Shown here piece after piece: positions 1 through 44,882 of a DNA stretch of 44,882 bases. The stretch is taken from positions 1-44,882 of IMG/VR virus record IMGVR_UViG_3300045049_000124. One strand, given 5' to 3'. Below the pieces are notes generated by a model, which searched no databases, had not been told where the DNA came from, and saw nothing but the letters and a program-made list of their open reading frames with translations. Position 1 is the first letter of the stretch. The number at the start of each line of letters is the position of its first letter. The translations under genes were made by a program, and so were the position numbers. The stretch is from a virus.

Positions 1-38
1 TGGTCGAAGTTCAAGTTGAACTCCCACGACATACCCAT
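1..38 (-). CDS. 5' end of HK97 gp10-like tail completion gene (cut by window edge)
   Basis: First codons (MGMSWEFN) of the gene that is complete at 44369..44710. It is the second copy created by opening the circular genome, not a separate gene. Confidence 0.85.
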   Translation of the reverse strand, partial: MGMSWEFNLNFD

Positions 39-68
39 GAGGCCCCCAAAGATACGTGGACACACGGA

Positions 69-96
69 TTAACGCGTCACATGAGGGCGCTACATT
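69..96 (+). promoter_or_regulatory. Leaderless promoter of the lipoprotein gene
   Basis: A -35-like TTAACG (69-74), a 16-base spacer and -10 TACATT (91-96) place the expected transcription start on the ATG at 103, so the mRNA should have no leader. No Shine-Dalgarno lies before this ATG. The G/C polymorphism between the two terminal copies (base 83) lies in the spacer. The same layout recurs at 8202, 27895, 28070, 30680 and 36563. Confidence 0.6.
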
Positions 97-102
97 TGTG
101 GT

Positions 103-411
103 ATGAGAAAGCTCCTCATAGTTGGTGCCGTAGCAGCCACACTCGCGCTGGCCGGGTGCAGCGGCCCAAACCTCGTCGACGCCTACCACAAAGTGGCGCG
201 CGCCATGCCCGCCTACTCCAACATGCACGACGACCAACTCGACAAAGCGGGCAAAGCGATCTGCAAAGCATTCGACGCCGACCGCACCACCGCGTGGGAT
301 GCCACCGTGGAAGCCGTATCCGAAAGCAGCGACCAAGCGCAAGCAGGCGTCTTCGTTCGCGCCGCCGTGGCCGCGTACTGCCCCCAATACAAGGGCGACC
401 TGCCGAACTAG
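103..411 (+). CDS. Small secreted lipoprotein (moron)
   Basis: A 102-residue protein. It starts MRKLL, has a hydrophobic signal segment (residues 4-17) and a lipobox LALAGC with the lipidated Cys at residue 19. The mature part is about 84 residues with two further Cys and no family I recognise. The gene stands alone on the plus strand inside the minus-strand late operon, between head-tail connector and tail genes, with its own leaderless promoter and no Shine-Dalgarno. Known phage morons of this type are expressed in lysogens, and some phage lipoproteins block superinfection; that role is inference here. Its TAG stop shares the bases CTAG with the stop of the opposing gene. Confidence 0.85.
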   Translation: MRKLLIVGAVAATLALAGCSGPNLVDAYHKVARAMPAYSNMHDDQLDKAGKAICKAFDADRTTAWDATVEAVSESSDQAQAGVFVRAAVAAYCPQYKGDLPN

Positions 412-716
412 GTCAAATACACTTCCACGTGATCTTCGAGACCCAACGGCGTCTCGAACGTGTTCACACCCACCACCCGCGCCGTACGGCCCCCCGCAGT
501 CACCCGCGAATCCGGGGTGTACTTCGGCGCATTCGCCAACACCGTGTACCACGTAGACGAACTCACAACCTGCTGCCCGGTCTGGTCACGGACCAGCTTC
601 GTCGACCCCTCCAAATACCCTGTATCCGTCACCGGGGCGGCGAACACATCACCATAAGCCCCAGCACCCGTCAAGGTCTCCACAACCGCAGTATGAATGA
701 ACCATCGTTTGTTCAT
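408..716 (-). CDS. Head-tail stopper / closure protein
   Basis: About 102 residues, third in the connector gene row after the adaptor. The ATG at 716 overlaps the adaptor stop as ATGA, so I prefer it to the in-frame GTG at 728. Size, beta-rich composition and position between the adaptor and the gp10-like gene fit the SPP1 gp16-type stopper, which seals the connector after packaging. The family call is by synteny. The stop is shared in CTAG with the convergent lipoprotein gene. Confidence 0.65.
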   Translation of the reverse strand: MNKRWFIHTAVVETLTGAGAYGDVFAAPVTDTGYLEGSTKLVRDQTGQQVVSSSTWYTVLANAPKYTPDSRVTAGGRTARVVGVNTFETPLGLEDHVEVYLT

Positions 717-1165
717 CCGAACACCCACGGGTTAGGGATCAACAAATTGTTGTACCGGAGCACCCTCTCCGCCTCCGGCACCAAACCCCGGATAGCGTCC
801 TGCCGGGCCTGCGCAGCCAACTGGGCGTCAGCGAACGTATCCGACGACTGACCAGCCTTCGACGACTGCACCACCGACACGGTAGCCACACCACCCGTCA
901 ACGGGTCATACCCGATAGCAGCCCACGCAGCAGCCTGAATCACCGTCGCCAGTTTCAAAGCCGCCAGGATCTGCACATCCGTCGGCAACCCCGTCGCCGG
1001 GTCGACGGCGTAATACGCCTGGTTCGTCGCATCCAACACCAGATTGGTGGCAGACCGCAGCAACACGGTTGCGTTCGCCGGGGCCGCAGTACCCGTGTAC
1101 TCCGCCAAATCCGCCGGCAGAGCATACGACGACGGTGTAACAAAATCCCCGTAATAGGACGGCAT
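713..1165 (-). CDS. Head-tail adaptor (gp6/gp15-like connector)
   Basis: A 150-residue protein with an alpha-helical Ala-rich middle (LAALKLATVIQAAAWAAIGYD) followed by a short loop and a second helix ending in EAERVLRYNNLL. This is typical of phage head-tail adaptor proteins that bind below the portal ring. It lies two genes after the capsid and just before the stopper with a 4-base overlap. Assigned by sequence character plus synteny. Confidence 0.7.
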   Translation of the reverse strand: MPSYYGDFVTPSSYALPADLAEYTGTAAPANATVLLRSATNLVLDATNQAYYAVDPATGLPTDVQILAALKLATVIQAAAWAAIGYDPLTGGVATVSVVQSSKAGQSSDTFADAQLAAQARQDAIRGLVPEAERVLRYNNLLIPNPWVFG

Positions 1166-1172
1166 TACATCC

Positions 1173-1481
1173 TCACTTCTTGGGGATGTTCACCCCGTAC
1201 AGTTCGATCAGATCCTGCTTGGACAGCGCGGACGCGTCATCAGGGGTGATCGGAGAATCCGTCGACTGGGAAACATGCACAGCCCAACCAACCCACTCGC
1301 CCTTCGACGCGTAGGGGGCCGGTTGCACACGTTCGACCTTCTCCACGAAAGGGGTACCGTCCGCGTTTACACGCTTCAGGTACCCCTTCGAGAGACGATC
1401 CGCAATGAACTGGTTGATAGCGGAGGGAGCCAACTCGAAGATGGCCCCCTCCTCACCCTCAATGAAGATCGTTTCGGACAT
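1173..1481 (-). CDS. Head protein of unknown function
   Basis: A 102-residue acidic protein (MSETIFIEGEEGAIFELAPS). The stretch INQFIADRLSKGYLKRVNADGTPF and the C-terminal SALSKQDLIELYGV resemble the short helical linkers seen in capsid-connector accessory proteins of actinophages. The ATG overlaps the stop of the upstream decoration-like gene. Function not recognised; by place it is a virion or assembly protein. Confidence 0.7.
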   Translation of the reverse strand: MSETIFIEGEEGAIFELAPSAINQFIADRLSKGYLKRVNADGTPFVEKVERVQPAPYASKGEWVGWAVHVSQSTDSPITPDDASALSKQDLIELYGVNIPKK

Positions 1482-1855
1482 CAGACGCGGCGGCCGTCCA
1501 GAGTGAAAGCAGCCACGGTCATCACCACGGAAGTCTCAATGCTGAGAGAACCGTCGGACTGCTGAACACGGCTGGAATCGAAAGGGCCGATCCACTGGGT
1601 GGCGGAGTTCGCCACCGTCACGGTGACGGGACCCTGACCCGAGGAAATAGCGGACGGCTGCGAACCAGCAAGAACGCTGATCGTGCCGGAACCGCCAGAC
1701 GCGTTCGACGCACGCAACCAAAGGCTAACGTTCGAACGGGCGTTACCCGGAATGGTGAAACCGTTACCGGCACCCGCCACGGAGGCGGTACCAGCGGGGT
1801 CCGCCACGCCACCGTTCGGGACAAGGGCGGTAGGGGTAAGAGTGACGCGAGCCAT
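1481..1855 (-). CDS. Putative capsid decoration / head-associated protein
   Basis: A 124-residue Ser/Thr/Gly/Ala-rich beta protein with almost no charged residues (ASNASGGSGTISVLAGSQPS). It follows the major capsid gene directly and has a strong ribosome binding site (GGAGGCTAAGTA before ATG 1855). Small beta-rich proteins in this position often decorate the capsid lattice. The role is inferred from composition and place only. Confidence 0.6.
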   Translation of the reverse strand: MARVTLTPTALVPNGGVADPAGTASVAGAGNGFTIPGNARSNVSLWLRASNASGGSGTISVLAGSQPSAISSGQGPVTVTVANSATQWIGPFDSSRVQQSDGSLSIETSVVMTVAAFTLDGRRV

Positions 1856-1867
1856 TACTTAGCCTCC

Positions 1868-2710
1868 TTAGGAAATGGTGACGTTCGCCGAGGCGAGCGA
1901 GTCGGGGCGGATAACCTTCGCACCGTAAAGGAACAGGCCCTTAACGGCGTCAGAGAAGGAGGTCTGCGGGCGGTACGCCTCAACCTGGCTGATCTGGCTG
2001 GCGAACGTGAGCGCACGGTCGTTACCGGCGATCACAACCGAGTCGGAGCCGGTCGTCGGGGTCTGGTTCGACAGCAGAATGTCGAAACCGGCAGCCGAAC
2101 CAACCGAACCGGTGATCAGCGCGGACGAAACGTTGTTCGCGGCGTTGGCAACGAAACGGCTGTCGCGGAGCAGCAGACCGTGAGCGGCCGGGCTGATCGC
2201 AACACGGCGGCCCTGAACGGGGACGTTCGCCTGGTCCAGCTTCACCTTCAACGGCACAAGCACGTTGTCGTAGAACTGGTTCGGCGTGGCCGCAGCAACC
2301 GAAACCGCACCGAGCTGGTTCGCCGACTGGATCGACGTGTAGAACGAACTCAGGTACTGGTCGATCTTGTTCGCCTCAGCAAAGGCGGCCTCGTCCATGA
2401 GCTGCGGGATAACGTTCCCGCGGGCCTGGCGGGCGTCCACGTCGTCAACAGCGAAGGCGAAGTAGTCCGCCTGGTCGATGACGAGGGTACGCTGCGAGTC
2501 GTTCGGAACCTCGGGGGTGATCGACGTGCTGTTGGGCACGTACTGGTTGATCGTGGGACGGTTCACCGACGTAATACGAACGGTGTCACCGTAACCGGCG
2601 ATCTCGCCCTCGTAGTCGCGGTTGGTGAAGGCCGAGTAGACCAGGTTCTGCCGCAGCGCCACAAGCAGCTGGGCGGACCAGATTTCCGGCCTAAACTTCG
2701 TGATGCTCAA
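1868..2710 (-). CDS. Major capsid protein
   Basis: A 280-residue shell protein (MSITKFRPEIWSAQLLVALR), with conserved blocks YSAFTNRDYEGEIAGYGDTVRI, FAFAVDDVDARQAR and FDILLSNQTPTTGSD, as in actinophage coat proteins of the HK97-fold or P22-like coat group. It follows the scaffold. The start is TTG at 2710 with a good Shine-Dalgarno (AAAGGA, 7-base spacing); no upstream ATG is available. A TTG start is surprising for the most abundant virion protein. Confidence 0.92.
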   Translation of the reverse strand: MSITKFRPEIWSAQLLVALRQNLVYSAFTNRDYEGEIAGYGDTVRITSVNRPTINQYVPNSTSITPEVPNDSQRTLVIDQADYFAFAVDDVDARQARGNVIPQLMDEAAFAEANKIDQYLSSFYTSIQSANQLGAVSVAAATPNQFYDNVLVPLKVKLDQANVPVQGRRVAISPAAHGLLLRDSRFVANAANNVSSALITGSVGSAAGFDILLSNQTPTTGSDSVVIAGNDRALTFASQISQVEAYRPQTSFSDAVKGLFLYGAKVIRPDSLASANVTIS

Positions 2711-2726
2711 TTGAGCGTCCTTTCAG

Positions 2727-3344
2727 TTAGGCGAGCAGGTGCGCCAACTTGCCCTCCTTGAGGGCGGCGTACTTCTGCTCAGGTGTCATTCGAGCGAGTT
2801 GCTCTTCTGTGATCTGGCCTGTTTCCCCGGACCCGCCGAGTTCAGTGCCGCTCGCTGCCGCCGCCTGGACTGCTTTGAGGATTGGGTTTGCCGCAATGGC
2901 GGCCTGAATTGCGGACGTGATGCCCGCACCGTCGGACGGGTCCAGCCCGGCAACGGAAGACATGAAAGAGTTGGAATCGAGCAGACGGTTAGGGTCGGCC
3001 CCGGTAGCTGCGGCGGCCTTGAAGATGGCCAGCTCGCGGGCTGCCTGCTGCGCCTTCGACTGGGCCTCGGTGAGGGACTTCGTGAGCGCTTCCGGGTCCA
3101 CGGCGGCGTCCTGCTTCAAACCCAAAGCAACGGCGAGCTTGTCGGTCAGTTCCTTCTGGGCCTGCTCTGCGGCGTTCTTCGCGTTGATGCGGTGGTTCGC
3201 GGCTTCCTGGCGGACCTTGGCGAGTTCCTTCTGCAAGTCCTCGATGCCGAGGGTGCTCTGCGTCTGGGTTTCTGTGACGGTGGTTTCCCCGTCAGCAGGG
3301 TTGACGGTATTTTCAACGTCGGTGGTGGTTGCCTCTTCAGACAT
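2727..3344 (-). CDS. Capsid scaffold protein
   Basis: A 205-residue acidic, strongly helical protein. An N-terminal low-complexity Thr/Glu segment is followed by a long coiled coil (about residues 30-105), an Ala-rich stretch and a C-terminal helix with MTPEQKYAALKEGKL. Composition and place just before the capsid gene fit phage scaffolding proteins, which shape the procapsid and then leave. AGGAGG precedes ATG 3344, downstream of the terminator at 3402-3424. Confidence 0.85.
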   Translation of the reverse strand: MSEEATTTDVENTVNPADGETTVTETQTQSTLGIEDLQKELAKVRQEAANHRINAKNAAEQAQKELTDKLAVALGLKQDAAVDPEALTKSLTEAQSKAQQAARELAIFKAAAATGADPNRLLDSNSFMSSVAGLDPSDGAGITSAIQAAIAANPILKAVQAAAASGTELGGSGETGQITEEQLARMTPEQKYAALKEGKLAHLLA

Positions 3345-3401
3345 GATGTGGGCCTCCTGGGTCCAGATCGGTGAACCCGCTCCTGGCGGGACTTAAATGC
3401 G

Positions 3402-3424
3402 AAAGGCCGCCCCGAAGGACGGCC
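3402..3424 (-). terminator. TTCG-loop terminator upstream of the scaffold gene
   Basis: On the minus strand GGCCGTCC, loop TTCG, GGGCGGCC (one mismatch), then TTTCGCATTTAAG. It lies between the coiled-coil gene (3446..3643) and the scaffold gene. The same tail TTTCGCATTTAAG follows the hairpin before the major tail gene, so the two elements look copied. Confidence 0.7.
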
Positions 3425-3445
3425 CCTCAAACTTGCGTCAGATGG

Positions 3446-3643
3446 TTACTGCAACGCTTCGATCGCACCCTTGTAAGCGGCGATCCGCCGACGCAGAGAA
3501 TCGATCGTGCTCGCGGATCGCTTTAGACTTTCCTTGAGCGAATCGCAATATTCAGTTTCGCTCGCGACCTGCTGCTCGGCATGGTCAATGGCCTGCTGCA
3601 AAGCCACACAGGCGTCGTTGTGGGCGATCATCTGAACCGACAT
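3446..3643 (-). CDS. Small coiled-coil protein
   Basis: A 65-residue protein that is nearly one helix with heptad pattern (LQQAIDHAEQQVAS and LKRSASTIDSLRRRIAAYK). It lies between the MuF-like gene and the scaffold, with AAGGAAG before ATG 3643. Possibly a minor assembly factor; no family recognised. Confidence 0.7.
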   Translation of the reverse strand: MSVQMIAHNDACVALQQAIDHAEQQVASETEYCDSLKESLKRSASTIDSLRRRIAAYKGAIEALQ

Positions 3644-3660
3644 TCGGCTTCCTTTCTGGG

Positions 3661-4764
3661 TCAGGCTCTTGCGCCTAGGTCTAGCTGTTCGCGCCGGCGG
3701 TTTCTCACACGCCCGGTCTGCTCAATGAAGTCCCGCATCCTGGCTTGCGCGCGCCGCACAGCGAACTGTGCCTGCGACCGCATTTCCGGGGTGAACGCGG
3801 CGGCCTCTTCACGCTTCGCCGCACGTATCTCCCGCTCCAACCGCCGCTGAGTCTGCGACTCCAAGTAACGGGCATGGTCCTCCTCCGACCAAGGAGAGGG
3901 CGCAGGGGGAATCTCCGTCACGCCCGGGACGTACCCAACAAGGACGTGACGGCAGCGCGGGTGAAACAACCCCGCCGCGGTAGCCTCCGCAACAGTCGCA
4001 TCCGCCCGCGAATCCGGCGCAATTGACAGGATTTTCCCCTGCCACGGCTGACACAACGGGCACGGGTGACCATCATCCGGGACCGTAAACAGGTCCAACC
4101 CAAGCGACTGCATCCGGTCCAGGTGGGACACATTGAACGCACGTTCCGCCGCCGTCCGGGTCGCCATCTCCACGTACGCGGACAACTCCCAATTACGGCC
4201 CTTCGAGTCCACGTATCCGGTGATGCCTTCACGAACCAGTTTTCGGTACGCCTCATGCTGCGCCTGGGCGGGAGTCAGCCCGAGGACTTGCGCCCGGGCC
4301 GCATCCGCCGTCACCGCCCCGTACACGTCATCCGCGTACCGGGTGATCCGGTAACCCAACAGGTTCAACTTCCCTTGAAGGTCTTCCCGGATCGCCCGGG
4401 CGGAGCGTTGCGCGTGAGACTCCCACGAATCACCACCGGGGAACGCGGGCGGCACGGCACCCCCAGGGCCACCCCCGGATCCGCCGGCCGCCTTCGCACC
4501 CTCCGCAACAGCACGGTCAACAACCTGCACCGCCAACTGCTGCGTCTCCCGGATCAGGCGATCCGCCGCCGCCCTCGACGCTTTACGCATCGAAAACAGC
4601 AGCAAATCCCCCAAACCATAACGCGCAATCAACTTCGCGAACCGGCCCAGAAGGTCAACTTGAATCTCGGCAACCTTCGCCGTCAATAGCCCCGCCAGGG
4701 CCGCCGCAGTGACCGCGATAATCGTTTCCCGCCGCTGCTGTTGTACCTGCGTCGGGTCGCTCAT
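3661..4764 (-). CDS. MuF-like minor head protein
   Basis: A 367-residue protein directly after the portal gene, the usual place for Mu gpF/SPP1 gp7-type proteins, which sit in the procapsid and may be injected. The core carries SAYVEMATRTAAERAFN (about 185-200), then VPDDGHPCPLCQPWQGK and GLFHPRCRHVLVGY, the Cys/His pattern of phage minor capsid protein 2. The N-terminus is helical and the C-terminus is a basic coiled coil. Six bases separate it from the portal stop. Confidence 0.85.
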   Translation of the reverse strand: MSDPTQVQQQRRETIIAVTAAALAGLLTAKVAEIQVDLLGRFAKLIARYGLGDLLLFSMRKASRAAADRLIRETQQLAVQVVDRAVAEGAKAAGGSGGGPGGAVPPAFPGGDSWESHAQRSARAIREDLQGKLNLLGYRITRYADDVYGAVTADAARAQVLGLTPAQAQHEAYRKLVREGITGYVDSKGRNWELSAYVEMATRTAAERAFNVSHLDRMQSLGLDLFTVPDDGHPCPLCQPWQGKILSIAPDSRADATVAEATAAGLFHPRCRHVLVGYVPGVTEIPPAPSPWSEEDHARYLESQTQRRLEREIRAAKREEAAAFTPEMRSQAQFAVRRAQARMRDFIEQTGRVRNRRREQLDLGARA

Positions 4765-4769
4765 GTCAC

Positions 4770-6443
4770 CTAACCTTGCGTCGCGTCAGGACTCGGAATC
4801 GTCGAACCCGGCTTCTCGGGAGGAAGGTCGTCGGGATTGGAAATCGGCTGAGCAAACTCGGCCTCGATCCGCTCGACCTCGGCCGCCCACTGGTCGTCAT
4901 TCCAGTCCGGGTGCAGGATCTTCTGCCGCTCCAGCCGGGACGCGTTCTCACCCTGGAAGAGGGCAAGAACCGTCTGCGCGAGCTTCAACGTGGACTCCTG
5001 CACACCATCCGGGAACTCAACCCGAATCATGGCGTCCACGTTCGGCTGGTTGAACACGTCGCGGTCAACCGCCAGAAGCTTCCGCACAATCCGCGCCAGG
5101 TGCGGGGTCTGCGTTTTGATCAGACGACCACGGGTAAGGAACGTGCGACGCTCACGAGACTCAATCTCCGTCGCCGTCGTATCAGCCGACTTGGACGAAT
5201 TCTGATCCATCCCGAACGTCTGCAACGCAAACCCGCTGAGCTGCAAAATCTGCTCAATCAGCGTCGCCGCGGTCTTCTCATACCCGGTCGGGTCGAAAGA
5301 TGGCTGCACCGTCTGGATCTTGTCGGCCATTTTGTCGTTCGGGCCATGCGTGAGGCCATCCGTCTGGACGTAGAATTCCTGATCCAGGTCCGCGACCATC
5401 CCGTTTCCGGGGCCAGGGTTACCCAACAGATCCTTGTCTAGGAACGTTCGAGCCTTAGCGGCACGGCGGGCACGCATCCAATCAGAAAGCGTCTCCGCCA
5501 ACTGATCCATAAGGTGCTCGACACCATCCAAGGTGCTGCGGCCAAGGTGCCGCCCGATTGGGTGGTCACGCCACAACCGGTTCGGCCCCTGATTCGGCAG
5601 GTACTCCACGCACAGGCCCGGGGACAGGGAATCAACGGTGCCCGGGGCGCCCAGAGCTTGCAACGCATCCAGCGCGGCCGTCTCAGGACGGGAAGTCAGA
5701 GAGACACGCGAGCCGAGCTTGTCGTCGGTGCCCTCATACAACCCATGCAGGATAATGCCGTTGCCGGTGATCGGGGAGGTTTCGTGGCGTTCGAGGTGAC
5801 GCCAAACCGTCTGCCCCTCCTTCGCCACTACCTCCCAAAACGTGACCGCAACAAGGCGTCCCCAACGGAACTCCGGGATGGCCTGGTCAACATCCACCAC
5901 GTCAAGGAACGGGCGATCCGGGACCACGGACTTGTCCCACGCCACCCGCAGGAACGACCCCGACAACGCGGCGGCAAGTTCGGTGGCCTGCGCCAACGTC
6001 GAGTAGAACCCCTGATCGGCCAGATAGTTCAACCGCTCCTGCGTGGCATTCGATGCCGGGGTGTTCGGGGCCTCACCCTTGATGCCGTCGCCGTCCGTGT
6101 CCACAACAACCGTGAACGTCGGCGGGTCCGAATACAGCAGGTCGCCCATTGCCTGACAAATCATGCCCGCAATCGGCACCGGCAGTTTCGTGTTCCGGTT
6201 CGGCCCCATAGGACGCTGACCCACAAACCACCGCTGAAACCGCTGCCCGATCGTCGGCTTAAACCCGCCCGTATCAGACGCGAAAAACCCGGTGTTATCC
6301 GCAGCGACACCGCCGCCATAAGCGGCCTGCAACTTCGCCAAATCGTTCGCGTACCAGGCCGACCACTGCCGCATGTAAGCGAAAATGTTCGACAGGTTCT
6401 GCGGCGGCCAAACCTGATTCGGGTCAGAGGCGGGCAGCGCCAT
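4770..6443 (-). CDS. Portal protein
   Basis: A 557-residue protein with the features of the SPP1 gp6-like portal family: a Trp-rich start (QRFQRWFVGQRP), a central GVEHLMDQLAETLSDWMRARRAAKAR helical stem and an ATEIESRERRTFLTRGRLIKTQ segment. It forms the dodecameric ring through which DNA enters the head. It stands between large terminase and MuF-like genes, in canonical order. The acidic tail (DDLPPEKPGSTIPSPD) is disordered. Confidence 0.93.
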   Translation of the reverse strand: MALPASDPNQVWPPQNLSNIFAYMRQWSAWYANDLAKLQAAYGGGVAADNTGFFASDTGGFKPTIGQRFQRWFVGQRPMGPNRNTKLPVPIAGMICQAMGDLLYSDPPTFTVVVDTDGDGIKGEAPNTPASNATQERLNYLADQGFYSTLAQATELAAALSGSFLRVAWDKSVVPDRPFLDVVDVDQAIPEFRWGRLVAVTFWEVVAKEGQTVWRHLERHETSPITGNGIILHGLYEGTDDKLGSRVSLTSRPETAALDALQALGAPGTVDSLSPGLCVEYLPNQGPNRLWRDHPIGRHLGRSTLDGVEHLMDQLAETLSDWMRARRAAKARTFLDKDLLGNPGPGNGMVADLDQEFYVQTDGLTHGPNDKMADKIQTVQPSFDPTGYEKTAATLIEQILQLSGFALQTFGMDQNSSKSADTTATEIESRERRTFLTRGRLIKTQTPHLARIVRKLLAVDRDVFNQPNVDAMIRVEFPDGVQESTLKLAQTVLALFQGENASRLERQKILHPDWNDDQWAAEVERIEAEFAQPISNPDDLPPEKPGSTIPSPDATQG

Positions 6444-6463
6444 AACCTACCCCTTCCGGGCCG

Positions 6464-6664
6464 TTAAACACGAAAAGCCCCCGAAGGGGGCCGTAAATTC
6501 AAGCAAGCCGGACAGTGAACCCTCACAAATCCGACCGGATATGGCGCAAAATGCAAAGTCGCCAACATGGTTACGTTGAGGAACGAATTACGCTCGGACT
6601 CGGGTGAATCGAAGACCTCAACGAATCCCTTGCCGCGGCAGGTGCGGCACTTGCGGTGGAACAT
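6464..6664 (-). CDS. Small zinc-binding protein between terminase and portal
   Basis: A 66-residue protein with CRTCRGKG near its start and HCPAC near its end, two Cys pairs that could hold one zinc ion, as in DnaJ-like CxxCxGxG ribbons. ATG 6664 overlaps the terminase stop as TAATG. The last ten codons lie in the terminator hairpin 6472-6492, so coding and terminator overlap. Confidence 0.75.
   Translation of the reverse strand: MFHRKCRTCRGKGFVEVFDSPESERNSFLNVTMLATLHFAPYPVGFVRVHCPACLNLRPPSGAFRV
6472..6492 (-). terminator. Terminator upstream of the portal gene
   Basis: Minus strand GCCCCC, loop TTC, GGGGGC, then TTTTCGTGTTTAA. It lies at the end of the zinc-protein gene and before the portal gene, so part of the transcription from terL would stop before the structural genes unless antiterminated or re-initiated. 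Confidence 0.75.
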
Positions 6665-8163
6665 TACCAGCCTTCGCCGGACTCGGAACCACGCGGATAA
6701 GCGAACGCCTGCCGCATAAACGACACCGGACGCGGCACCCGAGGCACCACCAAACCATTCCCAGTCGACACTGTTTCCAGATCATCCGGGACAGGAATCG
6801 TCACACCGAACTCGGCCGGCGGCCTGACAGCACGATCCGGAGCCAAAGCGCTAACAGCCTGCATGAACGCCATAGCCACATCGTCATGCCCCGCCCGCTC
6901 AGGCACAGCAATACGCATCGTCCCTTGAGGCGTGTACTCCACCTCAAGCGAACGCAACTGCTTCAACAGTTCAGGATCACGCGGCAACACCAAGCGCTTG
7001 GTTTGCAGCAGGCCCTTGATCATGCCGAAACCCGACTGCTTACGGCGCGCATCCGTCACAACCGGGGCCACCGCAGACGACCCGTGCCGTTGACGCATCT
7101 TCTCGTCAAGCATCGTGGTCGGATACTGGCCCACACCGTTCGTCTCGGCCGCCAACACCGGCATGTGATAGAACCCGGCCACGCGCACGATTTCCTCAAT
7201 GAAATCGCTGTACGGCCACTTATGCCCCGACACATACCACGGCACAAAAAACGGCAACCGGTCACCGAGAAGTTTCCGGTTCAACCCGTAATCCTCAACC
7301 GGGGCCACTAAAGCAAGAACGTTCGCGTCGTTCAAACCCCAGTCAACGCCACCCGCCGCCGGATAACGACCATCCAGAAACCATTCCAGGTCTTCCGGCT
7401 TCGTCATCACATAGTTGCAGGCAGCGTCTTCTAGCTCACGCTCCGTGAAATACGACCCGGAGTCGTCACCGAACTGGCCGTTGTACTCCCGGTTGAAATA
7501 ATCATCACCATTGTTCTGCCGAATCCGCTCCAACAGGGCCTTGTCCCACTTGGGGGAATCAGACGACTTCCACTGCCACGACTCAATGAAATCATCCGGA
7601 GTCGACTTACCGATGTTCCAATGCTTCCGGAACCAATGATCCGGGCCACCCCACGGCGAACTCGTGGCAACAATCCGGGAACCAGGCCGAGCACCAATCG
7701 ACGGCTCCGAACCCTCCCAAATCTCATTCGGAATCCACCCCGCCTCATCCATAATCAGCAGGTCAACCGAATTACCACGAATCTGCTTCGTAGACGCCGG
7801 AACCGAACGAATCACAGACCCATTCGAAAACGACAGAATGGATTTGCCCTCATCCATCACCGACCCCGCAAGGAGCTCGGATCTCGTCGCAAGGAACGCG
7901 CAATCCGCCAGCAGCTTCTTCGCCGCATCCTCACCAGCCGAAACAACCAGAACCAGAATGTTCCGCCGAGTCGCAGCCTCGAACAGTGCCAGAGTCGCAA
8001 GAGTGGTCGACTTGCCCACCTGACGACCAGCCGTCACAAACCGGTAGCGCGCCTTCGACCGGGCAAACTCCAACTGGAACGGCCACAACGGCTGCCCCAA
8101 CACCTGCTCAGCAAACGCACCAGGATCAGTAGCCGGATCAAAAGACACAGCCACCCCATTCAC
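6664..8163 (-). CDS. terL: Terminase large subunit
   Basis: A 499-residue packaging motor from GTG 8163. ATPase motifs: Walker A GRQVGKST (46-53) and Walker B DLLIMDEAG (134-142). The nuclease domain starts with GVDWGLNDANVLAL and includes AAETNGVGQYP. An open frame continues upstream to 8367 but would overlap the divergent XRE gene and its promoter and encodes an Arg-rich non-conserved stretch, so I reject it. The small subunit gene is 1.7 kb upstream, split off by the plus-strand cassette. Confidence 0.95.
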   Translation of the reverse strand: MNGVAVSFDPATDPGAFAEQVLGQPLWPFQLEFARSKARYRFVTAGRQVGKSTTLATLALFEAATRRNILVLVVSAGEDAAKKLLADCAFLATRSELLAGSVMDEGKSILSFSNGSVIRSVPASTKQIRGNSVDLLIMDEAGWIPNEIWEGSEPSIGARPGSRIVATSSPWGGPDHWFRKHWNIGKSTPDDFIESWQWKSSDSPKWDKALLERIRQNNGDDYFNREYNGQFGDDSGSYFTERELEDAACNYVMTKPEDLEWFLDGRYPAAGGVDWGLNDANVLALVAPVEDYGLNRKLLGDRLPFFVPWYVSGHKWPYSDFIEEIVRVAGFYHMPVLAAETNGVGQYPTTMLDEKMRQRHGSSAVAPVVTDARRKQSGFGMIKGLLQTKRLVLPRDPELLKQLRSLEVEYTPQGTMRIAVPERAGHDDVAMAFMQAVSALAPDRAVRPPAEFGVTIPVPDDLETVSTGNGLVVPRVPRPVSFMRQAFAYPRGSESGEGW

Positions 8164-8166
8164 TAG

Positions 8167-8195
8167 TTGCTCGTCACTACGCTGCCTGGTAAACT
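8167..8195 (+). promoter_or_regulatory. Leaderless promoter of the XRE cassette
   Basis: -35 TTGCTC (8167-8172), 17-base spacer, -10 TAAACT (8190-8195), then six bases to the ATG at 8202. The expected start of transcription falls on the A of ATG. The divergent terL start lies only 4 bases upstream of the -35, so RNA polymerase or a repressor bound here could also affect terL. Confidence 0.75.
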
Positions 8196-8201
8196 TGGCG
8201 C

Positions 8202-8501
8202 ATGGAAGAGGCGCAAATCGGCGAAGCCGTCCGGCGACACCGCGAGGCCGCAATGCAAAGCCAGGCCGACCTTGCCAAGGCCATGCGCGAACGCGGTCCC
8301 AAGTGGTCACAGGCCACGGTCTGGGCGGTCGAAAAGGGCGACCGCCCCCTTCGGCACTCCGAAGCAATCGAGCTGGCCGACCTCATCGGCTTGCCGCTCG
8401 GCTTTCCCGCGGACCCCTACGCATCAGCGGTAAGGCGCGGTGTTCAACTGTCCGTATCCGTGCTGACCCGGGTCGTGGAGGAAATGGGAAATGATCACTG
8501 A
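8202..8501 (+). CDS. XRE-family helix-turn-helix regulator 1
   Basis: A 99-residue protein with an N-terminal HTH (about 6-60): QADLAKAMRERGPKWSQATVWAVEKGDRPL, followed by AIELADLIGLPL as in Cro/CI-type domains. The C-terminal third is short and may dimerise. First gene of a four-gene plus-strand operon placed between terS and terL, read from a leaderless promoter. It could be a second repressor of the phage or of late transcription; the target is not known. Confidence 0.85.
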   Translation: MEEAQIGEAVRRHREAAMQSQADLAKAMRERGPKWSQATVWAVEKGDRPLRHSEAIELADLIGLPLGFPADPYASAVRRGVQLSVSVLTRVVEEMGNDH

Positions 8502-8781
8502 CGCCGAAATCGGTGCCCGCGTTCTCGCCCGTCGAGAGCAAGCGGGAATCGGTCAGAACGAATTGGCGCGACGGCTCGGTCGACCGTTCCACCAGCAGAC
8601 CATCGCAAGGCTTGAGCGCGGGGAGCGAAAGATCGGTGTCGGCGAAGCATTGCTTATCGCCCATGCCCTAGATTGTTCGCTCGATGAACTCCTCCACGAC
8701 CAGGAGGTGCGCCCCCTGACCGCCCGCGAAATCACAGAGCGAATCGCGGACCTCTCGAAGCTGCTTCTAGAAGTTGTCTGA
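8491..8781 (+). CDS. XRE-family helix-turn-helix regulator 2
   Basis: A 96-residue protein whose HTH (about 5-60) reads GARVLARREQAGIGQNELARRLG, then QQTIARLERGERKIGVGEALLIAHALDCSLDELL, a standard XRE fold. It overlaps regulator 1 by 11 bases. The C-terminal helix ITERIADLSKLLLEVV may serve dimerisation. Two different XRE proteins in one operon suggest a paired or hetero-dimeric control unit. Confidence 0.85.
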   Translation: MITDAEIGARVLARREQAGIGQNELARRLGRPFHQQTIARLERGERKIGVGEALLIAHALDCSLDELLHDQEVRPLTAREITERIADLSKLLLEVV

Positions 8782-8793
8782 ACGGAGTTTCCA

Positions 8794-9027
8794 ATGTTCA
8801 CTGAAGCGCCCTGGTATGGCGACAACGTGGTGCGGGCCGTCACCTGGTTGCAGAACAACCCCGGAGCCCACACCGGACCCGAAGTGGCGGCCGGGGCCAA
8901 GATCCCGCCGCGCAACGTGCACATGTACCTCCGCCGCGCCCTGAAATACGGCTACGTCGAAAACCCCTCACGGGGAAAGTACGTCGCCACACCAGGCGAA
9001 CCAGAAGTGCGAGTCAACCGTGGATAG
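8794..9027 (+). CDS. Winged-helix DNA-binding protein
   Basis: A 77-residue protein: VVRAVTWLQNNPGAHTGPEVAAGAKIPPRNVHMYLRRALKYGYVENPSRGKYVAT. The helix, turn, recognition helix and the wing ending in G(K)YVAT match small MarR/ArsR-like winged helices. ATG 8794 has GGAGTTTCC upstream. Third gene of the XRE cassette; it overlaps the next gene by 8 bases. Confidence 0.75.
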   Translation: MFTEAPWYGDNVVRAVTWLQNNPGAHTGPEVAAGAKIPPRNVHMYLRRALKYGYVENPSRGKYVATPGEPEVRVNRG

Positions 9028-9244
9028 TGCAGGACTCCTCGCGGATATCCGAACCTGCGCGTTGTGCGCCAGTCAGCCGGCCTTCTACGTATGGTCCCGA
9101 ACCTGGCGGCTCCACCACAACCAACAGCTTACGCAATACGTCGTATCTGGCGCATGCGTCGACCACCTGGAAGAAATCGAAGACCGGCACGGGCTCGAAT
9201 ACAACGACTACACCCGGTGGCCCTCATTCGACTTCGAGGGCTAG
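9020..9244 (+). CDS. Small Cys-pair protein of the XRE cassette
   Basis: A 74-residue protein from GTG 9020 with IRTCALCASQPAFYVW and later SGACVDHLEEIEDRHG, a possible CxxC...CxxH zinc site. The C-terminus is acidic and aromatic (YNDYTRWPSFDFEG). Last gene of the cassette; its TAG stop shares CTAG with the convergent gene 9241..9375. Function not recognised. Confidence 0.7.
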   Translation: MDSAGLLADIRTCALCASQPAFYVWSRTWRLHHNQQLTQYVVSGACVDHLEEIEDRHGLEYNDYTRWPSFDFEG

Positions 9245-9375
9245 GCGCGGCGGAGGAGCCGACGCCACCACGAGTGCTTGACCGGACGATAACCCAGATA
9301 GCCCTTTGCGTTGATGTACGCCTTCGTGTAGCCGACCGTCACAACCTTCGGTTCCGGCTTCTCGTCGTCAACCAT
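9241..9375 (-). CDS. Small basic-tailed protein, unknown
   Basis: 44 residues (MVDDEKPEPKVVTVGYTKAY), ending WWRRLLRRA, an amphipathic membrane-binding-like tail. AGGGGA lies 7 bases before the start (ATG 9375, or GTG 9378). Stop shared in CTAG with the plus-strand gene. A real small gene by its ribosome site and tight packing; function unknown. Confidence 0.6.
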   Translation of the reverse strand: MVDDEKPEPKVVTVGYTKAYINAKGYLGYRPVKHSWWRRLLRRA

Positions 9376-9389
9376 CACTGAATCCCCTC

Positions 9390-9578
9390 TTACTTACCCA
9401 CAACAATCAAAGCCGCCATGATCGCAGCCACACCACACACGAAAACAAACGGCAAGAGAAACAGCGCAAAACCCCACAAGCCGACCGCCACACTCATTAC
9501 GGCCCCGACAATGAGGACCGCTATGGCCGCGATCATGAGAAGAAACAGCAAGCCAAAGCACAAACGCTCAATGATCAT
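9390..9578 (-). CDS. Small two-helix membrane protein under a possible SOS promoter
   Basis: A 62-residue, almost wholly hydrophobic protein with two predicted membrane helices (about 8-30 and 34-58) and few charges, holin-like in size and shape. GGGGAGACAA precedes ATG 9578. The nearest upstream signal is the LexA-like box at 9744-9759, leaving a 170-base structured leader. It could be a second holin, a toxin or an exclusion protein; none is proved. Confidence 0.7.
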   Translation of the reverse strand: MIIERLCFGLLFLLMIAAIAVLIVGAVMSVAVGLWGFALFLLPFVFVCGVAAIMAALIVVGK

Positions 9579-9895
9579 TTGTCTCCCCTTGTACCCCGGA
9601 AATTGCTAGTGCGGCGGTCTCAGCCCGCGTTATCCGACAGTTCTGTACCCCAAAGCGGGGAGGGCGGGTCCCAACAAAGCGTGACCTCGTTTAAGACTCG
9701 GGACCGCCAGCCCGAACATCCCCTCACGCCCATCGCGTAGCGATCGAACAAAAATTCGAATCTAAGCCCTCAAACCAACCAACCCACCCGAACACCCATA
9801 CCCAACACGAAAACGCGTCAGAATCCCGTTCAAAGGCGAATCAGAGGCACATCCGAGCCACACCCACCACCCAAGAACCGGAATTCAGAAACGGC
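9579..9895. other. Gene-free 317-base stretch with hairpins and a LexA-like box
   Basis: No convincing ORF on either strand. It holds the LexA-like box (9744-9759), CCCC-AAAG-CGGGG (about 9650-9662), and a longer stem joining GGGTCCC near 9667 with GGGACC near 9710. The part nearest terS is unusually rich in CCA/ACC repeats. Likely the terS 3' region plus a promoter and leader for the 9578 gene. Confidence 0.5.
9744..9759 (-). promoter_or_regulatory. LexA-like (SOS) operator 2
   Basis: Minus strand TCGAAT-TTTT-GTTCGA. The known actinobacterial LexA box is TCGAAC-N4-GTTCGA, so one of twelve arm bases differs. Its arms are identical to those of the box at 30661. A TAGATT -10-like hexamer abuts it (9759-9764, minus). 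The gene it would control is the membrane protein at 9390..9578. Confidence 0.55.
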
Positions 9896-10441
9896 TCACA
9901 CATTTTTCGGGGTATGGCAGCCCGTACCTGTGTTTGAAAAGGGGGGTCCCGGGGTGGTGTCAGGTCGAAGGTTGTTCTCTGCTGCCGCCCTGGCCTGGGT
10001 GAGTAGTGTGGCTGCGTCTGCTTGTCTTGCCCCTGCAATGTCTTTACCTAGGCGTGCTGCACTGAGGGGGTCTAGGCCTAGGCGTTGTGCGTAGCCTTGG
10101 GCTGTGGTCATCCACTTGCGCAACAGTTCGAGGGGGCTGGTCTTCCCACGGTCACTGTCTGCTGCCTGCTGTATGTCCATACCATCCACCCACTCGGACA
10201 GCAGGTCCACCTTGGCTTGGGCTATAGCCCACTGGTGCACGGACCGGGAGAACCGGGGTGCTGCAAGGTAGTCCAGGCTGGGGTCGGCCAGTAGATCCTG
10301 GATGAGCTGTGCTGCTACGGGTTCCACTTTCGCCGGCGACCAGATGCCGTGCTTCACGGACAACGTGTTCCCGGGTTGGAACGGGGGACGCTGCCCCTCA
10401 AACTCAGGTATCCACTCGTTGCCGGTCTTGGGGTCGATCAT
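9896..10441 (-). CDS. terS: Terminase small subunit
   Basis: A 181-residue protein with the actinophage TerS signature: MIDPKTGNEWIPEFEGQRPP, then FQPGNTLSVKHGIWSP, a helical middle (WAIAQAKVDLLSEW) and RLGLDPLSAARLGKDIA near the end. It recognises phage DNA and loads TerL. Its ATG overlaps the upstream 24-residue peptide stop. It is separated from terL by a plus-strand regulator cassette, an unusual arrangement. Confidence 0.85.
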   Translation of the reverse strand: MIDPKTGNEWIPEFEGQRPPFQPGNTLSVKHGIWSPAKVEPVAAQLIQDLLADPSLDYLAAPRFSRSVHQWAIAQAKVDLLSEWVDGMDIQQAADSDRGKTSPLELLRKWMTTAQGYAQRLGLDPLSAARLGKDIAGARQADAATLLTQARAAAENNLRPDTTPGPPFSNTGTGCHTPKNV

Positions 10442-10512
10442 CGCTTCTCTTCCACCCCGCAGAGCACGAACAGGGCCACGAATCCGGCAGTCAAGACAAC
10501 GAACGCCAACAT
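10438..10512 (-). CDS. 24-residue single-span membrane peptide
   Basis: MLAFVVLTAGFVALFVLCGV followed by EEKR: one membrane helix with a charged C-terminus. GGGGAG lies 5 bases before ATG 10512 and the stop overlaps the terS start as ATGA, so terS is probably translationally coupled to it. Function unknown; it may act mainly as a leader for terS. Confidence 0.6.
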   Translation of the reverse strand: MLAFVVLTAGFVALFVLCGVEEKR

Positions 10513-10540
10513 GTGGTCTCCCCTGCTAGAATGGCGGTGA

Positions 10541-10571
10541 AGCCCCGGTAGAGCAGCGAGCTACCGGGGCT
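10541..10571. terminator. Perfect 11-bp hairpin before the terS operon
   Basis: AGCCCCGGTAG, nine-base loop, CTACCGGGGCT. No T-run follows on either strand, so it is either a weak terminator of early transcription or an RNA stem at the 5' end of the late transcript. It lies 29 bases upstream of ATG 10512. Confidence 0.5.
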
Positions 10572-10714
10572 AAGTCATGCCCACGAAAACCCGCCGATAA
10601 TGGCCCTTATGTCAGAAAGTCCCCACTAACATGCAAATGTTCCGGGTCTAACCATCGGCTACGCGCGTGCGTGCGGGGATTCATGCACTCTTACATGCAA
10701 CACGGACGCGACGG
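10572..10714 (-). promoter_or_regulatory. Probable late-operon control region
   Basis: A 143-base gene-free stretch between the HNH gene and the terS operon. It has ACATGCAA twice (near 10629 and 10692), a related CATGCA, and the stem AACAT-GCAA-ATGTT. TTGCAT, the -35 used by the early promoter at 27925, occurs on the minus strand within each ACATGCAA site. I see no clear -10, so the late promoter may need an activator such as the WhiB-like or HTH protein. Confidence 0.4.
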
Positions 10715-11062
10715 TTACGACTCGGTTCGTAGGTGGTTGAGTCTGCCGTTGCGTAGGGCGTCGATGAAGTTGGCGCGTGGTGTGTCCCATCGTAGGTTGG
10801 TGAGGTTGTTGTTGGAGGGTATGTCGTCGTAGTGGCAGGCGACGTGACCGTGTGGTCTCTCCCCTACATGTGCGAGCAGCACCAGCTCGTGAATGTACTT
10901 CTTGTGGCGTCTGCCGTCCTTGTAGAGCCCTACCGTCAGATGCCCTGACGTGTTCGTGCCGGGTCGTAGCATCTTGCGCCCTCGTGGGCTGTTCCATGCG
11001 ACGTGTCCGCGGTCTGAGACCTCATAGTCTTCGAAGCCCGGGACTACCTTCCACTCGGTCAT
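10715..11062 (-). CDS. HNH homing endonuclease with NUMOD4 domain
   Basis: A 115-residue protein. NUMOD4 (1-30): WKVVPGFEDYEVSDRGHV. HNH_3 core: YIHELVLLAHVGERPHGHV, then ACHYDDIPSNNNLTNLRWDT, with His and Asn residues in the usual order. Such free-standing homing nucleases cut and spread between related phages. It sits between the early small genes and the late control region, and shares the CCCAGAGAGG leader with its neighbours. Confidence 0.88.
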   Translation of the reverse strand: MTEWKVVPGFEDYEVSDRGHVAWNSPRGRKMLRPGTNTSGHLTVGLYKDGRRHKKYIHELVLLAHVGERPHGHVACHYDDIPSNNNLTNLRWDTPRANFIDALRNGRLNHLRTES

Positions 11063-11083
11063 GGTGTGCCTCTCTGGGTGAGA

Positions 11084-11254
11084 CTACTGTTCCTGACGGT
11101 TGGCTGCTGCCCGGAGCATGGCTATAACCATGCCTTCTGCGCCTTCGTCTGACCATCCGGATTCGGTGAACTGTCGTTTGATTCCGGTGTAGGCTGCGAC
11201 GGCTTTGGCTGTCTCCTGCATGGCGTCGAGCAGTGTTGCTTCGTTCTGGAGCAT
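11084..11254 (-). CDS. Small helical protein, unknown
   Basis: 56 residues, helical and Ala-rich (MLQNEATLLDAMQETAKAVA). It uses the leader CACCCAGAGAGGCCACAC before ATG 11254. No family recognised. Confidence 0.65.
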   Translation of the reverse strand: MLQNEATLLDAMQETAKAVAAYTGIKRQFTESGWSDEGAEGMVIAMLRAAANRQEQ

Positions 11255-11276
11255 GTGTGGCCTCTCTGGGTGGAGA

Positions 11277-11387
11277 CTAGGACTTGCTTCGCTTTGGGTT
11301 GCGAGCCTGTTGTGCCGCTTCGTAGGCGCGAGCGAATGCCTTCATCGCCGCCGTGGCCTTCTCGGTCGCCGCTTTGATGCTGCTCAT
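11277..11387 (-). CDS. Small basic helical protein, unknown
   Basis: 36 residues (MSSIKAATEKATAAMKAFAR), an Ala/Lys-rich amphipathic helix ending NPKRSKS. Leader CAACCCAGAGAGGGTGAATAA before ATG. Could be a small DNA- or membrane-binding peptide. Confidence 0.6.
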   Translation of the reverse strand: MSSIKAATEKATAAMKAFARAYEAAQQARNPKRSKS

Positions 11388-11412
11388 TTATTCACCCTCT
11401 CTGGGTTGAGGT

Positions 11413-11523
11413 CTAGGCAAGATAAGTGACCCAGTTTGAGCCTTCCTCTGCTGGCTTGTGCGGCGGGCGCTGTCCAGTCATCTGATACCGAAGTTCGTCC
11501 AGGGTTGGCTTTGACCAGATCAT
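11413..11523 (-). CDS. Small protein, unknown
   Basis: 36 residues (MIWSKPTLDELRYQMTGQRP), ending NWVTYLA. The start ATG 11523 overlaps the TGA of the upstream membrane peptide gene (TGAATG context). Accepted for its tight packing in the operon; function unknown. Confidence 0.55.
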   Translation of the reverse strand: MIWSKPTLDELRYQMTGQRPPHKPAEEGSNWVTYLA

Positions 11524-11643
11524 TCAGTCTCCGAAGTGTCGCCCGGTGATCAGGTCATGTATCGCCAGAATGATGAACCAGACCACGGCGGCTGCTGGTG
11601 CCCCGTACAGGAGCACAACAGCAGGCCACACTTCCCAATGCAC
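11524..11643 (-). CDS. 39-residue single-span membrane protein
   Basis: MHWEVWPAVVLLYGAPAAAV then VWFIILAIHDLITG: one or two short membrane segments. GTG 11643 overlaps the upstream TAG (TAGTG). Unknown role; one of several membrane miniproteins in this genome. Confidence 0.6.
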   Translation of the reverse strand: MHWEVWPAVVLLYGAPAAAVVWFIILAIHDLITGRHFGD

Positions 11644-11765
11644 TAGTCGTCCCCTACGAGCTCGTCCCAGGTGTCAACGTCCACCGTGGTTACTTCGGCG
11701 TTCTTCCAGCACAACCCGATCTTGTCGGCCGGGCACGTGTCGAACATGCCACAGTCGCAGCTCAC
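11643..11765 (-). CDS. Small Cys-rich protein
   Basis: 40 residues: MSCDCGMFDTCPADKIGLCW with four Cys, then an acidic tail ending ELVGDD. GTG 11765 overlaps the upstream stop (GTGA). The Cys set could bind zinc or form disulfides. Confidence 0.6.
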   Translation of the reverse strand: MSCDCGMFDTCPADKIGLCWKNAEVTTVDVDTWDELVGDD

Positions 11766-11923
11766 ACCATTTCCTGTAAGTCGACCAGGGAGCCAATGAG
11801 GGTGACCCTTTCGCCTGGCTTGAACGCCGCCGGGTCGTGGTGGGCCAAGTCCTGGTCGGTCTCCACGCGCAGAGTCACGTGGTGTCCCTGGTCATCGGTG
11901 TAGGTCAATGTCACGGTCGCCAT
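11762..11923 (-). CDS. Small beta-rich protein, unknown
   Basis: 53 residues (MATVTLTYTDDQGHHVTLRV), alternating beta pattern with FKPGERVTLIGSLVDL, like a small beta-barrel. ATG 11923 lies 8 bases after the stop of the peptidase-like gene. Confidence 0.65.
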   Translation of the reverse strand: MATVTLTYTDDQGHHVTLRVETDQDLAHHDPAAFKPGERVTLIGSLVDLQEMV

Positions 11924-11930
11924 TAGGTGC

Positions 11931-12416
11931 TCACGTCCATCCGTGGTCCTCCCACAACGGTTCAAACGAGCCCGGATACACAGCACCCAACGGTCGATCG
12001 TCACCGAGCAGGTGAATCCCTGCCGCCTGATACGACCGGTCCGCTAGCTGGGAGCAGATCCACGCCTTGTCGGACGCGAGCCGCCGAAGAACCCAATTGG
12101 GTGTTCGTTTCACCTTCAACAGGAGGCCGACACCGATCCAGAAGTAGGCGAAGTAGTCGTACGGTTTGCCCTGCTGTGCCAGGTTATACGCGATGATCTT
12201 GTTCTCTTGCTGCTCAGTGAGGGGGAACTGCGACCATGCCGCCTGCGGGAAGTCCGTAACATCCATGATCTGCACACCATCGGGTTGCGCCGACACAACC
12301 TTGTGCGGTGACACCGAAACGATGGTGTGGTTGTGCTTCGACCGCGTGACAACCCGGATAAGCCAGGACGAGAACCCCGGGGTTCGAACCAACCCGATCT
12401 GTGCGAGACCGGGCAT
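11931..12416 (-). CDS. Permuted papain-like cysteine peptidase (YiiX/NlpC-P60 type)
   Basis: A 161-residue protein. A His-containing strand SKHNHTIVSV (27-36) comes before the Cys helix KAWICSQLADRSYQAAGI (about 118-135), the reversed order seen in YiiX/LRAT-like permuted NlpC/P60 domains, where His precedes Cys. KPYDYFAYFWIGVG lies between. Possible roles are peptidoglycan or lipid cleavage, or release of phage from the wall. It is in the early operon, not with the lysin. Terminator 12438-12468 lies just upstream. Confidence 0.65.
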   Translation of the reverse strand: MPGLAQIGLVRTPGFSSWLIRVVTRSKHNHTIVSVSPHKVVSAQPDGVQIMDVTDFPQAAWSQFPLTEQQENKIIAYNLAQQGKPYDYFAYFWIGVGLLLKVKRTPNWVLRRLASDKAWICSQLADRSYQAAGIHLLGDDRPLGAVYPGSFEPLWEDHGWT

Positions 12417-12437
12417 GGTTTTGTCCCCTCGTTAACG

Positions 12438-12468
12438 ACGAAAACGCCCGACCAGACGGCCGAGCGTT
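12438..12468 (-). terminator. Intrinsic terminator within the early operon
   Basis: Minus strand AACGCTCGGCC, loop GTCT, GGTCGGGCGTT (two mismatches), followed by TTCGTCGTTAAC. It lies between the 36-residue zinc gene and the peptidase-like gene, so genes below it may be expressed less or from another promoter. Confidence 0.7.
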
Positions 12469-12495
12469 GTGCGCCTCACCAAACCCTTGTGATAC

Positions 12496-12606
12496 CTAGC
12501 GAACGATGCCAGCATGCTTGTTCTCGCAGTCACGCGCCAACGACGGCACGACGCACCGCTCCCCACACACGTGACAAATGAACTTGTCCAGCGGGTCACC
12601 GGTCAC
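12496..12606 (-). CDS. Zinc-finger miniprotein
   Basis: 36 residues: MTGDPLDKFICHVCGERC and RDCENKHAGIVR. The pattern CxxCxxxC with a later C and H suits one zinc ion. GTG 12606 overlaps the upstream stop (GTGA). Confidence 0.65.
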   Translation of the reverse strand: MTGDPLDKFICHVCGERCVVPSLARDCENKHAGIVR

Positions 12607-12878
12607 TCTTCGTCATCCCAGTCGTCAGCCTCAGCGAACAACACCACCGGCAAATGATCCGCCTCATACTCGCTCCGGGCCTCTTCGAGAAGCCCACGCG
12701 TCACGAACGACCTCTGCCCCGGTGGGGTGATCCACACTGGGGAGTCATGCTCCATCGACTCCGGGTCCGTCACCCGCGCATACACCACATACGCGAGCGT
12801 CGGCCACGCTTCCCCGTACAGTTCTTCCACATACGCGGCGATGGCCGCTTCAACGCTCTTAGGATTGTCGTCGCTCAC
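12603..12878 (-). CDS. Acidic protein of unknown function
   Basis: 91 residues, acidic at both ends (MSDDNPKSVEAAIAAYVEEL and FAEADDWDDEE). A WPTLAYVVYAR strand and a VTRGLLEEARSEYE helix suggest a small mixed fold. ATG 12878 overlaps the upstream stop by ATGA. Highly acidic phage proteins of this size may be DNA mimics, but nothing specific supports this. Confidence 0.65.
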   Translation of the reverse strand: MSDDNPKSVEAAIAAYVEELYGEAWPTLAYVVYARVTDPESMEHDSPVWITPPGQRSFVTRGLLEEARSEYEADHLPVVLFAEADDWDDEE

Positions 12879-13084
12879 GCCGGGCTCACATCCAGGGTTG
12901 CGTTGATGCGGTCGCGCTGGTCGAAAATGAACCCGCCGGCCGCGAGGAATTTGGCCTCATGGTCGTGCCAGTGATGCCCGCAGAACAACAGTTCCGGCTT
13001 GGCTGCGTCGATCCATGCTCTGATCCAGGCTTGCGCCCCGCACTGGTCGCACCGGTCGCCTGCCGTGAGGTCCAGGTTTGCCAT
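12875..13084 (-). CDS. DUF7455-like zinc protein
   Basis: 69 residues: LTAGDRCDQCGAQAWIRAWI, then LLFCGHHWHDHEAKFLAAG. The CDxCGAQA...LLFCGHH pattern is that of a small zinc protein family found across actinobacteria and their phages. GGAGG 7 bases before ATG 13084 is paired in a predicted stem with GCCTCC, so translation may be controlled. It is the first gene after the long gene-free stretch. Confidence 0.75.
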   Translation of the reverse strand: MANLDLTAGDRCDQCGAQAWIRAWIDAAKPELLFCGHHWHDHEAKFLAAGGFIFDQRDRINATLDVSPA

Positions 13085-13087
13085 TGT

Positions 13088-13110
13088 GGCCTCCGCTTTC
13101 GTGGGGAGGC
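13088..13110 (-). promoter_or_regulatory. Stem occluding the ribosome site of the DUF7455-like gene
   Basis: Minus strand GCCTCC, short loop, GGAGGC, 5 bases before ATG 13084. The GGAGG is the ribosome site. Immediately upstream the plus-strand sequence GGCGTCACC and GGTGGCGTC can pair with two G-U pairs. Together these look like a translational switch. Confidence 0.4.
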
Positions 13111-13428
13111 GTCACCTCACGGTGGCGTCAAAAGGGTATGTGGTGGCGGCCGTTTAAGCTTTGCCCTCACGCCGCGCACCTCAGACGCGGCACCACCGAT
13201 CCCCCGCCCAGTACGGTTCCCGAGGCGACACCGCGCAGTGTCAGGGCGCACCAGTCAGGGGCTATTCAGTTATCGGGGAAGCGCGCACTCCCCCATGTCG
13301 CGGCACTCAACACCGCTATCACCGCATCACACCGTCGTGATCAGCGGGAGCTTCTACGCGCCGCCAGGGCCGCGAAATCGACCCGTGACGGGCGCAGCAG
13401 GTAGTACAACCAAGGAAAGCGGTAACGC

Positions 13429-13477
13429 ATAAGGCATCAACACCTGATCTTGCGTACATCAGGCATGGACGCCTGAT
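13429..13477. repeat. Pair of 20-bp palindromic direct repeats
   Basis: ATAAGGCATCAACACCTGAT (13429-13448) and ATCAGGCATGGACGCCTGAT (13458-13477) match at 16 of 20 positions and start 29 bases apart. The second has perfect 7-base inverted arms (ATCAGGC, GCCTGAT). Likely a binding site pair for a dimeric protein or a twin RNA hairpin. Confidence 0.6.
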
Positions 13478-13775
13478 AGGAACCGACAGCGAGGACTCGC
13501 GGCGCTGAGAATGATGCTCGAAGCACACAGAGATTAGGTCGCCGGTCAAGTTGTCGGAAGAAGGGGTTGCCGGTCGCGGGAATAGCCCACCGGCACTACA
13601 AGGGAGCCCTTATCAGAGCAGGTCGCTACCCTGATGCATCGGGGATTACGTCCCTCGCAGGAAACCGTGACCACCCCGGGTGGCGACCCCGGCGGCTTAC
13701 GGCCGCGGCAATGACAACCCGCACATGACCACGCGGTGCCTCGAAAGACGGTGCGCGTCAGCGGTACGGGCAAAA

Positions 13776-14573
13776 CTACCGAATCGGGCGAGTGAACTGG
13801 CCCTGTCCCGTGAGGATCGTGGACCGGTTCCACCCGAGACACGACTCACAACGGAACAACTGGTAGGTGCGGACAAACGCATGAACCTGCTTCGTATGCA
13901 GTCTCAACTTCGCCCCACCACAGAACGAACACCTGCGCTGGTTGCCGTCACCGATCATCACGCCCATGTGCGGCTGATCCACCAACCACGGCAACAGTTG
14001 AAGGTAAAGCTTCTCCGTCAACCTGACATCGTTCTCGTTGTACTTCTGCATCCGCGCCCACTGCTTTGCGTCACCCGCCAAACAGTCCAACCACAGCTGG
14101 AAGTCCGTGTGATCCTTCACCGCGCCCACATACCGGCCCGCAAGATAATCCAGCCGGCGGTACACCAGCTTGAACTTCTTACGATTCGACTTAATCAAAT
14201 CAACCGACTTGAACGGGGCCGTGGGACCCAACCCATAGTCCGCGAAATGCTCATTGAACCAGGGGATATCGGCCTTCTCGCCGTTGTAGGTGACGACGAT
14301 ATCGGCCTCGGAGAGCAAATCCCACCCGGCCCGAATCATCGCCTCATGCCCCGAACGCTCATCGTGGAAGATGACGTTTTTGTCACCCAACCACTTCGCC
14401 GCAAATGACATGATCCGTGGTTCCGACTGCATTTTGTCCGGGGTGATGTTCGCACCCCACGGGTCCCAGAAGTACCCGACCCCGGGGGCGCGCTCCACGT
14501 CAATGGTGAGCACCTTCACATGCTTGGCGGCTTTAGCCAGCCGCGGCAATTTCGCCCGCTCAGCTAATGACAC
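13776..14573 (-). CDS. DnaQ/RNase H-like 3'-5' exonuclease with zinc ribbon
   Basis: A 265-residue protein. DEDD-type nuclease: LTIDVERAPGVGYF (motif I, DxE, about 22-35), ADIVVTYNGEKADIPWF (motif II, about 90-106) and YNENDVRLTEKLY (motif III, YxxxD, about 177-189). The C-terminus has RRCSFCGGAKL and LFRCESCLGWN, a four-Cys zinc ribbon. It belongs to the predicted RNase_H-like exonucleases of actinophages and probably trims DNA in recombination or replication. It overlaps its upstream neighbour by 14 bases. Confidence 0.85.
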   Translation of the reverse strand: MSLAERAKLPRLAKAAKHVKVLTIDVERAPGVGYFWDPWGANITPDKMQSEPRIMSFAAKWLGDKNVIFHDERSGHEAMIRAGWDLLSEADIVVTYNGEKADIPWFNEHFADYGLGPTAPFKSVDLIKSNRKKFKLVYRRLDYLAGRYVGAVKDHTDFQLWLDCLAGDAKQWARMQKYNENDVRLTEKLYLQLLPWLVDQPHMGVMIGDGNQRRCSFCGGAKLRLHTKQVHAFVRTYQLFRCESCLGWNRSTILTGQGQFTRPIR

Positions 14574-14805
14574 CGTGGAACCTCCGCCACCGGTACACCT
14601 GATCCTTGCCGAACACCAACGTTTCGCCGCGCTCTTTCAACGCGTCGTCGCGGAACTCGGAAAGGATTTCCTGCACCGACCACCGTTGCGGGTTGCTGAG
14701 CATAAACTCTGCGCCTTCGCGTTCGGCGGTGGGGAGGGTGTCAAGCCACGCACCTAGATCAGTGAATTTGTCGGGCTTCGTTTTTGCTCTCTCGGACAGG
14801 CTCAT
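14560..14805 (-). CDS. Small helical DNA-binding-like protein
   Basis: 81 residues. The central WSVQEILSEFRDDALK and KDQVYRWRRFHGVI look like a small helix-turn-helix. The first eight residues MSLSERAK nearly equal those of the next gene (MSLAERAK), suggesting copied starts. ATG 14805 follows AAGGAG by ten bases. It lies just below a promoter plus hairpin. Confidence 0.65.
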   Translation of the reverse strand: MSLSERAKTKPDKFTDLGAWLDTLPTAEREGAEFMLSNPQRWSVQEILSEFRDDALKERGETLVFGKDQVYRWRRFHGVIS

Positions 14806-14823
14806 GAACTGGGTTCTCCTTAA

Positions 14824-14858
14824 CGAGAAAACCGCGTTAGGCACAGACCTATCCGCGG
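14824..14858 (-). terminator. Attenuator-like hairpin at the start of a transcript
   Basis: Minus strand CCGCG-G-ATAGG, loop TCTGTG, CCTAA-CGCGG, followed by TTTTCTCGTT. The promoter at 14866-14894 would start transcription at about 14859, so the RNA begins with this hairpin. It either terminates the upstream operon or attenuates the new transcript. Confidence 0.55.
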
Positions 14859-14865
14859 TACATCC

Positions 14866-14894
14866 ATTATTGCACAGAAGTATTGCTTTTGCAA
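14866..14894 (-). promoter_or_regulatory. Internal early promoter
   Basis: Minus strand -35 TTGCAA, 17-base spacer, -10 AATAAT. It stands in the gap between the 15551 gene and the 14805 gene, one of the few spacers in the early operon. Confidence 0.5.
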
Positions 14895-14912
14895 ATCACG
14901 TGTGCTATGCGC

Positions 14913-15551
14913 TCACGCGCGGGACTCGTGCGCCTCCTCCGCCAGCTCCATCACCGCGTCATGCCCCTGCCACAGCGTGTTGCAAGAACGGCACAATGCG
15001 CGCTCGTCCTGCATTTGGTCGCGGTCGTCCAGGCGGTACATAACGGCGATAGACCACAACCCGCCGCCGTTGATCGCGTCCCCCCAGGAAGTTGCCCCGC
15101 AGATCGGACACTTCACTTTCGCCTCGAAGGACTCCCCCGGGTTCAGGGTGTTGCGGATCTGATGCACCCACGACCACAGCCGACGCACATAGAACGTCCC
15201 ATCCAACTCCGGGTCGGCGGCTGCATCCTCACCCCACGCTTTCAAGTCCGCGATACGGTCAGCCGGACGAACCGGTTTCAGGTGTCGAATAAGACACCAC
15301 GACTTGATCTCCGAACTGATCTTCGCGTGCAAGAACATGGCCTCGAAGTTCAGGATTGAACGTGTGGCTGGTGTGGCCGGGGTTCCTGGGCCGCTGTTCT
15401 TTGACGGGTTCACGGCGTCCGCGAGCTGCCGCAACAACGGCGGGTGTTCCACCGAATGCGCCCGCAACCACTTCCCGTCATCACCGGTTTGAGCGATGTG
15501 CTCCACGATGGGTTCGGCTAGGGCATCCACGGCATCTTGAAGGTCAGTCAC
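14913..15551 (-). CDS. Zinc-ribbon protein of unknown function
   Basis: 212 residues from GTG 15551, overlapping the upstream stop by eight bases (GTGACTGA). An N-terminal helical part (HIAQTGDDGKWLRAHSVEHP) is followed by a C-terminal ribbon with KCPICGATSWGD and ERALCRSCNTLW. I recognise this layout from actinophage early regions but not its function. An alternative TTG start at 15569 exists. Confidence 0.7.
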   Translation of the reverse strand: MTDLQDAVDALAEPIVEHIAQTGDDGKWLRAHSVEHPPLLRQLADAVNPSKNSGPGTPATPATRSILNFEAMFLHAKISSEIKSWCLIRHLKPVRPADRIADLKAWGEDAAADPELDGTFYVRRLWSWVHQIRNTLNPGESFEAKVKCPICGATSWGDAINGGGLWSIAVMYRLDDRDQMQDERALCRSCNTLWQGHDAVMELAEEAHESRA

Positions 15552-15708
15552 GGTACAACCGTCCCGCAAGGATAGGGCCTCCCTGCTGGGGCCACGTCTC
15601 CGCCCCGTTCAACTGACTCACGAGTTTCGACGCCTCGCGGCGAGACAACCCGTGAACATCACCCATCGCTCGGTGATCCCGGTAAATCGTCACATTCCAA
15701 GGCTTCAC
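15544..15708 (-). CDS. Small protein, unknown
   Basis: 54 residues (MKPWNVTIYRDHRAMGDVHG), with LSRREASKLVSQLN, a helix often found in small regulatory proteins. GTG 15708 overlaps the upstream stop (GTGA). Confidence 0.65.
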   Translation of the reverse strand: MKPWNVTIYRDHRAMGDVHGLSRREASKLVSQLNGAETWPQQGGPILAGRLYRD

Positions 15709-15866
15709 TGCTGCCCCTCACTAAGGATGCGATAGGCGTCAGAGCCGAACCCGCGCCAGTCGGTTGATTTATTCCAGGCCGCCCACAGGGCGTCGATCTG
15801 TCCGCGAAGGGCATCACGTTCCGCAGTGACCTCCTCGAATGTCTGATCCGTTTTTGGCGCGCTCAT
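15705..15866 (-). CDS. Small coiled-coil protein
   Basis: 53 residues; EEVTAERDALRGQIDALWAAWN is a short coiled coil. ATG 15866 overlaps the upstream stop (ATGA). Unknown. Confidence 0.65.
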   Translation of the reverse strand: MSAPKTDQTFEEVTAERDALRGQIDALWAAWNKSTDWRGFGSDAYRILSEGQQ

Positions 15867-16051
15867 TCGCCGTCCTTTCCTGCTAACCATTTCAGGGCAT
15901 GTTCAGCACCATCCCGACCGTCAATAACGCCCTGACGGTAACCCCGGTAGAACTGCCGTTGCGGGTGAGCTTTCGCCGCCTCGGACCATCGGGCCGACCA
16001 CAACTCCAAGGCGGACGCAGCGGCAGACAGGAGGGCGCGGGGAAGACTCAT
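15863..16051 (-). CDS. Small helical protein, unknown
   Basis: 62 residues (MSLPRALLSAAASALELWSA), with QRQFYRGYRQGVIDGRDGAE. I take ATG 16051 for its GGAG site 8 bases upstream. An in-frame GTG at 16111 overlaps the previous stop as GTGA, like many genes here, and would add 20 residues. Confidence 0.6.
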   Translation of the reverse strand: MSLPRALLSAAASALELWSARWSEAAKAHPQRQFYRGYRQGVIDGRDGAEHALKWLAGKDGE

Positions 16052-16107
16052 TGCGTGTTCTCCGTTCTGGAGCCCGGCGGCTCCTACACCCATATGGTCT
16101 GTGATCC

Positions 16108-16326
16108 TCACGAGTGCACCAGCCGCACCCATGAGTGGTACTCGGGCGCGCGATCATGCACCGTGTAAGCGCAGCGCTCCATCGTCACCGGATGACGGCC
16201 CGGGCACTGGCCGTCGAACGCGGGCGCAGGGGGCCAGCAGTTCCGATGCCCGCAATCCGCGCAGCACGCGGCGTCAGGTCCGCCGCATCCGTCAAGCGGC
16301 GTATCGCAGGCGGGGCAATCGTCCAT
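16108..16326 (-). CDS. Cys-rich zinc protein
   Basis: 72 residues with nine Cys: MDDCPACDTPLDGCGG, CCADCGHRNCW, QCPGRH and ERCAYTVHDR. Probably binds two zinc ions. ATG 16326 overlaps the upstream stop (TAATG). Confidence 0.7.
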   Translation of the reverse strand: MDDCPACDTPLDGCGGPDAACCADCGHRNCWPPAPAFDGQCPGRHPVTMERCAYTVHDRAPEYHSWVRLVHS

Positions 16327-16772
16327 TACTCGCCCCCGTTCTGGTCTGCTACCCGGTACGGGTTGCTGATGGCGCTCCGGGTGCCGCGCTCGATCATGGC
16401 GGCGTGCTCGGAGTTCCACGCGCCGTCTTCCGCGCCTTCGTCCCACGCTTGTGCTGCTACTTCCTTGTCGTGGTCGGCTAGAACCACAGACGGGGACGCG
16501 GCAAGGATCGTGATGGCCTTCTTGGTCCAGGCCCACCATTCGTCCCATCGCGGCACCTCCCCGGACAGGTGAGTCTTCGCCGCCGCAATGACGGCTTCGG
16601 CTTCGACCAGTCGGGCTTCGATATCCCCATACCGGGCACGGGACTCACCCAGCAGACGAGTCACCTCAGCCACCTCAGCATCACGCGACGCGCGACCGGC
16701 CATGAAACACTCAAATGGAGACGACCAAATCGACAATGGCGCATCGTCCCACGCCTTCTCTGCATCGGCCAT
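16326..16772 (-). CDS. Coiled-coil protein, unknown
   Basis: 148 residues. RASRDAEVAEVTRLLGES and YGDIEARLVEAEAVIAAAK form a coiled coil. The C-terminal AAQAWDEGAEDGAWNSEHAA is a motif common in actinophage early proteins. ATG 16772 overlaps the upstream TGA (TGATG). Confidence 0.7.
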   Translation of the reverse strand: MADAEKAWDDAPLSIWSSPFECFMAGRASRDAEVAEVTRLLGESRARYGDIEARLVEAEAVIAAAKTHLSGEVPRWDEWWAWTKKAITILAASPSVVLADHDKEVAAQAWDEGAEDGAWNSEHAAMIERGTRSAISNPYRVADQNGGE

Positions 16773-17074
16773 CAGTCGGTCACCTCCACCCACGGGCCGG
16801 AGCCCACCCGACGGACGAGCTTGGTCGCGAACGAGTGGGTGGCCACCGCTCGCCTTGCGCTCTCCTCGTCCGGGGCCACGTCCGTCCAGTCGCCACCGAT
16901 GGGGTGCGAACACTCCACGCCCCATTCGGTGGGTTCGCCAGCCCGCCATGGGCTCGTCTCGTCCTCAGAAGTGTCCGGGAACACATAGACCTCGTGTGCC
17001 TCGTAGGCGGCTTGGGCTGCGGCGATCCAGTCATCATGCGCTCCGGGCGCGTAGGACCAGGGGACGTTACCCAA
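16772..17074 (-). CDS. Hypothetical early protein
   Basis: 100 residues (MGNVPWSYAPGAHDDWIAAA). A helical start is followed by GGDWTDVAPDEESARRAVAT, a modified strand-helix unit often seen in small phage proteins, and a GPWVEVTD end. The same strand-helix pattern occurs in gene 26824..27042. Eight-base overlap with the next upstream gene. Confidence 0.7.
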   Translation of the reverse strand: MGNVPWSYAPGAHDDWIAAAQAAYEAHEVYVFPDTSEDETSPWRAGEPTEWGVECSHPIGGDWTDVAPDEESARRAVATHSFATKLVRRVGSGPWVEVTD

Positions 17075-17396
17075 GGTCGTACTCCGTCTTCGCGTCGATC
17101 AGCTCGGCGACACACCGGCCCCCTGGACGCTCGACCAGTGCTTTTGCCTGCTGCACTTTGGCGGCCCAGTCTTGAAGTGACTGGTATTCGGCCTTCCGGT
17201 CTGCGCGGTAGCCTTCGTATTCCGTTCGCATCTCGTCATACGCCGCTTGCAGATGCTCTTTCTCCGCGACCAGAGCCTCAACAGCATCCGCCAAGCCGCC
17301 AAACGCTCGCTGCGCGCGGCCGCGACCCCACCAGGGTTGCCATTCCCCCGCAGTGAAGATGCGTGCCTCCTCCACCAGCGCCTTGTAGTCGGTCAT
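17067..17396 (-). CDS. Coiled-coil early protein
   Basis: 109 residues; MTDYKALVEEARIFTAG then a long coiled coil (ALVAEKEHLQAAYDEMRTEY). ATG 17396 overlaps the upstream zinc gene stop by ATGA. Function unknown. Confidence 0.7.
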   Translation of the reverse strand: MTDYKALVEEARIFTAGEWQPWWGRGRAQRAFGGLADAVEALVAEKEHLQAAYDEMRTEYEGYRADRKAEYQSLQDWAAKVQQAKALVERPGGRCVAELIDAKTEYDLG

Positions 17397-17536
17397 TGCT
17401 CCACCCTCCGATGACGCCTACACTGCAAATCCACCGCACACGGCAACAACCCAAAAGCACGAGTCCCCCTACGGCACTTGGCGCAGCAGGGGGACTCAGC
17501 CGGGGGATACACCCGACCCTCACCATTCCAATCCAC
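17393..17536 (-). CDS. Zinc-finger miniprotein next to SSB
   Basis: 47 residues from GTG 17536: SPCCAKCRRGTRAFGLLPC and LQCRRHRRVEQ, a four-Cys or Cys/His site with a basic tail. It begins two bases after the SSB stop. The coding sequence holds a perfect 10-bp inverted repeat (GAGTCCCCCT and AGGGGGACTC, 17470-17506 region). Confidence 0.6.
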   Translation of the reverse strand: MDWNGEGRVYPPAESPCCAKCRRGTRAFGLLPCAVDLQCRRHRRVEQ

Positions 17537-17538
17537 TG

Positions 17539-17898
17539 CTAGAACGGGCTTTCCGCGTCGTAGTCGGTCTCTGCTGCCCAATCGACCGGTCCGCCGAGCG
17601 CGCCGCCCACCGGCCCCTTCGCCGGGAACCCCTCAACCCGAGGCGAATTCACCGACAACTCAACCGTGTGCCGCTCAACCCCATCCTTCTCCCACGTGTT
17701 CACCTTGGCCGACAGGAAACCAGAGACCGACACGGTGTCACCCTCACTGAGGCCCGAATACTCCTTGAACCACACCGTGTACCGGTCCCCGTAAACAGTC
17801 TTCCCGGACACCTGCCGGTCAGCCTCCTTCACCTGGACCCCGTAACCGGACCGGTTCACCCGAACCACCGTTGCGTCTTTGATCGAAATGAGAGCCAT
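17539..17898 (-). CDS. ssb: Single-stranded DNA-binding protein
   Basis: 119 residues with an OB-fold pattern (VVRVNRSGYGVQVKEADRQV, RYTVWFKEYSGLSEGDTVSV, GFLSAKVNTWEKDGVERHTV) and an acidic C-terminal tip ending DYDAESPF, like the xDxxPF tail of bacterial SSB that recruits partners. ATG 17898 follows the upstream TAG directly. It would protect single strands during replication and annealing. Confidence 0.75.
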   Translation of the reverse strand: MALISIKDATVVRVNRSGYGVQVKEADRQVSGKTVYGDRYTVWFKEYSGLSEGDTVSVSGFLSAKVNTWEKDGVERHTVELSVNSPRVEGFPAKGPVGGALGGPVDWAAETDYDAESPF

Positions 17899-18150
17899 CT
17901 ACTTTTCCTCCTCGTTGATTTGATCGAACTCGTTCTGCGTAATCCGCACAGTCGCCATCACCTTCTCTGACCGGTCGACCCACTCACCTGCCCGGCCGAC
18001 AACCCCGCACCAGTGGTGCCCCGTCTTCACGCAGGCCCAAGAAACGAACGTCTCGATGAGAAGCGGAAACCAGGGAGACTTAGCCACCACCAACGACAGC
18101 TCCTCCGGCCCATCAGCGGGCCACCGCGCGACCGTGTACCAATCCCTCAC
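17899..18150 (-). CDS. Hypothetical early protein
   Basis: 83 residues from GTG 18150, which overlaps the initiator stop as GTGA. Contains ELSLVVAKSPWFPLLIETFV and an acidic end NEFDQINEEEK. An earlier in-frame start at 18210 would lie inside the initiator gene and is rejected. Function unknown. Confidence 0.65.
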   Translation of the reverse strand: MRDWYTVARWPADGPEELSLVVAKSPWFPLLIETFVSWACVKTGHHWCGVVGRAGEWVDRSEKVMATVRITQNEFDQINEEEK

Positions 18151-18935
18151 CAGGTGTCCTCCCGGTCTCTCCTCGCCGTACACAACATGCACGACCCATC
18201 CACCAACCACTTATGCGCATGCTCCGCAGGCTCCAACGACCTTGGGGCAAGAGGCGACGTGGCCAACGGTTTCACCGGCTCCGCCAAGTCATCCTCGAAC
18301 CGGCGATCGTTCAACCAGCCCTGCGCCATCTTGATGTGCTGCTTCTCCTTACCGACCATCAGCAGCGCATACGCTTGCGCCCCCTTGAGGATCGCTTCGG
18401 CATCGAATGACTTCCGGGCTTTCAGATACGCCCTCAACGCCGGCTGCTTGCCCTCCTTGCGTGGGTACACCTTCCAGAACTCATCGAACTCACGTCCGGT
18501 CGAAGATTGGACATTACTTTCCTTTCCCTTCCTTTCCTTTCCTTTAAGGAGTGAGGGCTCCTGAGGTTTCGTGAGCGCTCGTGAATCCTCATGAGGAGTA
18601 CCGGAATTGGAGCGGGTAATGCCAGTAAACTTCGTCGGCGAAGGGTGCGGGACGCGTTGGTGATCCTGAAAACGGAGCACTTGAAGCAGTTTCCCTTGAT
18701 CGGAGTCGAACTCCCCCAGCCGACCCGCTTGGAGCAGATGGAGTAGAGCGGTTTCCACGTCGTAGTCGTTGCCGGGGAATATCTGCATTTTGATCTTGCG
18801 GGGCTTGTACTCGATGTAGCCTTCGTCATCCACGAAGTTCCACAGACCTATGTAGAGGAGACGGGTGACGGGCTCAAGGTCGGCCATCACATCGTCTACC
18901 CAATGGTCCGGTTTGATCGTGCGGATTCGGCCCAT
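18147..18935 (-). CDS. DnaD-like replication initiator
   Basis: 262 residues. The N-terminal winged helix (about 1-95) begins MGRIRTIKPDHWVDD and includes YIGLWNFVDDEGYIEYKPRK, typical of phage replisome organisers. The C-terminal DnaD-type domain is FDEFWKVYPRKEGKQPALRA through KMAQGWLNDRRF. A Lys/Glu/Gly linker (LLKGKERKGKES) joins them and its DNA forms the candidate origin. The end carries CMLC. ATG 18935 overlaps the HNH stop (TGATG). It should bind the origin and recruit the host helicase. Confidence 0.85.
   Translation of the reverse strand: MGRIRTIKPDHWVDDVMADLEPVTRLLYIGLWNFVDDEGYIEYKPRKIKMQIFPGNDYDVETALLHLLQAGRLGEFDSDQGKLLQVLRFQDHQRVPHPSPTKFTGITRSNSGTPHEDSRALTKPQEPSLLKGKERKGKESNVQSSTGREFDEFWKVYPRKEGKQPALRAYLKARKSFDAEAILKGAQAYALLMVGKEKQHIKMAQGWLNDRRFEDDLAEPVKPLATSPLAPRSLEPAEHAHKWLVDGSCMLCTARRDREDTW
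18517..18600. other. Candidate replication origin inside the initiator gene
   Basis: A 29-base pyrimidine run on the plus strand (18517-18545, mostly CCTTT units) lies beside five 10-base tandem units (18551-18600): GTGAGGGCTC, CTGAGGTTTC, GTGAGCGCTC, GTGAATCCTC, ATGAGGAGTA, consensus NTGAGNNYTC. The 10-base period is one helical turn and does not follow the codon frame. It falls in the linker-coding part of the initiator, as lambda ori falls inside gene O. Confidence 0.6.
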
Positions 18936-19327
18936 CACACCTCCTCGTGGTCGTACATGCCCGCCAACCCCCGATACTCAGCAGCCTCAGTATCAGACAG
19001 GTGCGTTCGCGTGCCGTCCAGGTTCAACAGAAACCACTCCTGCTCAAACGTGTAAAACACCGGCACCAAATGATTCGCCAAAGGGTTATGCCGACGAACC
19101 TTCCACCCCTTCACCAAAGCCAGGGATTGGAGGTCTGATTCGAACCGGGTATTGCACAGGTAGCAGGCGGTCACACCATCCGCATACCCGGGGCGGATTT
19201 TGGATCCGCCCATGCCGGTTGCTCGGCGGTGCTGGTAAGTGAGGGCCAGGTGGGTGCCGCAGGCTACGCAACGGTGATGGTCACGGTTGTAGGTGCCCTG
19301 GCGGATGGCGTTCGTCGGGGCGGTCAT
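18935..19327 (-). CDS. HNH endonuclease
   Basis: 130 residues. YNRDHHRCVACGTHLALTYQ, HRRATGMGGSK and TACYLCNTRFESD show the CxxC...H...CxxC frame with HNH residues. ATG 19327 overlaps the methylase stop (ATGA). The pairing with a C5 methylase could be a small restriction pair, but HNH genes are common alone in phages. Confidence 0.8.
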   Translation of the reverse strand: MTAPTNAIRQGTYNRDHHRCVACGTHLALTYQHRRATGMGGSKIRPGYADGVTACYLCNTRFESDLQSLALVKGWKVRRHNPLANHLVPVFYTFEQEWFLLNLDGTRTHLSDTEAAEYRGLAGMYDHEEV

Positions 19328-20115
19328 GCCGGAACCTTTCGGTACGGCCCGAACGGTCCACTCATGCCTTCATCCGTGAGAAGTCGTGCCACAGCGTCAT
19401 CCCAATTGCGATAGACGTGCGGAACGCCGACCTCATCGCGAAGCACCCACCACAGCCCCCTATTTCGATTCCGCTTGGCTTTATGGCTTCGGAACTCCTG
19501 CATAAGATTCCATCCAATGGTCTCGGTGTACCGCGGTGGGATCGCCTCGCGCAGCTCGTCACGGGTCATCCAGTCGATACCCATTGCCACCCGGCCCTCC
19601 TGAACCCCAGAGAAGTTGCCGACGACGTGCATGAACTCGTCGGGTGCGGGACGGCGGCCCATCTTCGCTGTACGCGCAAGGTGGGGTTGATGGTAGGGCA
19701 AACCCATCACCGGGAATGACGTTTCGAACAGGCGGTGCCGGTAAGTGCGTAGCCCCTCAAACATGGCGCCACACAGCTCCACCGGATTCTTGAGTGGAGC
19801 GCCCGGAACGTTCTCGATCACATACGGCTTCCCGATCAGGTCAAACGCATTGCGGATGGCCGCCACGTAGTCAGGGTGATCGTTCTTCTGGATCTTCTGC
19901 GCGTTCGTGAACGCCTGGCACGGCGGGGACGCGTGGAACACGTCGAACTCCTGGTGGTGCTCCATGAGGAACTTAAGAGCGTCGGCCTGATGGAACTCGA
20001 ACGGGTAACGCGGTTGCGGGTCAATATCGACCCCGACAACGTCGAAGCCGGCGCGGGAATACCCGACACCGGCACCGCCTGCACAACAGAACAGGTCTAA
20101 CAATCGAGGTTTCAT
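19324..20115 (-). CDS. C5-cytosine DNA methyltransferase
   Basis: 263 residues. Motif I LLDLFCCAGGAGVGY (5-19, SAM binding), motif IV ASPPCQAF (about 62-69, catalytic Cys), motif VI ENVPGA (about 98-103) and motif VIII YRHRLFET (about 124-131). The target recognition part is small and the usual final motifs IX-X are weak, so it is shorter than typical 5mC enzymes, as in many phages. Likely protects phage DNA from host restriction; the target is not predictable. Confidence 0.88.
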   Translation of the reverse strand: MKPRLLDLFCCAGGAGVGYSRAGFDVVGVDIDPQPRYPFEFHQADALKFLMEHHQEFDVFHASPPCQAFTNAQKIQKNDHPDYVAAIRNAFDLIGKPYVIENVPGAPLKNPVELCGAMFEGLRTYRHRLFETSFPVMGLPYHQPHLARTAKMGRRPAPDEFMHVVGNFSGVQEGRVAMGIDWMTRDELREAIPPRYTETIGWNLMQEFRSHKAKRNRNRGLWWVLRDEVGVPHVYRNWDDAVARLLTDEGMSGPFGPYRKVPA

Positions 20116-20264
20116 GCTGCCTCCTGTTGTTCTTCCAGCAACCGCAAGTACCGGTGATGCCGGTACAAATTCCGTTCGAATCCGGTCAACCGGTCACCAT
20201 CCACTCCGGCAAGAAACGCCCCGAACATGTCATCCGAAGGCCGCCACTCATCCGCGCCAATCAC
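20112..20264 (-). CDS. Small protein ending EEQQEAA
   Basis: 50 residues from GTG 20264 (MIGADEWRPSDDMFGAFLAG), then FERNLYRHHRYLRLLEEQQEAA. The last codons contain the Shine-Dalgarno of the methylase gene. The same GAACAACAGGAGGC block ends the upstream gene. Confidence 0.65.
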   Translation of the reverse strand: MIGADEWRPSDDMFGAFLAGVDGDRLTGFERNLYRHHRYLRLLEEQQEAA

Positions 20265-21148
20265 GCCGCCTCCTGTTGTTCCTTACGCCACCCCGGCAAC
20301 CCCAAACGTTGACGAATCCGCAACACAGTGCGCTCATCAACCCCCACCGTCGCCGCGATACGCCGGTCCCCCCAACGTTGCGCATGCAACGTCTCCACTG
20401 CTGCTTCCCGGTCCTTCACCAACACGTCACGGGAAGGCAGCGGGGCTGGTGGCACAACATCCATGTCAATGTCGTCCCACCCGAGAGGGGGAACCCAGTT
20501 GTTTCGGGCCGCCAACGCTCGCATGCGCCCAGCCGCGGAACGCTCACCATGTGTCCTCATCGGGGGTTGTTTGTTCCACAAGTCCTCGAACACTTCAACA
20601 ACCCGCCTGTGGGTTTCCGCGGTCACCCGATACGATTTCAGGTACGCGTGAATGGTTTCTGTTCGGGTATTCATGCGGGCGGCGACCTGGGCGAACGTCC
20701 ACCCGTTCACGGCGAGGGCTTGCAACCTCCGGTGGGTGCCTGTCGCGTCACGCAACAGCATCAATTCAGGGTCCGGGAGAACCGCCAACAACCTTTCAGT
20801 GCTTTCCCTGCGGATGCGTTCGGCGGGAGGGGTGTTCCATGTGCCGTAGAGGAGGTGCCGGATCGTGTGCTTGGGGACGCCGGACAGTTCCGAAATGCGG
20901 TCCTGCCCCATCCCTTCAAGTCGCAGCATTTCCACGTGCTCACGAACCGGTTGTGCATCCACGAGGTCTCCCGCAGTGGGCCGGCCGTATGCGATCCGTT
21001 TCCGGTATTGGGTTTGCCTGCGCGTGTTCGCTGCCCCGCATTCCCGGCAGCGGCATCCGTGGGTGCCGTAGCAGGTGTTCGTGGTCCCGTGTTTGTGGTT
21101 GGGCGGGCAGGTCAGGCGGACAGTTTGCGGAGTCGCTTTCGTTCCCAT
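20261..21148 (-). CDS. Helix-turn-helix DNA-binding protein
   Basis: 295 residues. The N-terminal Cys/His region (CPPNHKHGTTNTCYGTHG, CRCRECGAANTRR) is known from actinobacterial mobile elements. Two or three HTH units follow: MGQDRISELSGVPKHTIRHL, TFAQVAARMNTRTETIHAYL and RRIAATVGVDERTVLRIRQR. Likely a transcription regulator. The start ATG 21148 overlaps WhiB by 37 bases. It ends EQQEAA, with the ribosome site of the next gene. Confidence 0.8.
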   Translation of the reverse strand: MGTKATPQTVRLTCPPNHKHGTTNTCYGTHGCRCRECGAANTRRQTQYRKRIAYGRPTAGDLVDAQPVREHVEMLRLEGMGQDRISELSGVPKHTIRHLLYGTWNTPPAERIRRESTERLLAVLPDPELMLLRDATGTHRRLQALAVNGWTFAQVAARMNTRTETIHAYLKSYRVTAETHRRVVEVFEDLWNKQPPMRTHGERSAAGRMRALAARNNWVPPLGWDDIDMDVVPPAPLPSRDVLVKDREAAVETLHAQRWGDRRIAATVGVDERTVLRIRQRLGLPGWRKEQQEAA

Positions 21149-21381
21149 TCGTCAAGTCCTCCCAGGACTCCGTGATCCTCGCTCTCCGGCCACTCCAACG
21201 CCGCAGCGAGGCATTGGGTGCGTACGGGGCAGTCGGCGCAAATGTTCTTGGCCCGCATGGTGTCGACGGAGCCTTGTGAGGAGAAAAACATGTTCGTGTT
21301 CTGCCCTTTGCAGGCGGCTTTGGTGTCCCAGTGTTCGGGTTCGCCGATGGTGGGGGTTGGCAGGTACGCGTGCTCAGGCAT
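21112..21381 (-). CDS. whiB: WhiB-family iron-sulfur regulator
   Basis: 89 residues. Four conserved Cys for a 4Fe-4S cluster: WDTKAACKG (Cys 24) and ICADCPVRTQC (Cys 48, 51, 57), then the GVLGGLDEWERKRLRK turn, a variant of GVWGG. WhiB proteins bind the sigma-70 factor and redirect transcription. In phages some WhiB-like proteins cause superinfection exclusion or control host genes (known for mycobacteriophage TM4). ATG 21381 overlaps the upstream gene by 8 bases. Confidence 0.93.
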   Translation of the reverse strand: MPEHAYLPTPTIGEPEHWDTKAACKGQNTNMFFSSQGSVDTMRAKNICADCPVRTQCLAAALEWPESEDHGVLGGLDEWERKRLRKLSA

Positions 21382-21574
21382 CCTCGGCCTCCGTTTCCCA
21401 GGGGTCGGAGTTATGCCATGCCCGCTCCGCCTGCCATAAACGGTCCCGGAGTTCCTTGTTCTCGCGGAGAATCGGTGTAACCGCATCCACCAGCAGTTGC
21501 GTAGACATCGGACCGAGGACGCCCCCGGCAGCAGCAATCAATCGGGCCTCGTTGAGAATCGCCGCAGCGTCCAT
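21374..21574 (-). CDS. Small helical protein, unknown
   Basis: 66 residues (MDAAAILNEARLIAAAGGVL), with LRENKELRDRLWQAERAWH, a coiled coil. Overlaps WhiB by 8 bases; starts at the end of the next upstream gene. Confidence 0.65.
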   Translation of the reverse strand: MDAAAILNEARLIAAAGGVLGPMSTQLLVDAVTPILRENKELRDRLWQAERAWHNSDPWETEAEDA

Positions 21575-21912
21575 TAGTTCGTGTACTCCAATCGGACCAG
21601 AGCGCTCAACGACCGCCCCACGTCGAGGCGGTCCCTCAGCACGGCTATCTGGGTGCGGGCCGCCCTCAGTTGGACGCCCGCCAAATCCGCCTGCAACTGC
21701 AATTCAGCGGCCGCCTCATCCGCGATCACTTTCCGCAGGTCCATTGCGCCCTGCGCTTCCATGAACGCGCGCCGGTACGCCTGCTTCGCGGCGTGTTGTG
21801 CGCGAACTTCGGCGTCATCCAGGGCTTCGATGAGGGCGGGCATTTGGTCGAGTTCTTTGCCGATACCGGAGAGAGTCGCGGCCACCTGAGAAGGGGTCAG
21901 AATGTCAGGCAC
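21574..21912 (-). CDS. Coiled-coil protein beside the recombinase genes
   Basis: 112 residues: MPDILTPSQVAATLSGIGKE then a long helix (LDDAEVRAQHAAKQAYRRAF, QGAMDLRKVIADEAAAELQL). Placed next to the ERF-type gene with an 8-base overlap, as in many actinophages, so it may assist annealing. Function not known. Confidence 0.65.
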   Translation of the reverse strand: MPDILTPSQVAATLSGIGKELDQMPALIEALDDAEVRAQHAAKQAYRRAFMEAQGAMDLRKVIADEAAAELQLQADLAGVQLRAARTQIAVLRDRLDVGRSLSALVRLEYTN

Positions 21913-22414
21913 CCTGCAACTCCTTCTTCCGCGCAGAGAACGCAGCCTTCACGTCATCCGTCCACCAGTGGCGAGCATGCTGCTCGTACAAGTCCTGCAA
22001 CTCATCCGGCGTGGTCACCTTCGCCACATAGGAGCGCCACTCAGCAGGCGGCTTACCAACCTCGGGGGCCGGCTTCGCGGTCGCCTTCGCCATTTCCTCC
22101 CGGGAGGCCCGCTTGTCACCGGAGTAGCCGATGTTCGCCAGGGCGCGACCAATCGCCGAGGTCTCCCCGTTCTCAAGAGCGGAGGTCTTGTTGGCCATTC
22201 CGGTGCCGTCTACCTCGAACGCGTACCCGGTACCATCTGGAACCTCATACCCGGAGTTGCGGAACACGGACGCCTTCACGATCCATCGAGTGGCCCCGAC
22301 CTGTCCCTCGGCGGCTACCAGTTCGGTGGTGATGCGGCCTTCGGGGTGGTCGGTGTAAAACCGCTTGATTCGGGAATCCACGGTTTCGTATGCGTTGAGG
22401 TCGAAGTTCGCCAT
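21905..22414 (-). CDS. ERF-type single-strand annealing protein
   Basis: 169 residues. The mark of the family is KTSALENGETSAIGRALANI followed by GYSGDKRASREEM. The usual Cys of ENCETSAIGRAL is Gly here. It anneals complementary strands made by the adjacent YqaJ exonuclease. The C-terminal helical part ELQDLYEQHARHWWTDDVKA may bind SSB or DNA. The start touches the exonuclease stop. Confidence 0.8.
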   Translation of the reverse strand: MANFDLNAYETVDSRIKRFYTDHPEGRITTELVAAEGQVGATRWIVKASVFRNSGYEVPDGTGYAFEVDGTGMANKTSALENGETSAIGRALANIGYSGDKRASREEMAKATAKPAPEVGKPPAEWRSYVAKVTTPDELQDLYEQHARHWWTDDVKAAFSARKKELQGA

Positions 22415-22986
22415 CAGTCCTCTTTAAAGTTCAAGAGCCGGTCGGCAACACCGACCAGCTCTGCGATCATCTTCGGATCCCGTTCGATCCAAACTGTCTT
22501 TGGTTCCCACCAGGCAAACCGGAACCAGTCACCGTCCGGGATACGCATCTGCCACAGGAACAGGCACCGCTCGGCCCCGGTCACGTAAAGCTGCCATTGC
22601 ACCTGCCGGCGGTACTTGATCGGGATCTTGTCGCCCCAATCGGTGCCGGTGGTCTTAGCCTCAGCAATAAGTTCATGCGTGACCGAAATCCCGTCGGGGG
22701 TCGCCATCATGCGCGGGTCGTCCGCGGAGGCAATCGCCCAATCGTTCGGCAGAATCCCGTGCTCGGTGTGGGCGTACCGCATGATCAGCGGTTCAGCCTC
22801 AACCCCGAAGAGCATGAAACTATTGGCTTCCAGATCAACGGGATTGCGGCGCTGTTCAATCACATCTGCAAAGCCGGAGGGCGTTGCTGCCTGGGCTACC
22901 TGGGTGGCGCTCACACCATGTAGGCGCGCTTCCAACCAGGCTTCACGGTCAACCGACCGGACCAGGAACCTGTCAGCGCTGATCAT
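22414..22986 (-). CDS. YqaJ-like recombination exonuclease
   Basis: 190 residues. PD-(D/E)XK nuclease: start REAWLEARLHGVSATQ, MATPDGISV (Asp), LIAEAKTTGTDWGDKIP (ExK) and KYRRQVQWQLYVTGA, the QxQWQL helix of lambda-exonuclease/YqaJ proteins. It makes 3' single strands for the annealing protein. Overlaps the 31-residue gene upstream by 14 bases. Confidence 0.9.
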   Translation of the reverse strand: MISADRFLVRSVDREAWLEARLHGVSATQVAQAATPSGFADVIEQRRNPVDLEANSFMLFGVEAEPLIMRYAHTEHGILPNDWAIASADDPRMMATPDGISVTHELIAEAKTTGTDWGDKIPIKYRRQVQWQLYVTGAERCLFLWQMRIPDGDWFRFAWWEPKTVWIERDPKMIAELVGVADRLLNFKED

Positions 22987-23068
22987 CTACCCGGTCGAGC
23001 AGGTCGTCCACGAACTGGGTTGTCTTGTACTCGTGCACACGATCCCAAAACTCGTCATCATCACGCAT
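22973..23068 (-). CDS. 31-residue acidic protein
   Basis: MRDDDEFWDRVHEYKTTQFV then DDLLDRVDDQR. ATG 23068 overlaps the upstream stop (TGATG) and the gene ends inside the exonuclease start. Small and acidic; function unknown. Confidence 0.6.
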   Translation of the reverse strand: MRDDDEFWDRVHEYKTTQFVDDLLDRVDDQR

Positions 23069-23676
23069 CAGATGCTCCTGGTCCAGAAATCCGGATCACT
23101 GTCCGGGGTCACGCCAGCCCCACCGTCGTCCGGCGGGAACTCGGAGACCATTGCCTTGAACGAGTCGAAGAACGGCACGCTGGCATAGTTGCGACGCACG
23201 AGAAGCGCAAGATGTTCGGGCACTTCCTTGTTGATGCGGAGCGCCACGATGCGGGCTTTCATGGCCCGGAACCCGCGGGTGCCGATGACGGTCTCGCCGT
23301 ACCCTTCGATGACCGCGGAGACGCGGCCCTTGTCGTGGTAGTCGTTTGAGCCGTCGTAGTAGGCGTAGAAGCCGTGCGTGCACTTCTCCATGTCATGCGG
23401 CTTCGAGTAGTCGACGGCTGGAGCCGGCGAAACCGTTGGGCGAGACTTCCCGAACACGCGTCCGCCGCGCTGCCATGTGTACTCGTTCAAGATCTGCGCA
23501 ATTGCCGCGGAATACGGGTCATCTTGGCGGCGGCATTCGGCGACGTTCTCGCCGGGTTTCCATACCTGCCGGTGTGACACCCCCGTCAGCCGTCCGAGCT
23601 TGTCTACGTCAAACGATCGAACACCGGTCACCACACCCGGGGCGAAACCGATGCCGCTGAACTCTGCGGCGCTCAT
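23068..23676 (-). CDS. Conserved actinobacterial unknown, cassette copy A
   Basis: 202 residues. Blocks: SFDVDKLGRLTGVSHRQVWK, the motif CTHGFYAYYDGSNDYHD, VSAVIEGYGETVIGTRGFRA, then KARIVALRIN and RRNYASVPFFDSFKAMVSEF. The same blocks occur in 26035..26565, about 30-35% identical by eye, so the two are paralogues. The family is widespread in actinobacteria and phages, with no known role. It follows a 30-residue gene that is also duplicated. Confidence 0.8.
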   Translation of the reverse strand: MSAAEFSGIGFAPGVVTGVRSFDVDKLGRLTGVSHRQVWKPGENVAECRRQDDPYSAAIAQILNEYTWQRGGRVFGKSRPTVSPAPAVDYSKPHDMEKCTHGFYAYYDGSNDYHDKGRVSAVIEGYGETVIGTRGFRAMKARIVALRINKEVPEHLALLVRRNYASVPFFDSFKAMVSEFPPDDGGAGVTPDSDPDFWTRSI

Positions 23677-23765
23677 GCTGGCACCTTCTCGGGCTGCGGC
23701 ACCTCAACCGGCGCTTCTACTGGTTCAAGCTCAATGTGCTTGATCGGTTCCCCAATATCACCCAT
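23673..23765 (-). CDS. 30-residue acidic peptide, cassette copy A
   Basis: MGDIGEPIKHIELEPVEAPV then EVPQPEKVPA. Close to the end of the 38-residue gene at 26569..26685 (GDVGEERKIVEVEP...VPA). It precedes copy A of the conserved unknown with an ATGA overlap. Such short GDIGEP...EPVxxP peptides are common in actinophages; function unknown. Confidence 0.75.
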   Translation of the reverse strand: MGDIGEPIKHIELEPVEAPVEVPQPEKVPA

Positions 23766-23929
23766 CAGAAATCCTCGTCTCGATGCTCGTCTGCGGCATA
23801 CCTGAGCGCTTCAGCCCACGTTGAGAAGTGCGCCCACCGTTCCGAGAACGGGTGCTTCACCGCCCACGGTGTCCTATCCGTCAACCGGGTAGGGCGCGTC
23901 TTGCGAATCTTCCACCGGTCATTGCTCAT
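23765..23929 (-). CDS. Small protein, unknown
   Basis: 54 residues (MSNDRWKIRKTRPTRLTDRT), with HPFSERWAHFSTWAEALRYA, a short fold often used in actinophage early proteins. The stop overlaps the next start (TGATG). Confidence 0.65.
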   Translation of the reverse strand: MSNDRWKIRKTRPTRLTDRTPWAVKHPFSERWAHFSTWAEALRYAADEHRDEDF

Positions 23930-24137
23930 GGCGGTCAACTCCATCACTGATGAAGGTGATCGCCCACGCACGCTCCCCATCTGGGCCGGTAGTCTCTCTA
24001 ATCTCATCCAGGCGAAGTGTCCCCGAATCGGGGCCCGCCGCCTGCTCGTAGCTCCAACGGACTTCTTCGAGGACCATCGCGAAGGCCTTGAATGGCGCAC
24101 CCTTCGCGATGGAAAACTGCACAAACTTGGTAACCAT
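23919..24137 (-). CDS. Small protein, unknown
   Basis: 72 residues (MVTKFVQFSIAKGAPFKAFA), with LDEIRETTGPDGERAWAITF. GGGAG lies 6 bases before ATG 24137. Overlaps the next gene by 11 bases. Confidence 0.65.
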   Translation of the reverse strand: MVTKFVQFSIAKGAPFKAFAMVLEEVRWSYEQAAGPDSGTLRLDEIRETTGPDGERAWAITFISDGVDRHEQ

Positions 24138-24147
24138 TTGTTGCTCC

Positions 24148-24570
24148 CTAAGCCAAAGAGCCGACAACAACCCGAACCCCGGGCTTGTCATCCGCGTACC
24201 ATTTCTCCGAATGGTGAACCACCACCCGCGAGTCATCAGCCCACACCCCCGCATCCGTGATCGAGTCACAAATAGCCCGCTGCAACTTGTCACCGTCGGG
24301 CTTCACGTTCGGGCGGGCGCGAGTCACCGTCTTCCCGCGTGGAAGGTAGAAGTCCATGAGGATGAACAGCGACGACTCCGGGTCGAACCCATCGCGGCCG
24401 GCCAGCTCGGCAACAGCCGCAGCCGTGACGGTCTTACGCCACGGCTTCAACTGGGGTGCGTTCGCGTCGACCACTACGGCGCGACCCTTGACGATGAACG
24501 CTGTCTTGGAACCCTCGGGGATGGGAATACCGTCCACCCAGAACTCAAGCCGTTCGACGTACTCAGTCAC
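24148..24570 (-). CDS. rusA: RusA-like Holliday junction resolvase
   Basis: 140 residues from GTG 24570 (MTEYVERLEFWVDGIPIPEG). Key region: RPNVKPDGDKLQRAICDSIT, then DAGVWADDSRVVVHHSEKWY, which holds the three catalytic Asp residues of RusA (PDxDN-like and DDxxV). It cuts four-way junctions before packaging. It overlaps the upstream membrane gene by eight bases as GTGACTGA; a TTG at 24597 is a weaker start. Confidence 0.9.
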   Translation of the reverse strand: MTEYVERLEFWVDGIPIPEGSKTAFIVKGRAVVVDANAPQLKPWRKTVTAAAVAELAGRDGFDPESSLFILMDFYLPRGKTVTRARPNVKPDGDKLQRAICDSITDAGVWADDSRVVVHHSEKWYADDKPGVRVVVGSLA

Positions 24571-24733
24571 GGTGGGCCGTCCAACAGGTGATCCCAACGA
24601 ACCCGGCCACCATCAGCACAGCCAGCAACCATGCCCCGTTATACGTTGAGGTGAACACGCACCAGGCGGCAATGAAAAGACCGCCGACGAAAAGGAGCGC
24701 GGCGGTCAGGTCAAGTTTGCGTGCAAGACTCAT
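24563..24733 (-). CDS. 56-residue two-helix membrane protein
   Basis: MSLARKLDLTAALLFVGGLF is the first membrane segment and GAWLLAVLMVAGFVGITCW the second. Short basic N-terminus. ATG 24733 overlaps the upstream stop. Unknown. Confidence 0.65.
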   Translation of the reverse strand: MSLARKLDLTAALLFVGGLFIAAWCVFTSTYNGAWLLAVLMVAGFVGITCWTAHRD

Positions 24734-24894
24734 AACCCCAACCTCTTCTCGATTTGCTCCCGCACTTCCGGCTGCTTGAACGGGTACGTTTGCGCGTACG
24801 TCAGAAGGTTGCCGATATACAACTGCTGCTCAATGTGCTCAAGCAGTCGGGCGTCACGGTCCTCTGAGGGGATGTACCCCGGCTGGTCAGTCAT
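24730..24894 (-). CDS. Small helical protein, unknown
   Basis: 54 residues (MTDQPGYIPSEDRDARLLEH), with QTYPFKQPEVREQIEKRLGL. GGAGG lies 6 bases before ATG 24894. Confidence 0.65.
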   Translation of the reverse strand: MTDQPGYIPSEDRDARLLEHIEQQLYIGNLLTYAQTYPFKQPEVREQIEKRLGL

Positions 24895-24950
24895 TTCTTT
24901 CCTCCGTTGTGCGCCCAGCCAAGTGCCCTCAGCGGCCAACGCGGTCGCAT
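24891..24950 (-). CDS. 19-residue peptide coupled at both ends
   Basis: MRPRWPLRALGWAHNGGKK. ATG overlaps the upstream stop as TAATG and its own TGA overlaps the next ATG, while it contains the next gene's GGAGG. It may be a coupling peptide rather than a functional protein. Confidence 0.35.
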   Translation of the reverse strand: MRPRWPLRALGWAHNGGKK

Positions 24951-25111
24951 TATGCCCCGGCCTGGATAGCGGCCAGTATCTGACGGTTGACTTTCACTGC
25001 CAGTTGGGTGCGCTTCGCCGCGGTGAGAGACGCGACCACGGTTGCCCAATCATCAAGAGACAACAGCACTTCGGTATAGGAGTCTTCTAGCGGCGGATCG
25101 TATTCAGTCAT
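24950..25111 (-). CDS. Small helical protein, unknown
   Basis: 53 residues (MTEYDPPLEDSYTEVLLSLD), then DWATVVASLTAAKRTQLAVK. GGGAGAG precedes ATG 25111, which overlaps the upstream stop by eight bases (ATGACTGA). Confidence 0.65.
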   Translation of the reverse strand: MTEYDPPLEDSYTEVLLSLDDWATVVASLTAAKRTQLAVKVNRQILAAIQAGA

Positions 25112-25280
25112 TGCAGTCTCTCCCGGTGTCGTAATCCGTCAAATCAAGCTCCTGCTGGTTCTCGAACCCGCAGGTCGGGCAGTCCCAGATGATGGTGTCC
25201 GTGAACCGGTCGGCCCAACGAAAAGGCGCATCCCCATCAAAGGAACACGCTTCACAAGTGAGCACAGCAACGTCAGTCAT
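25104..25280 (-). CDS. Zinc-ribbon miniprotein
   Basis: 58 residues: VLTCEACSFDGDAPFRWAD and IIWDCPTCGFENQQEL, two CxxC pairs making a zinc ribbon. ATG 25280 overlaps the upstream stop (ATGA). Confidence 0.7.
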   Translation of the reverse strand: MTDVAVLTCEACSFDGDAPFRWADRFTDTIIWDCPTCGFENQQELDLTDYDTGRDCND

Positions 25281-25432
25281 GTCACCTCATCGGTTACGTC
25301 GTGGTATTCCACGCGGAGAACACGCTGGCGATCATCAATGCGGTAGTTGAGCGCTTCTGCGAGGCTGTCGAAGAGGTCGGCGGTGCCGCACTCATCCAGC
25401 GTCAGGCCGTACTGGATAGACTCAAGCGGCAT
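25277..25432 (-). CDS. Small acidic protein, unknown
   Basis: 51 residues (MPLESIQYGLTLDECGTADL), then FDSLAEALNYRIDDRQRVLR. Overlaps the upstream gene by 11 bases. Confidence 0.6.
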   Translation of the reverse strand: MPLESIQYGLTLDECGTADLFDSLAEALNYRIDDRQRVLRVEYHDVTDEVT

Positions 25433-25610
25433 CTTGCGGCACCACCGTCAACAGTTCACGCTCCGACCACGTACGCGCCGGATCATCCCGGTAACCGTCT
25501 AACCAGTCCACCGTCCACCTGCGTTCACCGAAAGCAACCACCGGCTGATTCAGGCGACCCAAGTACACGTGGAACACAGACGCGAGAGCTACAAGAGTTC
25601 CGGGCTTCAC
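25422..25610 (-). CDS. Small protein, unknown
   Basis: 62 residues from GTG 25610 (MKPGTLVALASVFHVYLGRL), with VVAFGERRWTVDWLDGYRDD. The beta start resembles small barrel proteins. GTG overlaps the upstream stop (GTGA). Confidence 0.65.
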   Translation of the reverse strand: MKPGTLVALASVFHVYLGRLNQPVVAFGERRWTVDWLDGYRDDPARTWSERELLTVVPQDAA

Positions 25611-25738
25611 GACAGCCCTAGCATTTCGAGCAAGTCGCGGTCATTCCGCAGCATGTCCGACACCCACTGCCGTTCCGCCACCGTATTCACCAGTTCCGTA
25701 TCCGACCACTGGTCATGCAGGTTCAACAGTTTCACCAC
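25607..25738 (-). CDS. 43-residue helical protein
   Basis: MVKLLNLHDQWSDTELVNTV then AERQWVSDMLRNDRDLLEML. GTG 25738 (or GTG 25735) after AAAGGGA. Unknown. Confidence 0.6.
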   Translation of the reverse strand: MVKLLNLHDQWSDTELVNTVAERQWVSDMLRNDRDLLEMLGLS

Positions 25739-25750
25739 AATCAGATCCCT

Positions 25751-26035
25751 TTACAGTTCGATCCAGCGGAACGAATCGAAACTCGAAACTTTCCCACACT
25801 GGTCGCAATCAAAAGGCACACCCGGGATAAGTGACTGCACGAAGGCGGCGCACCTCAGTCCGCTACCGGAGGGGCAGCAGCCGATCTGCCAGTAAGCGGC
25901 GGGGCCGGAATGCACTTGATGACCCCAGGGGCCCTTGCCCGCTACGTGGTGGGGGGACTCGCATTGCGGCTCCAGGTTCAGGTCAACATCGACCGCCAAA
26001 GACCGCTCAACATGCGTCAACAAATCAGACACCAT
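25751..26035 (-). CDS. Cys-rich protein, unknown
   Basis: 94 residues (MVSDLLTHVERSLAVDVDLN), with six Cys, including IGCCPSGSGLRCAAF and FDCDQCGKVSSF. ATG 26035 overlaps the upstream TGA; a GTG one codon earlier is possible. Likely a zinc protein. Confidence 0.65.
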   Translation of the reverse strand: MVSDLLTHVERSLAVDVDLNLEPQCESPHHVAGKGPWGHQVHSGPAAYWQIGCCPSGSGLRCAAFVQSLIPGVPFDCDQCGKVSSFDSFRWIEL

Positions 26036-26565
26036 CACACCTCCGGCATATCCGGCGGAAACGCAGCAACCATCTCCGCAAACGTGTCAAAAAACGGAAC
26101 CCCCGGATAATTACCCGGGACCAACTCAGTGCGGGCGCGATCCCGGATCGCCACCTCAGAAACACACAGGGCGATAATCGAGGCACGCATAGCCCGGAAA
26201 CCCCGAGTGCCGACCATCACCTCTCGGCCCCACCCGTCAATAACCCCGGACACGAACCCCGGCTGGTGGTAATCGTCCGAGTCCTCGCCGTACGCGTAAA
26301 ACCCGTGACGGCACACATCCAACCCGTGATCCGCGGGCAACTGGTGGGGCTCCCACGCGAGACCCCCACCCGTCCCGTAGTAGGGGACAAGGTAGGAGCT
26401 GCGTCTGCATTCCGCCTTGTTCACGCCGGGTTCCCACCGTTGCCGGAACACAACCCCGGTGAGGAAACCTTCTTCGTCAATGCGGAAGGACCGCACACCC
26501 CGGAACGGGCCGAGGAAGAACCCCCGGCTATCGAATTGCTCTTCGATTGAGGGCGTGGAGGGCAT
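26035..26565 (-). CDS. Conserved actinobacterial unknown, cassette copy B
   Basis: 176 residues. Aligned to copy A (23068..23676): FRGVRSFRIDEEGFLTGVVF, CRHGFYAYGEDSDDYHQ, VSGVIDGWGREVMVGTRGFR and NYPGVPFFDTFAEMVAAFPP. It lacks the about 20-residue insertion and the C-terminal tail of copy A. It starts three bases after the 38-residue peptide gene. Confidence 0.8.
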   Translation of the reverse strand: MPSTPSIEEQFDSRGFFLGPFRGVRSFRIDEEGFLTGVVFRQRWEPGVNKAECRRSSYLVPYYGTGGGLAWEPHQLPADHGLDVCRHGFYAYGEDSDDYHQPGFVSGVIDGWGREVMVGTRGFRAMRASIIALCVSEVAIRDRARTELVPGNYPGVPFFDTFAEMVAAFPPDMPEV

Positions 26566-26568
26566 GTG

Positions 26569-26685
26569 TCACGCCGGTACGGGTTCGGCGGGGACGGTCG
26601 CCGGGGTGGTGGCCGGTTCGACTTCCACGATCTTGCGCTCCTCGCCAACGTCACCGGCAATCGGGGTGTAGATGCTGTTGCTCAT
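26569..26685 (-). CDS. 38-residue acidic peptide, cassette copy B
   Basis: MSNSIYTPIAGDVGEERKIV then EVEPATTPATVPAEPVPA. Paralogue of the 30-residue gene at 23673. AAGGAG lies 6 bases before ATG 26685. Unknown function. Confidence 0.75.
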   Translation of the reverse strand: MSNSIYTPIAGDVGEERKIVEVEPATTPATVPAEPVPA

Positions 26686-26695
26686 TGGTGTCTCC

Positions 26696-26824
26696 TTAGT
26701 GTGTGAGAGTGTCGTGTCCAAGCCAGTGATCGGAACATCCGTCCAACGTGGCTTCGATCTTCTTGACGATTTCGATTCGCCAGGCGACCTGTTCGGCATG
26801 CCAGGCGTCTAGTTGGTGCAACAT
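26696..26824 (-). CDS. Small protein, unknown
   Basis: 42 residues (MLHQLDAWHAEQVAWRIEIV), then KKIEATLDGCSDHWLGH. ATG 26824 overlaps the upstream stop (TGATG). Confidence 0.65.
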   Translation of the reverse strand: MLHQLDAWHAEQVAWRIEIVKKIEATLDGCSDHWLGHDTLTH

Positions 26825-27042
26825 CAGAGGGCCGGGTGGTGAGCGGTGCCGATGTGCCGCGCCTCGAACGGTCGGGGAGCCGTGGGGTCCTTGCTGTTGC
26901 GCCACTCGGCGTACGCGAGGGCATCCGCCTCGTACTCGAACGCGGCGGTCACATACCAGTCGGTGCCCCCGTTGATCGGTTCAACCACCTCCCAGCCCAG
27001 CAGTCCCAACTCGTAATCGCGAGCACTTGTCGTGGCGTCCAT
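26824..27042 (-). CDS. Small protein, unknown
   Basis: 72 residues (MDATTSARDYELGLLGWEVV), with WYVTAAFEYEADALAYAEWR, a strand-helix unit common in actinophage early proteins. GGAGG lies 6 bases before ATG 27042. First protein gene below the tRNA. Confidence 0.7.
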   Translation of the reverse strand: MDATTSARDYELGLLGWEVVEPINGGTDWYVTAAFEYEADALAYAEWRNSKDPTAPRPFEARHIGTAHHPAL

Positions 27043-27063
27043 GACGGACCTCCTCTGTGTTTG

Positions 27064-27140
27064 TGGTGGCTCAGACCGGGGTTCGAACCGGTAGGCGTCT
27101 CCGCCCGCATTGATTTGCTGCCATGCCCTGGCGCAGAGCC
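27064..27140 (-). tRNA. tRNA-like element with encoded CCA (degenerate)
   Basis: Reads GGCTCTG at the 5' end and CTGAGCC-A-CCA at the 3' end (6 of 7 acceptor pairs). Further stems: GCCA-TGGC with a 5-base loop, GCA-TGC around AATCAA, a variable-arm-like GGCG-GAGA-CGCC, and a T arm ACCGG/CCGGT whose loop TTCGAACC has 8 instead of 7 bases. The D loop lacks GG and the anticodon stem is only 3 bp, so a working tRNA is doubtful. It abuts the tRNA-Leu gene, and both carry TCAA at the anticodon position. Confidence 0.4.
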
Positions 27141-27142
27141 AG

Positions 27143-27225
27143 TGCCCGATGAGGGATTCGAACCCTCAAGCCTTTCGGCACGTCGGTTTGAGCGACGCGT
27201 GTTTCCCTCGTTTCACCAATCGGGC
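27143..27225 (-). tRNA. tRNA-Leu (anticodon CAA)
   Basis: Acceptor GCCCGAT/ATCGGGC, D arm GTG/CAC with GG in the loop, anticodon stem CGTCG/CGACG with loop CTCAAAC (anticodon CAA, codon UUG), variable arm GCC-GAAA-GGC, T arm GAGGG-TTCGAAT-CCCTC, discriminator A. A class II tRNA of 83 bases without encoded CCA. UUG is rare in high-GC hosts but is used here also as a start codon. Confidence 0.88.
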
Positions 27226-27545
27226 AAGAGGGGCTTGCCTAGCGACCCGAACGCCTCTACGCTCGTGAAGTCGCCGTGTAGCACCGCAACCGGTCCTGCC
27301 AGACCATGAGGAAGCTGCGGCCCCGTAACACCCCTACAGTGTTTTGTTGCTCAACCAGGCCGAGCTGCTAATCGTCCTGGTGCTGTCTATCCGGTTCGTG
27401 GTCGTCGGGGTTTCCAGCGCCTCACCATTTGGCCCTTACTCTCCACACCCCGGTACGTCGGGGGCGTTTTCAGGTCACGAACCGTATGTAGTTGTTTCCG
27501 GGCATGCCGGATACCGCCTACGAGTAGGCGGAAGAATGCGAGTCG
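27226..27545. other. Gene-free stretch between tRNA-Leu and the excisionase gene
   Basis: No convincing ORF. Near the excisionase end are two perfect stems: CCGCCTAC-GA-GTAGGCGG (about 27514-27531) and GAGTCG-TTATG-CGACTC (about 27540-27556, partly in the gene). A plus-strand terminator-like CCCCG-GTACGT-CGGGG followed by GCGTTTT lies near 27448-27470. Probably the leader or processing zone of the tRNA transcript. Confidence 0.45.
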
Positions 27546-27770
27546 TTATGCGACTCTGCGTCGCCCCCTAGAACGAGGCGACTGCACCCAAGGATCGGGT
27601 TCCGCGGTCAACTTCTCATCGATCAGAGAAAGCTTGAACCGCCATTCGGATCCGAGCTTTGTCCCCGGGATGGCACCGGCCTTAGCCAGCTCGCGCACCG
27701 TGTACTCTGACTTCCCCAAGTGCGTTGACACTTCCGGGACACCGACCCACGGTTCACGTTCGATGTTCAC
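27546..27770 (-). CDS. xis: Excisionase-like / MerR-type HTH protein
   Basis: 74 residues from GTG 27770: WVGVPEVSTHLGKSEYTVRE, LAKAGAIPGTKLGSEWRFKL, the helix-turn-helix plus wing of HTH_17/Xis proteins, ending with an Arg-rich tail (SPRSRGRRRVA). It may direct prophage excision or bind the control region. Second gene of the leftward early operon. Confidence 0.75.
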   Translation of the reverse strand: MNIEREPWVGVPEVSTHLGKSEYTVRELAKAGAIPGTKLGSEWRFKLSLIDEKLTAEPDPWVQSPRSRGRRRVA

Positions 27771-27895
27771 AGCAACCCCTCCTGAGTAAGCACGAATTCG
27801 AGCTTCCAGGGGAGGACGCCGAGAGCAGAGGCGCAGGCTACGATCTTGTCTTGGACGGACTCTGTGTTGGTCCGCTGCGCTTCGTTGTGCTCCAT
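27767..27895 (-). CDS. 42-residue leader protein of the early operon
   Basis: MEHNEAQRTNTESVQDKIVA then CASALGVLPWKLEFVLTQEG. Its ATG 27895 sits 6 bases after a -10 TAGAGT, so the mRNA is leaderless. The stop overlaps the excisionase start (GTGA). Could be a Cro-like or antirepressor factor; too short to tell. Confidence 0.65.
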   Translation of the reverse strand: MEHNEAQRTNTESVQDKIVACASALGVLPWKLEFVLTQEGLL

Positions 27896-27930
27896 GTAGG
27901 TACTCTACCTACCTTTATCGGTAGATGCAA
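27896..27930 (-). promoter_or_regulatory. Early leftward promoter with overlapping operators
   Basis: Minus strand -35 TTGCAT (27930-27925), 17 bases, -10 TAGAGT (27907-27902), start on ATG 27895. GTAGGTA-CTC-TACCTAC (27896-27912) is a perfect 7-bp palindrome over the -10, and CTACC-TTTATC-GGTAG (27909-27924) fills the spacer. A repressor bound there would shut the lytic genes. Confidence 0.75.
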
Positions 27931-28034
27931 CTACCACTGCGAACTTTTTTCGCAACCCGTGCCAGCACTGAATTTGCTATACGCGCGCGTACGGAAAAAC
28001 TGCGGATCAGAAGAAATCCCACCTTGGGGGGATT

Positions 28035-28062
28035 TTGTGCAGGTACCTATATGGGGTAGCGT
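28035..28062 (+). promoter_or_regulatory. Rightward leaderless promoter of the repressor-type gene
   Basis: -35 TTGTGC (28035-28040), 16-base spacer, -10 TAGCGT (28057-28062), then 7 bases to GTG 28070. The spacer holds GGTACC and TACCTATATGGG, a 12-mer repeated at 29143-29154 before integrase. Confidence 0.5.
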
Positions 28063-28069
28063 CGCAGCC

Positions 28070-28330
28070 GTGGCGAACAGACCCCTAAGCGACTTTGACC
28101 GTGCGGCCTCGGCGTGGATTCGCGCCGCCGCAGCGGCACAAAAGCTTGGTCAGTATGAACTGGCGGAACGTGCCGGCATCCATATCAACACGTTCCGCCC
28201 TTACTGGCGCGGCGAACGCCGTATTGCCCTAGGCGACTTCGAGCTGATTGTGAACGCGCTTGGTGTCGACCCCGAGGATGCGATGAAGGAGATTAAGAGC
28301 ATCCGCCTCTCCGGCAATTACTCGTCCTAG
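28070..28330 (+). CDS. HTH regulator (repressor or Cro type)
   Basis: 86 residues from GTG 28070: MANRPLSDFDRAASAWIRAA, then KLGQYELAERAGIHINTFRP YWRGERRIALGDFELIVNAL, a single XRE-type HTH (about 22-75). The longer open frame from 27725 has no start signal. It is divergent from the early operon, the usual place of a phage repressor or Cro, and its GTG lies just after a -10. Confidence 0.8.
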   Translation: MANRPLSDFDRAASAWIRAAAAAQKLGQYELAERAGIHINTFRPYWRGERRIALGDFELIVNALGVDPEDAMKEIKSIRLSGNYSS

Positions 28331-28414
28331 CGTTTCTTCCGGGTCAACGCCGACCCGTTCGAACGCTTCGCAAGCCTCTCCCACTGTCACATGTGACAGA
28401 TCCCCTGCTGTCAT
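28229..28414 (-). CDS. Possible antisense small gene
   Basis: 61 residues (MTAGDLSHVTVGEACEAFER) overlapping the end of the regulator above on the other strand. GAGGGG lies 7 bases before ATG 28414, a good ribosome site. The overlapping half may be a shadow of the real gene, so this is uncertain. Confidence 0.25.
   Translation of the reverse strand: MTAGDLSHVTVGEACEAFERVGVDPEETLGRVIAGEADALNLLHRILGVDTKRVHNQLEVA
28384..28399. promoter_or_regulatory. Perfect 16-bp palindrome (operator candidate)
   Basis: CTGTCACATGTGACAG, perfect over 16 bases, in the gap between the two plus-strand regulator genes. It differs from the GGTAG-type operators, so it would serve another protein, for instance the 28606 repressor or a host Crp-type factor (TGTGA-like halves). 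Confidence 0.5.
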
Positions 28415-28574
28415 TTTCGTACCCCTCTGATTCGTGCGGCCTCTGGTGTGAGGTTAGGGGGAACCTATGACACGGGAGACGAGTCGGTCTATCGCGTGGA
28501 ACGCACATCCTCACCCATAAAGGTGGAATTTCTACCGTCAAAGGGTTGTGGTGGCCCTTGAAGTGGGGGACACT

Positions 28575-28595
28575 TTGGAACACCGAACGTTCCAA
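28575..28595 (+). promoter_or_regulatory. Inverted repeat before the second regulator gene
   Basis: TTGGAAC, 7 bases, GTTCCAA. It ends just upstream of AAGGAGG of the 28606 gene, so it could be an operator for autoregulation or an RNA stem affecting the ribosome site. Confidence 0.45.
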
Positions 28596-28605
28596 GGAGG
28601 CGGTA

Positions 28606-28962
28606 ATGAGCGCGTGGGAGGAGTATGCACACCGGATCACCGGTGGGGCGTCTCAACGTGAGGTTGGTGAGAGGATCGGCCACTCGCATGCGACTGCGCG
28701 CCGGTGGATGAGTGATGGTGCAACACCCCAACAGGTGATCGCTTTGGCGCTCGCGTACGACGCGGACGTGTTAGAAGCGTTGGCGGCAGCCGGGTGGCTC
28801 GATCCGGCAGAGATTGAGAACGCAAACCTGAGTAGAACTCTGCGTCGCATGTCGTCGGTCGCGCTGACAAAGGAGCTGTACCGTCGGGCACTCGTGAAGC
28901 AGGGGCGTCAGCACGGAGACCATTTCGCGGACGCCCGGGAGCCGAACGAAGAGATTAACTAA
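28606..28962 (+). CDS. Immunity repressor-like HTH protein
   Basis: 118 residues. HTH at about 13-45: GASQREVGERIGHSHATARR WMSDGATPQQVIALALAYDA; a helical C-terminal part LARTLRR-like (NLSRTLRRMSSVALTKELYR) may dimerise. AAGGAGG lies 5 bases before ATG 28606. It resembles small actinobacterial prophage repressors and stands between the first regulator and attP/integrase. Confidence 0.75.
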   Translation: MSAWEEYAHRITGGASQREVGERIGHSHATARRWMSDGATPQQVIALALAYDADVLEALAAAGWLDPAEIENANLSRTLRRMSSVALTKELYRRALVKQGRQHGDHFADAREPNEEIN

Positions 28963-29038
28963 AGGTCGACGCCACGCCCCCTGTCGGCATGAATGTCGGT
29001 ATATCCTCTGTAACAACCCTGAACCCCAATGATTCAGG

Positions 29039-29066
29039 GAGCCGGCTGCGGGACTCGAACCCGCTG
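29039..29066. other. attP: attP core matching a tRNA 3' end
   Basis: The minus strand reads GCGGGTTCGAGTCCCGC AGCCGGC followed by T, the T arm and acceptor 3' strand of a tRNA whose 5' part is absent here. The acceptor would start GCCGGCT, a form known for some tRNA-Thr genes, though I cannot fix the type. It lies 160 bases before integrase. Integration into that host tRNA would restore its 3' end. Confidence 0.8.
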
Positions 29067-29135
29067 GTGGCGAATGTCGTATCCGCCCACTTCCCCTTGA
29101 AATCACTGGGAAGTAGCCAAACCGAACCCCATTCG

Positions 29136-29154
29136 GGTAGGCTACCTATATGGG
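29136..29154 (+). promoter_or_regulatory. Operator-like palindrome upstream of integrase
   Basis: GGTAG-G-CTACC (29136-29146) followed by TACCTATATGGG sharing. The arms equal those of the operators at 27909-27924, so the same repressor may govern integrase. TATATG may be its -10; the ATG at 29158 is in frame but lacks a ribosome site. Confidence 0.5.
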
Positions 29155-29223
29155 TGGATGTGGCACCTTATTAGGGTTTTCTGGGTCGCTTTTGTCGGCA
29201 TGCCGACTGTCAGGGAGGAAACA

Positions 29224-30375
29224 ATGGCGAGCGTCAAACCGTACAAGAACCCATCGGGCGACATCGTTTGGCGGGTGCAATTCAGGGTTGGGGGCCGGGG
29301 TAAGCAAGCCACCTTCGGCACGGCCGCTAAGGCCCAGGCCTTCGGGCGATTGGTCGATGTGGCAGGTGGCGAGGAAGCCCTACTCCAATTGACAGGGGAA
29401 GCGGGCGGAGGAGAGTCACCCACTTTCGAAGAGTGGACGCGGACCTTCTTGGACCCTTCGAGCGGCCTGCTCACAGGCGTCGACGCACGTACGCGCGATG
29501 ATTACAGGCGTATAGCCGAGCAGCACCTCTTTCCACAACTGGGCCACTTGCCGGTGGACTTGATCGACAAGCGCGCCGTGGGGCGCTGGGTTGCGTGGCA
29601 GGAGGCCCAGTCACCCACCCGCTACCCGAACCGCCTGGTGTCCGCAAAAACAGTAAAGAACCATCACGGTGTGCTGTCGTCTATCCTTCGGGCGGCAATG
29701 GAGTCGGGGTTACGGCCAGACAATCCCGCTTTCCGCGCCCGCCTCACGAGGGGCATGAAGGTTCAGGAACCGGTGTTCCTGTCCAAGGATGAGTTTCAGC
29801 GCGTCTACGAGGCAATCAAGCCGCGCTGGCAGCCCCTTGTTGCTTTTCTGGTCGGGTCGCAACTCCGATGGTCGGAGGCTGCCGCGCTCGACTGGACCGA
29901 CATCAACCGTGATACGTTGCCTCCTACGGTGAGGGTGACTAAGGCGTGGAAGCGTCGCAAGGACGGCCCCGAAGTAATGGGGCCACCGAAGTCTCCGAAG
30001 TCGCGTCGTACGGTGTCGCTGTGGCCGGAACTTGTGGCGCAGCTCGGACTTCCCGGAAAGGGATTCGTGTTTCAAAACCCGGATGGTGGGCGCATCCCCA
30101 CCAGAACCTTCGCAAACGCATGGGCCTTGGCCAAACGGGATTCGGGGATATCGCAGAATCCACGCGTGCACGACCTGCGCCACACGGGCGCATCCTGGCT
30201 GATCGCGGACGGCGTGCCGTTGCCGTTTATTCAGGCCAGGTTGGGACATGAGTCGATCACGACAACAGTTGGCACCTACGGCCACTTGCTGCCGGATGCT
30301 CACACGCAGATGGCGGATTCGTTGAGGGGCACCCTGTCCGGGGTTGTCCCACTCAGAAAGGAACTCGAAAAATGA
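29224..30375 (+). CDS. int: Tyrosine integrase
   Basis: 383 residues. N-terminal arm-binding part (MASVKPYKNPSGDIVWRVQF), core-binding helical part, then the catalytic domain: Arg in SQLRWSEAAALDW, HDLRHTGASWL (HxxR), LGHESITTTVGTYGHLL (His and nucleophile Tyr). It recombines attP with attB. GGAGG lies 5 bases before ATG 29224; the frame is open to 29158 but lacks a ribosome site. Confidence 0.95.
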   Translation: MASVKPYKNPSGDIVWRVQFRVGGRGKQATFGTAAKAQAFGRLVDVAGGEEALLQLTGEAGGGESPTFEEWTRTFLDPSSGLLTGVDARTRDDYRRIAEQHLFPQLGHLPVDLIDKRAVGRWVAWQEAQSPTRYPNRLVSAKTVKNHHGVLSSILRAAMESGLRPDNPAFRARLTRGMKVQEPVFLSKDEFQRVYEAIKPRWQPLVAFLVGSQLRWSEAAALDWTDINRDTLPPTVRVTKAWKRRKDGPEVMGPPKSPKSRRTVSLWPELVAQLGLPGKGFVFQNPDGGRIPTRTFANAWALAKRDSGISQNPRVHDLRHTGASWLIADGVPLPFIQARLGHESITTTVGTYGHLLPDAHTQMADSLRGTLSGVVPLRKELEK

Positions 30376-30653
30376 AGGACAATCTGCCCCCCTTCGCGCC
30401 CACGGGCGTGAACGCCGTTCAGTGGGCACCGTCTGGCGTAGCTCTCGATGGGGTACCAGCCACCATGATGCGACTATTGGCCAGCCGGGAAGGGAAGACG
30501 TACGGCTACGGTTACGGCACGGGATGGGGGATCGTATTCGCGCACGCTCAGGGCGAGGTGGAAGTCCTGCCGACGCAATGGGTCACCCGATGGGAAGACG
30601 ATTCCATTACGGTTACCGATGAAAAGCCCTCGGAGGCGGCGGTCTTCCGCTAG
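30372..30653 (+). CDS. Protein coupled to integrase, unknown
   Basis: 93 residues (MKDNLPPFAPTGVNAVQWAP), then YGYGYGTGWGIVFAHAQGEV, Tyr/Gly-rich, ending EKPSEAAVFR. The ATG overlaps the integrase stop (ATGA). Function unknown; likely produced with integrase. Confidence 0.7.
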   Translation: MKDNLPPFAPTGVNAVQWAPSGVALDGVPATMMRLLASREGKTYGYGYGTGWGIVFAHAQGEVEVLPTQWVTRWEDDSITVTDEKPSEAAVFR

Positions 30654-30660
30654 GCCCTGT

Positions 30661-30676
30661 TCGAATGTATGTTCGA
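30661..30676 (+). promoter_or_regulatory. LexA-like (SOS) operator 1 on a leaderless promoter
   Basis: TCGAAT-GTAT-GTTCGA: one mismatch to the actinobacterial LexA box TCGAAC-N4-GTTCGA, and the spacer fits RNRY. The -10 TATGTT (30668-30673) lies inside it, and the ATG at 30680 comes 6 bases later. LexA bound here would block the promoter; DNA damage would open it. Confidence 0.65.
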
Positions 30677-30679
30677 TTC

Positions 30680-30841
30680 ATGGGTAACACGCGCACAAAC
30701 GATGACGGGTTCAAAGGCGAATACCCCAAACCACTCAACTGGGACCGCATCGAACAGGAACTAAACGACGAAAAAAGCCCCCGGCCTGCCGAAGCAAGCC
30801 GGGGGCTCAAATCATGCGACGACCACAGGGCCGTCAAGTAG
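30680..30841 (+). CDS. 53-residue candidate SOS-induced protein
   Basis: MGNTRTNDDGFKGEYPKPLN then WDRIEQELNDEKSPRPAEAS, a short polar protein with one likely helix. Its last 30 bases overlap the end of the opposing tail gene and its 3' half contains the late terminator hairpin. A leaderless start under a LexA-like box suggests a role in prophage induction (an antirepressor, for example), which is inference. The hairpin-coded half may be a by-product. Confidence 0.5.
   Translation: MGNTRTNDDGFKGEYPKPLNWDRIEQELNDEKSPRPAEASRGLKSCDDHRAVK
30771..30807 (-). terminator. Terminator of the late operon
   Basis: Minus strand AGCCCCCGGCTTGC, loop TTCG, GCAGGCCGGGGGCT (one mismatch), then TTTTTTCGTC. 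Directly after the last tail gene. The strongest terminator in the window. Confidence 0.9.
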
Positions 30842-31114
30842 AAGCGGTTCAATCTCAGGGTTATCCGCCACCTTCGCCCACACGAAATACGTGCCGACAG
30901 TAGTAGACGAATCAACCAACAATTTCAGAACACGGTCAGCGGTCGTGCCGCCCTGCGTGTTCACCGATGGGGTTACCCATGCGGTCGGTGGGGTCACGTT
31001 GTCGGACCCCAACGCCACCTGGAACGTCGCCCCGGTAATGTCCTTACCGGTCGTCTCCGTGATGGTGCCGCCGACGTAGCGTTTCATGCCCTTCGACACG
31101 TAAATGGTGCTCAT
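30812..31114 (-). CDS. Small tail-associated protein
   Basis: 100 residues (MSTIYVSKGMKRYVGGTITE), beta-rich with FQVALGSDNVTPPTAWVTPS and YFVWAKVADNPEIEPLLLDG, the form of small Ig-like baseplate or fibre accessory proteins of actinophages. ATG 31114 overlaps the upstream stop (ATGA). Last gene of the late operon. Confidence 0.7.
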   Translation of the reverse strand: MSTIYVSKGMKRYVGGTITETTGKDITGATFQVALGSDNVTPPTAWVTPSVNTQGGTTADRVLKLLVDSSTTVGTYFVWAKVADNPEIEPLLLDGPVVVA

Positions 31115-32649
31115 GTGACCTCCGGGGTAGACGACCAACGAACAGGGGCAGGGGTGCTCCCCCACCTGGTACCAAGTGGTACCTGCACCCACCGAGAAGT
31201 GAGCGGGGTGGACCGCAACGTGATATCGCGCAACCCTGACGGAACAAACACGGGCAGAATCGCCCCGACACCCGTGACGGATGCGCTCGCGGACAGGGCA
31301 ACAACCCCGGCCGCCGCGACAGACCCAGTGGCGGATAGTGTGGCCGTAGCGGTCCCACCAGCAACCACCACACCCGCAGCAGTGACCACACCCGACGCCG
31401 ACACGGACGCGGTGGTGGCTTTCCCGACAACACCGGTTGTGGTGATCGTCCCGGACCCCGACAAGGCCGCCACAGTCGAAGAACCAACGACCCCAGTTGC
31501 CGTGATAGTCGCAGTACCGGTCAGTGCCGCCGAACCGGAAACCGCCACGCTCCCGGCCGCCGTAACAGATCCTGAACCGTTCAAGCTGGAGGATGCGGAC
31601 CCGCCAGAAACGACAGAGCCGGCCGCCGTGACCGAACCCGACCCATTCAAGGATGCGGTGGCGGATGCGGCGACCACACCACCCGCCGTGACGGACCCGG
31701 ACCCGGCCAACGAGGCCGAAGCCGCCACGCCCACAGTCCCGCCAGCGGTGATCGCACCCGTACCAGATGTTGTGCCACCCGCCACGACACCGACCGTGCC
31801 CGCAGCGGCAACAGCCCCGGAACCATTCAGGGTCGCCGTCGTCGAAGAACCAACAACCGCTGCCGCAGTGATCGACCCGGTACCCGCCGGGGACGACCCG
31901 CCAGAGGCCGCCATAGACCCAACAGCAGTGATCGACCCCGAACCCGACCGGGTAGAAGTGCCGTTGAAATTCGTGGCACCAGAAGCCACATTGACCGCGA
32001 ACGTCAACGTTTCACAGGTCGTCAAACCCGTACCACCAACAGTGGCCGTCGGAGCCCATGACGTAGCGGTGGACGCGTTCGCCTCCGCAACCGTGAACCC
32101 GTAACCATCCGTCGTTGAAAACGTGGTCGACGTATCAACGAGTTTCGTCGGGGTGGGTGTGCCGGACCAGGTTGCGCCCGTGTATGTCCACCCCGAAGAC
32201 AGGGCGGTGGCTTTCGCCGCACCCAACCAGTTCGTGCCCGTCAGCGAAGCCAACGACGCATTAGCACCGTTCGGTGCAACACCGGTCGAGCTGGCCGACT
32301 TCACAAACGACGACCCTGAAGCGAACTCGAAGAACGTCGCCACAACCGGGTAATTCGACCCGTTGTGGGTGACGCTCATCGTGTCCGACCCGGCCGCCGA
32401 GGCCCGGTACATGACATACAGGCCGGTGTTGTTCACCGCCGACCCGCCGGTTGGGAGAGTCCACCCGGTGGGTGTGGTGGTGGTGACCGCACCCTCAACT
32501 GTCATTAGCAGGAACCGGCCCGCGGTCGGGGTGAACGCGGTCCCGTCAACGACGGTGCCGCCGCCCGTACCGTTCGACGGGTCCAGGGTGTGCGAGGTTG
32601 TGCCGTTGCGGGGCAACGCAATGGTCACCCGGTTAAGCCAATCGGACAC
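31111..32649 (-). CDS. Repeat-bearing minor tail / fibre protein
   Basis: 512 residues from GTG 32649 (MSDWLNRVTIALPRNG). N-terminal beta domain to about 215, then about 11 tandem 20-22-residue repeats (for example NGSGSVTAAGSVAVSGSAAL), then a non-repeat C-terminal end (LTSRWVQVPLGTRWGSTPAP). The repeats would form a stiff beta stalk. Likely a surface adhesin or receptor fibre. Repeat DNA also makes long false frames on the other strand. Confidence 0.75.
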   Translation of the reverse strand: MSDWLNRVTIALPRNGTTSHTLDPSNGTGGGTVVDGTAFTPTAGRFLLMTVEGAVTTTTPTGWTLPTGGSAVNNTGLYVMYRASAAGSDTMSVTHNGSNYPVVATFFEFASGSSFVKSASSTGVAPNGANASLASLTGTNWLGAAKATALSSGWTYTGATWSGTPTPTKLVDTSTTFSTTDGYGFTVAEANASTATSWAPTATVGGTGLTTCETLTFAVNVASGATNFNGTSTRSGSGSITAVGSMAASGGSSPAGTGSITAAAVVGSSTTATLNGSGAVAAAGTVGVVAGGTTSGTGAITAGGTVGVAASASLAGSGSVTAGGVVAASATASLNGSGSVTAAGSVVSGGSASSSLNGSGSVTAAGSVAVSGSAALTGTATITATGVVGSSTVAALSGSGTITTTGVVGKATTASVSASGVVTAAGVVVAGGTATATLSATGSVAAAGVVALSASASVTGVGAILPVFVPSGLRDITLRSTPLTSRWVQVPLGTRWGSTPAPVRWSSTPEVT

Positions 32650-32657
32650 GGGTCACC

Positions 32658-32828
32658 TCACAACGTCAACTGGTACTGGCTCCCGGCATACGTGAACGTC
32701 ACCATGTCAGGCATCAACGCCGACCGGTACAACACGCCAATGAACGCCTTCTCCCCCTGGTCATCAGTGGCGACAAGCTCGTAGGCGATCTGCCCGGTGT
32801 CGTGCTTGTACGCCTCAACCCCGGTCAC
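32658..32828 (-). CDS. 56-residue tail-region protein
   Basis: From GTG 32828, overlapping the upstream stop (GTGA): MTGVEAYKHDTGQIAYELVA, then EKAFIGVLYRSALMPDMVTF, ending QYQLTL. Beta-rich. Probably a small fibre accessory. The longer upstream frame is a shadow. Confidence 0.65.
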   Translation of the reverse strand: MTGVEAYKHDTGQIAYELVATDDQGEKAFIGVLYRSALMPDMVTFTYAGSQYQLTL

Positions 32829-33199
32829 GCCGCAATGGGGGTGATAGCAATAGTGAGAGAGGTGAGGGTGAACGTGTTTGTCGAAGCCCACGCCTGCGAC
32901 GCCGACAACGCCGCCGACGCATTGAACGTGCCAGCGGTCGACGCCGACCACAATGAGATGTGCGTCAACGTCTCCGACGTACCACCATTCGTCCACGGCC
33001 CCACCGACGCCGAAGCCGCCTTCGACCCGCCAGAAGCGGACGCCATAGTCGCCTGCTTGCGGGACGTGTCACCCGCCGCCGCGGCGGTAGCACCGGCCGC
33101 ACCAGGATCAGCGGTGTGCAATTTCACCCAGCAGGATGCGGTAGCGAACGTACCATCCAGCCAGCCGTTCACGGCTGCGGAAGCAAATCCAACGGTCAA
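32825..33199 (-). CDS. Tail fibre-type protein
   Basis: 124 residues from TTG 33199 after AAGGAG: AVNGWLDGTFATASCWVKLH TADPGAAGATAAAAGDTSRK, ending with a THISLWSASTAGTF block. This NxWLDxxF...VKLHTxDPGAAG...THISLW pattern is common in actinophage minor tail proteins. Confidence 0.8.
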   Translation of the reverse strand: MTVGFASAAVNGWLDGTFATASCWVKLHTADPGAAGATAAAAGDTSRKQATMASASGGSKAASASVGPWTNGGTSETLTHISLWSASTAGTFNASAALSASQAWASTNTFTLTSLTIAITPIAA

Positions 33200-33345
33200 C
33201 TCGGTTCTCCTTCAGTGAGAGCGCGGACCTCATCCGCAGTCATCGTTTTCTCAAACTCCACCGGAACAGTGGAAAGCAGGTTCCCGTCCGCATCCCGGAC
33301 CTCACCCACCGCGGTGATCTTCACCGCGAAACTCATCGCAGACAC
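33196..33345 (-). CDS. 49-residue tail-region protein
   Basis: From GTG 33345 (GGGGG five bases upstream): MSAMSFAVKITAVGEVRDAD then GNLLSTVPVEFEKTMTADEV. An inner ATG at 33336 is possible. Small beta protein, possibly structural. Confidence 0.6.
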   Translation of the reverse strand: MSAMSFAVKITAVGEVRDADGNLLSTVPVEFEKTMTADEVRALTEGEPS

Positions 33346-33355
33346 GCCAACCCCC

Positions 33356-33643
33356 TTACGCGATCCCGGTCACCTGAGCGACATTCGTACGAAAGTCGTA
33401 CGGTGTCGGCTGCGCCGCCTGCCCCGTAGTCACCAAATAGATTTGGTTCAGATCCGCGAGTGTGTTCCGCATCAACGTCACATCCGCATCCGAATACCCG
33501 AGCGCGACCAGCTCCGTGTCGGAGATTGCGTCTATGCGCGCTTTCACCCCCGGCACCCGGAAGATGCTGTCACGCAACTGGACAACGATCTGGCCGAGCG
33601 TAAGGTCAATGTCGTTCTTAGTGACCGGGAACCCCACAGCCAT
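33356..33643 (-). CDS. Tail-region protein, unknown
   Basis: 95 residues (MAVGFPVTKNDIDLTLGQIV), with VQLRDSIFRVPGVKARIDAI and LMRNTLADLNQIYLVTTGQA, helical. Similar proteins occur between lysis and fibre genes of actinophages. AAGGAG lies 6 bases before ATG 33643. Confidence 0.7.
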   Translation of the reverse strand: MAVGFPVTKNDIDLTLGQIVVQLRDSIFRVPGVKARIDAISDTELVALGYSDADVTLMRNTLADLNQIYLVTTGQAAQPTPYDFRTNVAQVTGIA

Positions 33644-33652
33644 GCCGTCTCC

Positions 33653-33736
33653 TTAGTCGTGCTTGCAGTAATCGCAGGAACCCCAGTGACCGCAGTCCGG
33701 GTGGCAGTCATGCTGGTGGCGGCACGTGCAGCTCAC
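33653..33736 (-). CDS. 27-residue Cys/His-rich peptide
   Basis: MSCTCRHQHDCHPDCGHWGS then CDYCKHD: six Cys and five His in 27 residues. GTG 33736 overlaps the upstream peptide stop (GTGA) and AAGGAG of the next gene follows. Dense metal-binding content in a late operon is unusual; it could be a zinc or iron mini-knot in the virion or a metal scavenger. Confidence 0.6.
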   Translation of the reverse strand: MSCTCRHQHDCHPDCGHWGSCDYCKHD

Positions 33737-33819
33737 TGGCACCCCGCACATTCAATAAGGTCCATCGGATCGACCGGAACCGAGTACCCGCCGACCGTCT
33801 CGTTCTCGTCCGGCCCCAT
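33733..33819 (-). CDS. 28-residue peptide coupled to holin
   Basis: MGPDENETVGGYSVPVDPMD then LIECAGCQ. ATG 33819 overlaps the holin stop (TGATG) and its stop overlaps the next start. CxxC at the end. Unknown. Confidence 0.55.
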   Translation of the reverse strand: MGPDENETVGGYSVPVDPMDLIECAGCQ

Positions 33820-34106
33820 CACATCGTGGGGCTGGACGAATCAACGACAGCAACCGGGGTAGGCTCGGCGGGAATCTCAGTCTTCGCCGTAGACGACTTC
33901 AAGTAACCGGCGATCGACGCAACGCATGTCGAAATCACAACAGCCAAACCCGGGTTGATCGACACGCCAACATAGTTCGCCGCCTCCGTCACCAGGCCCG
34001 CGGAAAGCCCCGTAGCCAGGAACGTCAGAACCTTCGGCTCAATGTCATGCCACGCACGACGCGTAACCGTCTTGATAATGGTGGACACCTTGGGTGCAGC
34101 CATCAC
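33819..34106 (-). CDS. Holin
   Basis: 95 residues with a basic start and two hydrophobic segments (VLTFLATGLSAGLVTEAANY and PGLAVVISTCVASIAGYL) and a polar tail ending VVDSSSPTM. Directly after the accessory membrane protein and lysin. Holins open the membrane so lysin reaches the wall. ATG or the preceding codon is the start. Confidence 0.8.
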   Translation of the reverse strand: MMAAPKVSTIIKTVTRRAWHDIEPKVLTFLATGLSAGLVTEAANYVGVSINPGLAVVISTCVASIAGYLKSSTAKTEIPAEPTPVAVVDSSSPTM

Positions 34107-34113
34107 TTACTCC

Positions 34114-34440
34114 TTACTTGTTCAAAATCATGGTGCCGAGCGTGATCAACCCCAGGACGGTGGCCGGGATACCCGCCCACACCATCCACTTCTGAGTCAG
34201 CTCAGACTTCGTATACCGCTGAGAAACACGGCTGTCCTTCAACACGGCAACGTCAGTGACCACGGCGCTAATGTCTTCGCGGAACTTCTCGTGGTCCTTC
34301 TCGTTTTGCTGGTTGATCGCAGCCTGCGCCAGGTTGTTATTCTCAACCGACGTTTGCAACGCCGACACGGACCCCTTCAACTCCCCTAGGAGGAAGATAA
34401 CGGTGTCCTGTGGTTTCATCGGGGCTCCGTCTTCCGCCAC
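34114..34440 (-). CDS. Holin-associated membrane protein (XhlA-like)
   Basis: 108 residues: an N-terminal coiled coil (LLGELKGSVSALQTSVENNN, NQQNEKDHEKFREDISAVVT) and one C-terminal membrane helix (WMVWAGIPATVLGLITLGTM). This shape is known for XhlA-type lysis accessory proteins. Next to lysin and holin. Confidence 0.75.
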   Translation of the reverse strand: MAEDGAPMKPQDTVIFLLGELKGSVSALQTSVENNNLAQAAINQQNEKDHEKFREDISAVVTDVAVLKDSRVSQRYTKSELTQKWMVWAGIPATVLGLITLGTMILNK

Positions 34441-35402
34441 TACGACGCCTTCAAAATGAGGCCGCTGAGCGCGTCCACCAGGTCTTGCTTCGTCAACGTC
34501 CCCTGCGGAAGTTGCGCGACAATCTCAGCCGCCAACGCCTTGTAATCAACCTGCGGTGCGGACAGTGCAGCAACCGCGGCCTTCGTGTCCGCAGCCGTCT
34601 TGGCCAGGGGCTTGCCGCCGTCCGGCATCGACGGTCCGCCGACTAGGACCGCGTTCTCAATGTTCTTCAGCTTGCCCATGACCGATTTAGGGTCATAGTC
34701 CTTGCCGGGGGTGTCGGAGGTGACCGACGGGCCGCCTTTGTACAGGTACCCCCGAAGGTTCATCACCGCATCGTAGAGGTCTGCCTGCTGCTGGTCAGTG
34801 AGGGCCATGAAAGCCCCTCCAATCGTTGACGCGCTCAACTCCGCCACGGAGGACGCCTGAGCTTTGTTCCGGTCAATAGGGGTGGACGTGTACTGCCACA
34901 ATGTCCAAGTCGGCCACCACTTAATCGGCGGCGGGGTCGGGTTGTAATACGCAATCCACAACGCGGAACCCTGCGCCACCACCGGGGACCAATCCATGCC
35001 GTCCATCAAGGAACGGTTCAAATAAGTGCCCGGGCAGGGGAGTCCGTGAGACATGACCCGGGCGTTGAACGCGGCAGCCTGCGCAGGCCCCCACGCAATA
35101 GTCCCCGTCGAGGGCTCCGACTCGCAGTCCAACCACAACGAATCGCCGGGCTGGTAGGACAGGTTGGACACGAAATAGTCGGCGCAAACAGTGGGGTCAA
35201 TGTTGCCGTTGAAGAAGTAATGGCCCACATGCTTACCGGCGTTGCGGGCATTCGCCACCTGGTTGCGGTACTGCGATCCCACGGCCAAGCCAATGTTCGC
35301 CCGGGAGGCATTCACGATCACGAACGACAATTCCGCGGAAGGGGTGTAGTTCCCCTGCGCGTAAGAAACGTCAACGCCTTCAAGCATCAGGCACGCACCC
35401 AT
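34440..35402 (-). CDS. lysA: Endolysin, GH25 muramidase
   Basis: 320 residues. GH25 start LEGVDVSYAQGNYTP, YFFNGNIDP, catalytic LWLDCESE (DxE) and ALWIAYYNPTPPPIKWWPTW with a WQYTS near residue 185. A linker (DQQQADLYDAVMNLRGYLY) and a short C-terminal part (VDYKALAAEIVAQLPQGTLT) follow, possibly wall binding. I keep ATG 35402, which has GAGG four bases upstream; ATG 35387 would also fit (TGATG). Cuts peptidoglycan glycan strands. Confidence 0.92.
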   Translation of the reverse strand: MGACLMLEGVDVSYAQGNYTPSAELSFVIVNASRANIGLAVGSQYRNQVANARNAGKHVGHYFFNGNIDPTVCADYFVSNLSYQPGDSLWLDCESEPSTGTIAWGPAQAAAFNARVMSHGLPCPGTYLNRSLMDGMDWSPVVAQGSALWIAYYNPTPPPIKWWPTWTLWQYTSTPIDRNKAQASSVAELSASTIGGAFMALTDQQQADLYDAVMNLRGYLYKGGPSVTSDTPGKDYDPKSVMGKLKNIENAVLVGGPSMPDGGKPLAKTAADTKAAVAALSAPQVDYKALAAEIVAQLPQGTLTKQDLVDALSGLILKAS

Positions 35403-36481
35403 TCCGCCTCAAAGAAGCATCCGGCGCTCGTGATCGACAGGTTCGCGGCCGTGGCCTGAGTGAACGCCTCCACATAGTCGCCACCGTTCAGATAGACGGT
35501 GGTGGTGACGGTTGGGTACGACCCGGACGCGGACGTGAACGCCCCGTACGTCACCGTCTCTGGCAGGACGGTGCCGTTCACACCGATAGCGACAGCCGAC
35601 GCAAACGAGGTCGACGCCGTTTGGCTCTTCGCGGTCACCCGGTAGTACCCGGAGAAACCCGACGGCACCGTGATGCGCGAGTTGTTCGTCACATTGTCGT
35701 GCATGTTGTACGGGTCGAACGTTTCCGCATTGAACGGCAAACGCAAGTTCGTGGTGGACGATCCCGCGGTGCTGCCGGCCGCCGTAGTCGTCAGACGGCA
35801 CACGGGGACAGCCGGCGACGCGGGAGCCCACGCGGTGCCGTTCCAGGCGTAGTCACCGTTATTGGCCGTGGTCGAGTCGCTTATGACTGTCGCATGCTGG
35901 CCAATCGCCGCAGTCGTCCATGCCTGCAAACCCGCCAACGTGTTGAAAGGCACATACGCGCCCGGGGCCGCGTAATACGTCGCGTTCCACGAAACAGTGG
36001 GAGACCCGCCGCCCGACGCGGGAACATTGATCAACGCCAGCGGGTGCGACCTCGCCGGAGCAGACGCCGGGACACCTGAACCCGGCGTACCCGCCGTGTA
36101 CACAATCGCCACACCCGGATTGGAAGAACCGTCGGACTCCGCCGGGTCGGACACCTGCACATCCAGCCGGTCGATGCGGGCCGAACCCGCCGCCGCCGTA
36201 ACCGAACCGGTCTGATTCGTGTCAAACGAATACGCGTAAACGCCCGCGATCGCCGCGGCCTCACCATCAATCAACCCAAGGAACGGAGTGACAGTCCACG
36301 TCGTAGATGTGGCCGAAACGATCGACGAAGGCGTTCCCGGCCGGACCCCCGAAAGGCCACCCAGCGGTCGGGTGGTCGACCCCATCGCAACAAACGGGGA
36401 CACCCCCGTCTGCCGCAACGCTCTACCCGTGTACGACGGCGACCCCGCAACAGCGTCAACCGGCCAAACTCGTGCCGCCAT
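35387..36481 (-). CDS. Minor tail protein with C1q-like receptor-binding domain
   Basis: 364 residues from ATG 36481 (GGAGG 8 bases upstream). N-terminal baseplate-type part (VWPVDAVAGSPSYTGRALRQ), AWNGTAWAP middle, and a C-terminal jelly roll: LPFNAETFDPYNMHDNVTNN SRITVPSGFSGYYRVTAKSQ, then NGGDYVEAFTQ and CFFEAEWVRA, the C1q/TNF-like pattern of receptor-binding tails. Confidence 0.82.
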   Translation of the reverse strand: MAARVWPVDAVAGSPSYTGRALRQTGVSPFVAMGSTTRPLGGLSGVRPGTPSSIVSATSTTWTVTPFLGLIDGEAAAIAGVYAYSFDTNQTGSVTAAAGSARIDRLDVQVSDPAESDGSSNPGVAIVYTAGTPGSGVPASAPARSHPLALINVPASGGGSPTVSWNATYYAAPGAYVPFNTLAGLQAWTTAAIGQHATVISDSTTANNGDYAWNGTAWAPASPAVPVCRLTTTAAGSTAGSSTTNLRLPFNAETFDPYNMHDNVTNNSRITVPSGFSGYYRVTAKSQTASTSFASAVAIGVNGTVLPETVTYGAFTSASGSYPTVTTTVYLNGGDYVEAFTQATAANLSITSAGCFFEAEWVRA

Positions 36482-36526
36482 CGACAACCTCCATACGTGC
36501 TAGTACTGAAAAATCGGGGAAACTCT

Positions 36527-36555
36527 TTAAATCCGGGGTTGACCGGCTTTAAGAT
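36527..36555 (+). promoter_or_regulatory. Leaderless promoter of the Gln/Ala-rich moron
   Basis: -10 TAAGAT (36550-36555), 7 bases before ATG 36563, with TTAAAT 17 bases upstream as a weak -35. TTGACC at 36539 is too close to serve this -10. No ribosome site precedes the ATG. Confidence 0.5.
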
Positions 36556-36562
36556 GTGATCC

Positions 36563-37084
36563 ATGAGCGAAACTCAGGGGGACCGGCCCGTAAGCCGGAA
36601 GGCGCAAGCCATCGGTATTACTGCCGTGGTCGCCGTGCTCGCAGGTGTTGGGGCCGGGGTCGGGGTCGCCGCGCACAACGCACAAGTCCACGCGGATGCT
36701 GTGCACGCCATGACCGTGGCTGCGCCCGCCTACGAGGGGGCGATCAGCCTCGGCGGGAACCTCGACCAATTGAGTGTCCAGTCGGTGCAGGCGAAAGCCG
36801 CCTACGACGCCGAGCAAGCGCGAATCGCGCAGGAACAGGCGGCTCAGGCTGCCGCGCTGGCAGCGCAACAGCAGGCCGCGCAACAAGCCGCGGCGGAACA
36901 GGCCGCCCAACAGCAGGCTGCGCAACAGCAAGCCCAAGACGCACCAGAAGACCCCGCACCCACAAACACGGTCCCGTTCATCAGTGACCCGAACAGTTCC
37001 GACGGCGGCCGGTTCGACACCAGCCAATGCGGCTCCGCCGGAGCCACCACCAACCCGGACGGGTCCGTCACTTGCGCCGGATAG
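36563..37084 (+). CDS. Membrane-anchored Gln/Ala-rich coiled-coil protein (moron)
   Basis: 173 residues. Short cytosolic part (MSETQGDRPVSRKAQ), one membrane helix (about 15-36, GITAVVAVLAGVGAGVGVAA), a linker, a Gln/Ala coiled coil (about 80-130, with AQQQAAQQAAAEQAAQQQAA) and a Gly/Thr tail with two Cys. The body would lie outside the cell. It is alone on the plus strand between fibre genes, with its own promoter, as a lysogenic surface protein would be. Its end overlaps the convergent fibre gene by 17 bases. Confidence 0.8.
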   Translation: MSETQGDRPVSRKAQAIGITAVVAVLAGVGAGVGVAAHNAQVHADAVHAMTVAAPAYEGAISLGGNLDQLSVQSVQAKAAYDAEQARIAQEQAAQAAALAAQQQAAQQAAAEQAAQQQAAQQQAQDAPEDPAPTNTVPFISDPNSSDGGRFDTSQCGSAGATTNPDGSVTCAG

Positions 37085-37910
37085 AAGCCACCTCGGCCTT
37101 TAAGTCGTCGATCTGCTTCTGCTGACGCTTGATCAACTCCAACAGCACCGGGACAAGGTTTTGTGTGTTGATAGCCGCCGGCTGGCCCTCAACATCCAAC
37201 GGAACCACGGATGGCCCAAAGCCGGCGGCCCGCACATCCTCCGCGATAAGGAACGGCGTGCGTGGCGCGGTCGCATCTTCCGACTTGTACCGGCCCATGT
37301 ATGTGGGGAGCCGCAACGTCGCATCCAATAACCATCCCGGGATGGAACCCAGATCCTTCTTCACCCGACGCGTGGACGGCTGATACCCAAGGAATCCATT
37401 CACATCAAGGTAGGCATTCACGTACCCAGACGTGACGACAAGGTTCCGGGAACCCGGCGACTGGAACGCCGCCGACGAGTACACGGCACCGCCGCTGGAG
37501 GTGATGTTGCCGCTGCAACTCAACGACGAACCCGAGAACGCGCCACCGGTCACACTGCCAGACCCGACACCCAACGACGCCCCGGAAAGCGCCCCACCAG
37601 CGCTGACTGTCCCGGCCGCGCTGATGTTGCCGCCCGTGGACGTGATGTTGCCGCCTGCGGTGATCGTCGTACCCGCGGAGAACGCCGACGACGTGGTGAT
37701 CGTGCCGTTCGTGTTGAACGTGCCCGTCCCCTGAATCGTCAACGAGCCACCGTTGTTGATCAGGATGCCGCCAGCGCCGACCTGTGCGCCTTGCAAAATA
37801 TTGCCCGCAGCCTGCTCCCGCTGCTGCCGAAGAAGATCGGCCTGCCTCCGCTGGAAGTCATCCGGGCGAGGCGGCATATTCCAGGCCAGAGAACCGGGAC
37901 CACCAGGCAT
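37068..37910 (-). CDS. Tail fibre with S74 intramolecular chaperone domain
   Basis: 280 residues. N-terminal coiled coil (QRRQADLLRQQREQAAGNIL), a Gly/Ser/Thr repeat shaft (TITTSSAFSAGTTITAGGNI and similar), and a C-terminal Peptidase_S74 domain: RRVKKDLGSIPGWLLDATLR, then FLIAEDVRAAGFGPSVVPLD and a final coiled coil. The domain assembles trimeric fibres and may cleave itself; the usual catalytic Ser-Lys pair is not certain. Confidence 0.85.
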   Translation of the reverse strand: MPGGPGSLAWNMPPRPDDFQRRQADLLRQQREQAAGNILQGAQVGAGGILINNGGSLTIQGTGTFNTNGTITTSSAFSAGTTITAGGNITSTGGNISAAGTVSAGGALSGASLGVGSGSVTGGAFSGSSLSCSGNITSSGGAVYSSAAFQSPGSRNLVVTSGYVNAYLDVNGFLGYQPSTRRVKKDLGSIPGWLLDATLRLPTYMGRYKSEDATAPRTPFLIAEDVRAAGFGPSVVPLDVEGQPAAINTQNLVPVLLELIKRQQKQIDDLKAEVASIRRK

Positions 37911-37919
37911 AACGTCTCC

Positions 37920-39077
37920 TTAGTAAGTCGGCGGGACGGCGAGAACCGGGGTCAGGATCGGCGTCTCCGTCACATCCAGCGTGTAACCGATAGCCCGGGC
38001 GGTGCCGTTGATGCCGCCGGGGAACGCGGGCACCAAATCGACGCCGTTCGCATCCAAGCCGCCCACCTGGTAGCCGATGTCGTCCCCGATGCCCCAGTCG
38101 GAACCCAGCTGTGGGCACGCCGGGTCGGAGGCGACCGCCGACAGCGACAGTGTGTTGGTGCCCTGCTGGATAGCCGTCAACGCTTGCGCCGCGTACGTGG
38201 TCAACGTGGACGTGTCCGTGATCGACGTGGAAGGCGTCCAACGGAACTCCACCGTGGGCCGGTTCGGGTCCGTGAATACCTGCAATGTTGACTGCGGGCG
38301 CGAGGTGCCAACACCGGACGACACGGCCATGATCGTGTTCGCGCCCTTGCCGTTGGTGAAGTCTTCAACGAGCTGGAAGGACTGCACCGGCCCCGGCATT
38401 TCAAACCATGCGTTGGGTTTCATGCCGTTCGCGGCGGCAACACCGATACGGTCACCCACATACATAACCGGGGTGATGCGTTCCGGGTTGGTTTGCCATT
38501 CCCAGCCCACATACCATTCCGGGCCGCCCTGCACACCCATCAGATCCTGCAACGCCGAGTAGACAGTCTTGTCGGCCTGATCCGTGTATTCCGTGCGAGT
38601 CCGCAATGTTCCCACACCGGCCGTCACAACCTGAACCCGGATCGGAATACCACCCGCCGGGCCAGCCGCAACATAGTTGTTCACCAGCGTTTGAACTATC
38701 GTGTTCTGGCCCACGTTCGTAAACGGAGAATTCCCCACGAACCGGCGATCGAAATACGCCTCAGGTGTTGCGAGAGACAGTTTCACCAGGTCAGATTCGT
38801 CCCGAGTCCGCTGCGTCACATACGCACCCCACACCGGAATCCCGTGCGTCGAATCGTTCGGGTTGTCCGCCAAACAGACAATCGCCGCCCCCATCGGGAG
38901 GGTGGAACGCTGCCACTGGTCCGGCGCGTTCGGCAACGGCAAAGCCGCAGACACCGTTTCATACCGGCCGAGCGTTTGCGCGATCGTGATCTTCCCACCG
39001 ATACCATCAGTTAGGTTCGGCAGGTCATTTAGGACAACACCGGTCTCCGCATCAACCGCAACCCACGTGTAACCCAA
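37920..39077 (-). CDS. Minor tail protein (Tal/ReqiPepy6 gp37-like)
   Basis: 385 residues. MGYTWVAVDAETGVVLNDLP, then LGRYETVSAALPLPNAPDQW, GIPVWGAYVTQRTRDESDLV and GGPEWYVGWEWQTNPERITP. This matches the Sipho-type minor tail proteins named after Rhodococcus phage ReqiPepy6 gp37, which form the tail hub under Dit. Confidence 0.85.
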   Translation of the reverse strand: MGYTWVAVDAETGVVLNDLPNLTDGIGGKITIAQTLGRYETVSAALPLPNAPDQWQRSTLPMGAAIVCLADNPNDSTHGIPVWGAYVTQRTRDESDLVKLSLATPEAYFDRRFVGNSPFTNVGQNTIVQTLVNNYVAAGPAGGIPIRVQVVTAGVGTLRTRTEYTDQADKTVYSALQDLMGVQGGPEWYVGWEWQTNPERITPVMYVGDRIGVAAANGMKPNAWFEMPGPVQSFQLVEDFTNGKGANTIMAVSSGVGTSRPQSTLQVFTDPNRPTVEFRWTPSTSITDTSTLTTYAAQALTAIQQGTNTLSLSAVASDPACPQLGSDWGIGDDIGYQVGGLDANGVDLVPAFPGGINGTARAIGYTLDVTETPILTPVLAVPPTY

Positions 39078-39104
39078 GACGGCTCCAATCGAGCCACCAA
39101 GTGG

Positions 39105-39974
39105 CTACTTCCAGGCAGGAGTGGCAGTGACAGTCAGCAAAGACCCCGAGTTATACGTAGACGCCGTGAACGCCCACGAATTCGCGCCAGGATCAAACGC
39201 CGACCAACCACGAGACGTGATATACCCGGCACGAGTTGATTGACCGTTCGCCAACGCGGTGCGCTTATCCATATCCACCAGCAAGAACTCCCCCGAACCC
39301 AAAGACAGGTTCGACGAGAACACCAACGCTTGCGTGGTTGTGGAGCTGGTGTGAGTGATGATCGGACCAGTGCATGGCCCGTCTATCCGCAACACCACCG
39401 GCCCCGCCTCGTTCCCCGGGTTGGTGAGGTTGATCTGCCCCGACACCACCGTTGAGGTGATCGTGAACGGCACGGTGAACGGGACGGTGAGACCGCCCGT
39501 CGTGGACGGCAACGCCGTCTGCTGCGTCAGCGTAGACCCGAGCTTCCGCGGGTCCACCGCCACCATCTGGATCTGCACATCCGCTATCTGATTCGTGCGG
39601 CGGGTGTGCACCACCTCATCGGAACGACGCACCGTCATAGACCGGGTAAACCCGGTCTCAGCCACCGTCAACGTTGCCGCATTGAAGTCGGCCGCCGCGT
39701 ACACCTGGTCCAGGGCGGCCGTCAAAGCCGGCGCGGAAGGCGCGTACAAAGTGACGCCGAGGGTGACGTAGCGGGGCTGCCCGTAAGACAACCCGGCCCA
39801 ACCGCCCTGCTGGCGTGGTTTCTGCACAACCTGAATGGTCGGCCGGACACCACCCCAACCAGTGAACGACTTCAACACCCACCGGACACCGGTGCCGTCC
39901 AGATTGTTGAACACCACAGTCGATGACGTGGACGCCAAAGTCACTTGTGTGGTTGAAGTGGTGAGCGCGGTCAT
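39105..39974 (-). CDS. Distal tail protein (Dit)
   Basis: 289 residues. N-terminal block VRWVLKSFTGWGGVRPTIQV VQKPRQQGGWAGLSYGQPRY, then HTRRTNQIADVQIQMVAVDP and the galectin-like C-terminal half. This is the Sipho_tail family, the ring joining tail tube and hub. It overlaps the tape measure end by four bases. Confidence 0.88.
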   Translation of the reverse strand: MTALTTSTTQVTLASTSSTVVFNNLDGTGVRWVLKSFTGWGGVRPTIQVVQKPRQQGGWAGLSYGQPRYVTLGVTLYAPSAPALTAALDQVYAAADFNAATLTVAETGFTRSMTVRRSDEVVHTRRTNQIADVQIQMVAVDPRKLGSTLTQQTALPSTTGGLTVPFTVPFTITSTVVSGQINLTNPGNEAGPVVLRIDGPCTGPIITHTSSTTTQALVFSSNLSLGSGEFLLVDMDKRTALANGQSTRAGYITSRGWSAFDPGANSWAFTASTYNSGSLLTVTATPAWK

Positions 39975-42388
39975 GCGGCCCCCAAACTGTTCAACCTCAT
40001 AGCCACCGATGACGTGAGCTGCGACGGATCAGCGGCCGTCACATACCACTTGTGCGTGACGTAATTCACGACCTGCTGGCCAGCACTTCGCCCCGCCATG
40101 CGGTTAGCGAGATCCGCGACCTGCAACCGGTTCGCCCCACCATTGATCGCCTTCAACAGCATGCGGTTATTCGACGCCTGCCCGAACCTGTTGGAGATAA
40201 CCTCCTCCAACGGGGCCAGCATCGACGGGACAGAGTCGATGTGCGAGGAACCACCACCGGGAACGGTCATACCGTAAGCAGCGTGGATTGTTCCACCGTC
40301 ACGGTGACCGTCGCCCAAACCAAACCCAACATTTGGGTTCGTCGCGTTCGTAGTGATCGTGTTTACGCGGATCGTGTACACCTTCTGCAATGCCTCGTAC
40401 TGGGCCTGCAGCGCGGCGGCATCGGCTTTCGCCTGTGGGATACCGGACGTGTTGAATGCTGTAGTCACATCCTTCGGCACCAACCCGTATTGGGACGCCA
40501 ACCGCTCTGCCGCATCCCGGGACATACCCGCCGCGACCGCCGCATTCACGAACTGGTCATGGACCGACTGCATCTGCCCCGACAGTTGGTCCGCCGACGC
40601 CCCAGCCGCGGCCTGAGCCGCAACCAAAGCAATACCGGACGACGCAATACCATCCAACGCCTTCTGGTTGTCGCGGCCCTTCTGCGTGTTCTGATCGAGC
40701 GTCGCACCATTCTGGGTCAACGCCGCAGACATGTCCGCAATGGCCTGGTTGTATTGGATGCTCGCGGACGACGCATCCAAGTTGACCTGGCCCAGACCCT
40801 TCAACTTCTGCGACAACTTATCCGTCGCATCCGCAGCCTTATCAGTGGCCGCCTTCATCGCCCCCAGCAAATCAATGCTCGTGGAAGTCTTCGTGTTGGC
40901 CCCGTCGACAGCGTCCGCGTTTTCCTGCTGAATGATCTTCGCCGCATCCAACGCCGAATTCTGATCCTTCAACGCCTGGCGAACATTCACCAACGCACCG
41001 GCCTGATCATTCTGCTTACCCGTCAGTGCCCCGGTAGAACCCGAGGTAGACCCCAGACTCTTATCGACCTCTGATAGTCGGTCGTTGACCTTCTTCAACG
41101 CGTCAGCGTTACCCACCGCCGCCTCGGTCAGGGTGGAGGTGGAGATCCCCAGCTCGTGGGCGGCCTTGATCGCCCCCGAATCGTGCAGGTTCTTCACCGC
41201 AGTCAGGCGAACGTTCTCCTTGATCTGGTTATTGTCCTGCTGCAACGCCTGAGCGTAATCGTTCGCCGCCTGCGAGTTGTCCTGCATAGCACTCACGGCC
41301 ACAGCGAACGCCGCCGCCAAAGCGGAAACACCAGCAGTAACCCAACCGATGGGCCCCTGAGCGATCTGCGTCGCAATACCAACCGCGCCCATCGCCGCAG
41401 CGACACGCTGCAAAATCGGCGCAACCGCAGTCCACAACTTGAACGCCGCAAACCCAGCCGCAGCCGCAGAACCAACCTCCAACAACACCGGAGTCGGAAT
41501 CGCGTTGATCGTGTCACCCAACAGCTTGAGCGCCTCAACAACAATGCTTCCCAGTGGGGCAAACGCCACAATCAAGTGCATTGCCGCCGACGCCAACGAC
41601 CCCAGCATTTGCGCAACCTGCGGCAACTTCTGAATCGCATAATTCACAAACTGGTTCAGGCCGCCGCCCTGCACCCACGAATTGAACCCCTGGGCCAGAG
41701 ACCGCACATACTGTGCACCCTGAACAAACAGAGGGTTCATAATGTGGAACGCGCTAATGGTGGCGTTCAGCACCGACAAACCGGTCTGCCCGAGAATGTT
41801 CGAGAACGTCGCAATCTGACGGTTCAAATCCGGCAGCGCCCGGTTGATCATCTGAACAGCGACACCGAAATACTGCAACATCGTATTCGCCGCAGTGCTA
41901 CCGAGAGAGTCCAGGGCACCCTTGAGCTGGCCAAGACCAGACTTGTACTGGTCCCCCACAATCGTGGCGTCTTTGATCGCCTTGGTAATGCCGATGATCG
42001 CAAGAACACCAGCCGCACCCATACCCGCAAGCGCTCCGGCAACACCGACCGCGTACGCGGCCAACGGTGCCAGCAGAGGAATGAGCGCGACAATCGCGGC
42101 GGCAATCAACTGCCACCGCTGCAAACCCTGGCCGTTGGCGTTGTTCACCTGCTGCTGCGACACCGCCAGGCGGCGGTTCGACCCATCCAAACGGTTCGCG
42201 GCGGCGTCAACAGCCGCAAGTTTGGTGATCGCACCGTTGTCGTCAACATCTACGGTGATGTTCGGGTCAACGGAGCCGAGCTTGCGGGCCGCAGCTTCCG
42301 CAGCCGCCAGCTTCGCCATGAAATCGTGGTCGTCAAGCGTCAGCTTCGCGTTGATCGAGCCCGCCGTCGTCGGCCCCTCCGACACCAT
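39971..42388 (-). CDS. Tape measure protein
   Basis: 805 residues, the longest gene. Long helical parts with Ala/Gln (ANRLDGSNRRLAVSQQQVNN), a hydrophobic block (IAAAIVALIPLLAPLAAYAV, GVLAIIGITKAI, about 95-145), and coiled coils (NDRLSEVDKSLGSTSGSTGA). The length sets the tail, roughly 120 nm at 1.5 Angstrom per residue. ATG 42388 lies inside the end of the frameshifted chaperone gene. No lysozyme or peptidase domain is seen. Confidence 0.93.
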   Translation of the reverse strand: MVSEGPTTAGSINAKLTLDDHDFMAKLAAAEAAARKLGSVDPNITVDVDDNGAITKLAAVDAAANRLDGSNRRLAVSQQQVNNANGQGLQRWQLIAAAIVALIPLLAPLAAYAVGVAGALAGMGAAGVLAIIGITKAIKDATIVGDQYKSGLGQLKGALDSLGSTAANTMLQYFGVAVQMINRALPDLNRQIATFSNILGQTGLSVLNATISAFHIMNPLFVQGAQYVRSLAQGFNSWVQGGGLNQFVNYAIQKLPQVAQMLGSLASAAMHLIVAFAPLGSIVVEALKLLGDTINAIPTPVLLEVGSAAAAGFAAFKLWTAVAPILQRVAAAMGAVGIATQIAQGPIGWVTAGVSALAAAFAVAVSAMQDNSQAANDYAQALQQDNNQIKENVRLTAVKNLHDSGAIKAAHELGISTSTLTEAAVGNADALKKVNDRLSEVDKSLGSTSGSTGALTGKQNDQAGALVNVRQALKDQNSALDAAKIIQQENADAVDGANTKTSTSIDLLGAMKAATDKAADATDKLSQKLKGLGQVNLDASSASIQYNQAIADMSAALTQNGATLDQNTQKGRDNQKALDGIASSGIALVAAQAAAGASADQLSGQMQSVHDQFVNAAVAAGMSRDAAERLASQYGLVPKDVTTAFNTSGIPQAKADAAALQAQYEALQKVYTIRVNTITTNATNPNVGFGLGDGHRDGGTIHAAYGMTVPGGGSSHIDSVPSMLAPLEEVISNRFGQASNNRMLLKAINGGANRLQVADLANRMAGRSAGQQVVNYVTHKWYVTAADPSQLTSSVAMRLNSLGAA

Positions 42389-43045
42389 CCGCGTCCCCCT
42401 CGGGTTGTAGTTCGCGCATCAAACGCGTATCAGCCGACAACAGGCCATGAACAAGGACGACGAACTCACGCCACGACATGCGGCAGCGAACCTTCGGAGA
42501 CGACAAACGCACCTGATACTCGGAGCGGAAATCAGCCTCAAGAGCTTTCCACTTCTCCAAAATGCGCTGCCACGTAACCCCTTTGCCGGGGGCGGTTACT
42601 TCTTCCGGGACCTCGTACCACTCGTAGGTGCCGGTTGCTTCGTCGAAGCGTCCGCGGCCGTACTGGGCGATTGCTTCGAGGCCTTCCGCCTCGCCGCCCT
42701 GTTCGGGGCCACCGAGTCGGTCAGATCCCGAATCGCTTTTGGGTCGCCACCGGTCTTCCACATGATCTCCGCCGCAAACCGGCCGTGGAGCAGATCCGAC
42801 ATGGCGGTCAAGTAGGCGCGGCCCCGCCACTCAGCGGACACTCCGTCTGCGACCATCTGCTGCTCCGCGTCACCCAAAAGGATGCGGTGCAGTTCTTCAT
42901 CCGTCAGTGACGGGTCCGGGCGGCCATTCAATGCTGCGGTGATTCGCAGACCGTCCTCATACGACACTTCCGGGAGCGTGTACCTGCGCCCCTTGATCGG
43001 AAGCACGACCGGCTCAATGTACTCTGTGAGGTCTTCGAAAGCCAT
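42333..43045 (-). CDS. Tail assembly chaperone, long frameshift product
   Basis: At CCCAAAA (42743-42737) ribosomes slip back one base from the short chaperone frame. The product joins the first 103 residues of the short form to PKSDSGSDRLGGPEQGG... and 134 residues in all of the -1 frame, with GTYEWYEVPEEVTAPGKGVT and SWREFVVLVHGLLSADTRLM. The gpG/gpGT system of lambda works the same way. Total about 237 residues; its end overlaps the tape measure start by 56 bases. Confidence 0.85.
42596..43045 (-). CDS. Tail assembly chaperone, short form
   Basis: 149 residues. MAFEDLTEYIEPVVLPIKGR, YTLPEVSYEDGLRITAALNG and AYLTAMSDLLHGRFAAEIMW, the pattern of actinophage chaperones that coat the tape measure. 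The C-terminal part after the slip (RRKASKQSPSTAADASTKQP) is basic and low in complexity. Confidence 0.9.
   Translation of the reverse strand: MAFEDLTEYIEPVVLPIKGRRYTLPEVSYEDGLRITAALNGRPDPSLTDEELHRILLGDAEQQMVADGVSAEWRGRAYLTAMSDLLHGRFAAEIMWKTGGDPKAIRDLTDSVAPNRAARRKASKQSPSTAADASTKQPAPTSGTRSRKK
42737..42743 (-). other. -1 programmed frameshift site CCCAAAA
   Basis: The heptamer fits X XXY YYZ exactly in the chaperone reading frame (codons CCA AAA). Slipping gives CCC AAA. The downstream open frame is in the -1 phase and ends at 42333. Confidence 0.85.
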
Positions 43046-43120
43046 CTGGGTTTGCCTTTCCGTTCCTGGGTTGAGAAGGAGGGTGGTGCAGGGAACCCAG
43101 AACCCTGCACCACCCGGTCA

Positions 43121-43837
43121 TTACGCGCGGGTGTACGTGAAGCTGTTCGACGCACCCGTCGAAGTGGTGACCAGAACCGTGGTCGAACCGGCCGACCCGG
43201 CAGGCAGCACGGCGACAATCTGCGAGTCGTTCAGCAGCGAGAACGAAGTAGCGTTCGTACCACCGAACTTCACACCAGTCGTGTTCACGAGCCCCGTGAA
43301 GTTCGCGCCCTGAATCGTCACCGCACCACCAGCGCCAACACCCGAGGGGGTAACCGATGTGATAACCGGGTTCAGGCCCGAGCTGTACGGGTTGCTGATG
43401 TTCAGGTTCAACGGAATGTCCGTGCCCGTGAACGTGATCTGCGCCTGCTCAAGGTTCTTCACCGCAGTATTCGTGCGCTTCCACGACACAACCGCGACAC
43501 CCGAATACGCCTCCGGGCCGCCGTTCTTATCGAACCAACGCACACCAACACGCGCGGACGTACCGAACTGACCCACCGCGGCGCGCACCAACTCCTGGCC
43601 GGCGTCGTACACGTTTCCGGTCGCGTAGCGGCGGAACACGGTGGCCTGCAACGTCCACGACTGCATCGTGATCTCGGACGTGGCCCAACCGTTGGTGTCG
43701 TACGCGGACGCGTCTTCCAGGTTGGCTGCGATCTCCGGGTCAAGGTCCGCGATACCGTTGAGGGCCACCCAGCCCGACGCCAACGTAAGGTCAGACGTGA
43801 CCTGCACCCCGAACTTGCGTGCGAGGGCTGTAACCAT
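43121..43837 (-). CDS. Major tail protein with IPT/TIG domain
   Basis: 238 residues. Tube part (about 1-150): FGVQVTSDLTLASGWVALNG to GVAVVSWKRTNTAVKNLEQA. From about 155, NPVITSVTPSGVGAGGAVTI QGANFTGLVNTTGVKFGGTN ends in TSFTYTRA-like NSFTYTRA, an IPT/TIG Ig-like domain exposed on the tail surface. A strong AGGAGG precedes ATG 43837, below a terminator. Confidence 0.88.
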   Translation of the reverse strand: MVTALARKFGVQVTSDLTLASGWVALNGIADLDPEIAANLEDASAYDTNGWATSEITMQSWTLQATVFRRYATGNVYDAGQELVRAAVGQFGTSARVGVRWFDKNGGPEAYSGVAVVSWKRTNTAVKNLEQAQITFTGTDIPLNLNISNPYSSGLNPVITSVTPSGVGAGGAVTIQGANFTGLVNTTGVKFGGTNATSFSLLNDSQIVAVLPAGSAGSTTVLVTTSTGASNSFTYTRA

Positions 43838-43857
43838 TTGTGCCTCCTAAGGCTTAA

Positions 43858-43880
43858 ATGCGAAAAGCCCCCGAAGGGGC
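43858..43880 (-). terminator. Terminator upstream of the major tail gene
   Basis: Minus strand GCCCC, loop TTCG, GGGGC, then TTTTCGCATTTAAG. It separates the tail terminator gene from the major tail gene. The tail sequence repeats the one before the scaffold gene. Confidence 0.75.
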
Positions 43881-43916
43881 GTTGAGGTTCTGGGTTTCAC
43901 CGCTCGGAGGCGGAAA

Positions 43917-44372
43917 TCAGTAGGTGCCCCCATTGGGCACAAGGGCGGACGGTGGGTATTCAACGTCCAAGTAGAATTGGTCGGCGCGTTCCCACCGTTT
44001 CGCCTCGTCCTGTCCCAATGGAACGGACTGGCGGCGGTCGCACTGCACCACGGTTACGGAACCCATGACGGTGTTCTTCAACCCGTGGAACAACGGTTTG
44101 ATCTGGTCGCCCAAGTCGTCCACATCCAGGGGGGCGTTGGGGTTGCCGCGGTACCGGAGCTGCACCATCACCTGCCCCTGCGGGGCGGCAAGATCATCCG
44201 TCAACGGCACAACCGAAATCGTCACCAGGCGGTTCGGGGTGGGGGGCACAATCTTGAAGATCACCGCAGTGTCGGTGGCCTGATAAACCCCGGACGGGTT
44301 GAACACAGCCGCACCAGACGCGGCGATGATCTGCGCGAACCCCGTAGCAATATCCGTCGCAGCACCCATCAC
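43917..44372 (-). CDS. Tail terminator protein
   Basis: 151 residues (150 from ATG 44369). MGAATDIATGFAQIIAASGA, then TPNRLVTISVVPLTDDLAAP and VMVQLRYRGNPNAPLDVDDL, typical of the minor protein that caps the tail tube. GTG 44372 overlaps the upstream stop as GTGA. Confidence 0.8.
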   Translation of the reverse strand: MMGAATDIATGFAQIIAASGAAVFNPSGVYQATDTAVIFKIVPPTPNRLVTISVVPLTDDLAAPQGQVMVQLRYRGNPNAPLDVDDLGDQIKPLFHGLKNTVMGSVTVVQCDRRQSVPLGQDEAKRWERADQFYLDVEYPPSALVPNGGTY

Positions 44373-44710
44373 AGCAACTTTCTGAACTCATCGCCCAAGA
44401 ACCGGATCACATCAGGTGCCTTGGACACCATCGGCAATTCGAGGTAAAGGGCATTACCGGTGTTGTGGCGGTACGACAACTCGTAATGCTGCCTGCGCGC
44501 GTAAGGGCCGGGAATGAAGATCTCCACTCCGTCGTCAATCGGCCGGACCTCCTCCGACCCGACCAAATGCCCCGTCTCAACAGGGGTCTGCCGGGCAACC
44601 TCCGGGCGCACAATCGCTTCCATCGCCAACAAGGCAGCCGGTTTCAACCCCGCATGCACCCGTTCCGCAATCTGGTCGAAGTTCAAGTTGAACTCCCACG
44701 ACATACCCAT
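44369..44710 (-). CDS. HK97 gp10-like tail completion protein
   Basis: 113 residues (MGMSWEFNLNFDQIAERVHA), with GLKPAALLAMEAIVRPEVAR, QTPVETGHLVGS and VEIFIPGPYARRQHYELSYR, the P-V-x-T-G-x-L pattern and RYAxxxxY block of HK97 gp10 proteins. I prefer ATG 44710 to the TTG at 44722. First tail gene after the lipoprotein moron. Confidence 0.85.
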   Translation of the reverse strand: MGMSWEFNLNFDQIAERVHAGLKPAALLAMEAIVRPEVARQTPVETGHLVGSEEVRPIDDGVEIFIPGPYARRQHYELSYRHNTGNALYLELPMVSKAPDVIRFLGDEFRKLL

Positions 44711-44882
44711 GAGGCCCCCCAAAAATACGTGGACACACGGATTAACGCGTCACATCAGGGCGCTACATTTGTGGTATGAGAAAGCTCCTCATAGTTGGTG
44801 CCGTAGCAGCCACACTCGCGCTGGCCGGGTGCAGCGGCCCAAACCTCGTCGACGCCTACCACAAAGTGGCGCGCGCCATGCC
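44673..44882. repeat. Right copy of terminal direct repeat
   Basis: Matches bases 1-209 with three differences (see the left copy). One extra C lies in the C-run at about 44715-44720. Confidence 0.9.
44776..44882 (+). CDS. 5' part of the lipoprotein gene (cut by window edge)
   Basis: Identical to the first codons of 103..411, including the full signal peptide and lipobox. It is the same gene seen again through the circular overlap. Confidence 0.85.
   Translation, partial: MRKLLIVGAVAATLALAGCSGPNLVDAYHKVARAM

Follow-up and report, generated by a model that had tools for sequence, protein, structure and literature searches.

A LexA-like operator over the putative -10 of a predicted leaderless small gene in a temperate phage

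The locus and its question

A small ORF that starts a few bases behind a palindrome of the SOS type, a short way downstream of a phage integrase gene, raises two questions: whether host LexA controls the gene, and whether its product triggers prophage induction. The first-pass annotation of this locus proposed that the gene is off in a lysogen and on after DNA damage, and that it might be a small actinophage counterpart of the tum gene of phage 186. The DNA considered here, called the window, comprises all 44,882 nt of IMG/VR record IMGVR_UViG_3300045049_000124. As set out below, LexA control is well supported, and a role in induction is one of two about equally likely functions of the product. 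The annotation identified the site correctly and was hasty in assigning a function.

The phage genome

The window is a temperate phage of the siphovirus type (Table 1). Its structural and lysis genes, portal, capsid and holin among them, run leftward, and a rightward cassette encodes two HTH repressor-type proteins and a tyrosine integrase. The second of these HTH proteins is the C-terminal part of an ORF at 27725-28330, its start having been chosen by inspection. Neither the window nor its relatives encode an S24 self-cleaving repressor domain (PF00717); thus, RecA-driven repressor self-cleavage is unavailable from any recognised gene. The attP-like core has partial matches, with 2-3 mismatches, to Microbacteriaceae genomes, and the two that were scanned are tRNA-Thr(TGT). 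We infer that the host belongs to this family. Because the contig ends share a near-identical direct repeat of ~210 bases with few differences (1-209 and 44673-44882, an offset of 44,672), the genome is probably a complete circle of about 44.67 kb, despite the record's linear class.

Table 1. Features of the window discussed in the text
Feature	Position	Strand or direction	Remarks
Terminase	6664-8367	leftward	
LexA-like box 2, TCGAATTTTTGTTCGA	9744..9759	-	between TerS-like gene and terminase operon
Second Cro/C1-type HTH protein	28071..28330	+	phrog_4583, 3.8e-7; PF13443, 8.7e-5
HTH repressor-type protein, candidate immunity repressor	28546..28962	+	phrog_5301, E = 2.8e-13
attP-like core, tRNA-Thr 3' end (minus-strand sense)	29042..29072	+	between HTH gene and integrase
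Tyrosine integrase	29158..30375	+	phrog_1, E = 5.8e-66
93-codon ORF	30372..30653	+	overlaps integrase stop; between integrase and box 1
-35 position, TTCCGC	30645..30650	+	weak, 2/6 vs TTGACA; 17 bp from -10
LexA (SOS) box 1, TCGAATGTATGTTCGA	30661..30676	+	one mismatch to actinobacterial consensus
Putative -10, TATGTT	30668..30673	+	within box 1; six bases (CGATTC) before ATG 30680
53-codon ORF, predicted leaderless	30680..30841	+	conserved core T4-L28 (TRTxxDGFKGEYPxPLxWxRIxxEL)
Intrinsic terminator of convergent late operon	30775..30808	-	15-pair stem + T6; folding z = -6.5
Endolysin	34440-35402	leftward	
Tape measure	39971-42388	leftward	

Box 1 and its putative promoter

Box 1 reads TCGAAT-GTAT-GTTCGA and departs from TCGAAC-N4-GTTCGA at a single arm base. 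The 44.9 kb window has just two sites that match this consensus with no more than one mismatch, the other being box 2, which the first-pass annotation overlooked. The chance level, taken from 300 dinucleotide shuffles of the window, is a mean of 0.18 such boxes per window, with one or more in 16% of shuffles and at least two in 1%. The pattern TCGAAY-N4-RTTCGA, which is narrower, has a shuffle mean of 0.017, compared with two observed. Thus, the LexA-like operator originally reported, with its one arm mismatch, is indeed present and is rare by this measure.

The reported overlap of this operator with a -10 sequence, followed after six bases by the ATG, is likewise confirmed. There are just 8 TANNNT-N6-ATG arrangements on the two strands of the window, this one among them, and the ORF, which starts 1.6 kb downstream of the tRNA-Thr-type attP, has no Shine-Dalgarno sequence or ribosome-binding site upstream, a geometry that fits a leaderless start. 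As to the leaderless promoter, the in-box -10 geometry is matched family-wide in the Microbacteriaceae (discussed later), but the -35 is weak and a sigma-70 scan recognised no promoter at box 1. The ORF has the 53 codons first described, but it does not directly adjoin the integrase gene, since a 93-codon ORF intervenes. The latter matches no known family in PHROGs, Pfam or NCBIfam and is not homologous to the gene in the equivalent position of L003, the relative described below.

Conservation in related phages

L003 lies on IMG/VR contig 3300037418_004169 (G002), a phage whose terminase is 85% and whose integrase is 56% identical to that of the window. Here the homologous ORF occupies the equivalent position after the integrase and is preceded by TCGAACGTATATTCGATTCATG, with the box conserved as TCGAACGTATATTCGA. 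Across box and start, 21 of 24 bases are identical in the two phages, whereas the DNA upstream of box 1 is unconserved and the intervening gene is unrelated. The arm mismatch is on the left in the window (T for C) and on the right in G002 (A for G); each therefore keeps an imperfect palindrome with one perfect half-site. G002 has exactly two boxes of the LexA type, both at places equivalent to those in the window. The first-pass annotation had staked its reading on conservation of box and ORF in relatives, and since both are kept here the reading is not refuted on this count.

Its suggestion that the same box would precede homologous ORFs is borne out by G002 but not by a more distant homolog, L015. 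In this prophage-like region of a Schumannella MAG the protein core is present, the box is absent, and the ORF apparently starts behind an ordinary ribosome-binding site. Thus, the protein does not always come with the box. The closest integrase relative (L004/G006) has neither box and no such ORF.

The window also contains a gene for a secreted lipoprotein (103-411, plus strand) with a leaderless-type -10 of its own, TACATT-N6-ATG. In G002 the homologous gene immediately follows the LexA-box ORF, which overlaps it by ATGA, and an acyltransferase-type gene comes next; in the window the lipoprotein gene stands separately.

The 53-codon ORF and its product

The ORF family has three known members: the window, L003 (67% identity across residues 3-29) and L015 (48% identity; core TRTNADGFKGEYP). 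An in-frame ATG inside box 1, at 30665, gives 58 codons, and only the 30680 start is common to the window and its relative. Identity in frame 0 is 17/24, versus 13 and 12 for the two remaining frames, and the changed codons comprise 5 synonymous and 7 non-synonymous ones, modest evidence for coding that is weak on its own. Together with the shared start codon, and with an L015 frame that is homologous despite a different upstream region, the frame-0 identity nevertheless argues that the ORF is real.

Conservation is limited to about 28 residues. The strong terminator of the convergent late operon falls within the last third of the ORF, which is unconserved, and the function of the product probably resides in its first 30 or so residues. 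The protein is acidic (pI 5.7, with a conserved N-terminal part of pI 4.5; pI 4.1 for the L003 homolog). It has no match in PHROGs, Pfam or NCBIfam, and a tblastn search of phages and plasmids with the core yielded nothing relevant; profile searches of IMG/VR, GTDB contigs and 300 Microbacteriaceae genomes returned L003 and L015 only. The predicted structure, a single helix at residues 21-30, is of low confidence (pLDDT 69, pTM 0.27) and gives no reliable fold. A likeness of NDDGFKGEYP to a stretch of arginyl-tRNA synthetase (L180), identified by eye, was taken as coincidence.

An exact 14-mer, GTTCAAAGGCGAAT, occurs twice in the genome, near both boxes: within the small ORF (30709-30722), where its codons are unusually conserved across all three homologs, and 69 bp from box 2 (9828-9841). 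As a candidate second DNA element it was rejected: at the box-2 place it is not kept in G002 or L187, a phage with a related terminase, and it is a common 14-mer in IMG/VR. Its recurrence near both boxes is probably chance.

The same motif on SOS genes of the Microbacteriaceae

The Schumannella genome that is the source of L015 (G001) contains seven occurrences of TCGAAY-N4-RTTCGA. They lie upstream of recA, imuA, imuB, a 13E12-type gene, a photolyase-type radical SAM gene and two small genes (names assigned by eye); the recA box is, like box 1, of the one-mismatch kind, and a 16-bp sequence identical to box 1 lies upstream of one of the small, SOS-type genes. The lexA gene of this organism (PF01726, E = 4e-22) is preceded by tandem boxes, CCGAACATACATTCGA among them, that include the half-site of box 1. 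As regards membership in the LexA (SOS) regulon, then, the window gene has the box, conservation of that box upstream of a homolog, and the same motif on SOS genes of the likely host family.

A box-NNN-ATG layout with the GTAT core is found in 16 of 400 Microbacteriaceae genomes, compared with 0 for a reversed-pattern control. Most of these sites directly start small ORFs, several of them 75-181 codons long. Among 18 distinct promoters that were compared, 12 carry an upstream TTGnnn spaced exactly 17 bp from the in-box TATRTT. Because these promoters share it, the leaderless geometry with the -10 inside the box has independent support. In the Microbacteriaceae genomes L045-L060 the small unannotated proteins behind this layout include a 91-codon type, MTRPRPIRLDHDTW, in seven genomes, a 103-codon type, MPDLSN, and a 106-codon type; for the two types searched, Pfam and NCBIfam gave nothing above cut-off. 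A box with a 103-codon gene in G004 was considered as a phage example and not counted, since L053 carries the gene in a chromosomal setting; in G004, too, it is probably chromosomal and lies at the edge of a prophage. In another phage, G003 (L028:1366-1381), a LexA box, TCGAACACACGTTCGA, closely precedes a gene of 81 codons for an excisionase-like HTH protein, and the opposite edge of this prophage has a box-led 106-codon gene.

Box 2 at the terminase gap

The G002 counterpart of box 2, TCGAATATTTGTTCGA, is also located in the terminase gap. No promoter was recognised at box 2. Two other phages with related terminases (L187, 84%; L188, 70%) conserve the flanks of the gap and lack the box. The box is therefore neither part of a conserved terminase-gap element nor explained by whatever other function the gap has. 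Beyond G002, its pattern occurs in IMG/VR in L039 and L040 alone, and both were judged unrelated, the former resembling a leviviral RNA genome and the latter being an AT-rich phage. L040 (contig 3300006875_000235) does have three perfect LexA-type boxes (6897, 6969 and 7021), all within a single intergenic region ahead of its terminase. The gap itself (window 8300-10000, minus strand; L187, L188 and L191) contains strongly conserved CCCCCC, GGAAAAATGTG and GGATGTGCCTCTG, likely a cos/pac site. If box 2 works, the terminase operon shares the SOS signal.

Proposed regulation and alternative explanations

We infer from these observations that LexA binds box 1 and that the gene is SOS-induced, and likewise what its protein may do. 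Host LexA would bind box 1 and so cover the -10 of the leaderless promoter, keeping the small gene silent in an undamaged lysogen. After DNA damage, RecA-stimulated self-cleavage of LexA would free the promoter, and a transcript beginning at or next to the ATG would encode the acidic product, some 53 residues long. A LexA operator over the -10 of a predicted leaderless gene is well supported by the rarity of the box, its conservation in a relative, the geometry, the SOS promoters of the Microbacteriaceae and the LexA motif of Streptomyces venezuelae, and we regard this regulatory scheme, off in the lysogen and on after damage, as likely. A chance box before a spurious ORF is most improbable. 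The ORF is small, its -35 is weak and its last third lies in a terminator, and one-mismatch boxes do appear in some shuffles; yet the box, the start codon and a 25-residue core are kept in a diverged relative, and the second box recurs at the homologous place. It is also unlikely that a regulator encoded by the phage, rather than LexA, uses the two palindromes as its operators. Although both window sites share TCGAAT-NTNT-GTTCGAT, which goes a little beyond what the LexA consensus requires, the motif equals that of the SOS boxes preceding recA, lexA and imuA/imuB in one genome of the Microbacteriaceae, and both sites lie away from the HTH genes, the place expected for the operator of an autoregulated repressor.

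What the product does under LexA control is less clear-cut. It may help prophage induction by inactivating a repressor that does not cleave itself, the HTH protein at 28071 or that at 28546. That it is such an antirepressor, of the Tum/GfoA kind, is a tentative proposal by analogy, which stays plausible because the protein is acidic and the phage has no S24 repressor; no homology to a known antirepressor was found in PHROGs, Pfam or NCBIfam, and the repressor candidates have no self-cleaving domain. About as likely, and by our estimate a shade ahead while still short of an even chance, is that the product plays an accessory part in the SOS response, either directed at the host or as a lysogenic-conversion moron, and does not trigger induction. 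The lipoprotein and acyltransferase-type genes that follow in G002 are an accessory-gene setting, Microbacteriaceae put the same promoter layout before other small uncharacterised proteins, and L004 manages without the gene. On the other hand, the integrase neighbourhood and the companion terminase box, common to both phages, suggest a part in the life cycle of the phage. A further reading, that the product is an SOS-induced excisionase (recombination directionality factor), would accord with the neighbouring integrase and with the boxed excisionase-like gene of G003. Excisionases, however, are typically basic and bind DNA, and this reading is improbable for an acidic protein that belongs to no HTH family and has, in a low-confidence model, one short helix; for such a protein next to an integrase the antirepressor role may suit better.

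Box 2 would place a packaging or structural transcript under the same SOS signal, and it predicts late transcription dependent on SOS. The full picture, an actinophage group without a self-cleaving repressor that is wired to host LexA twice, through an induction-triggering leaderless micro-gene and through an SOS-dependent packaging/structural operon with its box in the TerS-TerL gap, is rather doubtful as a whole.

Significance and comparison with known systems

DNA-damage sensing by temperate Microbacteriaceae phages appears little studied, and the literature searched contained no paper joining LexA with Microbacterium prophages. The operator-gene pair is short, specific and testable, and the two related phages with their mirror-image mismatches provide a natural comparison. 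In addition, the leaderless SOS layout of the Microbacteriaceae (box, in-box TATRTT, 3 nt, ATG, and TTGnnn at 17 bp) could uncover further SOS genes. Genes with this layout, such as those of the 91- and 103-codon types, have box, spacing and ATG geometry identical to those of the window gene; they differ in that they encode unrelated proteins, are mostly chromosomal and have better -35 elements.

In S. venezuelae, the LexA motif obtained by ChIP-seq and SPR is tCGAAC-N4-GNNCGa, and the validated recA box is TCGAACATCCATTC (PMC9380542). The latter contains the same G-to-A base change as the phage box, tolerated by LexA. LexA-bound prophage genes in this organism are among those most induced by mitomycin C, rising 190- to 526-fold (PMC9380542). 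Like the window gene, they are actinobacterial prophage genes with LexA boxes; in contrast, the boxes of those listed lie 120-180 bp upstream and do not overlap a leaderless start, and the genes are other ones. In GIL01 of Bacillus thuringiensis, LexA and the phage protein gp7 act as the repressor (PMC4551915). Host LexA acting directly on phage promoters sets lysogeny or induction there, as it putatively does in the window, whose phage, unlike GIL01, has HTH repressor candidates of its own and a tyrosine integrase.

Tum of coliphage 186, AntC of N15, and GfoA/GftA of the Gifsy prophages are LexA-controlled antirepressors (PMC3121763), a way round the lack of a repressor that cleaves itself. 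The window gene resembles theirs: it is small, phage-borne and equipped with a box for host LexA, it lies apart from the repressor genes, and the repressor candidates of its phage lack a self-cleaving domain. It differs in that no sequence similarity to them was found, in its putatively leaderless start with the operator over the -10, and in the second box at the terminase operon. The window gene thus joins a known class of LexA-wired prophage genes, within which its leaderless design is unusual and its companion box unexpected.
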